Below, one piece after another: positions 1 through 64,000 of a stretch of DNA of 64,000 bases. The DNA is from an uncultured Pelagibacteraceae bacterium (lineage in GTDB: Bacteria > Pseudomonadota > Alphaproteobacteria > Pelagibacterales > Pelagibacteraceae), in contig CACMJX010000003.1 of the NCBI GenBank assembly GCA_902614055.1, positions 1-64,000 on the forward strand, written 5' to 3'. Made by a program: the position numbers and the translations under genes. Under the pieces are notes generated by a model. That model saw nothing but the letters and a program-made list of their open reading frames with translations. It did not search any database and was not told where the DNA came from. The stretch's first letter is position 1. Each line of letters starts with the position of its first letter.

Positions 1-543
1 ACCTGTACTAGTTATATCTGATAAAATTTCTGATGAACCAGTAAATGGATATACTTCAGTTGCTCCAAGAGAAGGTACTAATTTAAATTGAGTTACACCT
101 TTTGAAAATAAAAACTCTCTAGTTAGATTTGGATATTTTGTTGCAACTCTCATCCTACTTTTCTTTTTATCTTTAAAATCAAAGGAAATTTCCTCTAAAT
201 CAGCTAGAGTCTGAATATCAATCCACTCGTCTGGAACAGCTAATACTAAAGTTGCATGACCATATTTTAGCTTTTTTGCAATATTAACTTTGTTTTGGAT
301 ATTTAATTCAGTTTCTTTTAATAGATCATATCCTGAAAAACCAATGTCTAGAGATCCATCACCCAATCTTTCGATAATTTCTCTAGCATGTAGATAAATA
401 ATTTTTATACTTTTATTTCCTTTTATATATCCAAAGAGATCTCTATCACCTCTTTCTGATAGAATTTTGAGATTTTTACTTTTAAATATATTTAAGGTAT
501 CCTTTCTTAATCGACCCTTGCTTGGAATACCAATTCTAATCAT
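1..543 (-). CDS. hisG: ATP phosphoribosyltransferase catalytic subunit, 3' end cut by window edge
   Basis: First enzyme of histidine synthesis, joining ATP and PRPP to give phosphoribosyl-ATP. Read on the minus strand the protein begins MIRIGIPSKGRL, the usual HisG start, and later has DIGFSGYDLL and the phosphate-binding type segment GATEVYPFTGSSEIL. 181 codons are present and the frame is still open at base 1, so the C-terminus lies outside. The start codon at 541-543 lies inside the end of hisZ (8-bp overlap), implying one mRNA with hisZ and hisS. Presence of a HisZ partner suggests the short HisG form, which needs HisZ for activity and feedback; the missing end prevents confirming length. 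Confidence 0.93.
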   Translation of the reverse strand, partial: MIRIGIPSKGRLRKDTLNIFKSKNLKILSERGDRDLFGYIKGNKSIKIIYLHAREIIERLGDGSLDIGFSGYDLLKETELNIQNKVNIAKKLKYGHATLVLAVPDEWIDIQTLADLEEISFDFKDKKKSRMRVATKYPNLTREFLFSKGVTQFKLVPSLGATEVYPFTGSSEILSDITSTG

Positions 544-1585
544 TTAAACTTATTGCACCTCCAACAGCTGGAATTTTTTTTGAAGATCCCAAATCAGAAA
601 TAAGATTGTCATAACGACCTCCATTAACCTGTATTTTTCTAGAGTTAGAATTAATTATAATCTTAAATACCATCCCTGTGTAATATTCCAAATGTCTTCC
701 AAAAGAAGATGAAAAATTTACATTGAATTTAGAAACTTTATTTTTTGTGATTGGAAAATAATTTTTACCAACAGTAAGATTTATTTTATTTTTTTTAAAA
801 AAAGCATTTAGAGTAGTTGCTGCATTACTCATTTTGCAATTAATTTTTAAATATTCCCTTATGATCTTTACTACATTTTGACCTTTTACTTGTCTTCTAG
901 GATCTTTAATTTTGTTATCAAATCTGATCAGTATTTCTCTTAAAGAACGCCCTGCGATATTTCTGTTTTGATTTTGTTTACATAGTTTAAGGTATCTTTT
1001 TTTGTCTAACTCAACGATAGTTTCATCTACATCTGAATTAGTCTCTAGACGTCTCAATAATTCATTAAAATAACCCTCTCGCCAAAAATGTCTTTGCAAT
1101 CTTAGTTTCCACCTCTTTGGAATATCTAATTTATTTATCAATAAGTGAAAAATTTCTACATTTCCTATTGTTATACTCCCAGACTTATATTTAAATTTAT
1201 TTAAAACTTTAATACCAGTATTTATTATTTGCTTATCATCTTTTTTTTCATCTTTTGATCCTATGATCTCAAAACCTATTTGATCTCTAATAATTTTTTC
1301 ATTTTTTTTCTGAACTTTTCTAAATGCTTGACCATTATAAAATACTTTTGAAGATCTCTTTTTTTTTTGAATAAGATATTTTATGCATGAAGCAATAGTT
1401 AAATCAGGCCTTAAACAAATTTCGTTTCCATTCTGATCCATAAATGAAAAAATTAAACTTCTAAATGACTCCCCAGATCTCTCAAGAATTAGATTGGTTG
1501 GAATTACTGTATCTAAATCTATGTAATCAAATCCACTTGATTTTAAAGATTTAAGTATATTTTCAGATAAGTTTTTTGACTTCAT
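536..1585 (-). CDS. hisZ: ATP phosphoribosyltransferase regulatory subunit HisZ
   Basis: A 349-residue class II aminoacyl-tRNA-synthetase-like protein. It has the motif-2-like region (RPDLTIASC, then FYNGQAFRK) and a motif-3-like end (GGRYDNLISDLG), but it is divergent from and shorter than the true HisS encoded just upstream. Such HisS paralogs beside hisG are HisZ, the regulatory partner of short HisG. It overlaps hisS by 23 bp and hisG by 8 bp, so the three are almost certainly co-translated. The protein is strongly lysine/asparagine-rich like its neighbours. Family assignment rests on sequence style and on the hisS-hisZ-hisG order typical of alphaproteobacteria. Confidence 0.88.
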   Translation of the reverse strand: MKSKNLSENILKSLKSSGFDYIDLDTVIPTNLILERSGESFRSLIFSFMDQNGNEICLRPDLTIASCIKYLIQKKKRSSKVFYNGQAFRKVQKKNEKIIRDQIGFEIIGSKDEKKDDKQIINTGIKVLNKFKYKSGSITIGNVEIFHLLINKLDIPKRWKLRLQRHFWREGYFNELLRRLETNSDVDETIVELDKKRYLKLCKQNQNRNIAGRSLREILIRFDNKIKDPRRQVKGQNVVKIIREYLKINCKMSNAATTLNAFFKKNKINLTVGKNYFPITKNKVSKFNVNFSSSFGRHLEYYTGMVFKIIINSNSRKIQVNGGRYDNLISDLGSSKKIPAVGGAISLND

Positions 1586-2957
1586 CGATTAAATCTTTCT
1601 TGAGTATTGTTTTATTGTTCTCACCCTTTACACCCTTTAAATTTTTAATGGTCACTGTATTATCTTTAAATTCATTTTCTCCACAGATTACTGCAACTGA
1701 TAATTGGCGTTTGTTTGCAAAAGTAAGCTGCTTACCTAGATTTTTTTTGGTATCTAAAAATATTTCTGAATTAATATTGTTTTGTCTTAAAAGATCTAAA
1801 ATTTCGTAGTAGTTTTTTAAGTATTTTTGATCCATTACACATACTAAAACTGGTTTTTGTTCATCTAATTGAAACTGATCTAATTGCATTAATGCAAACA
1901 AAAGTCTATCTACACCAAAACTTATACCTGTACCTGGAATATCCACTCCTTTAAATCTTGATATAAGTTGTGCATAGGCTCCGCCTGAACAAATACTCCC
2001 AATATCTACCTCTTTACCTTTACTATTTGTAACTTTAAAATTTAAGTTAGTTTCAACGATGAAATCAGAATAATATGCCAAGCCTCTGACAATTGTGAAG
2101 TTGGTTTTGACTTGATCTAAGTTTGATCCATATCCAAGGACCTCAAAAAAGTCTTCTAGTTCATTGATTCCTTCTTGCGATAGTGAGTTTTTTAAATTTT
2201 GTTTCAGTTCAATTAAATCTTTAATTTTTAAATAATCTAATATTTTAGAAACCTGCTTATCATTTAGGTCTGCACCTTTTGTAATAGCACCACTAGTATC
2301 TTTTCTTTCCTTTCTCAAAAGATCCTCTACACCTTTTATTCCAAATCCAGGCTTATCAAGTTTATCAATTGCCCTAATAACTTTTAATTGTTTTTCCTCA
2401 GTTATTTTTAATTCATTTAGCAAGCCTTGAACTATTTTTCTGTTACTTACATTGATTGTAAACTGATCTTTCTTTAATCCACATTCTAAAAGTGTTGCTG
2501 AAATTAAATTACAAAGTTCAGCGTTAGCTTGTGATGAACTAACATTTCCTACAATATCAAAATCTGCCTGTAAAAATTCTCTATATCTTCCATTGCCAGA
2601 TTTTTCGTTACGAAATACATTTTGAATAGCATATCTTTTATAAATTGATGGTAATTCTTGATTATTTTGAGCAACAAATCTTGCTAGAGGACTAGATAAG
2701 TCATATCGAAGAGTAATACTTTTATCTCCATCTTTAAATGAAAATACATCAGACATAGGATTAGCTTCATCTTCTGCTAGAAAAGATCCTATATTTTCAC
2801 TTATTTCGAATGATGGTGTTTCGAGTGGTTCAGCACCAAACTTAATAAAATTATTCTCGATTACTGATAACAGCTTTTTTTTGAGAAGAAGTTTCTTATC
2901 CCAACGATCTTCAAATCCTGAGGGCAACCCAGGTATTAATTTATTTTCTTTATTCAT
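1563..2957 (-). CDS. hisS: Histidyl-tRNA synthetase
   Basis: Charges tRNA-His with histidine. The 464-residue protein shows class II motif 2 (FRNEKSGNGRYREFLQ), the HisRS signature region (GLAYYSDFIVE) and a motif-3 segment (GTGISFGVDRLLFAL), followed by an anticodon-binding C-terminal domain. I place the start at the ATG at 2955-2957, giving MNKENKLIPGLPSGFEDR. A longer reading frame runs upstream to 3005, but those 16 codons are the 3' half of tRNA-His and cannot be part of the protein. Only four bases separate the tRNA CCA from this ATG, so any ribosome-binding site must lie within the tRNA acceptor stem, or the message is nearly leaderless after tRNA processing. Confidence 0.95.
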   Translation of the reverse strand: MNKENKLIPGLPSGFEDRWDKKLLLKKKLLSVIENNFIKFGAEPLETPSFEISENIGSFLAEDEANPMSDVFSFKDGDKSITLRYDLSSPLARFVAQNNQELPSIYKRYAIQNVFRNEKSGNGRYREFLQADFDIVGNVSSSQANAELCNLISATLLECGLKKDQFTINVSNRKIVQGLLNELKITEEKQLKVIRAIDKLDKPGFGIKGVEDLLRKERKDTSGAITKGADLNDKQVSKILDYLKIKDLIELKQNLKNSLSQEGINELEDFFEVLGYGSNLDQVKTNFTIVRGLAYYSDFIVETNLNFKVTNSKGKEVDIGSICSGGAYAQLISRFKGVDIPGTGISFGVDRLLFALMQLDQFQLDEQKPVLVCVMDQKYLKNYYEILDLLRQNNINSEIFLDTKKNLGKQLTFANKRQLSVAVICGENEFKDNTVTIKNLKGVKGENNKTILKKDLIDEVKKLI

Positions 2958-2961
2958 TTTT

Positions 2962-3036
2962 TGGTACCCTGGCTTGGAATTGAACCAAAAACTAAAGTTC
3001 CACAAACTTTCGTGATAACCATTTCACCACCAGGGC
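2962..3036 (-). tRNA. tRNA-His (anticodon GTG)
   Basis: A full cloverleaf folds on the minus strand: acceptor GCCCTGG/CCAGGGT, anticodon stem AAAGT/ACTTT around loop TTGTGGA (anticodon GTG), T arm TTTGG/CCAAG, and encoded CCA. The base before G1 (complement of 3037) is A, not G, and the discriminator (complement of 2965) is A, not C. The G-1:C73 pair that marks tRNA-His in most organisms is therefore missing. It lies four bases before hisS. Confidence 0.95.
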
Positions 3037-3171
3037 TTGTTTTTGTTTTATACTAATTAGAGTTAAATTTAAATTTTAAAATAGTTAAATAGCTAGCTGC
3101 AAGCCAGCATGAAAATGATGTCTTTTGTGAGATACGAAAATTTTGCTATTTTTAATCATGGAAGTTAAATA

Positions 3172-3191
3172 GCATTTTAGACTTAAAATGC
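3172..3191. repeat. 8-bp inverted repeat, intergenic hairpin 1
   Basis: GCATTTTA, loop GACT, TAAAATGC: a perfect 8-bp stem in the 231-bp gap (3037-3267) between tRNA-His and the cold-shock gene. There is no T-run immediately after either arm. It may be a weak transcription end or part of a structured RNA. I see no ORF in this gap. Confidence 0.5.
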
Positions 3192-3200
3192 AAGTATGTA

Positions 3201-3247
3201 TTGTATAGGAATATTCATAGGGTTTACCTACTTTTATTCCTATACAA
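3201..3247. repeat. 12-bp perfect inverted repeat, intergenic hairpin 2
   Basis: TTGTATAGGAAT at 3201-3212 pairs perfectly with ATTCCTATACAA at 3236-3247. The 23-nt loop itself holds a small stem (TAGG/CCTA). It starts 20 bp past the stop codon of the cold-shock gene, so it would lie in that gene's 3' UTR on the minus strand. There is no following T-run typical of a Rho-independent terminator. It could be a 3' stabilising structure, an sRNA, or a processing site. Confidence 0.6.
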
Positions 3248-3267
3248 AATTTTAAATGAAATAAATT

Positions 3268-3480
3268 TTAAGAAGTTTTCTTTAAATTCACTGCGCTTGG
3301 ACCTTTGTCTCCATCCTGAATTTCAAATTCTACAGCGTCGTTCTCATTCAAAAAACGAAGTCCTGCTTCACGAACTGCGCTTGCATGAACGAAACAATCT
3401 TTTTCTCCGTCTTCTCTTTCTATAAACCCGTAGCCCTTCTTACCGTTGAACCACTTTACTTTTCCTTTTAATGTACTCAT
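3268..3480 (-). CDS. Cold-shock domain protein
   Basis: A 70-residue single-domain CspA-type protein that binds single-stranded RNA/DNA and melts mRNA structure. RNP1 is KGYGFIE (residues 15-21) and RNP2 is CFVHA (29-33), preceded by [11 protein letters not shown]. The length equals the usual CspA family size. It is a single-gene unit on the minus strand, with a TATAAT box just upstream and an inverted repeat downstream. Whether it is cold-induced or constitutively expressed cannot be told from the sequence. Confidence 0.95.
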
Positions 3481-3502
3481 ACTTTTGTTTTACTCTTTCA
3501 TT

Positions 3503-3508
3503 ATTATA
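3503..3508 (-). promoter_or_regulatory. Candidate -10 box for the cold-shock gene
   Basis: A perfect TATAAT on the minus strand 22 bp before the cold-shock start codon, implying a short leader of about 15 nt. No good -35 is seen at the expected spacing. An imperfect TAGCT/AGCTA hairpin lies just upstream (about 3515-3531). Confidence 0.4.
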
Positions 3509-3598
3509 TTAAACTTAGCTAATCTTCAGCTAGCGGGATAGTTATTAGATTTTAAAATTGAATGCAAGCATTTTTGATGTGAATTTTTCTTTTATAAA

Positions 3599-3674
3599 TG
3601 GTGGCTTCGGCGGGACTCGAACCAGCGACACAAGCCTTTTCAGGGCTCTGCTCTACCAACTGAGCTACGAAGCC
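3599..3674 (-). tRNA. tRNA-Phe (anticodon GAA)
   Basis: The minus-strand cloverleaf has acceptor GGCTTCG/CGAAGCC, D arm AGCTCAGTTGGTAGAGC, anticodon stem GAGCC/GGCTT (with a G-T pair) around loop CTGAAAA (anticodon GAA), T arm CTGGTTCGAGTCCCG and encoded CCA. It begins five bases after the infA stop codon and so is probably cut from the end of the infA transcript. Confidence 0.97.
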
Positions 3675-3679
3675 ATTAT

Positions 3680-3895
3680 TTAAAACCTAAAAATAATTCT
3701 TCCTTTTGTCAAATCATAAGGTGTTACTTCCACTGTTACATTATCACCTTGAAGAACGCGAATCCTATTCTTTCTTAACTTTCCTGCTGTATGAGCTGTA
3801 ACAATATGATTATTTTCAAGCTTTACTCGGAACATGGCGTTAGGTAATAAATCGATTACTTTACCTTTAAATTCCAATAAATCTTGTTTCGACAA
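3680..3895 (-). CDS. infA: Translation initiation factor IF-1
   Basis: A 71-residue OB-fold protein that binds the ribosomal A site during initiation. It has the near-invariant family segments [15 protein letters not shown] and [13 protein letters not shown]. The start codon is TTG (complement of 3893-3895), giving MSKQDLLEF, which aligns with the normal IF-1 N-terminus. A GGAG sequence lies nine bases upstream, partly in the end of hisD, and supports this start. hisD ends 6 bp upstream and tRNA-Phe follows immediately. In many other alphaproteobacteria more genes follow infA; here they are absent. Confidence 0.95.
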
Positions 3896-3901
3896 ATTTT
3901 G

Positions 3902-5167
3902 TTACTCCTTATTTATTCTAGATTTTATACTTAAAGCATGACCTTTTAATTCTTCATACTCAGCGAGATGTGTAGCGTATTCTCCTATTTTCTCAACACC
4001 TTTTTTTGAAAGCGTTATAAGGCTAATTTTTTTATAAAATTCACTTAAACTTAACCCTGATGAAAATTTAGCTGACGAATTAGTTGGTAATACATGATTT
4101 GTCCCAACAGCATAGTCGCTTAATGCCATAGGAGAATATTTTCCTATACAAATACTTCCCGCATTAAAAATTTTATCCTTATACTTTTTATAATTGCTTA
4201 CATTTATTTCTAAGTGTTCAGGAGCTATCTCATTAATTGCATCAATAATTTGTCTATCGTTGTATACTTTTAGAATTAGTCCATTATTTTTAATGCTTTT
4301 AGATGCAATATTTTTTCTTGGTAAATCTTTTAATTTTAATTCTAAATCTTTCTTAAATTTGTTGATCAAATTAGAATTTTTAGTGATCAATATACATTGA
4401 GAATTTGAGTCATGTTCTGCCTGCCCAATCATAGATGTGGTGACTTCATTTAAATTAGTTTTGCTATCTGCTAATATTGTTATTTCAGATGGGCCAGCAA
4501 TCATCCCTTCAATACCTACATCTCCAAAAACTTGTCTTTTAGCACCAGCAACAAAGATATTGCCCGGTCCAACAATTTTATTTACTTTTTGAATATAAGC
4601 CAAACTACCTATGGCTTGTGCTCCTCCCATTGAATAAATTTCTTTTATTCCTACCTTTTTCGCAGCATATAAAACTGCAGGATTTAATTTTCCATTATTT
4701 TTAGGATTTGCTAGTACAATTCTTTTTACACCCGCTATTTTTGCTGGAATAGCATTCATTAATAAAGTTGAAGGTAAGTTTGCTGGAACATAAATACCAA
4801 CCGATTGAATTGGTACATATTTATATTCAATTTTATTATTTAGATTATCTTTATAAAAAATATCTTTCTTTTTTTGTAAATTATGAAATTTGAGTATCCT
4901 TTTGTAAGCAAAATCTATAGCTCTTTTAATTGTTGGATCTAAAGATTTAATTGCCTTATTTATTTGATTAACACTAGCCTTAATTTGACTATTTTTACTA
5001 AATTTTTTTTCGTATTTTAAAAGACTTTTGTTTTTATATTTTTTTACATCTTTTATAATGTTAGATATAGTTTTATTTTCAATTCTTTTTCCAGATCTCC
5101 TTAAATCTAAAAACTTATTTAAGTTATTTAGGTAGTTTTTTTTATTACAATTAATTACTTTTATCAT
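3902..5167 (-). CDS. hisD: Histidinol dehydrogenase
   Basis: Catalyses the last two steps of histidine synthesis: NAD-dependent, Zn-bound oxidation of histidinol to histidine. The 421-residue protein shows the family blocks GGAQAIGSLAY, VGPGNIFVAGAKRQVFG, GPSEITILAD and GQAEHDSNSQC, and ends with the active-site region APEHLEI. It starts 17 bp inside the end of the DUF2948 gene and is followed after 6 bp by infA. The order murA-DUF2948-hisD-infA is a conserved alphaproteobacterial arrangement. The other his genes seen here (hisG/Z/S) are in a separate operon about 1 kb downstream. Confidence 0.96.
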   Translation of the reverse strand: MIKVINCNKKNYLNNLNKFLDLRRSGKRIENKTISNIIKDVKKYKNKSLLKYEKKFSKNSQIKASVNQINKAIKSLDPTIKRAIDFAYKRILKFHNLQKKKDIFYKDNLNNKIEYKYVPIQSVGIYVPANLPSTLLMNAIPAKIAGVKRIVLANPKNNGKLNPAVLYAAKKVGIKEIYSMGGAQAIGSLAYIQKVNKIVGPGNIFVAGAKRQVFGDVGIEGMIAGPSEITILADSKTNLNEVTTSMIGQAEHDSNSQCILITKNSNLINKFKKDLELKLKDLPRKNIASKSIKNNGLILKVYNDRQIIDAINEIAPEHLEINVSNYKKYKDKIFNAGSICIGKYSPMALSDYAVGTNHVLPTNSSAKFSSGLSLSEFYKKISLITLSKKGVEKIGEYATHLAEYEELKGHALSIKSRINKE

Positions 5168-5558
5168 TTGCTATTTTTTGATCTTCTAATGTCACCTCAA
5201 TTACTTCAGCGGCAAGAGTTATAATTCTATTTTTCGAAAATAACATAGTTATTTCAAAATTCTTCCCTTTCTTAAAAATATCAATTGTTAGTAATTCTAA
5301 TGTTAGATTAGTGTCATTTTGGTCTATATTCTTTGATTTTGATGAATTAATAAATTCAAATTTAATAATACTATTTATTAATTTATTTTTGTTTTCCTCT
5401 TCTTTGCTAAATCTTGCTATTGAAATCAAAAAAATCTTATTAGAAGCTAAATATTTAACTTCATCAATATTAACTTTCCCCTCAGAACAGCAAGCTGAAA
5501 TAATGTGAAGGTCTTCGGGAGTTTGTGCAATTATCTTTTTTAAGTACTGATTTTCCAT
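5151..5558 (-). CDS. DUF2948 family protein
   Basis: A 135-residue protein of unknown function found between murA and hisD across alphaproteobacteria. The segment EDLHIISACCSEGKVNIDEVKYL resembles the family N-terminus, where a DLxVLSAxxQDAV-like pattern is usual. I start at the ATG at 5556-5558, which overlaps the murA TGA stop as TGATG; an in-frame TTG one codon earlier is less likely. No signal peptide or membrane segment is visible. It overlaps hisD by several bases on the downstream side. The name comes from position and overall pattern, not a search. Confidence 0.72.
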   Translation of the reverse strand: MENQYLKKIIAQTPEDLHIISACCSEGKVNIDEVKYLASNKIFLISIARFSKEEENKNKLINSIIKFEFINSSKSKNIDQNDTNLTLELLTIDIFKKGKNFEITMLFSKNRIITLAAEVIEVTLEDQKIANDKSN

Positions 5559-6820
5559 CAATTAACCCTTCGAATATTTACCCCAACTTTTCTCAGTTTG
5601 TACTCTATATTTTCATATCCCCTATCGAGGTGATAAATTCTATTAATTATAGATGATCCTTTAGCAACTATCGCAGCTAAAACTAACGCTACTGAAGCTC
5701 TGAGATCGCTTGACATTAATTCAGCTGCTTGAAAATTGGTATTACCTGAAATAAAGGCCTTATTTTTTTTTACTATAATCTCAGCACCCAACCTTCTTAA
5801 TTCAGCTACATGCATAAATCTATTTTCAAAAATACTTTCAGTTATTGAACTTTTGCCTTTAGCCTTACAAAGAAGAACCATAAACTGTGCTTGTAAATCT
5901 GTAGGAAAGTTTGGATATTCTTTAGTAACTAAATTAGTTAAATTTTTGATTTTTTTTGGACCAGATATATGAATTTGATTTTTGGCTACTTTAATTTTTG
6001 CTCCAACTCTTTTTAATAATGATAATTCCGTTTTAATAATTTTTGGATCGAAATTATTTATTTTTAAATTACCTCCAGTTAAACATGCTGCTACACAAAA
6101 AGTTCCTGTTTCTATTCTGTCTGACATCACAGAGTAACTTGTGCTTTCTAAAGATTTAATGCCTTCTATCTTCAAAGTACGTTTGCCTATAAATTTTATT
6201 TTAGCACCACCTGATTTTAAAAAATTTATTAAATCAATTATTTCTGGTTCGATCGCGCAGTTTCTAAGAATAGTAATTCCATTTGCTAAACATGCAGCTA
6301 TAATTGTATTTTCAGTTGCTCCAACACTAACTTTTGAAAATCTGATTTTTGCACCTTTGAGTTTTTCTTTTGTATGTGCATGAATATAGCCTTTCTTAAT
6401 ATCATATTTCATTCCAAGTTTTTTCAGTGCATTTAAATGATAATTTACAGGTCTTGCCCCTATTAGGCAGCCACCAGGTAAAGAAGTAATAGACTTTTGA
6501 TGTTTGGCAACAAGTGCTCCTAAAACTAATATTCCAGCTCTCATTGTTCTAACAAGTGAATATGATGCAAAAAAATTTTGCTTTTTTTTCTTCGTTATTT
6601 TAACAATTTTTCTATTTTTATTAAATTTTATTTCTGAACCAAGAGATTTTAAAAGATTTATCATTGTATCAATGTCTTTAACACGTGGTAAATTTTTTAT
6701 TATGACTTCGTTTTCGAATAAAATTGTCGATGCCAAAATTGGTAAGGCAGCATTTTTTGAGCCTGAAATTGAAATTTCGCCCTTTATTTTACAAGGACCT
6801 TTAACAATAAATTTGTCCAT
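5558..6820 (-). CDS. murA: UDP-N-acetylglucosamine 1-carboxyvinyltransferase
   Basis: First committed step of peptidoglycan synthesis: transfers enolpyruvyl from PEP to UDP-GlcNAc. The 420 residues match the usual length. The N-terminal SGSKNAALPILA block holds the conserved Lys and Asn, and the catalytic cysteine is in LPGGCLIGARP (Cys118), so this is the ordinary fosfomycin-sensitive type by that residue. YPNFPTDLQAQ and the C-terminal DLRASVALVLAA blocks are also present. It lies two bases after dcd and is coupled to the DUF2948 gene by a TGATG overlap. Confidence 0.96.
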   Translation of the reverse strand: MDKFIVKGPCKIKGEISISGSKNAALPILASTILFENEVIIKNLPRVKDIDTMINLLKSLGSEIKFNKNRKIVKITKKKKQNFFASYSLVRTMRAGILVLGALVAKHQKSITSLPGGCLIGARPVNYHLNALKKLGMKYDIKKGYIHAHTKEKLKGAKIRFSKVSVGATENTIIAACLANGITILRNCAIEPEIIDLINFLKSGGAKIKFIGKRTLKIEGIKSLESTSYSVMSDRIETGTFCVAACLTGGNLKINNFDPKIIKTELSLLKRVGAKIKVAKNQIHISGPKKIKNLTNLVTKEYPNFPTDLQAQFMVLLCKAKGKSSITESIFENRFMHVAELRRLGAEIIVKKNKAFISGNTNFQAAELMSSDLRASVALVLAAIVAKGSSIINRIYHLDRGYENIEYKLRKVGVNIRRVN

Positions 6821-6822
6821 TA

Positions 6823-7377
6823 CTATATTTTTGGAAGTGTAACTCCCTTTTGACCCTGATATTTACCATTTCTATCTGCATATGAAACAGCTGGATCCTC
6901 ATTGCCCTTAATAAAAATAAATTGAGCAACTCCTTCATTGGCATAAATTTTTGCTGGTAACGGTGTTGTATTAGAGAATTCTAATGTTACATGTCCCTCC
7001 CATCCTGGTTCGAGAGGTGTGACGTTGACAATTATTCCACATCTAGCATAAGTAGATTTTCCTAAACAAATAACTAATACATTTTTAGGTATCTTAAAAT
7101 ATTCTACAGTCCTTGCTAATACAAATGAATTGGGTGGTATTATGCATTCAGATGAGTTTTTAGTAATAAAATTTGAGGATTTAAAATTTTTTGGATCTAC
7201 TATTTCAGAATTTACGTTGGTAAAAATTTTAAATTCGTCAGACACTCGAGCATCGTAACCATATGATGATACACCAAATGATATTTTATCTCCTCTAACT
7301 TGCTTGTCTTCAAAAGGAGAGATCATGTCATTTTCTCTGGCCATTTGTATAATCCACTTATCAGATTGAACTGACAT
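6823..7377 (-). CDS. dcd: dCTP deaminase
   Basis: Converts dCTP to dUTP, the route to dTTP in many Gram-negative bacteria. The 184-residue trimeric-fold protein shows [20 protein letters not shown], with the usual catalytic region, and the nucleotide-binding block [16 protein letters not shown]. The start ATG overlaps the stop codon of a 34-codon upstream gene (TAATG), so translation is probably coupled. Together with murA downstream and two small basic proteins upstream it forms one minus-strand unit. Confidence 0.95.
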
Positions 7378-7481
7378 TATTTATTTTTTTTCTTTATTTT
7401 TTTTTGGAATTCTTTTCTTTTTTTTAAATTTTTTCTTAAGGCAAGTTCAAGTTTACTAGAATTATTCTTTTTTGAACTCAT
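7377..7481 (-). CDS. Small lysine-rich protein (34 aa) coupled to dcd
   Basis: A short reading frame encoding [20 protein letters not shown] and a basic remainder ending KKIKKKNK. Its stop codon overlaps the dcd ATG as TAATG, and its start is four bases after the stop of another small gene. The pattern LxxALRxNLxxRKxxQ resembles short basic hypothetical proteins that I recall in alphaproteobacteria; that comparison is from memory. No function is known. Tight coupling on both sides and a plausible amphipathic helix favour a real gene, although lysine-rich frames arise easily in A-rich DNA. Confidence 0.6.
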
Positions 7482-7484
7482 TGT

Positions 7485-7682
7485 TTATTTTTTGTCAGGA
7501 TTTGTAAGATGATCAAGTGTTATAACCTGATCAAGAGGAATAGTTTTGTCTTCTTCAATTTTTACTGGGCTAGTTTTCACCTGTTTTTTTGCTCTTTTTT
7601 CTGCAAGCTTTTTCTCTCTTTTAGCTTTTTTTTCCATGAGCTTTGCATTTTTATTAGCTCCATAGGTGTAGTGAATTCCCAT
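7485..7682 (-). CDS. Small basic hypothetical protein (65 aa)
   Basis: Begins MGIHYTYGANKNAKLM, has a strongly charged lysine/arginine helix in the middle (EKKAKREKKLAEKRAKKQ) and an acidic, proline-containing tail ending DHLTNPDKK. There is no signal peptide or membrane segment. AAGGA lies seven bases before the ATG at 7680-7682, a good ribosome site. It is the first gene of the unit running through the 34-residue protein, dcd, murA, DUF2948, hisD, infA and tRNA-Phe. I do not recognise a family; the charged helix suggests an RNA-binding or ribosome-associated role, which is only a guess. Confidence 0.65.
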   Translation of the reverse strand: MGIHYTYGANKNAKLMEKKAKREKKLAEKRAKKQVKTSPVKIEEDKTIPLDQVITLDHLTNPDKK

Positions 7683-7776
7683 AACATTTTCCTTAAATAG
7701 ATATAACTCATTTTTAAAAAAAAATAAGGCAATAATTTGAAAAAATTAATTTTATACACTAATTTACGTAAATACT

Positions 7777-7850
7777 GCCCCTATAGTTAAATGGTATAAC
7801 ACATCCATGGTAAGGATGAGTTTCCAGTTCAATTCTGGATGGGGGCACCA
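7777..7850 (+). tRNA. tRNA-Thr (anticodon GGT)
   Basis: The plus-strand cloverleaf has acceptor GCCCCTA/TGGGGGC, anticodon stem CATCC/GGATG around loop ATGGTAA (anticodon GGT), T arm TCCAG/CTGGA and encoded CCA. Its 3' end is three bases from the stop codon of the convergent VTT-domain gene. Confidence 0.93.
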
Positions 7851-7853
7851 CTA

Positions 7854-8573
7854 TTATTTTGTATAAAAATTTTTTTTTAACAAAAACCCAATTATAACCA
7901 AAATTATGATTCCCAGAATTGGTAAATAAATATCAGGAGAAAAAATTAATTCTAAAACACTTGGTAACTTAGAATTTTCCTCCAATATCTTACTCAAACC
8001 AGCGCCAAGAGATGCTCCAACAAATAACTGTGGAGTCATACCAATTATTGATCCTAGAAAGAAATTTCTAAGCTTTACATTAAATATTGTAGGTAAAATA
8101 TTTGAAATAAAAAAAGGAATGCCACCAATAAATCTATAGATTAGAAAAAAAACAAACTCATTCTTTTTAAACTTTTCAGTAAAATTGCTAAAACGAGATG
8201 AAAATTTTTCCTCGACCAAGTCTTTAAAAAAATAATTTGCAAACATATAAAGAAGTGTTGCGCCAGTAGATAACCCAAAAACTACTAGTAAAGTTCCTAA
8301 CCACTTTCCAAAAATAAAACCGCCAACTAGAAATACTGGCGATCCAAAGCCTAATAAAAGAACCCAGACTATGGTACCTATTAAAAAAATAAAACTTGAT
8401 AAAAAAATATTACTATTTTTAATATTCTCTAAAGCTTCTCTATTTTCTCTAATTAATTCATAACTTGAGAAATCCTGAAAGGAAAAGTTGTTAAAAAAAA
8501 TCAATAAAAAAACAAATACTATCAAAATGTAGACAGAGCCTAAAAATAGTTTAATTTTTTTTTCTCTATTCAT
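7854..8573 (-). CDS. VTT-domain (TVP38/TMEM64, DedA-like) membrane protein
   Basis: A 239-residue integral membrane protein. There is an N-terminal helix at about residues 9-28, several further hydrophobic stretches, and the VTT-type core: GFGSPVFLVGGFIFGKWLG, then a re-entrant region near FVFFLIYRFIGGIPFFISNILP and GMTPQLFVGASLGAGL. Proteins of this family act in membrane homeostasis and some move lipids between leaflets; the substrate here is unknown. The start codon is immediately preceded by a perfect 10-bp hairpin, with no free ribosome-binding site. It is divergent from the rpmH operon. Confidence 0.85.
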   Translation of the reverse strand: MNREKKIKLFLGSVYILIVFVFLLIFFNNFSFQDFSSYELIRENREALENIKNSNIFLSSFIFLIGTIVWVLLLGFGSPVFLVGGFIFGKWLGTLLVVFGLSTGATLLYMFANYFFKDLVEEKFSSRFSNFTEKFKKNEFVFFLIYRFIGGIPFFISNILPTIFNVKLRNFFLGSIIGMTPQLFVGASLGAGLSKILEENSKLPSVLELIFSPDIYLPILGIIILVIIGFLLKKNFYTK

Positions 8574-8597
8574 TGATTTTTAACTTATTAAAAATCA
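8574..8597. promoter_or_regulatory. 10-bp perfect hairpin next to the VTT-protein start codon
   Basis: TGATTTTTAA, loop CTTA, TTAAAAATCA. It abuts the VTT-gene ATG (8571-8573) and lies between the two divergent promoters. It could be a protein-binding operator or an mRNA hairpin masking the ribosome site. Confidence 0.5.
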
Positions 8598-8620
8598 CTG
8601 TACTTATATATATATATTTG

Positions 8621-8626
8621 TATAAC
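8621..8626 (+). promoter_or_regulatory. Candidate -10 box for the rpmH operon
   Basis: TATAAC, 30 bp before the rpmH ATG, after an alternating AT tract. The -35 at normal spacing (CTGTAC) is a weak match. Confidence 0.35.
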
Positions 8627-8655
8627 TACCGAAATTTAACATTAATTTAACAACA

Positions 8656-8793
8656 ATGAAACGTACATATCAACCAAGTAATAGAAAAAGAAAAAAGACT
8701 GTTGGCTTTAGAGCTAAAAAAAAGACAAAGGGTGGAAGAAAAGTATTAAAAAGAAGAAGAGCCAAAGGAAGAAAAAAATTAACAAACGCTTAA
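8656..8793 (+). CDS. rpmH: Ribosomal protein bL34
   Basis: A 45-residue very basic large-subunit protein: [20 protein letters not shown], then [17 protein letters not shown] and LTNA. It is the expected length, and the near-invariant KRTYQPS start fixes the ATG. Its TAA stop overlaps the rnpA ATG (TAATG), the classic rpmH-rnpA coupling. It is first in the rpmH-rnpA-yidD-yidC operon. Confidence 0.97.
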
Positions 8794-9134
8794 TGAAAAA
8801 AAAGATTGTTAGCCTTTCTAAAAATGAGGATTTTAAGTCTGTTCTTAGTGGAAAAAAAATCTCTAATAAATACTTAACAATTTTCTTTAAAAAACTTTCT
8901 GATAAAAATAATAATAGATTAAATATTAGTTTTGTAGCCAAAAAGAAAATTGGAAATGCAGTAACAAGGAACAAGATTAAAAGAAGACTAAGAAATATTA
9001 TGAACGAAGCTGTGAAATCAATTAACATTAATCTTAATTACTGCTATTTATTGATCGCAAGAATTTCTATTAGCAAAGATTCTTATGAAACAATAAAAAA
9101 CGCAACACTAGAAGAATTTAAAAAAATTAAATGA
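8793..9134 (+). CDS. rnpA: Ribonuclease P protein component
   Basis: Protein subunit of RNase P, which helps the catalytic RNA cut tRNA 5' leaders. The 113 residues are basic and carry the family motif around GNAVTRNKIKRRLRNI (residues about 52-67), the RNR-type RNA-binding helix. The start overlaps the rpmH stop and the end overlaps the yidD ATG by four bases (ATGA). The RNA subunit is not in this window. Confidence 0.94.
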   Translation: MKKKIVSLSKNEDFKSVLSGKKISNKYLTIFFKKLSDKNNNRLNISFVAKKKIGNAVTRNKIKRRLRNIMNEAVKSININLNYCYLLIARISISKDSYETIKNATLEEFKKIK

Positions 9135-9373
9135 CCAATTTTATTAAATTTTTAATAATCAAGATTATAAGGTTTTATCAAATACTTATATCTCCATATC
9201 TAGGTAATAATTGTAGATATCTTCCAACATGTTCTGATTATTTTATTGAAAACATAGAAAAGAATGGAATTTTAAAAGGAAGTATTAATGGATTTAAAAG
9301 AATACTTAGTTGTCATCCAATAAAAATTTTGGGTGGTGGAGAGGGATTTGATCCAGTTAAAAAGAAAAAGTAA
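9131..9373 (+). CDS. yidD: Membrane protein insertion efficiency factor YidD
   Basis: An 80-residue protein with the family pattern: an amphipathic N-terminal helix, then ISPYLGNNCRYLPTCSDYF, a GxLKGSxxGxKRILSCHP region, and GGGEGFDPVKKKK in place of the usual GGxDPVP. YidD associates with the inner membrane and assists YidC. It overlaps rnpA by four bases and is three bases ahead of yidC, which matches that role. Confidence 0.93.
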   Translation: MTNFIKFLIIKIIRFYQILISPYLGNNCRYLPTCSDYFIENIEKNGILKGSINGFKRILSCHPIKILGGGEGFDPVKKKK

Positions 9374-9376
9374 TTT

Positions 9377-11059
9377 ATGGATACAAAAAATGTAATTGCC
9401 GCAATATCTTTAAGTGCTGCAGTAATAATTCTTTATAGTTTGTTCTTTGCTCCGGCAGTAGTAGATCAAAAAGATATTCAAAATGATAATAATATTGTTA
9501 GTGAAAATTCTTCAACAGATGCACCGTCATTAGTTCAGGATGAGGAAACAATTAAAATATCTAGAAATGAGGCTTTAAAAGAAAATGATAGAATTCTTTT
9601 TGAAAATGACAAAATTAGAGGCTCAATTTCATTAATTGGATCATCAATAGACGACTTAACTTTTAAAAATTATACAAATACTTTAAATGGAAATGATAAT
9701 GTAATTCTGCTAAATCCTAAACAGTCTGATAATGGATATTATGTAGAGACTGGATGGGCAACTACTAACAAAAATATTGATTTACCAAACTCAAAATCTC
9801 TTTGGAGCATTGTAGGAAGTAACAAACTCACTCCTAGTTCACCAGTGACGTTAAGTTGGACTAACAATCAAAATATTAAATTCTTAAAAGAAATAAGTTT
9901 AGATAAAAAATATCTTTTTAACATCAAACAAACGATAATTAATAATTCAGATAAAACTTATAATTTTTATCCATATGGACAAATTATTAGAAATGTAGCC
10001 CCTAATGTAACTAATTTTTATATTTTGCATGAAGGCTTAATTGGAGTTTTTGATGATCAATTAGTTGAGGAAGATTATGATGATATTGAAGAAAAAAAAT
10101 ATTCCAAGAATGCGCAATCTGGATGGCTTGGTATAACTGATAAGTATTGGCTTACTAGTATTATCCCTGAAAAAGATAAAAGTTTTAGATCTGATTTTGA
10201 TTACAAAAATAAATTTAGAGCAAATTTTATTGAAACAAATGCAACAGAAGTTGGTGCAAACGAGACAAAAAGCAACTCAATTAGAGTAATAATTGCTGCA
10301 AAAGAAGTAAACGTTATTGATGGATATGCCGAGAGTGAAAATATTAACAAATTTGATTTAGCAATTGATTGGGGATGGTTTTACTTCATTGTAAAACCTT
10401 TATTCTTTGCAATTCAATATTTCTTTAATCTAGCTGGCAATTTTGGAATAGCAATTATAATGATAACTGCTTGTATAAGATTAGCATTTTTTCCACTTGC
10501 AAATTACTCATTTAGGTCCATGGCTAAAATGAAAGTTCTTCAGCCAGAAATGACAAGACTAAAAGAGTTGCATAAAGAGGATAAAATGAAACTTCAACAA
10601 GAGATGATGGCATTATACAAAAGAGAAAAAGTTAATCCAATAAGTGGGTGTCTTCCAATTTTTATACAGATACCTTTTTTCTTTGCAATTTATAAAGTTT
10701 TATTTGTAACAATTGAGATGAGACATCAGCCATTTTTTGGTTGGATAAAAGATTTAAGTGAAAGAGATCCTACATCCATATTTAATTTATTTGGACTAAT
10801 TCCATGGGATCCCCCTTCTTTTTTACTGATAGGCGTATGGCCGTGCTTAATGGGTGTTTCAATGTGGATGCAGCAAAAGCTAAATCCAACGCCTCCCGAT
10901 CCTGTTCAAGCAAAAATATTTATGTTCTTTCCCTTATTTTTGACTGTAATACTAGCTCCTTTCCCAGCAGGACTAGTTATTTACTGGACTATAAATAACA
11001 TACTAACAATGGCACAACAGTACATAATAATCAAAAGAACGACTGTCAAAACTGTTTAA
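9377..11059 (+). CDS. yidC: Membrane protein insertase YidC
   Basis: Inserts and folds inner-membrane proteins, alone or with Sec. The 560 residues follow the Gram-negative plan: N-terminal membrane helix (about residues 7-27), a large periplasmic beta-sandwich domain, and the conserved five-helix core. The core includes NFGIAIIMITACIRLAFFPL, the coiled-coil loop KELHKEDKMKLQQEMMALY, and NPISGCLPIFIQIPFFFAIY. The C-terminus is short. In many alphaproteobacteria engB follows yidC; here argB starts six bases later and engB is absent from the window. Confidence 0.97.
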   Translation: MDTKNVIAAISLSAAVIILYSLFFAPAVVDQKDIQNDNNIVSENSSTDAPSLVQDEETIKISRNEALKENDRILFENDKIRGSISLIGSSIDDLTFKNYTNTLNGNDNVILLNPKQSDNGYYVETGWATTNKNIDLPNSKSLWSIVGSNKLTPSSPVTLSWTNNQNIKFLKEISLDKKYLFNIKQTIINNSDKTYNFYPYGQIIRNVAPNVTNFYILHEGLIGVFDDQLVEEDYDDIEEKKYSKNAQSGWLGITDKYWLTSIIPEKDKSFRSDFDYKNKFRANFIETNATEVGANETKSNSIRVIIAAKEVNVIDGYAESENINKFDLAIDWGWFYFIVKPLFFAIQYFFNLAGNFGIAIIMITACIRLAFFPLANYSFRSMAKMKVLQPEMTRLKELHKEDKMKLQQEMMALYKREKVNPISGCLPIFIQIPFFFAIYKVLFVTIEMRHQPFFGWIKDLSERDPTSIFNLFGLIPWDPPSFLLIGVWPCLMGVSMWMQQKLNPTPPDPVQAKIFMFFPLFLTVILAPFPAGLVIYWTINNILTMAQQYIIIKRTTVKTV

Positions 11060-11064
11060 TAAAA

Positions 11065-11913
11065 ATGGAAATAGAAAATATAGTACCAAAAGATGGTCCC
11101 TCCATCGAAGAAGTTAAAAAATATATAGATAAATACAAAAATGAATTAATAGTTATTAAATATGGAGGAAACGTTTTTATTGATAGAAATATTTTTAACA
11201 ATTTTATTTCAGATATAAATATTTTAAATAAGTTAGGATTATCAATAATAATAGTCCACGGAGGTGGCCCTAGAATTAAAAGAGAGTTAGAGAAATCAAA
11301 TATTCAATCAAAATTTATTAGAGGTTTAAGGGTTACGGATGAAAAAATTATAAATATAGTTGAGGATGTCCTTATTGATTTTAACGAGGACATTGTTAAT
11401 TCTTTAATTGAAAAAGGATCAAATGCAGTCTCGATAAACACAAAAAAAAATAATGTTATTGAAGTTATTCCAGAAGCAGAGGAACTTGGTTTTGTTGGAA
11501 AGCCAAGTAAAATCAATATAAATATAATAAAAGATATAATAAAAGTAAGTTCAGTTCCAATAATATCTCCTTTAGGAAAAGGTAAAAATAATCAAACATT
11601 TAATATTAACGGAGATACAGCTGCTGGTGCTATAGCTAAATCTTTAAAATGTAGAAGATTATTATTAATGACTAATGTTGAAGGTGTGCTTGATAAAGAA
11701 AAAGAGCTCATTGAGGAAATCACATCTTCAGAAATTTTAGAGATGATAAATAGTAAAATTATAACGGAGGGCATGATTCCTAAAATTAATACCTGCTTAG
11801 ATGCAATAATGAATGGAGTTACTGGTGTCGGAATTATTGATGGAAGAAAAAAACATTCAATTCTTTTTGAATTATTCTCAGATAAAGGTGCTGGCACATT
11901 AATAAGAAAATGA
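11065..11913 (+). CDS. argB: Acetylglutamate kinase
   Basis: Phosphorylates N-acetylglutamate, the second step of arginine synthesis. The 282-residue amino-acid-kinase fold shows VIKYGGNVF near the N-terminus, IIIVHGGGPRI in the substrate loop, NINGDTAAGAIAKSL and TNVEGVLDKEKEL, with EGMIPKI near the end. The arrangement argB-HAD hydrolase-dapD is common in alphaproteobacteria. The end overlaps the HAD gene start by four bases. Confidence 0.95.
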   Translation: MEIENIVPKDGPSIEEVKKYIDKYKNELIVIKYGGNVFIDRNIFNNFISDINILNKLGLSIIIVHGGGPRIKRELEKSNIQSKFIRGLRVTDEKIINIVEDVLIDFNEDIVNSLIEKGSNAVSINTKKNNVIEVIPEAEELGFVGKPSKININIIKDIIKVSSVPIISPLGKGKNNQTFNINGDTAAGAIAKSLKCRRLLLMTNVEGVLDKEKELIEEITSSEILEMINSKIITEGMIPKINTCLDAIMNGVTGVGIIDGRKKHSILFELFSDKGAGTLIRK

Positions 11914-12572
11914 AAAATATAAAAAATATTTTATTTGATTGTGATGGTGTTCTTTATCAGGATTTAGAGTCTGTATTTGGTCAAGTAAGTAAAAGAATGA
12001 CACAATATATTTCTGAAAAATTAAAAATTAACTTAGTCGAAGCTAAAAAATTACAAACTGAATACTTTCATAAATATAATACAAGTCTTAATGGATTAAT
12101 GATACATCACGATATTCCTCCAAAAGAATTTTTAAATTTTGTTCATGATATTGACCTATCTTTTTTGAAAAAGGATGTTGTTTTGAGAGGTGAAATTGAA
12201 AAATTGGATTTAAGAAAATTCGTTTTTACCAATGGTTCTAGTGAGCATGTTAGTAATATAACTACACATTTGGGGATTGATGATCTCTTTGAGAATGTAT
12301 TTGATATTGTTGATGCAGAATATAGCCCAAAACCTGCAGCGAAAGCATTTGATCTTATGGTAAAAAAATTTGATATTGACCCAAAAGAAACAATATATAT
12401 TGAAGATATTGCAAAAAATTTGTCAATTGGAAAAGAAAGAGGAGCTACAACTGTTTGGCTAATCAATAATGAATATTGGGGTAAAAAAGAATCTGATAAA
12501 GACTATATTGACTATAAAATAGAAAATCTCTCTTTATTTTTAAAAGAAATAAGGTTATTAAAAAAGTCGTAA
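11910..12572 (+). CDS. HAD-superfamily phosphatase, pyrimidine 5'-nucleotidase type
   Basis: A 220-residue HAD hydrolase. Motif I is NILFDCDGVLY (nucleophile Asp10, acid/base Asp12), motif II is FVFTNGSS, a conserved Lys lies in SPKPAAKAF, and motif IV is TIYIEDIAKNL. A helical cap lies between motifs I and II. The pattern fits the Sdt1-like pyrimidine 5'-nucleotidase group often found next to argB in alphaproteobacteria. The exact substrate cannot be read from the sequence. It sits between argB and dapD in one operon. Confidence 0.83.
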   Translation: MKNIKNILFDCDGVLYQDLESVFGQVSKRMTQYISEKLKINLVEAKKLQTEYFHKYNTSLNGLMIHHDIPPKEFLNFVHDIDLSFLKKDVVLRGEIEKLDLRKFVFTNGSSEHVSNITTHLGIDDLFENVFDIVDAEYSPKPAAKAFDLMVKKFDIDPKETIYIEDIAKNLSIGKERGATTVWLINNEYWGKKESDKDYIDYKIENLSLFLKEIRLLKKS

Positions 12573-12575
12573 ATT

Positions 12576-13403
12576 ATGAGTGTAGAAAATGTAATAAACG
12601 AAGCTTGGGAAAAAAGGGATCAAATAAATCCTGCCTCAGATCAGTACTTAAAAGATACTATAAATCAAGTTATTGATGATTTAGATAGTGGAAAGTCGCG
12701 AGTTGCTGAAAAAATAAATGGTGAATGGATAACTCATCAACATTTGAAAAAAGCAATCATGTTAAGTTTTAGATTATATCCAATGGAGAATTTGAATGGT
12801 CCATATAGTAGTTGGTATGATAAAGCTCATTTACTAAAGGGTAAGACTGCAGGATGGACAAAAGAGGATCATGAGAAAGCGGGTTTTAGAATGGTGCCTA
12901 ACTCACCAGTAAGAAAAGGAAGTTTTGTTGGTAAGAATGCAGTTTTAATGCCATGCTACGTTAACATTGGGGCATACATAGACGAAGGAACAATGATTGA
13001 TACTTTTGCAAGAGCAGGAAGCTGTAGCCAAATTGGAAAAAATTGTCATATCTCCGCTGGTTCAGGTGTGGGTGGAGTTTTAGAGCCTGCACAAGCTTTA
13101 CCAACTATCATCGAAGATAATGTTTTTTTAGGTGCAATGTCTGAAGTTGTAGAAGGTGTAATTGTAGGTGAAGGATCCGTGCTGAGTATGGGAATGTATA
13201 TAGGACAATCTACTAAAATTGTTAATAGGAGTACTGGAGAAATTACTTTTGGAAAAATTCCTCCTTATTCAGTTGTAGTTCCAGGTTCACTTCCTGATAA
13301 AAATAGCTCAACTGCACCCTCACTATATTGTGCAGTAATAATTAAACAAGTAGATGAGAAAACAAGATCTAAAACTTCTATAAACGATCTCTTGAGAGAA
13401 TAG
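12576..13403 (+). CDS. dapD: Tetrahydrodipicolinate N-succinyltransferase
   Basis: Fourth stage of DAP/lysine synthesis: succinylates tetrahydrodipicolinate using succinyl-CoA. The 275 residues match the family length. The left-handed beta-helix hexapeptide repeats run from about [18 protein letters not shown] through [20 protein letters not shown] to [20 protein letters not shown]. With dapE directly downstream it supplies both peptidoglycan DAP and lysine. Confidence 0.97.
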
Positions 13404-13408
13404 TTTCG

Positions 13409-14566
13409 ATGAAAATTATAAATGAACTTCAATTAGCCAAAGAGCTAATTAGATTTCCAACTGTAACCCCTATAGATGCGGGAATAATGAAATTTTTGGA
13501 AAAAAAATTAAAAAAACTTGGATTTAGAACTAAAATTCTAGAGTTTAAAGAAAAAGGAAATGCACCAGTTAAAAATCTATATGCAAGATTAGGGGATAAA
13601 AGTCCTAATTTTTGTTATGCAGGACATCTTGATGTTGTTCCTGCTGGAAATTTAACAGATTGGACAGTAAATCCGTTTAAACCATCAATTAAAAAAGGAC
13701 ATTTAATCGGAAGGGGTGCAAATGATATGAAAAGCTCTATAGCTGCATTTGTGTCAGCTACAAGCCTTTTTATTGAAAAAAATAGAGGATTTAACGGATC
13801 GATAAGTCTTTTAATCACTGGAGATGAGGAAGGTATCGCCATTAATGGAACCAAAAAAGTTGTAGACTATTTAAAAAAGAAACGAGAAAAAATAGATTTT
13901 TGCTTGGTTGGAGAGCCAACTAATCCTAATAAATTAGGTGAAATGATTAAAATTGGTCGTAGAGGGAGTATGAATGGTCGCTTAACAGTTACAGGGACTC
14001 AAGGGCATGTAGCATATCCTCATAGAGCAAATAACCCTTCGACTGCTCTAGTAAGAATACTTAAAGAACTAAAAGATCTTCGATTTGACAAAGGCACAAA
14101 GGATTTTCAACCAACAAATCTTGAAATTACAAAAATTAATATAAATAATACTGCAGATAATGTAATTCCAGGTCTTGCGTGTGCTTCGTTTAATATAAGA
14201 TTTAATAATATTCATACTTCAAATTCCATTAAAAAAAAAATTAATAAAATTTTAAAAAAAGTATGTAATAAAACTAAATCTAAATATAAAATTGATTACA
14301 GTGTTTCAGGTGAAGCTTTTCTTACAAAGCCTAATAGTACAACATTTATGATACAAAATGTTATTCAAAAAGTTACCAAGATAAAACCTAAACTTTCAAC
14401 TACTGGAGGTACATCAGATGCAAGGTTCATAAGGAAAATAGCTCCTTGTTTAGAATTTGGCTTAGTAGGAAAAACTATGCATAAAGTTGATGAAGCTGTC
14501 TCACTAACTGATTTAAAAAAATTGAGTTTAATATATTCAAATGTTTTGAAAAATTACTTTAAGTGA
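13409..14566 (+). CDS. dapE: Succinyl-diaminopimelate desuccinylase
   Basis: Removes succinate from N-succinyl-LL-DAP; a dinuclear-zinc M20 amidohydrolase. The 385 residues show the metal-ligand blocks FCYAGHLDVVPAG and GRGANDMKSSIAAF, the catalytic glutamates in ITGDEEG, and the dimerisation-domain histidine region GTQGHVAYPH. TTGGTSDARF and the late EFGLVGKTMHKVDE supply the final ligand. It directly follows dapD, and its TGA stop overlaps the GTG start of the deacetylase-like gene. Confidence 0.96.
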   Translation: MKIINELQLAKELIRFPTVTPIDAGIMKFLEKKLKKLGFRTKILEFKEKGNAPVKNLYARLGDKSPNFCYAGHLDVVPAGNLTDWTVNPFKPSIKKGHLIGRGANDMKSSIAAFVSATSLFIEKNRGFNGSISLLITGDEEGIAINGTKKVVDYLKKKREKIDFCLVGEPTNPNKLGEMIKIGRRGSMNGRLTVTGTQGHVAYPHRANNPSTALVRILKELKDLRFDKGTKDFQPTNLEITKININNTADNVIPGLACASFNIRFNNIHTSNSIKKKINKILKKVCNKTKSKYKIDYSVSGEAFLTKPNSTTFMIQNVIQKVTKIKPKLSTTGGTSDARFIRKIAPCLEFGLVGKTMHKVDEAVSLTDLKKLSLIYSNVLKNYFK

Positions 14567-15492
14567 AGACTGGTCTAATCACTACAGATACATACAAAAA
14601 CCATAATACTGGAAATGGTCATCCAGAAAAAATTGATAGGGTTACTGCAATAATTGATAACTTTAAAAAAATAGATAACAAAAATCTTATATGGAAAAAA
14701 CCAAATAAATTTGATGAATTTTTTTTAAATAAAACCCATTCAATAGAATATATTAATCACGTTAAACAGTCTTTTCCAAAAAAAGGTTTAGTATTTTTAG
14801 ATGGTGATACAATTGTTTCCCCTGGCAGTAAAGATGCTACAAAAGATGCAGTAGGTTCAATTATTACAGCAATAGATGGAGTACAAAATAAAGAATTTAA
14901 AAATGCTTTTTGTGCTGTAAGACCTCCTGGTCATCATGCAGAAAAAGATAAAGCTATGGGATTTTGTATCTATAATAATGTAGCCGTTGGCGCTAATTAC
15001 CTAATTGAAAAGTATAAATACAAAAAAATTGCAATAATTGATTTTGATGTACACCATGGTAATGGAACCCAAGATATTTTTTATGATAATGAAAAGGTAT
15101 TATATGTTTCTACTCACCAATACCCTTATTACCCCGGCTCAGGTTCAAATAAGGAAAATGGAAAATTTAATAATGTATTAAATATTCCACTAGAGGCTGG
15201 AACAACATCTGAAGAATATTTAAATGCATATGAAAATGTTTTAACTAAAATAAAACGTTTCAAGCCCGAATTTTTGTTATTTTCTGCAGGTTTTGATGCA
15301 CATATTAACGACCCGTTAGCTCAAATGGGATTAAGCGCAGAGGATTATTATAAAATTACCAAAAGGACATTGGAGACTTCTAAATCTTTTTGTAATGGTA
15401 GAGTCGTGTCAATTCTTGAAGGTGGTTATGATCTTAAAGCCTTACAAGATAGTACTCAAAGGCATGTTGATGCTTTGATAGAATTTAATTGA
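14563..15492 (+). CDS. HDAC-superfamily deacetylase
   Basis: A 309-residue member of the arginase/deacetylase fold family (AcuC, acetylpolyamine amidohydrolases, histone deacetylases). Conserved features: PPGHHAE with the catalytic His pair (124/125), IDFDVHHGNGTQ carrying zinc ligands Asp162 and His164, FSAGFDAHINDPLAQM carrying the third ligand Asp, and the end motif LEGGYDL. It is therefore probably an active zinc deacetylase. The start is GTG, overlapping the dapE stop (GTGA). The substrate is unknown: protein lysines, polyamines or another acetyl-amine. It is followed after 31 bp by a SET-domain protein. Confidence 0.88.
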   Translation: MKTGLITTDTYKNHNTGNGHPEKIDRVTAIIDNFKKIDNKNLIWKKPNKFDEFFLNKTHSIEYINHVKQSFPKKGLVFLDGDTIVSPGSKDATKDAVGSIITAIDGVQNKEFKNAFCAVRPPGHHAEKDKAMGFCIYNNVAVGANYLIEKYKYKKIAIIDFDVHHGNGTQDIFYDNEKVLYVSTHQYPYYPGSGSNKENGKFNNVLNIPLEAGTTSEEYLNAYENVLTKIKRFKPEFLLFSAGFDAHINDPLAQMGLSAEDYYKITKRTLETSKSFCNGRVVSILEGGYDLKALQDSTQRHVDALIEFN

Positions 15493-15523
15493 TAATATTT
15501 TTTTAATCAATAAACACAAACAC

Positions 15524-15997
15524 ATGAAATTATATAAGATTAAAAAGTCTGATATTGATAAAAAAGGTAAGGGACTTTACGCTACAAGAGATATAAAAGA
15601 AGGTGAAAAAATAATAGATTACATTGGTAAATTAATTACCAAAAAGCAAACTGAGAATTCTGATAAATACGATAATAGTAAACCAATATATTTATTTACA
15701 ATAAATAAAAGATATGATCTCGACGGAGATTTCCCATGGAATATAGCTGGTTTAATAAATCACTCGTGTGAAAATAATTGTGACTACGATGGTAAGGGGC
15801 TTAAAATTTGGGTTAAGGCTATAAGAGATATTAAAAAAGGTGAGGAATTAACTTGTGACTATGGATTTGGTTATGATAAAGATTACAAACAATTTCCTTG
15901 TAAATGTAAGTCAAAAAATTGTTGTGGCTATATTGTAAGAGCAGAATCAAGGTGGAGAATTAATAAAAAATTCGCAATGGGTAATAGGAAAAATTAG
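15524..15997 (+). CDS. SET-domain protein lysine methyltransferase
   Basis: A 157-residue single SET domain. The N-terminal block GKGLYATRDIKEGEKIIDYIG is typical, NHSCENNC (residues 79-86) is the SAM-binding/catalytic NHSC motif, and GEELTCDYGFGYD holds the catalytic tyrosine (Tyr113). It is followed by a post-SET zinc motif CxCxxxxC (Cys126, 128, 133), which with Cys82 could bind one zinc. These are eukaryote-like features seen in some bacteria. The target is unknown; ribosomal proteins or basic DNA-binding proteins are reasonable guesses. It runs convergently into truA with a 4-bp overlap. Confidence 0.88.
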   Translation: MKLYKIKKSDIDKKGKGLYATRDIKEGEKIIDYIGKLITKKQTENSDKYDNSKPIYLFTINKRYDLDGDFPWNIAGLINHSCENNCDYDGKGLKIWVKAIRDIKKGEELTCDYGFGYDKDYKQFPCKCKSKNCCGYIVRAESRWRINKKFAMGNRKN

Positions 15998-16734
15998 TAT
16001 AAGACTTTTTTCAAAAATAATCCTTCTGGCGGTGCTGGCGGTGCACATAAATTTCTATTTTTTGATTTAATTACGCTTGTAAATTTTTTTATTGTCCACT
16101 TTTTTTCACCAGTATATTTTAAACAACCAACCATTGATCTAACTTGTTGTTTTAAAAATGATTGAGATCTAAACTCTAATTCAATTTTGTTTTTTATCTT
16201 TTTAATTTTAACTGATTTAATTGATCTTATTGGACTCTTTGCATTACATCCAGCTGCTCTAAAAGTGGAAAAATCATGAGTTCCAATTAACTTTTTTGCT
16301 GCTTTTTTCATGATCTCTAATTCGAGATTTTTAATAACAAACCATCCTCGCTTATTTTGAAGGATCGGTTTACTTAATTGATTGAAAATAACATATTTAT
16401 AAACTCTCTCTTTTGCAGAAAAACGTGCATGAAATCTAATATTTTTTCTTTTTATTTTTAAAATGGCTATTTCGTATTTATTTAAAAAATAATTAATTGA
16501 TTTTAAAAATTTATTTAAATTTTGGATTTTTTCAGTGACATCAAAATGTGCAGATTGTTCAATTGCATGAACACCAGTATCTGTTCTTCCTGAACCAATA
16601 AGTGTAATTTTATCATTTAAAAGATATGAAATTTTTTTTTGAATTAATCCTTGTATAGTTTTGCCTTTTGTTTGAACCTGCCAACCTATGAAAGAAGATC
16701 CAACATATTCAATTAGAATTTGATATCTGAACAT
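15994..16734 (-). CDS. truA: tRNA pseudouridine synthase A
   Basis: Forms pseudouridine at positions 38-40 of the tRNA anticodon arm. The 246-residue protein has the active-site motif SGRTDTGVHA with the nucleophile Asp52, the RFSAKERVYKY block, and DFSTFRAAGCNAKSPIR. The start ATG is two bases past the fmt stop, so truA is the last gene of a def-fmt-truA unit. Confidence 0.95.
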   Translation of the reverse strand: MFRYQILIEYVGSSFIGWQVQTKGKTIQGLIQKKISYLLNDKITLIGSGRTDTGVHAIEQSAHFDVTEKIQNLNKFLKSINYFLNKYEIAILKIKRKNIRFHARFSAKERVYKYVIFNQLSKPILQNKRGWFVIKNLELEIMKKAAKKLIGTHDFSTFRAAGCNAKSPIRSIKSVKIKKIKNKIELEFRSQSFLKQQVRSMVGCLKYTGEKKWTIKKFTSVIKSKNRNLCAPPAPPEGLFLKKVLY

Positions 16735-16736
16735 GT

Positions 16737-17657
16737 TTAATTCAAATCAGTGCCTTTAGTAATTTGGCTACCACGCAGAAATTCCTTAGTTTTTTGAACT
16801 GTTTTACCTTGTCTTTGTATCTCAATGATCTTTATTGAATTTTCACCACAACCAATTTCGAAATTATCTGATAAGACATATCCTGATTTTCCACTCAAAA
16901 TTGATTTTTCTGCTTTTAATATCTTGTATCTTTCACCTTTAAATTCAAACCAACCTCCTGGATTAGGATATAGACCATTAATTTTTCCAATTATTTTTAA
17001 ATTACTGTCCTCCCAATTTATTTTTCCTTCTTCCTTTTTAATTTTTTTTGCATATGTAGATTTGCTATGATCTTGTTCTTTAAAATTTGCTTTGTTATCA
17101 AATATATCATCAATATTATGTAGTATTTTTTCAGATGCTAAATTACTTAATCTTTGTGATAAATCCTCACTATTTTCATTTTCTAAAATATTTATAGAAT
17201 ACTGATTACATACGGGACCAGAGTCTAAACCCTCATTAATTTTCATTATAGAAATACCTGTTGATGTTTCATTATCCATAATTGCTCTTTGAATGGGAGC
17301 TGCACCTCGTAATTTTGGTAAAAGTGAATAATGAATATTTATCCATCCATATTTTGGAATTTCTAAAATATCTTTTTTAAGAATCTGCCCGTAAGCAACA
17401 ACGATACCTAAACTTATATTTTGTTTATGAAGAAAGTTTTTTTCTTCAGTATTATCTAATACAGTTGGAGTTCTAACAGGAATATTTAATATTTCAGCCA
17501 TTATATGAACAGGTGACTTATTTAATCTGTGCCCTCTATTCGATGCTACAGGTGGTTGAGTATAAACAACCTCAATATCAAAACCATTTTGATACAACGA
17601 TTTGAGTATTTGCCCAGAAATGTTGGGGGTGCCCATAAAAGCAATTTTTTTGCTCAT
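16737..17657 (-). CDS. fmt: Methionyl-tRNA formyltransferase
   Basis: Formylates Met-tRNAi from 10-formyl-THF for bacterial initiation. The 306 residues show the N-terminal KIAFMGTPNIS, the catalytic core WINIHYSLLPKLRGAAP with Asn107 and His109, and the partner block GISIMKINEGLDSGPV. A C-terminal OB-type tRNA-binding domain follows. The start overlaps the def stop by one base; def and fmt act in the same formylation/deformylation cycle. Confidence 0.96.
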   Translation of the reverse strand: MSKKIAFMGTPNISGQILKSLYQNGFDIEVVYTQPPVASNRGHRLNKSPVHIMAEILNIPVRTPTVLDNTEEKNFLHKQNISLGIVVAYGQILKKDILEIPKYGWINIHYSLLPKLRGAAPIQRAIMDNETSTGISIMKINEGLDSGPVCNQYSINILENENSEDLSQRLSNLASEKILHNIDDIFDNKANFKEQDHSKSTYAKKIKKEEGKINWEDSNLKIIGKINGLYPNPGGWFEFKGERYKILKAEKSILSGKSGYVLSDNFEIGCGENSIKIIEIQRQGKTVQKTKEFLRGSQITKGTDLN

Positions 17658-18178
17658 TAAACAATAATTCTATCAGGAGGATTTTTTCTTTTTGATAATT
17701 TTTTAACAATCATTGTTTTTTTCAATTTTGATAAGTAGTCTATAAATAAAATTCCCTCAAGATGATCCATTTCATGTTGTATGCAAGTTGCAAGGAGCCC
17801 ATCTGCTTCTAAAACTTTACTTTCTCCATTATAATCTAAATATTCAACCTCACAATATTTAGGTCTGTCAACTTCTGCAAAATAATCAGGAACAGATAAA
17901 CATCCCTCTTCATATGTTGTTTGTTCTTTATCTTTGTTTTTAATTATAGGATTTACAAAAAACATTGGATTTTTCTTTCCATCTTTTGAAATATCCATAA
18001 CAATTATTCTTTTAGGGATACCAATTTGAATTGCTGCTAAACCAATACCATTAGCTGCATACATTGTTTCCAACATGTCATCCATTAACTTTCTTTCTTC
18101 ATTACCCACTGCTGTTACTGGTTTTGAGACTTGTCTTAAAATCTTGTTAGGTTCAGTTATAATAGTTTTTATTGTCAT
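17657..18178 (-). CDS. def: Peptide deformylase
   Basis: Removes the formyl group from nascent proteins. The 173-residue metallo-enzyme has the three family motifs: GIGLAAIQIG (from residue 44; usually GxGLAAxQ), EGCLSVP with the metal ligand Cys93, and QHEMDHLEG with His135 and His139. It heads the def-fmt-truA unit. The envelope protein upstream ends 16 bp before the start. Confidence 0.97.
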   Translation of the reverse strand: MTIKTIITEPNKILRQVSKPVTAVGNEERKLMDDMLETMYAANGIGLAAIQIGIPKRIIVMDISKDGKKNPMFFVNPIIKNKDKEQTTYEEGCLSVPDYFAEVDRPKYCEVEYLDYNGESKVLEADGLLATCIQHEMDHLEGILFIDYLSKLKKTMIVKKLSKRKNPPDRIIV

Positions 18179-18194
18179 TATTGATTGAAGTATT

Positions 18195-19931
18195 TTAAAC
18201 TTTTAATGGAAGAATTTCCAACAATAGTTCGTTTCTCAAGCTAATTAATTTTGTTCTATTCATAACTTCAATTATAAAATTTAGCGATTCACTATTTAAT
18301 TCATTCAATTCTTTTTCACCAATAATCTCAACTAATTTTAATAATATCATGCCCGACTCCTTATTCTCTATCATTTTGTCATATTCAGAATTTAATTCAG
18401 ATTTATATTGAGAGAGTTCATCAATTTGATCTATTTGAATTCCATCTGATCTCAATGATTGCAATAATATTACATCTTTAAAGTTGAAAGAGTAATTTTT
18501 ATCTTTTTTCATCTTGGACAATAAATTATCAGTTAATTTTTGTGTTTTAGGTAAGCTTTGTTTGTTCAAAAAATAATTTAATACCTTCGATTGATGAAAA
18601 ACTTCATTATTAAACTTAATCTTATTTTTTCTATTTTCTTCAGTAATTAGATTATTTTGGTAGAAGTCAGAAAACTTTGAAGGAATTTCTTTTTTATCTA
18701 TTTTTTTTAATAACTTAGATAATTCATCATCAAATGATTTTTTAAAATTTGAAGTTTCAAAGGAGTTATTCAATTTTGATAACAGTGAAAGTTTATTTTC
18801 TAGATTATCGGTTAGTAAAAACCTCTGATACATTAGAGCTCTTCCTTCATAATCTGTTAAGTTTTTTAATGCGACTTCATAATTAATAAGGTCATCAATC
18901 TCAAATTGGAATTTTTTGTACAAATTCAACAGATCACTTTCATCAAAAATACCTTCACTAGTTGCTTTCTCTAAAAATTTAACCTGATCAATATCACTGA
19001 GATTAAAATCATTTAAATTTTTAAGCAAATTTGAGTTAGACAAATATTTCCAAATAAATTCATCAGACTCGACAGATGGATAGTATAAAAAATTCTTATC
19101 TGTTTTATGAGATAGGTGAAAATAAAGAACATTTTCATCAGACAATATAAAGTTATTATCCTCATATCCCATCAATACTTCAAACTTTTTAACAAAAAAG
19201 TCATTCAAAGAATCTAGCTCAGAATTAAGATCAAACAATAACTGAGCCTCATCTTTTTTATTCTGAGTTATTAAACAATAGATTTTGAAATAAGTTAGGT
19301 ATTCATCAGTTATTAAACTTAAACTATCAATAACAGAGCATGAATTTTCTATTTTGTTTAATGACAGGTAGTAATCAGCTACATGTTTTATGAGTCTTTC
19401 TTTATCTTTTATTGATGAATTCTTTTGAATAAATTCTTCAACTAAATCAAAATCTTTTTTTTTAATAAGATGATCAAGTGTAAAATTTTCGAATTCGTTT
19501 AATGAAAAATTTTGATTTGGAACATAAGAGTTTGTTAACAATGCTACATCCATTAACCTTTCAGAAAAACTTGATAAATTTTTTGACTGTATTTTTTCCA
19601 GTAACTTTTTAATTTTTACTCCATCTGTTGTTGACCACATATTTAAGTTTAGATCATTGTCATCAGGGTCAAATAATCCAGCCAATAAAATATTAGAATT
19701 GTCTAAATTTTGATCTACTAAAATATTCTCATCAGAAAGTTTTACTTTAACGCCTTCAAGCTGGTCTGTATTGATAGATGTGCCTACATTATTTTTTGAA
19801 TCACTTTTTTTAATCTCTTTTTTTTCTATTTCTGACCAAATCTCTTTAACTTCCTGAGCCTGGGCTGGTAGATTAATCAAAAAAATAAAAGCAGAAATTA
19901 AAATCTTACTTAATTGTTTTGAAATTTTCAT
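18195..19931 (-). CDS. Uncharacterised exported protein (578 aa)
   Basis: Begins with a clear Sec signal peptide: basic MKISKQLSK, a hydrophobic stretch, and an AQA-type cleavage site near residue 25. The mature part is helix-rich, acidic and leucine/asparagine/lysine-rich, with a conserved-looking block FDPDDNDLNLNMWSTTDG near residues 85-103 and later repeated helical pairs that could be degenerate TPR-like repeats. There are no enzyme motifs and no other membrane segment, so it is probably periplasmic. It overlaps the start of its reading region with a small membrane protein gene upstream (26 bp). I do not recognise a named family. It may be a diverged version of a conserved alphaproteobacterial exported protein. 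Confidence 0.72.
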   Translation of the reverse strand: MKISKQLSKILISAFIFLINLPAQAQEVKEIWSEIEKKEIKKSDSKNNVGTSINTDQLEGVKVKLSDENILVDQNLDNSNILLAGLFDPDDNDLNLNMWSTTDGVKIKKLLEKIQSKNLSSFSERLMDVALLTNSYVPNQNFSLNEFENFTLDHLIKKKDFDLVEEFIQKNSSIKDKERLIKHVADYYLSLNKIENSCSVIDSLSLITDEYLTYFKIYCLITQNKKDEAQLLFDLNSELDSLNDFFVKKFEVLMGYEDNNFILSDENVLYFHLSHKTDKNFLYYPSVESDEFIWKYLSNSNLLKNLNDFNLSDIDQVKFLEKATSEGIFDESDLLNLYKKFQFEIDDLINYEVALKNLTDYEGRALMYQRFLLTDNLENKLSLLSKLNNSFETSNFKKSFDDELSKLLKKIDKKEIPSKFSDFYQNNLITEENRKNKIKFNNEVFHQSKVLNYFLNKQSLPKTQKLTDNLLSKMKKDKNYSFNFKDVILLQSLRSDGIQIDQIDELSQYKSELNSEYDKMIENKESGMILLKLVEIIGEKELNELNSESLNFIIEVMNRTKLISLRNELLLEILPLKV

Positions 19932-20088
19932 TTGGTAAGATTTTTTTAATTTGTTTGTCTGGAGCTGGCAAATTAATCTGGTTAATCACAATAATGCCAA
20001 ATACAATTATGCAAATTGCTATTATAATTTTTAAAATTGTCCCTAAGCTAAAAATTTTGTCTTTACTTGTATTTTTTGTAAATTGCAT
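19906..20088 (-). CDS. Small single-span membrane protein (60 aa)
   Basis: Starts MQFTKNTSKDKIFSLG, followed by a strong membrane helix (about residues 18-38) and a short tail containing NLPAPDKQIKKILP. The ATG at 20086-20088 is chosen because the upstream extension of this frame would overlap aroK on the opposite strand. The last 26 bp overlap the exported-protein gene, so the two are translationally linked and may work together at the inner membrane. No family recognised. It is divergent from aroK with 55 bp between start codons. Confidence 0.65.
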   Translation of the reverse strand: MQFTKNTSKDKIFSLGTILKIIIAICIIVFGIIVINQINLPAPDKQIKKILPNENFKTIK

Positions 20089-20143
20089 ATAATTTAATAA
20101 TTTCAAAATAAGACATATTTGTGTTTTTTCAATATAGAAACTC

Positions 20144-20656
20144 ATGAAATCAAATAAAAATATTGTATTAATCGGAATGATGGGATCCGGCAAATCATCA
20201 ATTGGCAAAATTTTGTCAAAAAAATTAAACCTAACATTTATTGATATTGATCAAAAAATTGAAGAAACTGAGGATTCTAAAATATCAGAAATTTTTGCTA
20301 AATATGGAGAGAAATATTTTCGTAAAATTGAAGAGAAAATATCTTTAAAATTTCTGAGTTCAGAAAATTCTGTAATATCTTTAGGTGGAGGAGGTTTTAT
20401 AAATGCCTCAATCAGAAAAATGTGTAAGAAAAATTGTTTATCTTTTTGGCTAGATTGGAAAAATGAAACAATAATAAAAAGGATATTTAAGAGCAAGAAA
20501 AGACCATTAGTAATAAATCTTACAAAGGGTCAAATTAACAATTTAATAAAAGAAAGATCAAAATTTTATAGCATGTCAAATTATAGGATTAATTGTGATA
20601 AATTAGACAAAGTTGAAATTATAAATAAGATATTAGATATTTATGAATACAAATAA
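20144..20656 (+). CDS. aroK: Shikimate kinase
   Basis: Phosphorylates shikimate in the aromatic amino-acid pathway. The 170 residues carry Walker A GMMGSGKSS (11-19), the shikimate-binding DIDQKIE block, FRKIEEK and SLGGGGF, and the lid region with KKRPLV. It overlaps aroB by 14 bp; aroK-aroB pairs are widespread. Confidence 0.96.
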   Translation: MKSNKNIVLIGMMGSGKSSIGKILSKKLNLTFIDIDQKIEETEDSKISEIFAKYGEKYFRKIEEKISLKFLSSENSVISLGGGGFINASIRKMCKKNCLSFWLDWKNETIIKRIFKSKKRPLVINLTKGQINNLIKERSKFYSMSNYRINCDKLDKVEIINKILDIYEYK

Positions 20657-21746
20657 AATCTCAATTAAAACAAGCACTAAGAACTACCCAATTGTAATTG
20701 GAAGAAATTTAATAGGTAAAATTGATAAAATTTTAAAAGCAAATCATTTAAAATTTGATAAATGTTTAATAGTTACAGACAAAAATATTCCTCAAAAGTT
20801 TAAAAGAATTTTATACAAAAAGTTAAAAATAAATAAAATTTTTAAAATAGAAATAACTGCATCAGAAAAAAACAAAAATTACCGAACAATTGAAAAAATT
20901 CATACAGTTTTATTTAAAAAGAGGTTTAATAGGGAAGACTGTGTTATTTCTTTTGGTGGAGGAATTATTGGAGATATAGTTGGTTTCGCATCAAGTACAT
21001 TTAAAAGAGGCATGAAATATGTAAATATTCCTACAACTTTACTATCACAAGTAGACTCATCCATAGGAGGCAAAACAGGCGTAAATAACAAATTTGGAAA
21101 AAATTTGATTGGAAGTTTTTATCAACCTGATTTAGTTGTTTCTGATATGAATATTTTAGCTTCTTTACCAGAAAGAGAAATTATTTGTGGATATGCTGAA
21201 ATATTAAAAAGTAGTATTATAGATAATTTTAATAATTTTCTTTATTTAGACAAAAATTTAAAAAAAATTTTAAAATTAAAATCACCTTTCATTGAAAGAT
21301 CTATAATTAAAAGCTGTAATTTAAAAAAAAGAGTTGTAGAAAAAGATGAGAACGAGAAGAACTACAGAAAGGTATTAAATTTAGGTCATACCTTTGCTCA
21401 TTCATATGAGTCTACTTTAGACTTTTCTAAAAAATTAAATCATGGAGAAGCTGTAATTTTAGGTATTAAAAATGCGGTAGAATTTAGTTTTAAAAGAAAA
21501 TTTTTATCAAAACAAAATTTTAATATTATTATAAATCATATTAATAAAATTGAGATGAAACCAAAAATTGAAAAATTATTTAAAAAAAAACATGTATCTA
21601 AAATTATGAATTTTATGAGAAGCGATAAGAAAAATAACTCAAATAAAATTAACCTGATTTTAATAAAAGATTTTGGAAAGATAATAGTTGACTTTCAGAT
21701 CAGTCCTTCAGATTTAAAAAAATATATTTCTAACAGTTTAAAGTAA
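20643..21746 (+). CDS. aroB: 3-dehydroquinate synthase
   Basis: Converts DAHP to 3-dehydroquinate using catalytic NAD and zinc. The 367-residue protein shows SFGGGIIGDIVGF, the PTTLLSQVDSSIGGKTGVN block, and the zinc-ligand regions GYAEILKSS, LGHTFAHSYE and LNHGEAV. It is convergent with bolA and overlaps it by 9 bp at the 3' ends. Confidence 0.97.
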   Translation: MNTNKISIKTSTKNYPIVIGRNLIGKIDKILKANHLKFDKCLIVTDKNIPQKFKRILYKKLKINKIFKIEITASEKNKNYRTIEKIHTVLFKKRFNREDCVISFGGGIIGDIVGFASSTFKRGMKYVNIPTTLLSQVDSSIGGKTGVNNKFGKNLIGSFYQPDLVVSDMNILASLPEREIICGYAEILKSSIIDNFNNFLYLDKNLKKILKLKSPFIERSIIKSCNLKKRVVEKDENEKNYRKVLNLGHTFAHSYESTLDFSKKLNHGEAVILGIKNAVEFSFKRKFLSKQNFNIIINHINKIEMKPKIEKLFKKKHVSKIMNFMRSDKKNNSNKINLILIKDFGKIIVDFQISPSDLKKYISNSLK

Positions 21747-21998
21747 TTTGATCTGCAATGAATGAATATAATTTTTTAATTCATTATCTAAAATTTTATA
21801 AATAAACCTTGTTGAGTATAGCTTACTTTTATTCTTTAATTCATCAGACTCAATCGAAAGAATAATGTGAAATTTTCCATTTTCATTAGACTTGTGATTT
21901 TTGTGCAAAAATGATTTGTCCTCTATATAAACTTTCGAAATACAATCCTGCGACAAAATTTTTTTTTCTACAGTTTCAATTAGTTGATTAATGTTCAT
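21738..21998 (-). CDS. BolA family protein
   Basis: An 86-residue class II KH-like fold protein of the BolA/IbaG group, thought to work with monothiol glutaredoxins in iron-sulphur handling. The pattern KVYIEDKSFLHKNHK, then GKFHIILSIESDE, and a C-terminal IHSLQIKLL matches the family skeleton, though the usual RHR is replaced by TRF. Its start codon is only 20 bp from the divergent J-domain gene. bolA next to a J-protein and cobST is a known alphaproteobacterial order. Confidence 0.83.
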   Translation of the reverse strand: MNINQLIETVEKKILSQDCISKVYIEDKSFLHKNHKSNENGKFHIILSIESDELKNKSKLYSTRFIYKILDNELKNYIHSLQIKLL

Positions 21999-22018
21999 TT
22001 TATAAAGTATTATATATC

Positions 22019-22552
22019 ATGAAAAACATTTGTGATTGGAATAATTGTTCAGAGGAAGGTCTTTTTAAAGCACCTAAAGAAAGAGATAATAGCAAAGATT
22101 ATAGATTACTATGTTTAAATCATGTTAAAGAATTTAATAAAAGTTGGAATTATTTTGCAGGCATGAGTGATCAACAAATAGTGGATTTTTTAAGGTCTGA
22201 CATGACTTGGCATAAACCAACTCAAAGTTTTAGTTCATCTGACAATTTTTTTAAAGTTCTTTGGAGTAATGCTTTGAAAGATGAGATGGATAAATTTAAA
22301 TTTAATAATGATTTTAATAATATGAATAAATTTAAATTTAACAACAATGATTTAAAAGCTTTTAATATATTAGGTATCAGCGTTGGATTAAAATGGGAAA
22401 AAGTTCAAGAAAAATTTAAAAAGCTTGTTAAAAAATTTCATCCTGATATGAATTCTGGAAATAAAAAATTTGAAGACAAGCTTAAAGTAATAACTTTAGC
22501 TTATACTCAATTAAAAAATACTTATAAGGATAAAATTGACGCCAAATATTAA
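22019..22552 (+). CDS. J-domain (DnaJ-like) protein
   Basis: A 177-residue protein with an N-terminal cysteine-containing block (Cys5, Cys10, Cys32; ICDWNNCSEEGLFKAPK) followed by FNKSWNYFAGMSDQQI. An Asn/Lys-rich linker repeats KFKFNN twice. The C-terminal J domain has the HPD motif in KKFHPDMNSG, so it should stimulate an Hsp70 ATPase. This C-terminal-J architecture beside bolA and cobS recurs in alphaproteobacteria. It overlaps cobS by 17 bp. Confidence 0.88.
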   Translation: MKNICDWNNCSEEGLFKAPKERDNSKDYRLLCLNHVKEFNKSWNYFAGMSDQQIVDFLRSDMTWHKPTQSFSSSDNFFKVLWSNALKDEMDKFKFNNDFNNMNKFKFNNNDLKAFNILGISVGLKWEKVQEKFKKLVKKFHPDMNSGNKKFEDKLKVITLAYTQLKNTYKDKIDAKY

Positions 22553-23510
22553 CCATACCCCTGACATTAAATTATCTATTAAACAAACTTTTGGTATTGA
22601 AAGTGACATGGAAGTTGATGCATTTTCAAAATCAAGTGAGTATGTCCCAGAGATTGATAAAACTTATAAGTTTGATAAAGATACAACATTAGCTATTTTG
22701 TCAGGATTTTCTTTTAATAAAAGAGTCTTAATCCAAGGATACCATGGAACTGGTAAGTCGACTCACATCGAACAAATTGCTGCTAGGCTAAACTGGCCTT
22801 GTATAAGAATTAATCTTGATAGTCATGTTAGTAGGATTGACTTAATAGGAAAAGATTCTATCGTAATCAAAGATGGTAAACAGATAACTGAATTTAAAGA
22901 GGGAATATTACCTTGGTCAATTCAAAATCCTGTGGCCTTAGTTTTTGATGAATATGACGCTGGAAGACCGGATGTAATGTTTGTTATTCAAAGAGTACTA
23001 GAGTCAGAAGGTAGTTTTACTCTATTAGACAAAAATAAAGTAATTAAACAAAATAAATTTTTTAGACTTTTTGCAACAACAAATACTGTTGGGCTAGGTG
23101 ATACAACTGGATTATATCATGGGACACAACAAATTAATCAGGGACAAATGGATAGGTGGAATATTGTATCTACATTAAACTATCTTAGTTTAGATAAAGA
23201 AATGGAAATTATATTAGGCAAGAATAAAAATTTAAATAATCCTAAAGGTAAAGAGCAAGTTTCAAATATGATAAAAGTAGCTTCACTAACGAGAAAAGGT
23301 TTTATGGCTGGTGATATATCGACAGTAATGAGTCCAAGAACAGTTTTACATTGGGCAGAAAATTCTGAAATTTTCAAAGATATTGGATATGCATTTAGAG
23401 TAACATTTTTAAACAAATGTGATGATGCTGAGAAGAATACTATTGCTGAATATTATCAGAGATGTTTTGGGGAAGAACTGCCAGAGTCAATGATCAATAT
23501 TCAAATTTGA
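22536..23510 (+). CDS. cobS: CobS-type AAA+ ATPase
   Basis: A 324-residue MoxR-type AAA+ protein closely resembling the cobaltochelatase subunit CobS. It has the N-terminal [20 protein letters not shown] block, Walker [10 protein letters not shown] (68-76), [14 protein letters not shown], Walker [15 protein letters not shown], and a sensor region [18 protein letters not shown]. The start is TTG at 22536, with AAGGA five bases upstream; it fits CobS N-termini better than the internal ATG. It is coupled to the J-protein (overlap) and to cobT (TGATG). The rest of the B12 pathway is not in the window, so the true client may not be a cobalt chelatase. Confidence 0.88.
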
Positions 23511-25303
23511 TGAATAAAGAAGATAGTATCAAAGAAAAATTTAAACAAGCGCTTCAATCAACTTACAAGGTAATTTCAGATGACTATAAAGCTGTTAAAA
23601 ATAAAAAAAATGAAGAAAAAGTTATTGATATTGGAGAAATTGAAAATATTAATGATAAAAATCAATTTAAAAAACTGAGGGCTGAGACAGATTCTGAGGC
23701 TTTAAAAAGAAGATTTTCAAACAGAAAATTATTAGATAAAAACAATCCACAGAATCCATCATGCAGAACACTATACCAACTTGCAGAAAAGATGAGATAT
23801 GAATTACTTGGCTCAGAGATGTTAAAAGGAATTTCCAAAAATTTCAAAGACAATTATAAAAATAGACTTCAATATTTGAAGCAAGAAAAAATAACAAAAA
23901 AGGAAGATACAAATATTATAGATGCTTTTGAAATTTATATGACAAACAAGTTTTTTGATGTCGAATTATACCCAGAAAATAATGAAATTCTTAAATTTTG
24001 GGAAAAAGATTTTAACAAGTCAATAGATAAACACTTTAAATTTTTAAAACAAAATCTAGAAAATCAAGAAGTGTATAATGCTAAATTTTCTGAAATTTTA
24101 GAAAGTATGGATATATTTGAAAATAATGACACAACTGAAAAAGAAAATGAAGAAAATGATGACAAGCAAGATCAAAATAATTCTAATAACAATGAGAACA
24201 AAGATAATGATGACTCTAGCAAAACAAGTGAAGATGAAAATATAAGTCAGGGACTGGATAGCGAGGATGATGTAAATGAGTTTAGGCTTGAAGATCAACT
24301 TGGTAGTGAAAATAACGAAGACTCAAAGTCAGAAAATATTATACAAAAAAAAAATTTAAGTGTAAGCGATAAAGAATATAAAATATTTACTACTGAATTT
24401 GATGAAGTTGCGAAAGCAGAAAGTCTAGATACAGCTGAGGAAATTCAAAAACTCAGAAAAAATTTAGATCAACAACTTACAAGTTTCCAAGATTTAATTA
24501 CTAAGTTAGCAAATAAATTACAAAGACAATTAATGGCAAAACAAAATCGATCATGGGAATTTGATCTAGAAGAAGGATTGTTAGATAGTTCAAAATTACC
24601 TCGAATTATCATTGATCCGTATAATTCATTATCGTTTAAAAAAGAAAAAGATTTAGACTTTAAAGATACAATTGTAACTCTTTTAATTGATAATTCTGGG
24701 TCAATGAGAGGAAGACCAATAACAATAGCTGCAATATGTGCTGATATTTTATCCAGAACTTTAGAAAGATGCTCAGTTAAAGTCGAAATACTCGGTTTTA
24801 CCACGAAAAATTGGAAAGGTGGTAAAAGTCGCCAAGAATGGAATAGATTGGGTAAAAAGAAAAATCCTGGACGACTTAATGATTTAAGACACATAATTTA
24901 CAAAGGTGCTGATTCTCATTGGAGACAATCAAAAAAAAATTTGGGATTGATGCTAAAGGAGGGTTTATTAAAAGAAAATATAGATGGCGAAGCAATAACT
25001 TGGGCATTTAATAGATTAAAAAAAAGGAGAGAGGAAAGAAAAATCCTAATGGTTATTTCAGATGGCGCACCAGTCGATGACTCAACATTGTCAGTAAATT
25101 CAGGAGATTTTTTAGAGAAAAATTTAAAAAAAATTGTAAAATTTATTGAGAATAAAAGTGAAGTAGAAATATTAGCTATAGGAATTGGTCATGATGTATC
25201 TCGATATTATAAAAAAGCTATAAAAATTTCTGATGTGCAAGAACTTGGGGATGTTATGATAGATCAATTAAGCGGACTATTTGAAAATAAAAAGCTTCAC
25301 TAA
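23510..25303 (+). CDS. cobT: CobT-type von Willebrand A protein
   Basis: A 597-residue partner of CobS. The N-terminal helical domain includes [15 protein letters not shown], the middle linker is very acidic and Asn-rich (about residues 200-275), and the C-terminal vWA domain has the MIDAS motif [12 protein letters not shown] plus [10 protein letters not shown] and [13 protein letters not shown]. This layout is that of CobT. The start is the ATG at 23510, overlapping the cobS stop; the frame extends upstream but inside cobS. It converges with the histidine kinase gene with a 4-bp overlap. Confidence 0.88.
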
Positions 25304-26577
25304 AGACTAATTAGATCTTTATTAGACCACTCTATTTTAATTTCTGCACCACCTCTGGTTTCTGAATTCCTAATTAAAAGTTTTGCTTTGTTTTTTTCTA
25401 ATAAAGTTTTACCTATAAATATACCTAAGCCCAACCCTGCTTTTGTTTTATTTTTATATTGCAATGATTTTATATATGGATCGCCAATTTTGGATAATAT
25501 ATCTTTTGGAAATCCCAAACCATCATCTTCGATAGATATCGAAGAATTTTCACTATCACTTGTTATTGAAATATAAATATTTTTTTTAGCAAACTTATTT
25601 GCATTTCCAATAAAATTTCTTATACCATAAACAACTTCGATTAATTTAGAAATCTCAAAAGAATTATAATTCTGCTCAGCATTGATGATAAAATTTTTAT
25701 CTGATATTTCTTTAAAAGAGTTCACAATTTCTTTAACATAATTGTGTAGAGTAATATCCTTATCTATAAAATCATCTTCAATTACAGGGTTTAAAGATAA
25801 TTTTTTTAATATTTCATTGCATCGATCAACTTGACTTACAAGGAGTTCAATATCTTTTTTTAATTCTTTATTATTTTTAAAATTATTATACAAATCTTGA
25901 GAAATAATTTTTATTGTTGAAAGTGGTGTACCTAAAGAATGAGCAGCTGCTGCAGCTTGTCCACCTAGTGATACTAACTCATTTTCTTTTGAAATAACTT
26001 CCTGAATTTTATCTAACGCATCTTTTCTAACTTTTGACTCATTTCCAAATGTTAGAGCAAAAAAACTTAAAAAAATGAGTGCAATAATTAAGGCAATAGG
26101 AACTGAATAATAATAGTAATTACTAAAAATGTATTCATTTAATGGGGAAGGTAATTCTTGGTGATAGAAAGTAAGTAAAATTATTGAGAAAATTGTCAAA
26201 AATATTAACAAAATATTTGTTTTAATACTTAAGCTATTTGACGCAAATATACTTGGTATAATCAAAAATATTGAGAATGGATTTATAGTACCTCCGGTTA
26301 AATAAAGTAAAAAACTTAATTGTATAATATCAAGAGTAAGAAAAGTTAAAGATATTTTTTCTTGTAACTGATTTTTTTTAAAAAAATAAAATAAGAAGAT
26401 GTTACTCAAAGCACCTATTAAAACTATAATATTTGCTAGTAAAAAATTAAATTCAAATTTAAAGAAGAATGCTACAACATTTATAGTAATAAATTGACCT
26501 ATTACACCTATCCACCTTAAATTGACGTATGTAATTTTATTTAAGTGCGATGATTTGGAATTGCTACTTAACTCCAT
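25300..26577 (-). CDS. RegB/PrrB-type sensor histidine kinase
   Basis: A 425-residue membrane kinase. Five or six N-terminal membrane helices include the quinone-site heptapeptide GGTINPF (residues 95-101) that marks the RegB/PrrB redox sensors. The H box is [14 protein letters not shown] with His213; the next helix holds Cys253 in QVDRCNEIL, a region that in RegB carries a redox-active cysteine. The ATPase part has GNANKFAKK and [11 protein letters not shown], with GLGLGIFIG. The usual response regulator RegA is not adjacent. The gene starts 3 bp after gyrB ends and is probably transcribed with it. Confidence 0.83.
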
Positions 26578-26580
26578 TAA

Positions 26581-28644
<2,064 letters not shown>

Positions 28645-28810
28645 TTATAAGGATTTAATCTTTTATACCATTTTTGAAATTTTAAATAAAATCTCTTATA
28701 ACTGTAAGCTTAAATTAGTAAGCAACATCAACGATAATATCTGTTTTTTTAAAAAAATTTTCTAATGTTTGAAATTTTTGAATAAAAGCCATTTTTAGGT
28801 TGAAAATTTA

Positions 28811-28900
28811 TGGCGGAGAGAATGGGATTCGAACCCATGATAGAGTTTCCCCTATACACGCTTTCCAAGCGTGCGCCTTCAACCACTCGGCCACCTCTCC
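28811..28900 (-). tRNA. tRNA-Ser (anticodon GGA)
   Basis: A 90-nt class II tRNA with acceptor GGAGAGG/TTCTCTCC, anticodon stem CACGC/GCGTG around loop TTGGAAA (anticodon GGA), a long variable arm (TATAGGGGAAACTCTATC), T arm with GGTTCGAATCC, and encoded CCA. It starts two bases after the lepA stop, so it is probably cut from the lepA message. Confidence 0.97.
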
Positions 28901-28902
28901 AT

Positions 28903-30714
28903 TTATTTCTCCTTAGATATTTTGAGCACACCTATAAATGCTTCTTGTGGGATCTCAACTTTTCCAAATTGTTTTGCCCTTGCTTTTCCTTTTTTTTGCT
29001 TTTCAAGTAGTTTTCTTTTTCTATCAGTGGCTCCACCACCATGAATTTTAGTTAAAACATCTTTTTTAAAGCCTTTAATTGTTTCTCTTGCAATAATCTT
29101 TCCTCCTACTGCAGCTTGGACTGGAATCATGAAGTTGTGTCTTGGAATTAAATCTTTTAATTTCTCACAAACCTCTCTTCCTGTCTTTTGAGCAAAGTCT
29201 TTATGTATCATCATAGCTAGAGCATCTACTGGCTCAGTATTTACTAAAATACCCATTTTAACAAGATCTCCCTCTCTATGACCTATTATTTCATAATCGA
29301 AACTAGCATATCCACTTGTCATAGATTTTAATCGATCATTAAAATCAAATACTATTTCATTTAATGGTAATTCATAATTTATAACTGCTCTACTTCCAGA
29401 GTAACTTAAGTTTGTTTGATTTCCTCTTTTGTCTTGACATATTTTCATTATAGGACCAAGATACTGATCAGGAGTAATAATAGTTGCCTTGATCCAAGGT
29501 TCTTCAATAAATTTTATCAAAGTTGGATCTGGTAAACTTGATGGATTTTGTAAATCTTTTATCTCACCATTATTCATATGGATCTTATATACAACGCCAG
29601 GAGTTGTAGTTAATAGATTTATATCAAATTCTCTTTCAAGTCTTTCTGTAACGATTTCTAAGTGTAATAAACCTAAAAAACCACACCTAAAACCTAAGCC
29701 TAAAGCCGAAGAAGATTCAGGCTCAAAGGAAAAGCTAGAATCATTTAATTTTAATTTAGCTAATCCGTCTTTTAATTTTTGGTACTCTGAGCTATCGACT
29801 GGGAATAATCCACAAAACACTACCGGTTTACTTGGCTTAAAGCCAGGTAATGACTCTGATAATGGTTTAGATGCATCACAGATTGTATCTCCAACTTTTG
29901 TTTCTGATAAAATTTTTATTCCTGTTGTTATAAACCCAATCTCTCCAGAATTAAGTTCATCAACATCTTTTGGTTTAGGTGTAAAAACTCCTACTTTTTC
30001 AACAAAATATTCCTGATTTGTAGACATCATTTTAATTTTCATATTGTTTTTAATTTTTCCATCAATTACTCTTACTAAAATGACTACGCCTAGATAAGTG
30101 TCATACCAACTATCTACTAATAAACACTTCAGTTTTTGATCTTTTTCACCTTTTGGACCTGGCAGAGTATGGATAATTTGTTCTAAAATTTCATCAATTC
30201 CTTCACCAGTCTTTCCAGAACATGGAACAGCATTGGATGTATCAATACCTATTACATCTTCAATTTGTTTATTTGTTCTATTAATGTCTGAAGCTGGTAA
30301 ATCAATTTTATTTAACACTGGTATTATTTCATGATTTATATCAAGAGCTTGATAAACATTTGCTAATGTTTGAGCTTCAACTCCTTGAGTGCTGTCAACA
30401 ATTAATATTGAACCTTCACAAGCATACAAAGATCTACTTACTTCATAGCTAAAATCAACATGACCTGGAGTATCTATAATATTAAGAATATAATTTTTTC
30501 CATCTTTAGATTTATAATTTAATTTTACTGTTTGAGCTTTAATAGTTATACCTCTCTCTCTTTCAATATCCATCGAGTCAAGCACTTGAGATTTCATTTC
30601 TCTGTCTGTCAAACCACCACATTTATGTATAATTCTATCTGCTATAGTTGACTTGCCATGGTCAATATGGGCAATGATTGCAAAATTTCTAATATTATCA
30701 ATTTCAGTAGACAT
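28903..30714 (-). CDS. lepA: Elongation factor 4 (LepA)
   Basis: A 603-residue translational GTPase. G1 [13 protein letters not shown], the switch region [15 protein letters not shown]3 [12 protein letters not shown] and G4 NKIDLP are all clear, followed by domains II-IV and the LepA-specific C-terminal domain with [19 protein letters not shown]. The length and end match the family. It starts directly after the pheT stop and ends two bases before tRNA-Ser, so it is the last protein gene of the thrS-to-lepA cluster. Confidence 0.97.
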
Positions 30715-33124
30715 TTAGGATCTAATTTTTGCGCCAGATTTGGTTTCTACAGTTGAAATAATTAACTTATTAATTTTTTCAAGATCACTCTCTTCTAAAG
30801 TCTTTTTAGATGATTGAATTGTAACATTGAGAGCTATCGACTTTTTGTCTTGAGGAATGTTTTCACCCTCATAAACATCAAAAATTTTAATGGATCTTAT
30901 TAAATTTTTATCAATTGATGATATTATTTCGATTAAATCTTGTGCCTTGACACTTTTGTCTACAACAAAGGCAAAATCTCTTTCTGATTTTTGATAATCT
31001 GAGTACTCAAAATTTGGTTTTAGGTCTTTAAGTTTTTTTTTATTCTTGCTTAGATAATCCATATAAATTTCAAAACCAACCAGACCTTCAGTTTTAATAT
31101 CAAGTTTTTTTAAAATATTTGGATGGATTTCACCAAAATAAGCAACAGGGTCTATTTCATCCTTGTCAAGATAGACAGAACCAGATTTGCCTGGATGATA
31201 ATATGAAGGAGACTTGTCTCTAACAAAAAAACTTTGACTATCGTATCCAGCTTCGACTAGTGTCTGAATTACATCCTTCTTAACGTCAAAAACATCAACT
31301 ATCCTGTCTTTTTCGTTCCAGTTTAATCTTGATATTTTTCCTGATCTTATTGCACCAACTACTGTCAATTGCTCGCCTGGCGTACTACCCTTAAATATTG
31401 GTCCAATTTCAAACAGCGAAATATCTTTAAATCCTCTGTCTAGATTTTTCTTTAAATAAAAAGTCAAATTTGTGAAAATCGAATTTCGTAGAACATCTAA
31501 GTCTGAACTTATTGGATTTATTATTTTTATTTCTTTTAAATTTTCTTTAAAAATTTTGTTTATTTTTGAATCTGTGAATGACCATGTTACAGTCTCAAAA
31601 TAACCTTTTGATGCCACAGAACGTTGAAGAAAGTGAAAGAGTTTTTGTTGTGCGTTTAAAGTATCTTTTATTTTAGTTTTTTCAGGTTGTAAGGTTTCTA
31701 TGTTCTCATATCCTTTGATTCTTACTATTTCTTCGACTATATCTATTGGTTGAGTTATATCAGGTCTCCAAGTGGGTATTTTTAAATCTAATTCTAATTT
31801 CTTCTTAGAAACTTCAAATCCTAGATCAGTTAAAATTTTAATTATTTCACTATCATTTACTTTAAAACCAGTTATTTTTTCAAATAAAGAGATATTAAAT
31901 TTAATTTTATTATTTTCATACTTATCAGTTTGTTGAATATCAAAATTACTTATTTTACCACCACAAATCTCAGATATCAATTCAGCAGCTTTCGACAAAC
32001 CTAATTTGATAGATTGAGGGTCGATACCTCTTTCAAATCTGAATTTTGCATCAGTATCAATATTTAATAATTTTGAAGTTTTTCTTATAGACCTAGGAAT
32101 AAAATACGCTGATTCTAATAAAATATTTTTAGTTTTAATTTCAGTTCCAGAACGTGTTCCTCCAATGATTCCACCCAAGCCTAAAACTCCAGATTTATCA
32201 GAAATAACACACATATCATCATCCAATTTATATTCCTTATTATCTAGAGCTTCAAAAGTTTCATTTTTTTTTGAATTTCTTACTATAATTTCCTTATCAA
32301 TTTTATCTGCATCGTATGCATGCAGAGGCCTATTTAAATCTAACATTACATAGTTTGTAATGTCAACAATTGCTGAAATTGGTTTTTTGACCAAGTGAAA
32401 TAATTTTTTCTTTAAGCCATTGAGGACTTTCTTTATTAGTAACACCCTCAATTAAGCAACTACCAAATACAGTACAACCTTGATTTTTATCTTTTGTAAT
32501 TGAAACTTTTATTTTTTGTGATCTATTATTTTTTTTATTTTTAAGTGAAATTTTTTTTAATTTACCAACTCCAGCAGCAGCAAGATCTCTAGCTATACCT
32601 CTTACCCCCAAGCAATCAGGTCGATTAGGTGTAATTGATAAATCTACAACTTTTTCAGTATTACTTTTGAAAAAATTTTTACCAATTTTATCAGAGTATT
32701 TACTAGTTGTTAGTTCTGTTATTCCTTCACTTTCATTTGATAAATTAAGTTCAGACTCTGAACACAGCATTCCATAGGAAGTAACACCTCTAATCTTACT
32801 AACTGAGAGTTTCATGTTATTTTTTGGAATTATTGATCCAGGGCCTGCATAAATTGTCAAAAGATCTTTTTTCGCATTTGGTGCTCCACATACTACCTTA
32901 ACAGTATTATCCAAACCAATATCTACATCGCATATTCTAAGTCTATCTGCATTCGGATGCTGTTCAGTATTAATAATTTTTGCTACTTTAAAACTTTCTA
33001 AACCAGAGCTTAGAGTTTCAAAACTTTCAACTTCTAAACCAATATCTGTTAGTTTTTCAATTAACTCATTATCTTTTTTTTGGGTGTCAAGGTGCTCCTT
33101 TAACCAACTTACGGTAAATTTCAT
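30715..33124 (-). CDS. pheT: Phenylalanyl-tRNA synthetase beta subunit, with apparent one-base frameshift
   Basis: Two overlapping frames make one PheT. The first (from 33124) has the EMAP-type tRNA-binding domain (residues about 40-150) and the start of the B3/B4 editing domain, then ends at SLGQK plus six unrelated residues. The second resumes exactly in register at [20 protein letters not shown] and continues through B5, the catalytic-like core and the C-terminal ferredoxin-fold anticodon domain. Joined, they give about 800 residues, the normal length. The switch occurs at a run of six T on the plus strand (32383-32388, six A in the mRNA); five would keep the frame. The gene is essential, so a sequencing error, strain variant or slippage is more likely than loss. 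It overlaps the pheS stop (ATGA). Confidence 0.9.
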
Positions 33125-34188
33125 CTGCTAAGACCTCTGTAATTAGATGGGACATCCAATGGATCAAAACCAAAATGATTAAGCCATCTATAGTCAGTCT
33201 CAAAAAAAGCTCTTAAATCATTAATTCCATATTTAAGCATTCCAAGTCTATCTATACCAATCCCAAAAGCGTAACCTTGGTACTTGTCTGGATTTACTTT
33301 AACATTCTTAAGTACATTGGGATGTACCATGCCACAACCTAAAATTTCTAACCATTTATCTCCTTCACCAATTACTATCTTGCCATCTTTTATCTCGTAA
33401 CCAATATCTACTTCCGCTGATGGTTCAGTGAAAGGAAAATGACTGGGTCTGAATCTCATTTTAATTTTATCTACTTCAAAAAATGATTTTATGAAATAAT
33501 TCAAGCATCCTTTTAGATGACCCATATTTATGTCTTTATCTATATGAAGACCTTCGACTTGGTGAAACATCGGAGAATGAGTTTGATCACTATCAGATCT
33601 ATATGTTCTGCCTGGAGCTATAATTTTAAATGGAGGTTTTCCATTTAGCATTGTTCTTACTTGTACTGGAGAAGTATGGGTTCTTAATAATAATTCTTTA
33701 TTGTTGTCTAGATAAAAAGTGTCATGCATATCTCTCGCTGGATGATTGTCAGGCGTATTTAATGCAGTAAAATTATAATTCTCATTCTCTATATCTGGCC
33801 CTTCTTCAACGCTAAACCCAATTTCTGAAAATATTGACGATATCTCGTCAATTACTTGTGAAACAGGATGTATTTTTCCTCGAATAAAATTTCTCTCAGG
33901 TAATGTTACATCTACTTTTTCATTTTCAAGTTTAGAGTTAATCTCTTTAGTTTGAATTTCTTGAAGTTTAGAATCTAACTTATCTTGAAGTTCGCTTTTT
34001 ATTGAATTTAAATCTGATGCAAATTTTTTTCGCTCATCAGTTGGTAAAGATCCTAATTTTTTAAAAGAATTAGAAATTTTTCCATTTTTACCAAATAATT
34101 CTGTCTTTATTTGATTTAAACTTTCAATATTCAAATCATTATTCAATTTATTCAAATAATCATCTTTGATTTTTTTAATATCAGACAT
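33121..34188 (-). CDS. pheS: Phenylalanyl-tRNA synthetase alpha subunit
   Basis: Catalytic subunit of PheRS. The 355 residues have an N-terminal coiled coil (about 1-90), motif 2 around [14 protein letters not shown] and the substrate site region [28 protein letters not shown] and the motif 3 segment [10 protein letters not shown]-like [16 protein letters not shown] complete the class II core. It lies between rplT (43 bp upstream) and pheT (4-bp overlap). Confidence 0.97.
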
Positions 34189-34231
34189 ATTTGTAGAATA
34201 TTTGTTAACTCTAGAAAAACAACAATGAATA

Positions 34232-34588
34232 TTAATTCAATGCTGCTTGGGCTTTCTTGACTATAGTTTTAAATGCTTCAGGATTATCATAAGCAATTTC
34301 AGCAAGTATTTTTCTGTCAATTTTAATGCCAGATTTGCTTAAACCATTAACAAACTTAGAATAAGTCATGCCCTCAGCTCTTACCCCAGCATTAATCCTA
34401 GTAATCCATAGTGATTTAAAATCTCTTTTTTTATTTCTTCTGTCTCTGTAGGCATACTGCATAGATTTTTCCATAGCCTGTCTTGCAGCTCTAATGGTAT
34501 TTTTTCTTCTTCCCCACTGACCCTTAACTGCCTTTAAAACCTTTTTATGTTTTGCTCTACTAGTTACACCTCTTTTTACCCTAGCCAT
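34232..34588 (-). CDS. rplT: Ribosomal protein bL20
   Basis: A 118-residue basic 23S-binding assembly protein with the family start [19 protein letters not shown], then [26 protein letters not shown], and the C-terminal RIN.GVR-type block. It follows rpmI by one base, as in most bacteria, where the pair is autoregulated by L20. I see no obvious L20-binding mimic, though the 54-bp infC-rpmI gap is the place to look. Confidence 0.97.
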
Positions 34589-34589
34589 T

Positions 34590-34796
34590 CTATCCTCTTA
34601 AGTTATACGGCATGTAAGATTTTACAATTTTACCATCTTGCTTAGATAGTACCGTAGTTCCTCTTTGCTTTCTAATCTGTGAATTAGTTCTTTTTATCAT
34701 GCCGTGTCTTTTACCCGCTTGGGCAGTTATAACTTTCCCTCTTGCAGATACTTTAAATCTTTTTTTTGCTGAACTTTTTGTTTTTAATTTAGGCAT
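34590..34796 (-). CDS. rpmI: Ribosomal protein bL35
   Basis: A 68-residue large-subunit protein beginning [18 protein letters not shown], then [22 protein letters not shown]. The ATG at 34794-34796 gives the invariant MPKLKTK start; a 7-codon upstream extension of the frame is not conserved. It lies between infC (54 bp upstream) and rplT (1 bp downstream). Confidence 0.96.
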
Positions 34797-34850
34797 AATT
34801 TTTGTGGGGTTATACAAATATTGTTATTAATTTACAACTACAAATATAGC

Positions 34851-35396
34851 TTATAAAGGCTGAATAACCATGATCATTTGCTTGCCATCAAACTTTGGCT
34901 GAAGTTCTACACGTCCAATAGCTTCCATATCTATTTTTATCTTATCCATAAGTTCATGCCCTAAACTAGAATGCTGAAGCTCTCTACCTTTGAATCTAAT
35001 TGTAAATTTTACCTTGTCACCTTTTGCAATAAATTTTTGAGCATTTTTTATTTTGAATGAATAATCGTGAACTTCTGTAACTGGTCGTAATTTAATTTCT
35101 TTCAGTTCAATCTTTTTCTGTTTTTTTTTTGCTTTATTTGCTTTTTTTTGTGCATCATATTTATATTTTCCCATATCCATGATTTTACACACTGGAGGTT
35201 TTGCATTAGGAGCGATTTCGATTAAATCTAAACCTTGTTCCTTAGCTCTACTAATAGCATCTTGTAAATTTAGAATTCCTAAATTCCCACCATCGCTTCC
35301 TATAACTTGAACATCTTGTGAAGTTATTTTTTGATTTGTTCTAGGACCTTTAGATTTTGTTCTTCTCTGGAAATAATTTTGTTTAAAATCTGCCAC
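34851..35396 (-). CDS. infC: Translation initiation factor IF-3
   Basis: Controls start-codon and initiator-tRNA selection and splits 70S ribosomes. The 181 residues have an IF-3 N-domain (GPRTNQKITSQDVQVIG, DLIEIAPNAKPPVCKIMD) and C-domain (VKFTIRFKGRELQH, KFDGKQMIMVIQP). The first possible codon after the thrS stop is GTG, directly following TAA, so the start is GTG unless an even rarer codon is used. Rare starts in infC commonly allow self-regulation. It is followed by rpmI and rplT. Confidence 0.95.
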   Translation of the reverse strand: MADFKQNYFQRRTKSKGPRTNQKITSQDVQVIGSDGGNLGILNLQDAISRAKEQGLDLIEIAPNAKPPVCKIMDMGKYKYDAQKKANKAKKKQKKIELKEIKLRPVTEVHDYSFKIKNAQKFIAKGDKVKFTIRFKGRELQHSSLGHELMDKIKIDMEAIGRVELQPKFDGKQMIMVIQPL

Positions 35397-37316
35397 TTAG
35401 ATTGAAGGTGCTTTATTAAGAGCAGAGTATTTTTTTAAGAATTCTTTTAAATCCATAGTTTCTTGTTTTTTAGAATCCAATTTTCTAATAGTTACTGTGT
35501 TACTGTCAACTTCTTTTTTTCCACATATAAGTAACATTGGTACTTTTGTTAATGAATGTTCCCTTATTTTATAATTTAAATTATGATTTTTTAAATCTAC
35601 TTCAGAAGAAATCCCTACTTTTTTTAATTGACTATTTACTTCTTTTGCGTAATCATCAAAATCACTCGAGATAGGGATAACTATTGTTTGAACTGGACAA
35701 AGCCAAAAAGGTAATTTCCCTGAATAATTTTCAATTAAAATTCCAATAAACCGCTCTAATGATCCAAATAAGGCTCGGTGAAGCATCACAGGAACTTTTT
35801 TGTTTCCATCGCTATCTACAAATGAAGCACCTAGTCTACCTGGCAAATTTAAATCTACTTGTAATGTTCCGCATTGCCAATCTCTTCCTATTGCATCTCT
35901 TAAAACAAATTCGATTTTAGGACCATAAAATGCCCCTTCACCTTTATTAATAGAGTACTCTAATTTTGTTGCTTTTATAGCTTCCAATAAAGCTGCTTCA
36001 GATTTATCCCATACTTTATCATCCCCAACTCTTAAGTCAGGTCGATCAGAATATTTCAAAATTACATCTTCAAATCCCAAATCTTTATAAATTTCTAAAA
36101 TTAGGTTTGTTACACTTAAACATTCCTGCGTGATTTGTTCCTCTGTGCAAAAGATATGTGCATCATCTTGGGTAAATGCTCTTACACGTAATAATCCGTG
36201 AAGTGCTCCAGAGGGCTCGTACCTATGAACCTTTCCAAATTCAGACATTTTAAGTGGTAAATCCCTATAACTTTTTAAACCTTGATTAAAAACCTGCACA
36301 CAGCCAGGACAATTCATCGGTTTTATAGCAAAAACTTTTTCATCAGGTGTAGTTGATGTATACATGTTTGCACCAAATTTTTCCCAATGACCCGACTTTT
36401 CCCAGAGTGAGCGATCTAATATTTCTGGAGTATTTATTTCTTGATATCCTGCAGTTTCTTGCTTCATTCTCATATATGAAATAAGTTTTTGGAATAAGCT
36501 CCAGCCTTTTTGATGCCAAAATACAGATCCGGGACTTTCTTCTCTGAAATGGAATAAATCCATTTCTTTACCAATTTTTCTGTGATCTCTTTTTTCTGCT
36601 TCTTCTATTCTTTGAAGATATAAATCTAAGTCCTTTTGATTAGCCCAGCTCGTCCCATAAATTCTCTGCAGCATTTCGTTATTAGAGTCCCCTCGCCAAT
36701 AAGCTCCTGATACTTTTGTTAATTTAAATGCTTTACCAATTTTACTAGATGACTCTAAGTGAGGCCCTCTACACAAATCATGCCATGTATCACCATGATG
36801 ATAAACGGTAAGCATCTCATTTTTTGGAATACTCTCAATTATTTCAGCTTTATATTTCTCTCCAATTTTTTTAAAATGAGCTATTGCCTTATCCCTTTCC
36901 CATATTTCTCTTCTAGTTTTTACATCCATATCAATTATCTCAGACATTTTATTTTCAATTTTATTAAGGTCATCACTAGTAAAAGGTTCCTTTCTAACAA
37001 AGTCATAATAAAAGCCATTTTCTATAACTGGGCCGATTGTTACTTGTGTTCCTGGAAATAATTCTTGAACAGCCATTGCCATAATATGTGCTGTATCATG
37101 TCTAATAACTTCTAAACCTTCGGGGTCTTTTGCAGTAAAAATTTTAATTGAACTATCTCTGTCTATAATTGAATATAAATCTTTTAATTCACCATTTACA
37201 CTCATCACTAAAGCTTGTTTAGCTAGAGATTTACTTATTTTTTCTGCAACTTCTGAACCTGTTACGCTTTTATCAAAGTTCAATTTTTTTCCATCAGGTA
37301 ATGTAATATTTGGCAT
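35397..37316 (-). CDS. thrS: Threonyl-tRNA synthetase
   Basis: A 639-residue class II synthetase. N-terminal TGS domain (about 1-60), an editing domain with the HDTAHIMAMAVQELFPG histidines and the CRGPHLESS block, and a catalytic core with MNCPGCVQVF (zinc Cys), motif 2 RYEPSGALHGLLRVRAFTQDDAH, and motif 3 PVMLHRALFGSLERFIGILIE. A C-terminal anticodon-binding domain follows. It overlaps the glycosyltransferase stop (TAATG) and heads the thrS-infC-rpmI-rplT-pheS-pheT-lepA order. Confidence 0.97.
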   Translation of the reverse strand: MPNITLPDGKKLNFDKSVTGSEVAEKISKSLAKQALVMSVNGELKDLYSIIDRDSSIKIFTAKDPEGLEVIRHDTAHIMAMAVQELFPGTQVTIGPVIENGFYYDFVRKEPFTSDDLNKIENKMSEIIDMDVKTRREIWERDKAIAHFKKIGEKYKAEIIESIPKNEMLTVYHHGDTWHDLCRGPHLESSSKIGKAFKLTKVSGAYWRGDSNNEMLQRIYGTSWANQKDLDLYLQRIEEAEKRDHRKIGKEMDLFHFREESPGSVFWHQKGWSLFQKLISYMRMKQETAGYQEINTPEILDRSLWEKSGHWEKFGANMYTSTTPDEKVFAIKPMNCPGCVQVFNQGLKSYRDLPLKMSEFGKVHRYEPSGALHGLLRVRAFTQDDAHIFCTEEQITQECLSVTNLILEIYKDLGFEDVILKYSDRPDLRVGDDKVWDKSEAALLEAIKATKLEYSINKGEGAFYGPKIEFVLRDAIGRDWQCGTLQVDLNLPGRLGASFVDSDGNKKVPVMLHRALFGSLERFIGILIENYSGKLPFWLCPVQTIVIPISSDFDDYAKEVNSQLKKVGISSEVDLKNHNLNYKIREHSLTKVPMLLICGKKEVDSNTVTIRKLDSKKQETMDLKEFLKKYSALNKAPSI

Positions 37317-38470
37317 TAATTAAATAGTTTTTTGTACTCTGAATAAGTAGAAAAACACATTTTTTCAACATTAAATTTCTTTAGAGCATTTTCTCTTCCA
37401 AAATTACCCATTTTTGAAAGTTCATTAACATCTAAGTTTATTACTTTTATAATTTTTTTTGATAAATCTTCAGGGTCACCCGCTTCAAATAATATTCCAG
37501 ACTTTCCATCAATAATTGTCTCATTAGATCCGCCAATATTACTTGCAAGAATTAATTTTTTCATAGATTGCGCTTCTACCGCAACTCTCCCAAAAGCTTC
37601 AGGTTCAATTGATGTGGATACAACTATGTCAGAAATTTTATAAGCTAATGGCATGTTATTACAATGATCTATAAATCTTATTTGTTTGGTAAGTCTATAT
37701 TGTTCAACAAGTCTGATTAATTTTTTTTTATAAAGATCTCTACCTTGATCACTACCTAAAATTACTGCAATGAAAGAGTCATTACCTAATTGAATATTTA
37801 CATTATTTAATGCTTCTAGAAACATCTCTTGACCTTTCCACGTTGTAAGTCTTCCAGGTAATAAAATTATTTTTTTTCCAACTATCAAATCCCAAGATTT
37901 AAATAATTTATCTTCATCAGCTTCTAGAGTTGTTGAAGGGTCAAAGTAGTCTGTATTTATACCTCTAAATATAGATAGCAATTTTTTTTTATCAGATAGA
38001 TAATCTGCATAATTTTGTTTAATGTGTGTAAATATAAAGTTAGATCCAGCGATAATTAAATCAGATCTAACCATAACAGAATTATAAATTTTTTTTAGTT
38101 TACTTTTAAAGTTATAAGTTCCATGAAAAGTTGTAACAAATTTTCTTCTAGTAATTTTTGTTGCAATTAAACATGACCATGCAGGCGCTCTACTTCTAGC
38201 ATGAACAATATTTATTCCATTTATTAAGATAATTACAGAAATAATTATTGAATTTATTAGTATCAATAAAGGATTTTTTGATTGGACAGGAAGTCTTATA
38301 ACTTTAACTTTTTTCCTATCTATATACTTTAGAAGTTCACCGCCACTTGTAATTAAATATGAACCAACATTATTTTCTGGTAGGTAATGTGCGATATCAT
38401 AACAACCTGTTTCTGCACCTCCATAACCTAATTTAGGAATTACCTGTAGTACTTTTAATTTAGGCTGCAT
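37316..38470 (-). CDS. GT4-family glycosyltransferase
   Basis: A 384-residue GT-B fold sugar transferase. The N-terminal GYGGAETGCYDIAHYL is the usual acceptor-domain glycine loop; the donor domain shows ILLPGRLTTWKGQEMFLEAL and the EPEAFGRVAVEAQ (E-x7-E) motif, then ASNIGGSNETI. A hydrophobic segment near residues 65-85 may touch the membrane. The donor and acceptor are unknown; an envelope or LPS glycan is likely. It is upstream of and coupled to thrS, and divergent from an alpha/beta hydrolase 42 bp away. Confidence 0.87.
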   Translation of the reverse strand: MQPKLKVLQVIPKLGYGGAETGCYDIAHYLPENNVGSYLITSGGELLKYIDRKKVKVIRLPVQSKNPLLILINSIIISVIILINGINIVHARSRAPAWSCLIATKITRRKFVTTFHGTYNFKSKLKKIYNSVMVRSDLIIAGSNFIFTHIKQNYADYLSDKKKLLSIFRGINTDYFDPSTTLEADEDKLFKSWDLIVGKKIILLPGRLTTWKGQEMFLEALNNVNIQLGNDSFIAVILGSDQGRDLYKKKLIRLVEQYRLTKQIRFIDHCNNMPLAYKISDIVVSTSIEPEAFGRVAVEAQSMKKLILASNIGGSNETIIDGKSGILFEAGDPEDLSKKIIKVINLDVNELSKMGNFGRENALKKFNVEKMCFSTYSEYKKLFN

Positions 38471-38512
38471 GTGATAATAATAATATATACCTAGTCAACT
38501 TTAATACTTTAT

Positions 38513-39274
38513 ATGAAAAAAAATAAATTTCTAAGAATTTCTAAATATAAAAAACTAAGATATATCGCAAATAATTATAATAAAAATCTTTACATAGTTT
38601 TTTTACCAGGTTTTGCATCAGATATAGATGGCGATAAACCTAAGAAATTTTTAAACTTTAGCATTAAAAATAAATTAGGATTTTTGGCTTTAGAATATTT
38701 TGGTCATGGAAGGTCTTCGGGAGAATTTACAAAAGGTAATATTACAAAATGGTCAAATGATGCAAAGAGTGCAATTCATAGAATTGTAAAAAAAAATGAT
38801 TTTATTCTCATTGGCTCCAGTATGGGTGGATGGATTTCGATGATAATGCATAGATATTTTAGTTCTCAAATTAGAGGTTTCCTAGGTATTGGATCTGCGC
38901 CTGAGTTTCTTACAAGAATTATGTGGAGAAAATTTCCAAAAAAAATAAAGAATGAAATAATCAGAAAAGGAATATCTAAAATTAAAAATGGTGATTATGA
39001 ATATTTAATTACCAAACAGCTTATTTTAGACGGAAAAAAAGCTACCAATAAAGTCCTTAATAAAAAATTAAATAACGTTATACCTGTCACAATGGTTCAT
39101 GGACAAAAAGATGAGGTGGTTCCTGTTAAATATTCAAGAATGGTATTAAAAACTTTTCCTAAAGCAGATAAAAAACTTTTAATAATTAAAAATGGAGATC
39201 ATAGTCTCTCCTCAAGTAAGAATTTAAATATAATTTGTAAAGAATTAGAAAAGATAATAAAAAAGATTAACTAG
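38513..39274 (+). CDS. Alpha/beta hydrolase
   Basis: A 253-residue single-domain hydrolase without a signal peptide. VFLPGFASDIDGDK supplies the oxyanion region, IGSSMGGWISM the nucleophile elbow (Ser103), GQKDEVVP the acidic residue region, and NGDHSL near residue 230 the catalytic His. The substrate is unknown; the size and FGHGRSSG block resemble small serine esterases/thioesterases. It is convergent with gltB, 8-bp overlap. Confidence 0.85.
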   Translation: MKKNKFLRISKYKKLRYIANNYNKNLYIVFLPGFASDIDGDKPKKFLNFSIKNKLGFLALEYFGHGRSSGEFTKGNITKWSNDAKSAIHRIVKKNDFILIGSSMGGWISMIMHRYFSSQIRGFLGIGSAPEFLTRIMWRKFPKKIKNEIIRKGISKIKNGDYEYLITKQLILDGKKATNKVLNKKLNNVIPVTMVHGQKDEVVPVKYSRMVLKTFPKADKKLLIIKNGDHSLSSSKNLNIICKELEKIIKKIN

Positions 39275-42200
39275 CTTTTCCAACTAAACTTTTATTTGTA
39301 ATAGGGTTTTCTAATTTATTTAGCATTTCTTTAGGACAAACCTGAAGGAAATTATTTAATTCATCATCAAAATTTTCAATAATTTTTGCTGACAAATTTG
39401 AATTAGTTTCTTGAGAATGTTTTAAAACTAAATCTTTTAGATAAGTTTTCCAATATTCTGTCTCAGGTGTTTGCCAAACTATTGTTTCAGGATTAGCTTT
39501 TTTTACAAACTGACTTTTTGGATCATATATAAATGCCATACCACCAGTCATACCAGCTCCAAAGTTATCGCCTACTTCACCTAATATTACTATTGACCCA
39601 CCTGTCATGTACTCACAACCATTTGAATCGCAACCTTCTATAACTGCAGTTGCACCTGAATTTCTAACAGCAAATCTTTCACCAGCTTGTCCTGCTGCAA
39701 AAAGATATCCTGATGTTGCTCCATACAGAACTGTGTTTCCTATTATTGTATTTTCGTTTGATATTAAATTACTCTCATCTTGAAGTTTAATTACTATAGA
39801 TGCGCCTGAAAGACCTTTTGCAACGTAATCATTGGCATCTCCTTTTAAAATTAATTTTAGTCCTTTAACACCAAAGGCACCAAAAGATTGACCAGCTGAA
39901 CCTTTAAAGTTAATTGCAAAAGTATTTTCTTCTAATTTATTATTTCCAAATTTTTTATAAAGATTATATGAAATTCTTGTTCCAACAGCTCTATCAGTAT
40001 TTTCAATTGTATAAATATTATCAAGCGGTAATTTTCTATTTATTAAACTTTCTATCTCAGGCCAAATTTTTTGGTCTAAAGTATCTGGTACTTCATTTAT
40101 TATAGGAGTTTCACAATATCTTTTATTTATGCCTGGATCAGCTTGAACAAATAAAGGATTTAAATCTAAGTCATCTAAATTTGGCGATCCTTTACTGACT
40201 TGTCTTAATAAATCTGTTCTTCCAATTACTTCGTTTAAATTTTTAAATCCCAAACTTGATAATATTTCTCTAACTTCTTGAGCTATGAAAGAAAATAGAT
40301 TTACTATTTTATCTGGGGTACCAGTAAATTTTTTTCTTAATTCATCATCTTGGGTACACACTCCAACTGGACATGTATTAGAATGACATTGTCTCACCAT
40401 TATACAACCCATTGCAACCAGCGCTGTTGTTGCTACGCCAAATTCTTCGGCTCCCATCATTGCAGCTATTACAACGTCTCTTCCTGTTTTAATTCCTCCA
40501 TCTGTCCTTAGTGTAACTAAGTGTCTTAATTTATTTAAAGTTAATACTTGGTTTGCCTCTGTTAGGCCCATTTCCCATGGAATACCAACATATTTAACAC
40601 TTGTTTGTGGCGTTGCACCTGTTCCACCATTGTGACCTGAAATTAATATTATGTCCGCTTTTGCTTTAGCAACACCAGCAGCAATTGTTCCTATACCAGA
40701 AGAGGCAACTAATTTAACACCAACTCTTGCCTTAGGATTAATTTGTTTTAAATCATAAATAAGCTGAGCTAAATCTTCAATTGAGTAAATATCGTGGTGT
40801 GGTGGTGGCGAGATCAAAGTTACACCAGGCGTAGAATGTCTTAGTCTTGCAATTTCCTCTGTTACTTTAAATCCTGGTAGTTGTCCACCTTCACCGGGTT
40901 TTGCACCTTGAGCAATTTTAATTTCAATTTCATTACAATTGTTTAAATAGTTAATAGTTACTCCAAATCTCGCTGACGCAATTTGTTTTACCCTAGAATT
41001 TGCACTATCTCCATTATTTAATACTTTAAATCTTTCCTCGTCTTCTCCACCTTCTCCGCTACATGAAGCTCCTTTAATTCTATTCATTCCCATGGCAAGT
41101 GTTTCGTGTGCCTCTTTTGATAAAGCGCCATGAGACATACTTCCACTTCCAAATCTTTTCATAATCTCAGTTATTGGTTCAACTTGGTCAATATCAATTG
41201 CCCTTTGATTTTTAAAGTCAATTAAATCTCTTAAACTAATTGGTTTTAAACCATAAATACCCTTAGTATATTTTTTATAGGTTTCGTATGAATTTGAGCC
41301 TACGGCTGCTTGCAAAAGATGAATTAATTTTCCTTGATATTGGTGTGTTTCACCATTTTTTCTATATCTATAAATTCCACCAATAGGAAGAATATTAGAA
41401 TGAATATCAAATGCATCTTTATGTATAGATCTTATTTTTTTTTCAATACCAGTTAAACCTATTCCAGAAATTTTAGATAATACTCCAGGAAAATAATCTT
41501 TTACAATTGTTCTACTTAATCCCACAGTTTCAAAATTACATCCACCTCTATATGAACTTAAAACTGATATACCCATCTTTGACATTATTTTTAATAGTCC
41601 AAGGTTTACTGATTTTATATATCTACCCACACACTCATCAAATGAGAAATTCCCAAAAAGCTTTTTTGAATATCTTTGATGTAAACTATCAAATGCTAAG
41701 TAGGGATTGACTGTTGTTGCTCCAACACCTATTAATGTTGCAAATGAATGGGTGTCTAAGGCATCTCCTGTTTGTACATTAATTGACGCATAGCCTCTCA
41801 AGCCTAATTTAATTAAATGAGTATTTATTGCACCAATGCATATCAGCATCGGCATTGGCAATTTTGTTTCTGATATATTTTTATCAGACAAAATAAGTTG
41901 ATTATTACCTTCTCTAACTGCTTTTTCAGCATTATTTTTTAATAATTCAATAGAATCCTCTAAACTTCGATCAGTATTAAATGTACAATCTAAAATTTTA
42001 TAATTATCTCCAAAATACTTTATAAATTTTTCAAACTGTGTGTTTGATAAAATTGGACTATCTAAAACATAAATATTTTCCTCAGTTAGATTAGAAAAAT
42101 CCAGTATATTTCCCAAATTCCCAAATCTAGTCTTCAAGCTCATCACCTTATTTTCTCTAAGTGAATCAATTGGGGGATTGGTTACCTGACTAAAATTCTG

Positions 42201-43766
42201 TCTAAAATAATGATATAGAGGTCTATATTTATCGGATAAAACTGCAAGTGGAGTGTCATCTCCCATAGAACCAGTTGCTTCTTTAGCATCCTCAGCCATA
42301 GGATGCAAAATTAACTCCAGGTCTTCTAGACTATAACCAAAACAATGTTGAATCTTTTTTAGATCAGAACCTGAAAACTCACTTTTCTCATTTTCTATAG
42401 TTAATGATTTATCTAATTCAATTATTTGATTATTAAAGTGTTTGTATTCTTTAGACAAATAATTCTTTATTTGATTGTTTGTATAAACTTTTCCTTTTTC
42501 AATTCTTACTCCTAATATTTCACCTGGTCCTAATCTTCCTTTTGAAACAATTTTCTTTTCATTAAGGTCGATCATTCCTGTCTCAGAACCTGCAAACAAA
42601 AGTTTATCTCTTGTGATGGTATATCTAAGAGGTCTTAGTCCATTTCTGTCACTACCTACAATAACCCACTCGTTATCAGTTGCAGCTATAGCAGCAGGTC
42701 CATCCCAAGGTTCCATTGTACTATTTAAAAAGTTGAAAAGTTGTTGGTGATCTTTTGGAAGAACTTTACTTTTTTTTGACCAAGCATCAGGAATTAGCAT
42801 AAGTTTCGCTAATGGTGCTGAATGTCCAGAAATATTTAATAATTCAAATACATTATCTAATGAAGCAGAATCAGAATTACCTGCAGGGATTACAGGCTTT
42901 AAATTTTCCATATCATCAAACAAAGGACTAAACATTTCTTCTTCGTGAATTCTCATCCAATTTATGTTTCCTTTTAAAGTGTTTATCTCTCCATTATGAG
43001 CAATTGATCTAAAAGGTTGGGCTAAGTCCCAACTTGGAGCTGTATTAGTAGAAAATCTTTGGTGGAAAATTGCATAACGTGAAATGAAACGCTCATCTTT
43101 TAAATCTGGATAAAAATCAGATAAAGATTCTGCTAAGAACATTCCCTTATAAATTATTGATTTCGAGCTGAATGAACAAATATAAAAATTGTTTAATTGA
43201 TTTCTTAAAGCTTCTTTTTCAATTTTTCTTCTAGTTTCATAAAGAGCTCTTTCTAAATCTTTACCATGAATTGACTTATCGTTATGGGTAAAAAGAACTT
43301 GCGCAATTTCAGGTCTTGTTTGTTCTGCCTTTTCACCTAATACAGAAGGATCAACGGGTACTTGTCGCCATCCATAAATATTAAAATTCTTTTTTGTTAA
43401 TTCACTCTCTACAATTGATCTGCATTGCTCCTGTCCTCCAAAGTCATTTCTTGGCAAGAAAATCATTCCCACACATAAATCTGAGTTATCGTGCTCATGA
43501 CCTGTTATTTCAATTTTTTCTGCAAAGAAATCATTTGGTATTTCAATGTGAATACCTGCTCCATCTCCAGTTTTACCGTCTGCATCAATTGCACCTCTAT
43601 GCCATACAGCTTTTAGAGCCTCGATACCGTATTCGACTACTTTTCTTGATTTTAGACCCTCAGTTGATGCAACAAGACCTACTCCGCATGCATCATGTTC
43701 CATTGTTTCATCATAAACATGATTTTTTTTTAAAAGTTTACGATTTTTGTTTTGGATATCCATCAT
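39267..43766 (-). CDS. gltB: Glutamate synthase large subunit
   Basis: Makes glutamate from glutamine and 2-oxoglutarate, with GltD supplying electrons. The 1499 residues follow the full plan: a short propeptide then Cys27 (EHDACGVGLV), which becomes the Ntn glutaminase nucleophile, the central domain, the FMN-binding synthase domain (GAKPGEGGQLPG, SGHNGGTGATPQTS), the 3Fe-4S cysteines CHSNTCPVGVC, and the C-terminal beta-helix domain with GGSIVILGEVGDNFGAGMTGG. The start overlaps the gltD stop by four bases (ATGA). Confidence 0.97.
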   Translation of the reverse strand: MMDIQNKNRKLLKKNHVYDETMEHDACGVGLVASTEGLKSRKVVEYGIEALKAVWHRGAIDADGKTGDGAGIHIEIPNDFFAEKIEITGHEHDNSDLCVGMIFLPRNDFGGQEQCRSIVESELTKKNFNIYGWRQVPVDPSVLGEKAEQTRPEIAQVLFTHNDKSIHGKDLERALYETRRKIEKEALRNQLNNFYICSFSSKSIIYKGMFLAESLSDFYPDLKDERFISRYAIFHQRFSTNTAPSWDLAQPFRSIAHNGEINTLKGNINWMRIHEEEMFSPLFDDMENLKPVIPAGNSDSASLDNVFELLNISGHSAPLAKLMLIPDAWSKKSKVLPKDHQQLFNFLNSTMEPWDGPAAIAATDNEWVIVGSDRNGLRPLRYTITRDKLLFAGSETGMIDLNEKKIVSKGRLGPGEILGVRIEKGKVYTNNQIKNYLSKEYKHFNNQIIELDKSLTIENEKSEFSGSDLKKIQHCFGYSLEDLELILHPMAEDAKEATGSMGDDTPLAVLSDKYRPLYHYFRQNFSQVTNPPIDSLRENKVMSLKTRFGNLGNILDFSNLTEENIYVLDSPILSNTQFEKFIKYFGDNYKILDCTFNTDRSLEDSIELLKNNAEKAVREGNNQLILSDKNISETKLPMPMLICIGAINTHLIKLGLRGYASINVQTGDALDTHSFATLIGVGATTVNPYLAFDSLHQRYSKKLFGNFSFDECVGRYIKSVNLGLLKIMSKMGISVLSSYRGGCNFETVGLSRTIVKDYFPGVLSKISGIGLTGIEKKIRSIHKDAFDIHSNILPIGGIYRYRKNGETHQYQGKLIHLLQAAVGSNSYETYKKYTKGIYGLKPISLRDLIDFKNQRAIDIDQVEPITEIMKRFGSGSMSHGALSKEAHETLAMGMNRIKGASCSGEGGEDEERFKVLNNGDSANSRVKQIASARFGVTINYLNNCNEIEIKIAQGAKPGEGGQLPGFKVTEEIARLRHSTPGVTLISPPPHHDIYSIEDLAQLIYDLKQINPKARVGVKLVASSGIGTIAAGVAKAKADIILISGHNGGTGATPQTSVKYVGIPWEMGLTEANQVLTLNKLRHLVTLRTDGGIKTGRDVVIAAMMGAEEFGVATTALVAMGCIMVRQCHSNTCPVGVCTQDDELRKKFTGTPDKIVNLFSFIAQEVREILSSLGFKNLNEVIGRTDLLRQVSKGSPNLDDLDLNPLFVQADPGINKRYCETPIINEVPDTLDQKIWPEIESLINRKLPLDNIYTIENTDRAVGTRISYNLYKKFGNNKLEENTFAINFKGSAGQSFGAFGVKGLKLILKGDANDYVAKGLSGASIVIKLQDESNLISNENTIIGNTVLYGATSGYLFAAGQAGERFAVRNSGATAVIEGCDSNGCEYMTGGSIVILGEVGDNFGAGMTGGMAFIYDPKSQFVKKANPETIVWQTPETEYWKTYLKDLVLKHSQETNSNLSAKIIENFDDELNNFLQVCPKEMLNKLENPITNKSLVGKAS

Positions 43767-45223
43767 GCAACTTTCATTTTTTGTTTTGATTGAAGATAAC
43801 TTTCAATTGAAGTGGCAGCATCTCTACCATCTTTAATAGCCCATACAACTAATGAGGCACCTCTTACTATATCTCCAGCCGCGAATACACCTGGTATACT
43901 AGTTTCCAAGGTATCAAAGTCGGCTTTTATTGTTCCCCACTGTGAAACTTGTAATCTAGGTTCCTGAAATAGAACTGGTAAATCTTCTGGATCAAAACCT
44001 AAGGATTTAATCACCAAATCAGCATTAATTTCAAATTCTGAGTTTTCTTCTGCAACGGGTCTTCTTCTTCCACTTTCATCTGGATCCGTTAATTTCATTT
44101 TATCTACAATAATACTATTTACTTTATTAGTTCCTCTAAACTCTTTTGGGTTACTTAACCAAATAAATTCTACACCTTCCTCCTCAGCATTGCCTACTTC
44201 TCTCGCAGATCCAGGCATATTTTCTCTGTCTCTTCTGTAAAGACATTTTACAGATTTAGCTTTTTGTCTTACAGAGGTTCTTACACAGTCCATTGCAGTA
44301 TCTCCACCACCAATTACTACTACATCTTTACCCTCAGCATTTAATGTTCCATTATCAAACATTTCGACTTTATCGCCTAAACCTTTTTTGTTTGAAGCTG
44401 TTAAGAATTCCATTGCAGGAAAAATATTACTTAGATCATTTCCAGGTAAGTTAACTTCTCTTGCTTTGTATACACCTGTTGAAATTAACAAGGCATCATG
44501 TTTTGATTGTAATTCTTTTAATGTAGAATCTTTACCAACCTCGAAATTATGAACAAATTTTATTCCACCTTCTTTTAAAAGTTTAATTCTTCTCTCAACT
44601 ACATGCTTTTCTAATTTAAAATTTGGTATTCCATAGATTAATAATCCACCTGCTCTGTCATATCTATCATAAATTGTTATTTGGTATCCTTTTTTTCGTA
44701 ATTCTTCACCACAAGCTAGTCCTGCGGGACCTGCTCCAATAATTCCAACACTTTGTTCATTTTCAATTTTTACATTTATTGGTTTTACCCAGCCATTTTC
44801 CCATGCTTTATCAGTTAAATATTTTTCAACTGAACCTATTGTTACTGTTCCATGTCCCGATTGCTCAATTACACAGTTTCCTTCACATAACCTATCTTGT
44901 GGGCATATTCTTCCACAAACTTCTGGCATATTATTCGTACTTTGGGATAGATGGTAAGCTTCTTCATACCTTCCTTCTGCAGTTAACTTTAACCAATCAG
45001 GTATATTGTTACTTAATGGACAGTGAACCTGACAAAAAGGAACGCCACACTGTGAACACCTGCTCGATTGTTCTTTAGCTTTTTCATGAATAAACTCTTG
45101 ATAAATCTCTCCAAAATCCTCTTTTCTCAGGGATTTATCTCTTTTAGGTGGATTTTGTTGACCTATATCTACAAATTTAAGCATTTTATTTGTCATTTGA
45201 ATCGGCTTATACACCAGAAGCAT
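43763..45223 (-). CDS. gltD: Glutamate synthase small subunit
   Basis: NADPH-oxidising flavoprotein partner of GltB. Two 4Fe-4S cysteine clusters lie in SRCSQCGVPFCQVHCPL and CGRICPQDRLCEGNC; the FAD site is IGAGPAGLACGEEL and the NADPH site is VVVIGGGDTAMDCVR, with FAAGDIVRGASLVVWAI at the end. Start choice is uncertain. The ATG at 45223 has AAGGA three bases upstream, but conserved sequence begins near MLKFVDIGQ, so ATGs at 45196 or 45184 are possible. gltD precedes gltB here, and the two are coupled. Confidence 0.95.
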   Translation of the reverse strand: MLLVYKPIQMTNKMLKFVDIGQQNPPKRDKSLRKEDFGEIYQEFIHEKAKEQSSRCSQCGVPFCQVHCPLSNNIPDWLKLTAEGRYEEAYHLSQSTNNMPEVCGRICPQDRLCEGNCVIEQSGHGTVTIGSVEKYLTDKAWENGWVKPINVKIENEQSVGIIGAGPAGLACGEELRKKGYQITIYDRYDRAGGLLIYGIPNFKLEKHVVERRIKLLKEGGIKFVHNFEVGKDSTLKELQSKHDALLISTGVYKAREVNLPGNDLSNIFPAMEFLTASNKKGLGDKVEMFDNGTLNAEGKDVVVIGGGDTAMDCVRTSVRQKAKSVKCLYRRDRENMPGSAREVGNAEEEGVEFIWLSNPKEFRGTNKVNSIIVDKMKLTDPDESGRRRPVAEENSEFEINADLVIKSLGFDPEDLPVLFQEPRLQVSQWGTIKADFDTLETSIPGVFAAGDIVRGASLVVWAIKDGRDAATSIESYLQSKQKMKVA

Positions 45224-45323
45224 ATTTCCTTAAAGTATTACTAGGTAATATATATTGACATATATTTTTAAAAAACACAGATTTTACTGCATTTTCTATT
45301 TAACGCATAATTGATATGCATTT

Positions 45324-45352
45324 AAAAGATTGCCTTATTTAGGTAATCTTTT
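45324..45352. repeat. 12-bp hairpin upstream of uppP
   Basis: AAAAGATTGCCT, loop TATTT, AGGTAATCTTTT, with one G-T pair. It lies 21 bp before the uppP ATG, in the 150-bp divergent gap from gltD. It ends in four T on either strand, so it could be a weak bidirectional terminator, an operator or a leader hairpin. Confidence 0.45.
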
Positions 45353-45373
45353 AACTATCTATTAAAGTCCTTA

Positions 45374-46141
45374 ATGATTTCAGAATATATAGAAGCATCA
45401 ATTTTAGCGTTTGTTCAAGGTTTTTCGGAATTTATACCAGTAAGTTCCTCTGCACACCTCATAATTATATCAAAAATATCGAACTTTAGTATTAGTTCCC
45501 TTCAACTTGATATTAGTCTTCACTTAGGTTCCCTTTTGGCAATTATTTTTTATTTTAAAAAGGATTTAGTAAATATTTTAGGAAATAAGTCTTTATTATT
45601 ACTTATAATTTTAGGTTCTTTACCATTAGTTATTGTTGGTTATTTTATTTATACATCGGGGCTAATTGAAAATTTAAGAAATTTAAAAGTTATAGCATGG
45701 ACAACTTTAATATTTGGTATTTTATTATTTATTGCAGACCGATCTAGTATTAAAAAAAAAATTGATACCAGTTTAAGTTTAAAAAATATTTTAATCATTG
45801 GTATTTTTCAAATTTTAGCTGTTATACCTGGTGTAAGTAGATCGGGTATAATAATTACAGCTTCAAGGTTTTTAAATTTCGATAGAGTAGATTCTTCAAA
45901 AATATCTTTTTACCTATCAATACCTGCATTAGCGGGAGCAAGTATACTTAGTTTGAAAGATGCGATGAATGCAAATATAGATTTGAACATATTATTTTTA
46001 TATTCAATAATATTTTCATTTATAGTTTCTTATTTAACAATCAAATATTTTTTAATTTATGTAAAAAATTTTAATTTAAATATTTTTGTTTATTACAGAA
46101 CTTTTCTTGCTTTAATTCTTTTTGTAATTGCTTATAGCTAA
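45374..46141 (+). CDS. uppP: Undecaprenyl-diphosphatase
   Basis: Integral membrane phosphatase that recycles the C55 lipid carrier for peptidoglycan and glycan export. The 255 residues show both family motifs, QGFSEFIPVSSSAHL near the N-terminus and PGVSRSGIIITASRF in the middle, and about seven hydrophobic helices. It converges with the EamA transporter, overlapping by 4 bp. Confidence 0.95.
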   Translation: MISEYIEASILAFVQGFSEFIPVSSSAHLIIISKISNFSISSLQLDISLHLGSLLAIIFYFKKDLVNILGNKSLLLLIILGSLPLVIVGYFIYTSGLIENLRNLKVIAWTTLIFGILLFIADRSSIKKKIDTSLSLKNILIIGIFQILAVIPGVSRSGIIITASRFLNFDRVDSSKISFYLSIPALAGASILSLKDAMNANIDLNILFLYSIIFSFIVSYLTIKYFLIYVKNFNLNIFVYYRTFLALILFVIAYS

Positions 46142-47022
46142 TTTTTAGAACCAGGTGAAATTTGAGAAGAAATTACTGCAATCAATATTAATAAACATCC
46201 AATCATGTTATTAGTACTTAAAAATTGATTGAGAATAATCCATCCCGCTACAGCTGCAAATACTCCCTCGAGAGAATAAATAATTGCTGCTGGTGCCTCT
46301 TCTATATTTTTTTGAGCATACATTTGTAATGTAAAGGCTATACCGCCTGATAGTGCTCCTGCGTAAAGAATAGAGCTACTTTCCATTAATATTTTAGAAA
46401 TATTTATTTCTTCAAAAATATAAGAAAAGATTAATGAAAGTGTTGCAACAAATAATGCTTGAAGTGCAGCATAAAACATTGGAATATCAAATTCTTCCAT
46501 GAACTTACCTGCAAAAATTATATGCAAAGCCCAAAATACCGAGCACAATATAACTAGACCATCACCTAACATAATTTCTGAGTTAGAAAAATCACTTAGA
46601 AGATATACACCAAGGATACAAAGACCAATTGCAGGCCATATACTCCAATGAACTTTTTTGGAGTAGATGAAAAATAACAAAATTGGAACTATCGGTACGT
46701 AAAATACTGTAAAAAAAGCTGCATTTGCAATATTTGTATATTGGAGAGCAGCTTGTTGTAAAAAAGTTCCCAAAAACAATGATAATCCCATGAAAACTAA
46801 ATATTTTATAAAAAGTTTCGATTTTGAAAGTATTTCAGGTTTAATTTTCCTCCTCTCAAATAATAAGGCAAGTGGTAATATTGTAAAAAAGCCAACAATA
46901 AATCTTGCTGAATTAAAAGTTAATGGACCGATATTATCCATACCAGTGTCTTGAGCGATGAAAGCCGTTCCCCAAATAAAAGTTGTGACTAGCGCGCAGA
47001 CCATTGAAAGGGATTTTGTCAT
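46138..47022 (-). CDS. EamA-family (DMT) permease
   Basis: A 294-residue drug/metabolite transporter with about ten membrane helices in two EamA repeats. The N-terminal repeat has TFIWGTAFIAQDTGMDNIGP, and the C-terminal repeat has IIYSLEGVFAAVAGWIILNQFLS, the typical second-repeat motif. Substrate unknown; relatives export amino acids or other metabolites. It is the last gene of the run aceE-aceF-dioxygenase-permease (26 bp after the dioxygenase). Confidence 0.88.
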   Translation of the reverse strand: MTKSLSMVCALVTTFIWGTAFIAQDTGMDNIGPLTFNSARFIVGFFTILPLALLFERRKIKPEILSKSKLFIKYLVFMGLSLFLGTFLQQAALQYTNIANAAFFTVFYVPIVPILLFFIYSKKVHWSIWPAIGLCILGVYLLSDFSNSEIMLGDGLVILCSVFWALHIIFAGKFMEEFDIPMFYAALQALFVATLSLIFSYIFEEINISKILMESSSILYAGALSGGIAFTLQMYAQKNIEEAPAAIIYSLEGVFAAVAGWIILNQFLSTNNMIGCLLILIAVISSQISPGSKN

Positions 47023-47048
47023 TATATTTAATTAGATAATTTTATTAA

Positions 47049-48149
47049 TTAATTTATTCCGTTTAACTTACAAGAGCTGTCAAAATCCTCTTTGTTAATA
47101 TAACATCCAGACATTTTTCTAACTCCATTAAACGATCCTCTACCATGAAGTATTCGCCAATTATTAAATATTAGAAGTTCTCCAGGTTTAAGGATATATC
47201 GCCACTGATAATCTTTATTATTCGCAATAAGATCAAATTTTTTTATTGCTTCATAAAACTTCAATGTTAAATCTTTTTCAAATCTAAATGGTGCTCGATC
47301 ATAATTATTAAAACTAACTTGAACTATTTCATTATTTTCATTTAACTTAAATATTGGTCTTTCAGCCTCAAGATAAACACCATCACCGATATAATTTCCC
47401 TTAACATTTATTTTTGTCATTAATTCATACATCGGCTGGTTTTCTTTTTTTATTGTTTCTGCTATTTTTAATCCATCAACCATAATAGATTCACCACCTT
47501 GAGCATTATATTCACAACATAGTAATAATTGTAATCCTGGAGCGTCATTACTATATGTTGAATCTGTATGAGGTCTCAGTTCTTCTTGAGTGTATGCGCT
47601 ATCTGCTTTATTTTCATCTGACTCAAAACTCCATAGTCCTCCAAATATAGAGTTTCTTACATAACCAATTCTATTTGCAATTGTTTCAACAGACTTTAAA
47701 TTAGTTTCACAATTTTTAATTACTGAAAATCCATAGTCATGAATATTTTTCAAAAAATATTTAAATCCTTCATTTGATAAAATTGAATTATAATCTAAAA
47801 AAATTTCTTCTTTTATTTCATTAGCTTTCCAGATTTTTAAATTAGATTTTACTTCTTTTTTCTTTTTTATTTTATTATTAGTTAGAAATTCAGATGAATA
47901 TTTAACTGGTTTTTCTAAATCAGGCCATGAGACACACAAATATTTTCCATTTTCAATTATTTCTGCCTTTTTAACTTTTAAATTTATATCTAAAGCTGCC
48001 GTAAATGTTTTCCTTTGGCTAGACCTTTTATCCCAATTTTGCTCATCTTTTGCATGATCTCTTAGCCAAATATTAGGAAAAATTTCAGAATTTTCTTCAT
48101 TAAAGTGGACGTGCACATCATCTGCTAGTATTTCAATTTTAGTAATCAT
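47049..48149 (-). CDS. Gamma-butyrobetaine/trimethyllysine dioxygenase-like (TauD family) enzyme
   Basis: A 366-residue Fe(II)/2-oxoglutarate oxygenase. A small N-terminal beta domain (about 1-90, with IWLRDHAKDEQNW) precedes the TauD-type jelly roll. The metal triad is His194 and Asp196 in RPHTDSTYS and the later His in ILHGRGSF; the 2-oxoglutarate-binding Arg is probably in GVRKMSGCY. The two-domain layout matches gamma-butyrobetaine and trimethyllysine hydroxylases, which act in carnitine metabolism. The cysteines that bind zinc in the N-domain of animal enzymes are not visible. The exact substrate is unproven. It overlaps the E2 stop by four bases. Confidence 0.82.
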   Translation of the reverse strand: MITKIEILADDVHVHFNEENSEIFPNIWLRDHAKDEQNWDKRSSQRKTFTAALDINLKVKKAEIIENGKYLCVSWPDLEKPVKYSSEFLTNNKIKKKKEVKSNLKIWKANEIKEEIFLDYNSILSNEGFKYFLKNIHDYGFSVIKNCETNLKSVETIANRIGYVRNSIFGGLWSFESDENKADSAYTQEELRPHTDSTYSNDAPGLQLLLCCEYNAQGGESIMVDGLKIAETIKKENQPMYELMTKINVKGNYIGDGVYLEAERPIFKLNENNEIVQVSFNNYDRAPFRFEKDLTLKFYEAIKKFDLIANNKDYQWRYILKPGELLIFNNWRILHGRGSFNGVRKMSGCYINKEDFDSSCKLNGIN

Positions 48150-49072
48150 TTACTCAAGTTATATGCAAAATTAGACCCAAGATTATCTTTTAATTCGTTA
48201 TTAAACTTCGCAGCCTCAGCACCATCTATAATTCTGTGATCATATGAGAGAGATAGTGGAAGCATGGTTCTTGGAACAAATTTACCATCAATAAATACCT
48301 GTTTTTTATAACTTCTACCAACGCCAAGTATAGCAACTTCTGGAAAGTTAATTATTGGTGTAAAAAACGAACCACCTATGCCACCTAAGCTTGTGATAGT
48401 CATTGACCCTCCAAAGAACTCTTTTTTATCAATTTTTAAATTTCTACAATCATCACTTACTTTTTTTAATTCCTCACTTAACTGATTGATATCTTTTTGA
48501 TTAGCATCTCTAATTTTAGGAACCATAAGTCCATGTTGAGTATCAACTGCGATACCAACATGAAAATACTTTTTAAAAGTAATCTTTCCATTTTCAATAT
48601 CATCAATTGATGAATTAAATGATGGAAATTTTTTAAGTGAAAGTACCAATGCTTTTATAATAAATGCAAGAGGAGTAATTTTTATTCTTTCTCCTGTATA
48701 ATTATCTTTTATTGAGCTTCTAAACTCTTCCATTTCTGTAATATCAGCCTCATCATGGTTAGTTACATGTGGAATGTTTGTCCACGAATTTACAAGATGT
48801 GGAGCTGCTATTTTTTTTACTCTAGGAATATCTTTAATTTCAACTTCCCCAAAATCTGAATGTTGATATTCGCTTTTAATAATTTTTTCTTTTTGTCTTT
48901 CACTATTATTCTGAGGATGATTGATTCTTGATGAGACAAAGTCTTTTAAATCTTTTTCAACAACCCTACCTGATCTCTCTGTTCCCTTAACATTATTTAT
49001 ATCTACTCCAAGTTCTCTTGCAAATTTTCTAACTTTTGGACTTGCGGATATTTTATTTGATTGATCAGACAT
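48146..49072 (-). CDS. aceF: Pyruvate dehydrogenase E2 (dihydrolipoyl acetyltransferase) lacking a lipoyl domain
   Basis: A 308-residue E2 beginning with the peripheral-subunit-binding domain (residues about 10-42: ASPKVRKFARELGVDINNV, then GRVVEKDL). A short linker precedes the catalytic acyltransferase domain, with IPHVTNHDEADITEM, GIAVDTQHGLMVPKI and the active-site SYDHRIIDG (His279). No lipoyl domain exists anywhere in the protein, although E2 normally carries one to three. The missing domain is at the N-terminus of the E1 encoded immediately upstream. The start ATG directly follows the E1 stop. Confidence 0.9.
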   Translation of the reverse strand: MSDQSNKISASPKVRKFARELGVDINNVKGTERSGRVVEKDLKDFVSSRINHPQNNSERQKEKIIKSEYQHSDFGEVEIKDIPRVKKIAAPHLVNSWTNIPHVTNHDEADITEMEEFRSSIKDNYTGERIKITPLAFIIKALVLSLKKFPSFNSSIDDIENGKITFKKYFHVGIAVDTQHGLMVPKIRDANQKDINQLSEELKKVSDDCRNLKIDKKEFFGGSMTITSLGGIGGSFFTPIINFPEVAILGVGRSYKKQVFIDGKFVPRTMLPLSLSYDHRIIDGAEAAKFNNELKDNLGSNFAYNLSK

Positions 49073-52000
49073 TTACATTTTTGTTGGCATGGGTTTGTTT
49101 TTATCAATTTTATACTTTTTGAATGCATCTTCAGCATACTTTGATGCAACAAGCTGCTCATTGGCTAAAACACTAAGGCTATAAGCAACTATGTGTTCTT
49201 TATCTACTTCAAAAAAATTTCTTAAGTTTTTTCTTGTATCACTTCTTCCATATCCATCCGTACCTAATGAATAAAAACTCTTTTTTGTAAAAGGTCTTAT
49301 TTGATCAGCATTTATTCTCATATAGTCAGTGGCTGTAAGGATAGGACCTTGTTGTTTTCCTAAACATTCCTCTACATATGATTTTTTATTTGTTTCTGCA
49401 GGATTTAGAAGATTAAATCTTTCAACTTCAATTCCATTTTTTCTTAACTCATTAAAACTAGTAACACTCCAAACTTCACTATCGACCTGATATTCTTTTT
49501 TAAGAATTTCTGATGCTGCCATCATTTCTCTTAGTATTGTTCCAGAGCCTAATAATTGAATTTTTGCTTCTTTAGAACCTGATGTTTCTTTAATTTTATA
49601 CATTCCTTTGAGAATTCCATCTTCACAATCATCTGGCATTGCAGGGTGAGAGTAATTTTCGTTCATTGTTGTAATATAATAAAAAATATTTTCATTTTTT
49701 TCATGCATCCTTCTTAAACCTTCTCTAAAAATCACAGCTAATTCATAATGGAATGTTGGATCATAAGAAATACAGTTTGGAATTGTTGATGCTAACAAAT
49801 GACTATGACCATCTTGGTGTTGAAGACCTTCTCCTGCAAGTGTTGTTCTTCCTGCGGTCGCACCAATTAAAAAACCTCTCGCTTGACTATCTCCTGCAGC
49901 CCAAGCAAAATCTCCAATTCTTTGAAAGCCAAACATAGAATAGAAAAGATAAATTGGTATCATTTCAATATCATGATTTGTATATGCTGTTCCAGCTGCT
50001 ATCCAAGAAGACATTGAACCAGCTTCTGTAATACCTTCTTCTAATACCTGACCACTTTTTTCTTCTCTATAAGATGAAAGTTGTGCTGAGTCCTCTGGCT
50101 CATATTTTTGACCTTCATGAGCATAAATACCTATTTTTTGAAAGAAACCCTCCATTCCAAATGTTCTAGCTTCATCGGGAATAATTGGAACCAATTTTGG
50201 TGCAACATTTTTATCTCTCAAAAGATTAGTTAACATTCTTACTAATGCCATTGTTGTAGACATTTCTTTTTCACCAGTAGACTTTTTCATAAAATCAAAA
50301 ATATCTTTAACTGGGGCTTTAATCGGTTTCGAATATGATGTTCTCTCTGGAATAAATCCACCAAGTTCTAATCTTCTTTGTTTTAAGTATTTAATTTCTT
50401 CAGAATTTTCGTCAGGTTTAAAATATTCAATATTTTTGACTTGGGAATCTGTTAAAGGAACATCAAACCTATCCCTGTAATACATTAAATCATCAACATC
50501 CAATTTCTTTTGTTGGTGAGTAGTGTTTACACTTTCACCACTTTTACCCATACCATAACCTTTTATAGTTTTAGCTATTATGACTGTGGGGCTTCCTTTG
50601 TGATTGACCGCTTTATCATATGCAGCATAAACTTTGTGAGGATCATGACCTCCTCTATTAAGTTTCCAAATATCAGTATCTGACATTGATGAAACTAATT
50701 CTTTAGTTTCTGGGTATTTGCCAAAAAACTTTTCTCTCACATAAAGCCCATTTCTTGCTTTAAATGCTTGATATTCGCCATCTACGGTCTCATTCATAAT
50801 TTTTACTAAATGTCCTGTCTTATCATTTGCTAAAAGTGAGTCCCAATAAGATCCCCAAATAACTTTTAAAACGTTCCAGCCACCTCCTCTAAAAATACCC
50901 TCTAATTCTTGAATTATTTTTCCATTTCCTCTTACTGGACCGTCTAATCTTTGTAAGTTGCAGTTAACAACAAATATTAAATTATCTAAATTTTCACGCG
51001 CCGCTAAACCAATTGCCCCAAGTGACTCAGGTTCATCCATTTCTCCATCTCCAAGAAAAGCCCAAACTTTTCTTCCCTCATCTTTAATTAATCCTCTATT
51101 GATTAGGTATTTCATAAATCTTGCTTGATATATTGCTAACATTGGACCAATACCCATTGAAACTGTTGGAAACTGCCAAAAGTTTGGCATTAGCCAAGGA
51201 TGAGGATAAGATGAAAGTCCACCAGTTTGCACTTCTTGTCTAAATCTATCTAACTGCTTTTCATTTAGTCTTCCCTCAAGAAAAGCTCTTGCATACATTC
51301 CTGGTGCACTATGACCTTGAAAATATACTAAATCACCTCCGAATTTATTATTTTTTGCTCGCCAAAAATGATTCATACCAACATCATACAAAGTTGCAGC
51401 TGATGCAAATGTTCCTATGTGACCGCCAAGTTCAGGATGTTTTTTATTTGCTCTTACTACCATCGCAGCAGCATTCCATCTAATTAATGATCTTAACTTA
51501 CGTTCTATATTTTGGTCTCCAGGTGATCTTTTTTCCTCTTCAGGGGGTATCGTATTCACATAAGGAGTAGTTTGAGTATGAGGAATTTTAGATCCAGCTT
51601 TATAAGATTGATCAATTAGTTGTTTAATTAGAAAATGAGCCCTTTCAGAACCATCATTTTGCAGAACCGCACTTAAGGAATCTAACCACTCTTTAGTTTC
51701 AACAGGATCAATATCGTCGTTACTACTAACCATTTTAACTTCATTAATCAATCTTGTTTGCTTGATTTGTTTTGGTTCTGTAACTTTTGTTTCAACTTTT
51801 GTGTCAGATTTAGTTGCAGTTTCTGCTTCCTCTATCAATTTCTCTGTTGAAGGCGGAATTTTTTCGTCTAAAGTTTTATTAATTTTGTCATGTTCATCTT
51901 TATTTTCTGAAGAGATAGTTAATATCAAATCACCTTTTGAAACTTTATCACCAATTTTTACATTTATATTTTCAATTGTGCCTTCATAATCAGATGGTAC

Positions 52001-52138
52001 TTCAACACTTGATTTATCGCTTTCTAAAGTGACAACAGGGTCATTTTTATTGATTTTGTCACCTTTTTTTACAAGTACTTCGATTATTTCAACGTTTTCA
52101 AAGTCTCCTATATCAGGAACTAATAAATCTAGATTCAT
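49073..52138 (-). CDS. aceE: Pyruvate dehydrogenase E1 (homodimeric, AceE-type) with fused N-terminal lipoyl domain
   Basis: Thiamine-diphosphate pyruvate dehydrogenase. From the ATG at 52136-52138 the protein is 1021 residues. Residues 1-75 are a lipoyl domain (LLVPDIGDFENVEI, lipoyl-lysine motif ESDKSSVEVPS, Lys42). A charged Thr/Lys/Glu linker runs to about 138, and from about 141 it is a full AceE-type E1 (DIDPVETKEWLDSL, IRWNAAAMVVRANKK). The TDP motif starts at GDGE (363-366) and ends in FVVNCNLQ. E. coli AceE has 887 residues and no lipoyl domain. An in-frame TTG at 52162 would add eight poor residues and is rejected. The aceE-aceF pair is probably one message. Confidence 0.93.
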   Translation of the reverse strand: MNLDLLVPDIGDFENVEIIEVLVKKGDKINKNDPVVTLESDKSSVEVPSDYEGTIENINVKIGDKVSKGDLILTISSENKDEHDKINKTLDEKIPPSTEKLIEEAETATKSDTKVETKVTEPKQIKQTRLINEVKMVSSNDDIDPVETKEWLDSLSAVLQNDGSERAHFLIKQLIDQSYKAGSKIPHTQTTPYVNTIPPEEEKRSPGDQNIERKLRSLIRWNAAAMVVRANKKHPELGGHIGTFASAATLYDVGMNHFWRAKNNKFGGDLVYFQGHSAPGMYARAFLEGRLNEKQLDRFRQEVQTGGLSSYPHPWLMPNFWQFPTVSMGIGPMLAIYQARFMKYLINRGLIKDEGRKVWAFLGDGEMDEPESLGAIGLAARENLDNLIFVVNCNLQRLDGPVRGNGKIIQELEGIFRGGGWNVLKVIWGSYWDSLLANDKTGHLVKIMNETVDGEYQAFKARNGLYVREKFFGKYPETKELVSSMSDTDIWKLNRGGHDPHKVYAAYDKAVNHKGSPTVIIAKTIKGYGMGKSGESVNTTHQQKKLDVDDLMYYRDRFDVPLTDSQVKNIEYFKPDENSEEIKYLKQRRLELGGFIPERTSYSKPIKAPVKDIFDFMKKSTGEKEMSTTMALVRMLTNLLRDKNVAPKLVPIIPDEARTFGMEGFFQKIGIYAHEGQKYEPEDSAQLSSYREEKSGQVLEEGITEAGSMSSWIAAGTAYTNHDIEMIPIYLFYSMFGFQRIGDFAWAAGDSQARGFLIGATAGRTTLAGEGLQHQDGHSHLLASTIPNCISYDPTFHYELAVIFREGLRRMHEKNENIFYYITTMNENYSHPAMPDDCEDGILKGMYKIKETSGSKEAKIQLLGSGTILREMMAASEILKKEYQVDSEVWSVTSFNELRKNGIEVERFNLLNPAETNKKSYVEECLGKQQGPILTATDYMRINADQIRPFTKKSFYSLGTDGYGRSDTRKNLRNFFEVDKEHIVAYSLSVLANEQLVASKYAEDAFKKYKIDKNKPMPTKM

Positions 52139-52182
52139 TTTCGTAATATATATATATATCAATATTTGCTAAAAAAATAATT

Positions 52183-52200
52183 TACATAATTAATTATGTA
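52183..52200. promoter_or_regulatory. 18-bp perfect palindrome between aceE and tRNA-Arg
   Basis: TACATAATTAATTATGTA, fully self-complementary, 45 bp upstream of the aceE ATG and 17 bp before tRNA-Arg. Candidate operator for either divergent unit. The AT-rich context makes chance more likely than usual. Confidence 0.35.
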
Positions 52201-52217
52201 TAAAAACTGTACAAATT

Positions 52218-52294
52218 GCGCCTGTAGCTCAATTGGATAGAGCGCTTGGCTACGGACCAGGAGGTTCTGGGTTCAACTCCTAGCAGGCGCACCA
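52218..52294 (+). tRNA. tRNA-Arg (anticodon ACG)
   Basis: Acceptor GCGCCTG/CAGGCGC, D arm AGCTCAATTGGATAGAGC, anticodon stem CTTGG/CCAGG around loop CTACGGA (anticodon ACG, read as ICG after deamination), T arm CTGGGTTCAACTCCTAG, encoded CCA. The next start codon is 15 bases after its 3' end. Confidence 0.97.
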
Positions 52295-52308
52295 AAATGG
52301 AAGGATAA

Positions 52309-52392
52309 ATGAAAATATCACTTGAAAAATCTGTAATATATTTCTTTTGTTTAGTTTTATTATTTATACTAATTATGACAATAGTCCTTTAA
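52309..52392 (+). CDS. 27-residue single-span membrane peptide
   Basis: A short frame, MKISLEKSVIYFF then CLVLLFILIMTIVL: a basic N-terminus followed by one membrane helix of about 20 residues and almost nothing else. The start is preceded by GGAAGGATAA, one of the better ribosome sites in this window, and the TAA overlaps the thioesterase ATG as TAATG. It lies directly behind tRNA-Arg. It may be a small membrane protein or a leader whose translation couples to the thioesterase. No family recognised. Confidence 0.55.
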   Translation: MKISLEKSVIYFFCLVLLFILIMTIVL

Positions 52393-52817
52393 TGAAAAAA
52401 AAATTTGAACAATTAAGTAATAAGCCAAGTTACGTAAAACATAATGGTGGTTTATTGTTTAGATCTATTACTAAGAAAAAATTTGAATTTAAGACTAAGA
52501 TTAAAAAAACACATTTAAATAAAGCTGGAATAACTCATGGTGGTTATATTTGTACAGTCATTGATGCAGGTGCGGGTACTGCTTGTCATAAAGCAAGCGG
52601 AAATAAACCATGTGTAACTATTTCATTAGATTTAAATTTTATAGCTCCTTCAAACCTTGGAGATGAATTATTGGGAACAGTAGAAATTCAAAAAGTTACA
52701 AATTCAATGGTATTTATGAATTGCAAACTCAAGTGTAAAAATAAATTAATTACAAGTGCATTTGGGATTTGGAAAATTTTAAAGAGACCTCTACCAAATG
52801 CTGGACTAGGTGGATAG
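52392..52817 (+). CDS. PaaI-type hotdog thioesterase
   Basis: A 141-residue single hotdog-fold acyl-CoA thioesterase. The core is NKAGITHGGYICTVIDAGAGTAC, where the usual motif is HGGxxxxLxDxxxG, then VTISLDLNFIAPSNLGDEL and a late beta strand region. The start is the ATG overlapping the stop of the 27-residue peptide; a longer upstream reading is rejected because it lies inside that peptide gene in another frame. Substrate unknown. It is convergent with the TRAP permease, 3 bp apart. Confidence 0.86.
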   Translation: MKKKFEQLSNKPSYVKHNGGLLFRSITKKKFEFKTKIKKTHLNKAGITHGGYICTVIDAGAGTACHKASGNKPCVTISLDLNFIAPSNLGDELLGTVEIQKVTNSMVFMNCKLKCKNKLITSAFGIWKILKRPLPNAGLGG

Positions 52818-52820
52818 GTT

Positions 52821-54806
52821 TTATTTTCTTAATTGAAGAACAAATATTGGCAGCACTAAAACTAAACCAATGATCGATGAACTTAAACCAGGAGCAATAA
52901 ATAATAGTGAAATAATACCCAAATACCATCTTTGAAAAGTAGAAACTTTTTTAAATAGATAGCCTGTAAATCCGATTCCAATCAAACCGATTCCAATCAT
53001 CGCTGAAATTAATGTTACAAAAAAATCATAAAAATTAAATCCTTGAGCAACTAATAGTAGAGATGGTGAATAAACAAATACAAAAGGTACAAGGGCTTTT
53101 GCAATTCCTAATCTAAATGCAGTATTACCCGTGGTAAATGGATTTGATCCTGCAATTCCAGCAGCAGCGTATGCTGCAAGGGCAACTGGTGGTGTTATGT
53201 CAGCTAAAACACCATAATAAAACACAAAAAAGTGAGAAACAATAGGTTCAATTTGTAATTGAGTGAGAGCAGGCGCAGCAACAGCAACTAGTATTATGTA
53301 TGTTGCAGTAGTTGGTACTCCTGTACCCATAAATATACATGATATTGCAATCAGTATTAGTGAGAAAAATAATGTTAGATCGGCTAAAGAAAAATAATTA
53401 AAAGGTAAAAAGTTTAAGAAGAAACCTCCAATATCACCAGCCGTTTGGATTACTACATAACCTAATCTAAAACCAACACCTGTTAGTGTAACTACACCAA
53501 CTATAATCCCTATTGATGTTGCAGCGGCTCCAACAGCCAAAGTATTCTTTGCTCCTCTTGCAAGACACTCAAATAAGTCATTAAAAGTAAGTCTATTTTT
53601 TTTTCTAATAAATCCAATAACGACGCATGCAATTATTCCATTTACTGCAGCATAATCTGGTGTACGACCAATTAAAATTAAATAAACCAAGATAAACAAT
53701 GGAACTATTGCAAGCCAATTGTCTTGTATAATTTTTATAAATTTAGGAACCTCGCTTTCGTTTAAACCTCTAAGTCCTAATTTTTTTGCCTCTAAATGAA
53801 CCATTACAAAGATTCCAAAATAGTGAAGCAATGCTGGAATTAATGCAGCCGCTAAAATATCTCTTAAAGGCAATTCTAAATATTCCACCATAATAAATGC
53901 AGCAGCCCCTAAAATAGGTGGAGTTATTTGTCCACCAGTTGACGCTGTGGCTTCCACGGCGCCAGAAAAATGTGGAGGATATCCAACTTTTTTCATTGCA
54001 GGTATTGTTAAAGATCCAGTTGTTACTGTATTTGCAATTGAAGACCCAGATATAGTTCCAAGAAACGCTGAAGAAAAAATTGCTACCTTTGCTGGTCCTC
54101 CAGAATATCGTCCAGCTATTACCATTGCTAAATCAATAAATAATTGCCCTAGTCCTATTCGTGTTGCAAGTACGCCAAATAAAATAAATAAAAAAACATA
54201 TTGAGCCATAACACCAACAGCGATTCCATAAATTCCTTGGTTAGTTATATAAATATGATTTACAAATCCTGCCCAACTACTGCCGCCGTGTTTCAAAGCT
54301 CCAGGGAAAATAGGACCATATAGAGCAAAAATCATAAATATTACGCATATCAATGGTAGTGTATATCCAATGGATCTTCTTGCAGCTTCAAGGGTCAAAA
54401 TTATAAGGATTGATCCCATGATAACTTCCGTACTAGAGGGATTCCCTACTCTGCTGGCTAATATTTCAGGAGGCAATAAAGGTAGATAAAGTGCAGTTAT
54501 TACAACAAGAATTGAAAAAATAATATCTATTATAGGAACTTTGCTTTTTGATTTGTTATCAGGAAAACTTTTCCAATTATAAAATAGAAACACTAGGCCA
54601 ACTACAAAAGAGATGTGTATACCTCTATGAAGTATATCTCTAATTGTTCCAAATCCTGAAGCATAAAAATGGTAAATTGACATTGTAACTAATGCAATAA
54701 ACGTCAATAATTTCAGAAAATTTTTTAATTTTCTTTCGTTACTTTTTATTTCAAACTTTTCTTCAAGTTTTGAAACTTCCTCAGGCGAAATATTAAATTG
54801 AGACAT
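52821..54806 (-). CDS. TAXI-type TRAP transporter fused permease (DctQM)
   Basis: A 661-residue membrane protein with the small 4-helix DctQ-like part at the N-terminus fused to the 12-helix DctM-like part. Typical M-subunit blocks include VMAQYVFLFILFGVLATRIG, FLGTISGSSIANTVTTGSLTIP, EATASTGGQITPPILGAAAF and FMGTGVPTTATYIILVAVAAP. These fused permeases pair with TAXI-type binding proteins, and one is encoded just upstream. It imports an organic acid or related solute with Na+ or H+. A strong hairpin lies five bases before the ATG and may limit its translation relative to the binding protein. Confidence 0.93.
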   Translation of the reverse strand: MSQFNISPEEVSKLEEKFEIKSNERKLKNFLKLLTFIALVTMSIYHFYASGFGTIRDILHRGIHISFVVGLVFLFYNWKSFPDNKSKSKVPIIDIIFSILVVITALYLPLLPPEILASRVGNPSSTEVIMGSILIILTLEAARRSIGYTLPLICVIFMIFALYGPIFPGALKHGGSSWAGFVNHIYITNQGIYGIAVGVMAQYVFLFILFGVLATRIGLGQLFIDLAMVIAGRYSGGPAKVAIFSSAFLGTISGSSIANTVTTGSLTIPAMKKVGYPPHFSGAVEATASTGGQITPPILGAAAFIMVEYLELPLRDILAAALIPALLHYFGIFVMVHLEAKKLGLRGLNESEVPKFIKIIQDNWLAIVPLFILVYLILIGRTPDYAAVNGIIACVVIGFIRKKNRLTFNDLFECLARGAKNTLAVGAAATSIGIIVGVVTLTGVGFRLGYVVIQTAGDIGGFFLNFLPFNYFSLADLTLFFSLILIAISCIFMGTGVPTTATYIILVAVAAPALTQLQIEPIVSHFFVFYYGVLADITPPVALAAYAAAGIAGSNPFTTGNTAFRLGIAKALVPFVFVYSPSLLLVAQGFNFYDFFVTLISAMIGIGLIGIGFTGYLFKKVSTFQRWYLGIISLLFIAPGLSSSIIGLVLVLPIFVLQLRK

Positions 54807-54811
54807 AATAA

Positions 54812-54837
54812 TGCCCTAGGTTATTAAACCTAGGGCA
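54812..54837 (-). promoter_or_regulatory. 11-bp perfect hairpin between TRAP binding-protein and permease genes
   Basis: TGCCCTAGGTT, 4-nt loop, AACCTAGGGCA on both strands. It is the most GC-rich and strongest stem in this part of the window. On the minus strand its 3' arm contains AGGG, the only SD-like sequence before the permease ATG, so the stem would hide it. It can also protect the upstream binding-protein mRNA end. There is no long T-run, so it is not a clean terminator. Confidence 0.75.
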
Positions 54838-54863
54838 CAATTTATTTAAGAATACTTACAAAT

Positions 54864-55871
54864 TTAATTTATAAGACCTGCTTCTTTATAGAACTTTTCT
54901 GCGCCAGGATGTAATGGTACTCCTACTCCAGAAAGAGCTGTATCAGGGGTTATTGTTTTACCTTTAGCATGACCAACATCCATTAGCTTTCTAGATTCTT
55001 TATTCCATAAAGCTTTAGTGATTTGATAAATTAACTCATTATCTTCTTTTGCAGATGTAAACCATTGAGCACCTACTGCTACAGTATTTACTTCATCAAC
55101 TCCTTCATAAGTTCCTGAAGGAATTGGACTTTGTGAGAAAAATCCGTATTTTGAAGTTAATGCTTTAGCTCCTGCACCATCTATAGGAACTAATTTTATA
55201 TCAACTGCAGATGCTAACTCAACAATAGCTCCAGTTGGAAAACCTGCAACAACAAAAATTGCATCAACTTTTCCATTTCTTAGGGCATCTGTAGCTGCTT
55301 TACCTTTTAAAGCTTCAGCTTTTACATCACTAGTACTTAAACCATTTGACTCTAAAATTAATTTAGCGTCAACATACGTACCAGATCCTGGTTCATCGAG
55401 TGAAACTCTTTTACCTTTTAGGTCCTTAACAGAATTAATATTGCTTTTTTTAAGCGCAACTAAATGAATATGTTCTTGGAAAAGTGCTGCAATAGTTCTT
55501 AAATCTTTTGCTGGTTCTTTTCCTTCCATAGTTCCAGTACCAGTGTAAGCCCAATATGCAACATCTGACTGTGCAAATCCTGAATTCCTTAAACCTGAAA
55601 TAATAGCATTTACATTATCTACTGATCCTCTTGATGAAACAGCTGATGCAATTAAGTTAGGAACTCCACAACTTCCACCTTTACCACATTCTCTTGATCC
55701 TGGCGGTTTAGAAATGGCATTTGCAATCATTCCACCAACTGGATAATAAGTGTAAGCCGTTCCTCCTGTACCGATTGTAAAAAATTTAAGTTCTTGAGCA
55801 AATGATTTACCTGACAAACCAAGTGTCAGAAGTAATATCATTAGAGAACTTTTGAATAAGTTTTTAATCAT
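54864..55871 (-). CDS. TAXI-family TRAP solute-binding protein
   Basis: A periplasmic binding protein of 335 residues. It has an N-terminal signal peptide (MIKNLFKSSLMILLLTLGL, cleavage near SFA-QE), then the TAXI signature FFTIGTGGTAYTYYPVGGMIAN. LKGKRVSLDEPGSGTYVDAK and the second-lobe segment HPGAEKFYKEAG complete the fold. I choose the ATG at 55869-55871 because GGAG lies five bases ahead of it; the in-frame GTG two codons earlier overlaps that site. The ligand is unknown. It is encoded upstream of the fused permease and should be made in excess of it. Confidence 0.93.
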   Translation of the reverse strand: MIKNLFKSSLMILLLTLGLSGKSFAQELKFFTIGTGGTAYTYYPVGGMIANAISKPPGSRECGKGGSCGVPNLIASAVSSRGSVDNVNAIISGLRNSGFAQSDVAYWAYTGTGTMEGKEPAKDLRTIAALFQEHIHLVALKKSNINSVKDLKGKRVSLDEPGSGTYVDAKLILESNGLSTSDVKAEALKGKAATDALRNGKVDAIFVVAGFPTGAIVELASAVDIKLVPIDGAGAKALTSKYGFFSQSPIPSGTYEGVDEVNTVAVGAQWFTSAKEDNELIYQITKALWNKESRKLMDVGHAKGKTITPDTALSGVGVPLHPGAEKFYKEAGLIN

Positions 55872-55892
55872 TTTCACTCCAATTTATTAATT

Positions 55893-55898
55893 ATTATA
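55893..55898 (-). promoter_or_regulatory. Candidate -10 box for the TRAP operon
   Basis: TATAAT on the minus strand, 21 bp before the binding-protein ATG. No convincing -35 at 16-18 bp spacing. Confidence 0.35.
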
Positions 55899-55947
55899 AC
55901 TATTTAATATTAATCAATTATTATTGTCTATATAAATTTATGAGTAT

Positions 55948-57906
55948 TTATGGTGTCCTAAGTTCATCCAAATTTTTAAATTCATCTAAAATATTAGGAT
56001 TTATTAGAGCTTGAATATTTTTAATTTTATTTCCCTCAACAGTGTTTCGAACAGCGATCTCAACTATTTTTCCATTTTTTGTTCTTGGTATATCTGAAAC
56101 CTCAATTATTTTTTTGGGTACGTGCCTTGGGGATGCATCTAAACGTATAGCTTTTTTTATGTTTAAAGATAAATCTTCATTTAATGACTTAGGTTTCTTA
56201 AGAACAACAAATAAGATAATTCTTACATCATTATCCCATTTCTGACCTATAACTATTGATTCTTTAACCTCTTTAAATTTATCAACTACAGAATAAATCT
56301 CAGCAGTACCTAGCCTTGCTCCACCAGGATTTAATGTAGCATCTGATCTTCCATAAATTACATAACCTCCGTTGGATTTTCTTTCAGCAAAATCTCCATG
56401 ATGCCAAATATTTTTATATTTTTTGAAATATGCACTCTTATATTTTTCATTGTTTTTATCATTCCAAAATAATTTTGGCATTGAAGGAAAGGGTGATTTA
56501 CAGACTAATTCCCCTTTTTGATTTATTAAAGACTTCCCTCTTTCAGAAAAAACATCTGTATTCATTCCTAATCCATTATTCTGAATCTGTCCCCTGTAAA
56601 CTGGAGAATATATATTACCTAATACAAAGCATGATACTAAATCTGTTCCGCCAGCAATAGATGCTAAATGAACATTTTTTTTTACATTTTTATAAACATA
56701 CTCAAAACCCTCAGAGGATAAAGGTGATCCAGTAGAACAAATAATTTTAAGAGACTTTAGTTTAAATTTTTTTTTAATATTTACGTTAAGTTTTTTTAAT
56801 TGGTCTATATACTTTGCGCTTATGCCAAACAAAGAGATTTTTTCTTTAGCGGCTATTCTAAATAGTAAATCACTTCTTTTATACATTGGAAAGCCATCAA
56901 ACAGAACAATAGAAGCTTTTGATGCTAAGAAAGTCATTAACCAATTCCACATCATCCACCCACAGGTAGTAAAATAAAATACATTATCTCCCTCCTTAAC
57001 ATCACAATGAAGTTTATGTTCTTTAAGATGCTGTAACAAAACACCACCAGCTCTATGACATATACATTTTGGTTTCCCTGTTGTTCCACTTGAGTATAAA
57101 ATTGCTAGCTCTTTATCAAAATCAAACTTTTTAAATGTATATTCTCTCTCTTTTTTATATTTAATTTTATTATAATAAAAAATTTTAATTCCTTTGATCT
57201 TATTTTGTTTTAAACTTTTTTTACCTGGATAGTTAGTAATTAGAACACATTTAATAGATTTAATTTTTTTTAGAATAGCTGGTAATCTTTGAAGTACATT
57301 GATCTCTTTACCATTATAATAATACCTATCTGTAATTATTAATACTTTAGGTTTGATTTGAGAAAATCTTTCTATAACACCTTGTATACCAAAATCTGGT
57401 GAACATGATGACCAAATGGCTCCGATAGCACAAGTTGCTAAAAAACTCTCAATTGTCTCAATTTGATTAGCTGTATACGCTGCAATTCTGTCTTTTTCTT
57501 TAATTTTATTTTTTTTAAAAAAATTAATTAATTTTAAAGTGTTATTATTTAATTCATTCCAGGATGTTTCTTCTCGATATCCGTTTTCACTAATAAATGT
57601 AACGGCCTTTGAATTATCATTTTTAGACAACAAGTTTTCTGTATAATTTAATTTAGATTTTACTAAAAATTTACTTCTAAAGATTTCTTTTGGAAAATAA
57701 AATTTATCTTTTTTAATTCCTTTTATATTTGAAAATTCCCATATAGAAGACCAGAAAAGTTTTGGGTTTTCAATTGTCCAATTATACAATTTTTTGTAAT
57801 TTTTCTTAGGTGTGTAATTAAATTTCTTTGCTAAAAATTTTTCAAATTCAAATAAATTTGATTTTGATTTTGTTTGAGAATTTGCTTCCCATAGTTTCTG
57901 AGACAT
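55948..57906 (-). CDS. Acetoacetyl-CoA synthetase
   Basis: A 652-residue ANL-family enzyme activating acetoacetate to its CoA ester. It has an N-terminal ACAS-type cap (MSQKLWEANSQTK), AMP-binding motif ILYSSGTTGKPKCICHRAGG, GTDLVSCFVLGN near the acyl pocket, the hinge YVIYGRSDATLNPGGARLG, and the catalytic lysine in PRTKNGKIVE. The length and the acyl-pocket region fit acetoacetyl-CoA rather than acetyl-CoA synthetase. It would feed ketone bodies or polyhydroxybutyrate breakdown products into acetyl-CoA. It follows the TRAP operon promoter region and is a separate unit. Confidence 0.9.
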   Translation of the reverse strand: MSQKLWEANSQTKSKSNLFEFEKFLAKKFNYTPKKNYKKLYNWTIENPKLFWSSIWEFSNIKGIKKDKFYFPKEIFRSKFLVKSKLNYTENLLSKNDNSKAVTFISENGYREETSWNELNNNTLKLINFFKKNKIKEKDRIAAYTANQIETIESFLATCAIGAIWSSCSPDFGIQGVIERFSQIKPKVLIITDRYYYNGKEINVLQRLPAILKKIKSIKCVLITNYPGKKSLKQNKIKGIKIFYYNKIKYKKEREYTFKKFDFDKELAILYSSGTTGKPKCICHRAGGVLLQHLKEHKLHCDVKEGDNVFYFTTCGWMMWNWLMTFLASKASIVLFDGFPMYKRSDLLFRIAAKEKISLFGISAKYIDQLKKLNVNIKKKFKLKSLKIICSTGSPLSSEGFEYVYKNVKKNVHLASIAGGTDLVSCFVLGNIYSPVYRGQIQNNGLGMNTDVFSERGKSLINQKGELVCKSPFPSMPKLFWNDKNNEKYKSAYFKKYKNIWHHGDFAERKSNGGYVIYGRSDATLNPGGARLGTAEIYSVVDKFKEVKESIVIGQKWDNDVRIILFVVLKKPKSLNEDLSLNIKKAIRLDASPRHVPKKIIEVSDIPRTKNGKIVEIAVRNTVEGNKIKNIQALINPNILDEFKNLDELRTP

Positions 57907-58068
57907 AAAAAAATATATTTAATTTTTAGAAATTATGATAACCTTAAAACATTAAATAATAAAAATGAGAACTTTTTCCTCAATGATTCGGACTAGTTTT
58001 AGCCCATTTTTGTTCTTTAGAGATAACAATATATAGTATTGGTAAAAAAACCTATACCAAAGCTAGAA

Positions 58069-60552
58069 ATGACAAAAAACAAAATCACAGCAGTTCTTGG
58101 ACCTACAAACACTGGAAAAACCTTCCTGGCAATTGAAACCATGCTTTCTTTTGACTCGGGTATGATTGGTTTTCCTTTAAGACTTTTAGCAAGAGAAGTT
58201 TATGACAAGATTATAAAAAAAATTGATCCGTCAAAAGTTGCTTTGATTACGGGTGAAGAAAAAATAATACCAATAAATGCAAAATATTTTCTTTGCACTG
58301 TGGAGTCTATGCCATTGGATAAAAGTTTAGAATTTGTCGGTATAGATGAAATACAAATGTGTAATGATCACGAGCGTGGTCATATTTTTACAGATAGATT
58401 GTTACATATGAGGGGCGAAAAGCTTACCATGTTAATGGGTTCAAACTCTATGAAAAAAATCATCCAAAAACTTGATGATGATATTGAGTTTAAAAATAGA
58501 GAAAGACTCTCTAAGTTATCTTTTGGTGGTCACAAAAAGATTTCAAGAATAGAGAGAAAAAGTGCTGTGATTGCTTTTTCCACTGAAGAAGTGTACGCGA
58601 TAGCAGAATTAATAAGACGTCAAAAAGGTGGAGCAGCTATTGTTATGGGTTCATTAAGTCCCAAAACAAGAAACTCGCAGGTAAGCTTATATCAATCTGG
58701 TGATGTTGATTTTTTGGTCGCAACAGATGCAATTGGAATGGGAATAAATATGGATCTAGATAATGTTTATTTTTCAAATTTAAAAAAGTTTGATGGAAAA
58801 AAATTAAGAAATTTGAATATATCGGAAATTGGACAGATAGCAGGCAGAGCAGGTAGATATTTAAATGATGGTATATTCGGCACGACTGGAGAATGTAAAG
58901 AAATCGGAGCTGAGGAGATAGAAGCATTAGAATCTCATATCTTTCCAGATATACAAACTATCTTTTGGAGAAACTCAAAATTGAATTTTAGTAATAAAAT
59001 TTCATTGTTAAAATCTTTAGAGGAGAAACCACAAAAAGACTGGCTAAGACGAATAAATGAATGTCAAGATGAAAAGGTATTAAAATATTTTTTGAAAGAA
59101 GCAACAAATATTGAAATTCAAGATATAGGCGAAGTCTTAGAAATACTATGGGAATGTTGCCAAATACCTGATTTTGTAAAAAAAACTTATGGTCATCACT
59201 TTGAGGTTGTGAATAAAATTTTTAGTTTTTTAACAAGTAGAGATAAAAAAGTTCCAAATCACTATATGAAAGAACAGCTGTCTTTATTAGATAAATTAGA
59301 TGGAAACGTTGACTCTTTATCTAATAGAATTGCTAATGTCAGAACTTGGGCTTACGTGTCAAATAAATCAAATTGGGTTGAAAATCAGGACTATTGGATT
59401 GAAAGAACTAAAAATCTCGAAGACAAGCTATCGGATAGACTTCATGAAGAATTAACAAAAACATTTATAGATAAAAGAGCAAGTGTTTTGGCTAGAGGTT
59501 TAAAACAAGACATTACGTTTGAAACAGAGATTATTAATGATGAAGAGGTAATGATAAATGAACAATTTATTGGTCGTTTAAAAGGTTTAAAATTAGAATT
59601 AGATCTTAAAGTTGATACATTAGATGCTGATGTAAAATCATTAAAAAAAGCTGCAAGACAAAACGTAGTTCCTGAAATTATAAAAAGAATAAATCAAATA
59701 ATTGATACTGGCTTAATTGAACTGAAGGATGATTTTAAAATTTATTGGAACAATAATCAAATAGCTAAATTAATTCCGGGCTCAGATTATCTAAATCCAC
59801 AAATTCAAATAATTATTGATGAAATGATTGAAAATAATGAGAAATCAAGACTTAATTTTTATTTACAGTCCTGGCTAAATGATAAAATTGAAACAGAGTT
59901 ACAAAGTCTAATAGATTTAAAAAATGTTAAGGATAATAATTCAGAACTAAGAGCTTTAGCTTATCATCTATATGAAAATAATGGAGTTGTTAAAAGAGAT
60001 GAGGTTATAAATTATTTAAATAAACTTAATCAGGATGAAAGGAAAAAATTAAGAAACTTAGGTGTAAAATTTGGTAGATACCATATTTTTTTGTTTAAAT
60101 TATTTAAACCAAGCTCTGTATCCTTGAGAATTCTTTTATGGAAAAATTTTTATGAGAGAAATTTTGACTTCTTACCACCAACTTTTGGATTGAACTTTTT
60201 AGAGGAAAAGAAGACACTTAATAAAAATTTAATGCTTTTATGTGGTTTTGAAAAGTTTGAAAATCTATATGTTAGGATAGATATTTTAGAAAGGTTATTT
60301 TTAATGATTTTTAATACCAAATCCGAAGATAAAATTAAAGAGATAAAATTAATTCCTGAAATGTTGAATTTGCTAGGTTGTAATAAAGAAAATTTTGTGA
60401 AATTAATTAAAAAAATGAATTATAAAACTTATGAAAAAGATAATAATCTTCACTTTAGATATATTCCATTAAGAAAAATAATTAAAAAAAATACTAAAAA
60501 GAATATTAATGATAATCCATTTAATGTTCTTTCACAGCTTAACTTAAAATAA
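58069..60552 (+). CDS. Suv3-like superfamily II RNA helicase
   Basis: An 827-residue helicase of the mitochondrial Suv3 group found in alphaproteobacteria. Motif I VLGPTNTGKT (residues 9-18), motif II GIDEIQM (DExH variant), motif III region MLMGSNSM, motif V VATDAIGMGINMDLD and motif VI QIAGRAGRYL are all present, followed by a long helical C-terminal part. I start at the ATG at 58069, which places the Walker A site where relatives have it; an in-frame TTG at 58039 would add ten residues. It probably acts in RNA turnover. It overlaps the TerB-like gene by one base. Confidence 0.9.
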   Translation: MTKNKITAVLGPTNTGKTFLAIETMLSFDSGMIGFPLRLLAREVYDKIIKKIDPSKVALITGEEKIIPINAKYFLCTVESMPLDKSLEFVGIDEIQMCNDHERGHIFTDRLLHMRGEKLTMLMGSNSMKKIIQKLDDDIEFKNRERLSKLSFGGHKKISRIERKSAVIAFSTEEVYAIAELIRRQKGGAAIVMGSLSPKTRNSQVSLYQSGDVDFLVATDAIGMGINMDLDNVYFSNLKKFDGKKLRNLNISEIGQIAGRAGRYLNDGIFGTTGECKEIGAEEIEALESHIFPDIQTIFWRNSKLNFSNKISLLKSLEEKPQKDWLRRINECQDEKVLKYFLKEATNIEIQDIGEVLEILWECCQIPDFVKKTYGHHFEVVNKIFSFLTSRDKKVPNHYMKEQLSLLDKLDGNVDSLSNRIANVRTWAYVSNKSNWVENQDYWIERTKNLEDKLSDRLHEELTKTFIDKRASVLARGLKQDITFETEIINDEEVMINEQFIGRLKGLKLELDLKVDTLDADVKSLKKAARQNVVPEIIKRINQIIDTGLIELKDDFKIYWNNNQIAKLIPGSDYLNPQIQIIIDEMIENNEKSRLNFYLQSWLNDKIETELQSLIDLKNVKDNNSELRALAYHLYENNGVVKRDEVINYLNKLNQDERKKLRNLGVKFGRYHIFLFKLFKPSSVSLRILLWKNFYERNFDFLPPTFGLNFLEEKKTLNKNLMLLCGFEKFENLYVRIDILERLFLMIFNTKSEDKIKEIKLIPEMLNLLGCNKENFVKLIKKMNYKTYEKDNNLHFRYIPLRKIIKKNTKKNINDNPFNVLSQLNLK

Positions 60553-60977
60553 TGTTTAATATTTTTAAAAAAGAAGAAAATGAAAAAGATAGTAATCATC
60601 CATCTATAATAGCTGTTGCTTGTTTGTTAATTCATTCAGCCAAAATTGATGAGAATTATACAGATAAAGAAAAAAGAATTATAAAAGATGCAATCGTTGA
60701 AATGGGAGCTGAAGCTGACAAAATAGATAAAATTATTCAAGATGCAGAGGAAAAGGAAAAAGACTCAAATCAAATACTAGATTTTACTAAAGAAGTGAAA
60801 AATATAAATGAGGAAGACAAAAAAATCATAATTGAGGCATTATGGGATATTATATATTCAGATGAAGATGCCGATATGTACGAAACAAACTTAATGAGAA
60901 GATTATCTGGTCTGCTTTATCTAGATCCAAAAGTTGTTGGTGACATTAAAGAGAAAGTTCGACAAAAAAAAACATGA
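60552..60977 (+). CDS. TerB-like (tellurite-resistance-type) helical protein
   Basis: A 141-residue acidic all-helical protein. [21 protein letters not shown] is the TerB-type first metal-binding helix pattern, and [19 protein letters not shown] is the second, each with acidic residues. It resembles the COG4103-type proteins placed after Suv3-like helicases in alphaproteobacteria. Function unknown; there is no evidence for actual tellurite resistance. It overlaps the helicase (1 bp) and the ferredoxin (4 bp, ATGA). Confidence 0.78.
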
Positions 60978-61303
60978 CCTATTTAGTTAATGAAAAGTGT
61001 ATCAAATGTAAATTGATGGATTGTGTAGAGGTATGCCCAGTCGATTGTTTTTACGAAGGCAAAAATATGCTTGTAATTAAACCTGATGAGTGTATAGATT
61101 GTGGCGTTTGCGAGCCAGAATGTCCAGTGGACGCGATAATATCAGATAATGATGATGATAATGGTAAGTGGATGGAAATAAATAAAAAGTATGCCGATAT
61201 ATGGCCAAACATTAGTGAAAAAAAAGATCCTCCAACGGATCATGAAAAATTTAAAGATGTAAAAAATAAATATGAAGAATATTTTAAAGAAAATCTTGAA
61301 TAA
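60974..61303 (+). CDS. fdxA: 7Fe ferredoxin (FdxA type)
   Basis: A 109-residue ferredoxin with cysteines 9, 12, 17, 21, 25 in [20 protein letters not shown] and 40, 43, 46, 50 in [15 protein letters not shown]. The pattern matches Azotobacter ferredoxin I, with one 3Fe-4S and one 4Fe-4S cluster, as does the C-terminal [13 protein letters not shown] tail. It is a low-potential electron carrier. Its last 32 bp overlap the start of the CarD-family gene. Confidence 0.94.
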
Positions 61304-62099
61304 AAAAAAAACTAAAAAAGTTACAAAAAAAAAGACTATCCCAACAAAGAAAAACGTAAAAATAAAAAAAACTGCAAAAGTATCGAAACTAAAAAAAACA
61401 GCTAAAGAATTAAATAAAAAAAAAATAATTAAAGATAAAAAAAAAAAAGAAAAAGTAGAAACAAGTACTGATCCATTAAGAATTCCTAAAAATAACGAAC
61501 AAAAACCTGAAATCAAAAAGGTAAAAAAACAAGAAACTGAAAAAAGATTATTTAAGGCTAAAGATTATGTGGTATATCCAAAACATGGTGTAGGTCAAAT
61601 AACTGAAACTAAAAAAATTAATATAGGTGGAATTGACGTTGAAACATACATTCTAAAATTTGAAAAAGATAAAGCTAATGGAATGGTTCCTATAAATAAA
61701 CAATCTCACTTAAGACCTCTTGCAACCATTAACCAAATTAATAAATGTGTAAGTATTCTAAAAAGTAAACCAAAAATTAAGCGTTCAATGTGGAGCCGAA
61801 GAGCACAAGAATATGAAGCAAAAATTTCGTCTGGTAAGATATATGACTTAGCGGAAGTTGTGAGAGATCTTAACAAAGGTGATGATATTATGATTGACCA
61901 ATCATATAGTGAAAGACAGTTATTTGAAAAAGCCTATGAAAGATTATTAACAGAGTTCCAAATTGTGATTGGTTCAAGTTTGGAAGATGCTCAGAAAAAA
62001 CTAGATAAAGCTTTAAAGAGAAACTTGGAGAAACAAGCGCAAAAAATTGAGGAAAGACCAATCAAAGAAGAAGTAATTAATCAGGAAATAACAGAGTAA
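61272..62099 (+). CDS. CarD-family transcriptional regulator with long lysine-rich N-terminal tail
   Basis: A 275-residue protein. Residues 1-92 are almost half lysine, with no folded domain apparent, and resemble histone H1-type tails. From about 94 the CarD/CdnL RNA-polymerase-interacting domain begins ([19 protein letters not shown]), followed by the helical DNA-binding part with [18 protein letters not shown] and [15 protein letters not shown]. CarD proteins stabilise open promoter complexes, often at rRNA promoters. The ATG at 61272 lies inside fdxA; a TTG at 61296 is an alternative. Other alphaproteobacterial CarD proteins that I know are nearer 170 residues. Runs of up to ten A make frame errors possible in the tail. 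Confidence 0.87.
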
Positions 62100-62104
62100 A
62101 AAAA

Positions 62105-62137
62105 AACGCTTCCCACGCAAGCGCCATGAGAAGCGTT
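62105..62137 (-). terminator. Rho-independent terminator of the polycationic peptide gene
   Basis: AACGCTTC (62130-62137 read on minus) pairs with GAAGCGTT (62105-62112 on minus) across a 17-nt loop, followed on the minus strand by a run of T. It lies just downstream of the stop codon at 62160. On the plus strand, after the CarD gene, there is no T-run, so it is oriented for the minus gene. Confidence 0.8.
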
Positions 62138-62159
62138 ATCAGTTAAAAAGAATACTAAA

Positions 62160-62243
62160 CTATCTTCTTTTTTTCTTCTTAGCTTTTTTCTTAGCTTTTT
62201 TCTTAGTTTTCTTTTTAGCAGCTTTCTTTTTTCTTTTAGCCAT
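62160..62243 (-). CDS. 27-residue polycationic (Lys/Ala/Arg) peptide
   Basis: Encodes MAKRKKKAAKKKTKKKAKKK then AKKKKRR: after the initiator only Ala, Lys, Arg and one Thr, in an A-K-K-K repeat like the tail of histone H1 or a protamine. AGGGAG sits six bases before the ATG, the strongest SD in the window. Upstream are a leader hairpin and a consensus TTGACA -35; downstream is a proper terminator. These point to a dedicated, strongly expressed gene. It is likely to bind nucleic acid or rRNA. Known bacterial H1-like proteins are larger. I cannot name a family. Confidence 0.75.
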   Translation of the reverse strand: MAKRKKKAAKKKTKKKAKKKAKKKKRR

Positions 62244-62264
62244 CTTTAGCTCCCTTTTTTAATA

Positions 62265-62285
62265 AACGAATCTTTATGATTCGTT
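62265..62285 (-). promoter_or_regulatory. 8-bp leader hairpin of the polycationic peptide gene
   Basis: AACGAATC, 5-nt loop, GATTCGTT, near the predicted 5' end of the mRNA and about nine bases ahead of the ribosome site. A 5'-terminal stem of this kind can stabilise an mRNA; as DNA it could also be an operator. Confidence 0.55.
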
Positions 62286-62294
62286 AATTATTAA

Positions 62295-62323
62295 TTTTTA
62301 TTTTTTTTGCATAGTTATGTCAA
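62295..62323 (-). promoter_or_regulatory. Candidate sigma-70 promoter of the polycationic peptide gene
   Basis: Perfect TTGACA at 62318-62323 and TAAAAA at 62295-62300, 17-bp spacing, minus strand. The 60-bp stretch just upstream (62331-62398) is almost pure A/T runs and could act as an UP element. Confidence 0.5.
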
Positions 62324-62431
62324 ACATATAATTTTTTGAAAAAAAATTTAAAAAAATATTTTTTTTATTTTTTTTTTAAAATTAAAAAAGTTAAATAAAT
62401 CGCTATTAATAAAGTGTTTTATCAAAAGTTT
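62324..62431. other. Intergenic A/T homopolymer tract
   Basis: About 100 bp between the acyl-CoA synthetase stop and the peptide-gene promoter, dominated by runs of up to ten A or T. No gene seen. It may act as an UP element, curved DNA, or the transcript end of the upstream gene. Confidence 0.5.
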
Positions 62432-64000
62432 TTAATAAAGTTTTTCAAATTGATTTTTATATTTTGTAACTATTTTATATCTTTTAGGTTTTAAAGTTGG
62501 GGTTAGCATTCCATTTTCAATTGAAAATTTTTCATTAATTGTAAAAAATTTTTTTATTTGTTCTATTTTGGCAAGGTTTTGATTTACTTTATTGATTTCT
62601 TTTTCTATTTGTTCATGAGAAATATTCATATTTTCTTCAGACAAAACCAATAAAGCAACTAAGTATGGTTTATTATCTCCATAAACAATTGATTGATCAA
62701 TAAATTTAGAATTTAATAATTCATTTTCTATTTTAACGGGAGAAATATTATCCCCACCAGGTGTTATCAAAATATCTTTTTTTCTGTCAGTAATTTTTAA
62801 ATAACCATTCTCAAAAATTCCAATATCACCTGTATGTAACCAACCATCTTTTAAAACTTTATTTGTTTCTTCCTCATTGTTCCAATAGCCTAACATTACA
62901 TTTTCACCTTTAACTAAAATTTCTCCATCTGAAGCTATTTTTACCTCATTACCTTTAAATGGAGGACCCACTGTCTCAACCCTAATATCATCAATTGGGT
63001 TACAACTCACAACTGGAGAGGTCTCGGTTAATCCATATCCTTGTAATGTAGGTAGACCAATAGCATTTAAAAATATAGCAACTTCTTTATCAAGCGCTCC
63101 TCCACCCGAAACGAAGGTTTTCAGCTCACCTCCAAATTGACTTTTGATTTTTTTTCTTACTATTATTTCCAAAATATAATCAATTAATTTTTCTAAAATT
63201 GTTAAAGATTGTTTATTTATTTTTTTGGTTCCTAATTCTAACATCTTTGATATTAGTTTTTTCTTTAAACCTGTTACTTTATTAAAACTTGCATTAATCT
63301 TTTGAAATAAATTTTGGTAAAACCTAGGTACTGCAGTCATTAGTTGAGGTTTGCAGTCGTTCATATTTTTAATTAATTTCTCAATACTTTCTGCATAGAA
63401 TATTTTTGCTCCAACACTTATTTGAACAAATTGAACAGTGTGTTCATAAGAATGTGAGAGAGGCAACCAGGTTAAAAATCTAGTCTGATCTGTTAGCAAA
63501 GGTTTCAATATATCGAGTGCACCATCACAATTATTTAAAATTCCACCATGACTTAAGATAACACCTTTTGGGTTACCTTGTGTTCCTGAAGTATAAATAA
63601 TACAAGCTGGATCATTTCTTTTAATTGATAGGTCTGGCTCATTTAAATCTTGATAATCTAAATTAGAGAAAAATTCGTTAATATTTAAATAGTCATCATC
63701 ACTTATATCTAATTCTTCAAAAGAAAAAATTTTAGTGATAAATCTCTTTTTTTTAATAATATCTTTTACTTTGTTGAATTGTTCTTGATTTGAAACAAAT
63801 ATTAATTTTGGATAACAATTTTCAATTATATATTCATAATCTTTCTCTGTATAAGTTGTATAAGCGGGTACAGTAATAGCTTCTGATAACATTATAGAAA
63901 GATCTGTTATAAACCACTCAGGTCTATTTTCAGATATCAATAAACATCTATCACCTTTATTTGTGTATTTATTAATTTCTGATGAAAGTTTTTTTATTGA
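62432..64000 (-). CDS. Long-chain acyl-CoA synthetase (AMP-forming), 5' end cut by window edge
   Basis: An ANL-superfamily ligase; 522 codons are visible and the frame is open at base 64000, so the N-terminus is outside. The TTG at 63938-63940 is not a real start. Motifs: CIIYTSGTQGNPKGVILSH (AMP-binding), GYGLTETSPVVSCNP, WLHTGDIGIFENGYLKITDRKKD (hinge and A8 core), and TPTLKPKR with the catalytic lysine near the end. This pattern and the large insertion around the coiled middle fit the FACS/FadD15-like group activating long-chain fatty acids. Free-standing unit as far as visible. Confidence 0.9.
   Translation of the reverse strand, partial: SIKKLSSEINKYTNKGDRCLLISENRPEWFITDLSIMLSEAITVPAYTTYTEKDYEYIIENCYPKLIFVSNQEQFNKVKDIIKKKRFITKIFSFEELDISDDDYLNINEFFSNLDYQDLNEPDLSIKRNDPACIIYTSGTQGNPKGVILSHGGILNNCDGALDILKPLLTDQTRFLTWLPLSHSYEHTVQFVQISVGAKIFYAESIEKLIKNMNDCKPQLMTAVPRFYQNLFQKINASFNKVTGLKKKLISKMLELGTKKINKQSLTILEKLIDYILEIIVRKKIKSQFGGELKTFVSGGGALDKEVAIFLNAIGLPTLQGYGLTETSPVVSCNPIDDIRVETVGPPFKGNEVKIASDGEILVKGENVMLGYWNNEEETNKVLKDGWLHTGDIGIFENGYLKITDRKKDILITPGGDNISPVKIENELLNSKFIDQSIVYGDNKPYLVALLVLSEENMNISHEQIEKEINKVNQNLAKIEQIKKFFTINEKFSIENGMLTPTLKPKRYKIVTKYKNQFEKLY

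Follow-up and report, generated by a model that had tools for sequence, protein, structure and literature searches.

The window, i.e. the whole stretch of 64,000 nucleotides that was analysed, very probably encodes a working pyruvate dehydrogenase (PDH) in which E1 carries the sole swinging arm. Textbooks place the swinging arm of 2-oxoacid dehydrogenase complexes on E2. Judged from the gene sequences, this rewiring of a central metabolic enzyme in SAR11 is real and unusual. The nearest relatives of the window were uncultured Pelagibacteraceae (SAR11), and identities of 97–100% suggest that the window's genome and the family coded f1 are the same group. SAR11 have been called the most abundant heterotrophic bacterioplankton (PMC10030771).

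Domain architecture of E1 and E2

Both genes and all their parts lie on the minus strand. The aceE-type E1 gene (49073..52138, including the stop codon; 1021 aa) starts at the ATG at 52138 and ends with the stop codon at 49073–49075; the open frame extends back to a TTG at 52162. Its first part is a lipoyl domain (LD; residues 1–78, 51905..52138), which was matched by Pfam Biotin_lipoyl at residues 6–75 (E=1.7e-19). Counted from the ATG, the lipoyl-lysine is Lys42 (codon 52013–52015). The earlier note had placed a complete LD with this lysine at the start of an AceE-type E1, and the profile match and the codon count agree with it.

DK(S/A) is the lipoyl-lysine motif of lipoyl domains, and the E1 N-terminus combined this motif with the profile match and a small strand-rich domain. 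The lipoyl part of PDHac_trf_long (E2p) also matched it with 90.4 bits, against 40–44 bits for SucB-type profiles; a weak match to NCBIfam PRK11892 (PDH E1 beta) reached 22.7 bits. The best-matching solved structures were 7b9k (E. coli E2p), 1gjx and the lipoyl part of an E3 (5u25). In the AlphaFold model, residues 2–76 formed six strands (block pLDDT: 78–89).

The LD is followed by a charged linker (residues 79–138, 51725..51904), assigned as disordered from pLDDT and dN/dS. The pLDDT was below 50 over residues 80–141, which we read as disorder and which fits the flexible, charged linker described before; helices followed at 145–162 and 164–180. The AceE body comprises residues 139–1021 (49076..51724; thiamine diphosphate, middle and C-terminal domains). 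NCBIfam aceE (TIGR00759) covered residues 139–1019 with 1438.7 bits (cut-off: 859.9), and the best folds for the body were the E. coli E1p structures 4qoy, 2g25, 3lq2 and 1l8a. By its profile matches, the LD carrier is thus a homodimeric-type AceE and not a chain of a heterotetrameric (alpha plus beta) E1.

The adjacent aceF-type E2 gene (48146..49072, including the stop codon) encodes 308 aa. No lipoyl match was found on it in the Pfam search, and nothing precedes the peripheral subunit-binding domain (residues 9–42, 48947..49048; Pfam E3_binding, E=6.6e-12). The acetyltransferase catalytic domain with its SYDHR motif follows (residues 78–298, 48179..48841; Pfam 2-oxoacid_dh, E=1.3e-75). Both remaining E2p domains are therefore present, and the catalytic residues S276, Y277, D278, H279 and R280 were invariant in 17 sequences. 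The E2 model (mean pLDDT: 76.9) had helices at 12–21 and 39–51 in the subunit-binding region. Compared with single crystal structures, E2p catalytic domains ranked first (4n72, E=3.8e-26), with the relative placing of the model's parts being unsure because the rmsd to 4n72 was high (13).

The E2 start codon lies directly behind the E1 stop codon, and hence there is no lipoyl segment between the genes. The earlier claims that this E2 begins with the subunit-binding domain, without an LD, and that a shifted gene boundary is not the cause were both upheld.

Distribution within and outside SAR11

The family search gave matches in 343 of 397 genomes, and 126 family loci with an E1 body more than 65% identical to that of the window were read. 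Loci below 65% identity were left out; these were lone second AceE copies (51–54%) without an LD. The E1 frame carried an LD in 118 of the 126 loci. Of the other eight, six were truncated at contig ends and two (L031 and L179) contained stops or frame breaks, so no intact E1 of the family type (>65% identity) without an LD was found among the 126. Twelve of the 14 genera had a lipoyl E1, and the E1 of the remaining two (g225 and g228) was cut by a contig end.

For the tree, near-identical rows were entered once, some loci representing one genome present in two collections. This gave 118 distinct rows, a count separate from that of the 118 LD-bearing loci. The E2 carried an LD in 63 rows and lacked it in 55, a proportion that is not a frequency because likely LD-less cases were fetched on purpose. 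The LD layout (E1:E2) was 1:0 in 53 rows, 1:1 in 53, 2:1 in four (genera g226 and g5) and 1:2 in two (g220), and six rows had a cut or broken E1. The second E2 LD of g220 has lost its lysine; hence, dead domains do occur. The proposal in the earlier note of a single jump of the LD from E2 to E1 did not hold, as E1 carries the domain across the family and 63 rows have an LD on E2 too.

Outside SAR11, an LD was found on none of 47 E1 frames, while each of 40 E2 frames carried one LD or two; phyla beyond Pseudomonadota were represented here by few loci. No LD was found upstream of long AceE frames in 15 genomes outside SAR11. No AceE was matched in family f2 of the same order, either in one search that covered 24 of its genomes or in a second search. 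At E 1e-200, 11 of the 385 genomes in the class search had AceE; the five from SAR11 aligned from the LD, whereas the six others aligned only from residue 134 on. The phylum search found AceE in 161 of 398 genomes. Among the matches listed, a single genome other than the window's own aligned from the LD, namely G419, which belongs to the same family.

Other lipoyl proteins and lipoylation genes

The window's genome (1.17 Mb, 78% complete) had three PF00364 matches: E1, SucB (in the ODH operon) and AccB. In other genomes, SucB and AccB were assigned by frame length (about 420–455 aa and 90–152 aa, respectively). In ten genomes with an LD-less E2, the lipoyl search found the E1 LD and an AccB-size frame in all ten and a SucB-size frame in eight (absent in G016 and G034). 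It found no further lipoyl-bearing E2p in these ten. Searching ten LD-less-E2 genomes for the E2 catalytic family gave aceF and a SucB-size frame in eight, and aceF alone in G016 and G034.

Another lipoyl search covered 19 genomes, 18 with an LD-less E2 and one (G614) with a lipoyl E2. All 18, each at least 90% complete, had lipoyl matches on E1, a SucB-size frame and an AccB-size frame. Two of them (G582 and G698) had one extra match, which was weak and partial (22 bits) and lay in a 447-aa frame. A separate LD-bearing E2p, which the earlier note had named as a finding that would speak against its reading, was thus found neither in the window's own genome nor in the relatives with an LD-less E2.

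The lipoylation gene lipA was found in all eight genomes searched and lipB in seven. Both are present in the window's genome; the one genome without a lipB match was G004, a close relative that is 96% complete.

Conservation of the E1 lipoyl domain

The motif ESDKSS was kept in 110 of 112 E1 rows, and the two others (L027 and L060) appear to be domains cut by contig ends. In comparisons with eight relatives, the dN/dS of the E1 LD was 0.02–0.14 in seven (the eighth was not computable), that of the E1 body 0.02–0.09 and that of the linker 0.08–0.61, with synonymous sites near saturation in the more distant pairs. The low values indicate purifying selection on the domain; by this measure, the E1 body is constrained up to three times more strongly.

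The E1 LD could nevertheless be an accessory or regulatory leftover, with the LD-less E2p being served in trans by the LD of SucB. Apart from SucB, these genomes showed no other lipoyl-bearing E2, and in Corynebacterium glutamicum both PDH and ODH are described as using the LDs of AceF (PMC7568260). We consider this explanation unlikely. A leftover does not fit the almost universal lysine motif, the purifying selection and the lack of any intact family-type E1 without an LD; moreover, the domain scores as E2p type and not as SucB type. The preferred reading is that the E1 LD is the arm in use.

Two signs of adaptation to a sole arm were looked for and rejected. The first was stronger constraint: the median ratio of LD to core divergence was 1.49 with an LD-less E2 and 1.63 with an LD-bearing E2, over non-independent pairs. 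The second was compensation by the linker, taken as the stretch between the lipoyl match and the point where the alignment of the E1 body starts. Its median length was 60 with an LD-less E2 (47–68, n=53) and 51 with an LD-bearing E2 (n=59). The rank test gave p=1.8e-12, but as the rows are related, this is a trend only. Over seven independent pairs, on average 3.0 went the same way and 0.4 the opposite way, which was not significant (median p 0.5).

Evolutionary history

The main tree was built with a quick method from the core columns of E1 and E2, using 118 rows plus 8 from the outgroup. The E2 LD state needs 8 changes on it, and the starred branches force 7 to 8 changes. Counting losses only, 9 were needed on the main tree, 11 on the tree of E1 alone and 14 on that of E2 alone; the unordered changes on the latter two were 10 and 11. 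No LD loss on E1 was seen on the tree. Under equal freedom of either arm, the two-sided chance of 8 out of 8 events falling on E2 is 0.008, with the events treated as independent losses. On the tree, the LD state of E2 has changed 8 or more times, while no intact family-type E1 among the loci read was without its arm.

A tree of the LDs themselves (78 columns) included SAR11 LDs from 32 hand-picked loci and outgroup LDs from one third of loci L067–L113. The SAR11 E1 and E2 LDs formed one group against the 27 outgroup LDs (support: 97/95), which makes the family's own E2 the most likely source of the E1 copy. In g226 and in g5 (one row each), the additional E1 LD was placed among E2 LDs with modest support. 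The likely order is that the LD was copied onto E1 in the ancestor of the family and that the redundant E2 copy was then dropped repeatedly. The state in the window is best read as such a later E2 loss, one of the 8 or more state changes. Streamlining of the small SAR11 genomes may have driven these losses.

Instead of many losses, one deletion allele could have spread sideways among SAR11. SAR11 recombine readily, and the LD-less state is patchy within genus g1. We regard this as improbable, since even a tree built only from the E2 catalytic domain splits the LD-less E2s into 14 groups and requires 11 changes, although the forks of this tree are less sure owing to its 245 columns. Moreover, the aligned N-termini of LD-less E2s vary in both length and sequence.

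The reverse order, with the LD first on E1 and the SAR11 E2 LDs as secondary regains, is very unlikely. The LD tree neither shows nor rejects a single clade of E1 LDs (p-AU 0.566), and regains are compatible with the unordered counts, but in the outgroup the E2 frames consistently have LDs and the E1 frames never do, and of the two branches that lie deepest in SAR11, one (8 rows) has an LD on every E2. An assembly chimera or a gene-boundary artefact, the former also raised in the earlier note, has practically no probability left and is refuted by the recurrence of the E1 fusion across the family loci, among them single-contig genomes (G012, G419 and G496), and the same two-gene layout in four separately assembled records (L034–L037; E1 body 98–99% and E2 catalytic domain 99–100% identical to the window) likewise speaks against a chimera. 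Repeated loss on E2 after copying onto E1 is the history adopted below.

Docking and proposed mechanism

Residues 141–182 of E1 (51593..51718) were assigned as the N-terminal docking segment from their match to a 49-aa E1 fragment, 9h1n_C (E=3.8e-9). In the alignments shown, this fragment and 3lq2, an E. coli E1p chain, have matching letters. Entry 9h1n also contains an E2p chain with a subunit-binding domain, which the E1 fragment probably touches. D142, D144, E147, T148 and W151 of E1 were invariant in 40 sequences. E. coli E1p is described as docking on the subunit-binding domain of E2 (PMC7568260, PMC8421416). Since what follows the linker corresponds to the E1 fragment of 9h1n, the arm would stay beside the same docking site.

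We infer catalysis, lipoylation and the reach of the E1 arm from sequence, and the following scheme is conditional on them. LipB and LipA would modify Lys42. E1 would decarboxylate pyruvate and acetylate the lipoyl arm of its own dimer or of a neighbour. The N-terminal segment of E1 would dock on the subunit-binding domain of E2, and the linker of ~60 residues would give the arm reach to the E2 active site (transfer to CoA) and to E3 (reoxidation).

In LD-bearing SAR11 E2s, the distance from the LD to the subunit-binding domain was 42 residues (median; range 26–59, n=63). The arm would thus be anchored ~42 residues before the subunit-binding domain in these E2s, and ~60 before the E1 docking segment here. 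It would have crossed the docking interface with its neighbourhood unchanged, both anchors meeting at one interface. An arm that is near the same interface on E1 would explain the freedom of E2 to lose its copy. The number of arms would scale with bound E1 and not with E2. E2 chains that hold E3 instead of E1 would be armless, and coupling might therefore be poorer.

More tentatively, and with rather less confidence than in the E1-tethered arm itself, the acetyl carrier of SAR11 may have joined the E1 module: dimers might charge their own arms, possibly before docking, with the E2 core being docking site and transferase. If so, E1 binding would set the number of arms and the E2-centred scheme of the complex would be reversed.

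The SAR11 family offers a natural series of arm layouts (E1:E2 of 2:1, 1:2 with one lysine-less, 1:1 and 1:0). Relatives with both arms, an extra arm, a lysine-less arm or an E1 arm only allow testing which tether matters for active-site coupling. The finding also bears on annotation and engineering that assume E2 to be the lipoylated subunit.

Comparison with known systems

No report of an LD on AceE or in SAR11 PDH was found in titles and abstracts of the open-licence literature, which is weak proof of absence. A genome paper on SAR11 (PMC10030771) describes aceEF together with additional copies of aceE, and words starting with 'lipo' are absent from its main text.

In general plan, the window resembles the AceE-AceF-Lpd system of E. 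coli: a homodimer-type AceE (54–56% body identity), a docking segment and an E2 with subunit-binding and catalytic domains. The arms differ. Each E. coli E2 is described as having three LDs (PMC8421416), whereas the SAR11 window has one on E1 and none on E2.

An arm can also be shared between enzymes. In the C. glutamicum hybrid PDH-ODH, E1o uses the LDs of AceF (PMC7568260), so that, as proposed here, LDs of one chain serve another enzyme; unlike in the window, where it sits on E1, the shared arm stays on AceF. LDs on subunits other than E2 are described on the E3 of Mycoplasma hyopneumoniae (PdhD), Neisseria meningitidis and Alcaligenes eutrophus (PMC7873978). The window shares the non-E2 carrier with these PDHs, but their carrier is E3 and that of the window is E1.

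The PDH of Zymomonas mobilis likewise has an LD carried by an E1 chain, given as alpha in the text and as E1-beta in the cited title (PMC7873978). Unlike its heterotetrameric E1, which belongs to another family, the carrier in the window is AceE. Zymomonas E2 probably keeps an LD, whereas the E2 in the window has none.

Genes flanking the E1 and E2 genes

A TauD-family dioxygenase gene (47049-48149) overlaps the stop codon of the window E2 gene by 4 bases. A relative was present in 28 of the 118 distinct SAR11 family rows in the E1/E2 tree, a count to be read with the fact that many loci are too short on this side to judge. Directly upstream of the E1 gene, and on the opposite strand, lies a tRNA gene (52218-52291).

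Variation in domain content

Two tandem lipoyl domains were found on the E1 of four loci (L128, L129, L132 and L133; genera g226 and g5), with frames of 1111-1133 aa. In genus g220, the E2 frames of two loci (L126 and L127) carried a second lipoyl-like domain with EDEENA or EDDENS in place of the lysine motif. This domain has been retained and is probably unlipoylated.

The E1 match in locus L136 (genome G502) ended at residue 741, while the frame continued to 1254 aa. This is probably an assembly join.

Distribution and second copies of AceE

In the order-level search, AceE was not found in family f2, another family of the order, nor in some genomes of genus g1 that are at least 90% complete (G552, G608, G632 and G009).

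A second AceE without a lipoyl domain was seen in loci L196, L197 and L198 (genomes G419, G496 and G010) and in other genomes. The frames of these second copies were 884-902 aa long and 51-54% identical to the body of the window E1. No aceF was seen beside the second AceE in the three stretches. Judged by eye, its neighbours in L196 and L197 resemble TRAP transporter and isocitrate-lyase-family genes. Multiple aceE copies are reported for subclade IIIa in PMC10030771.
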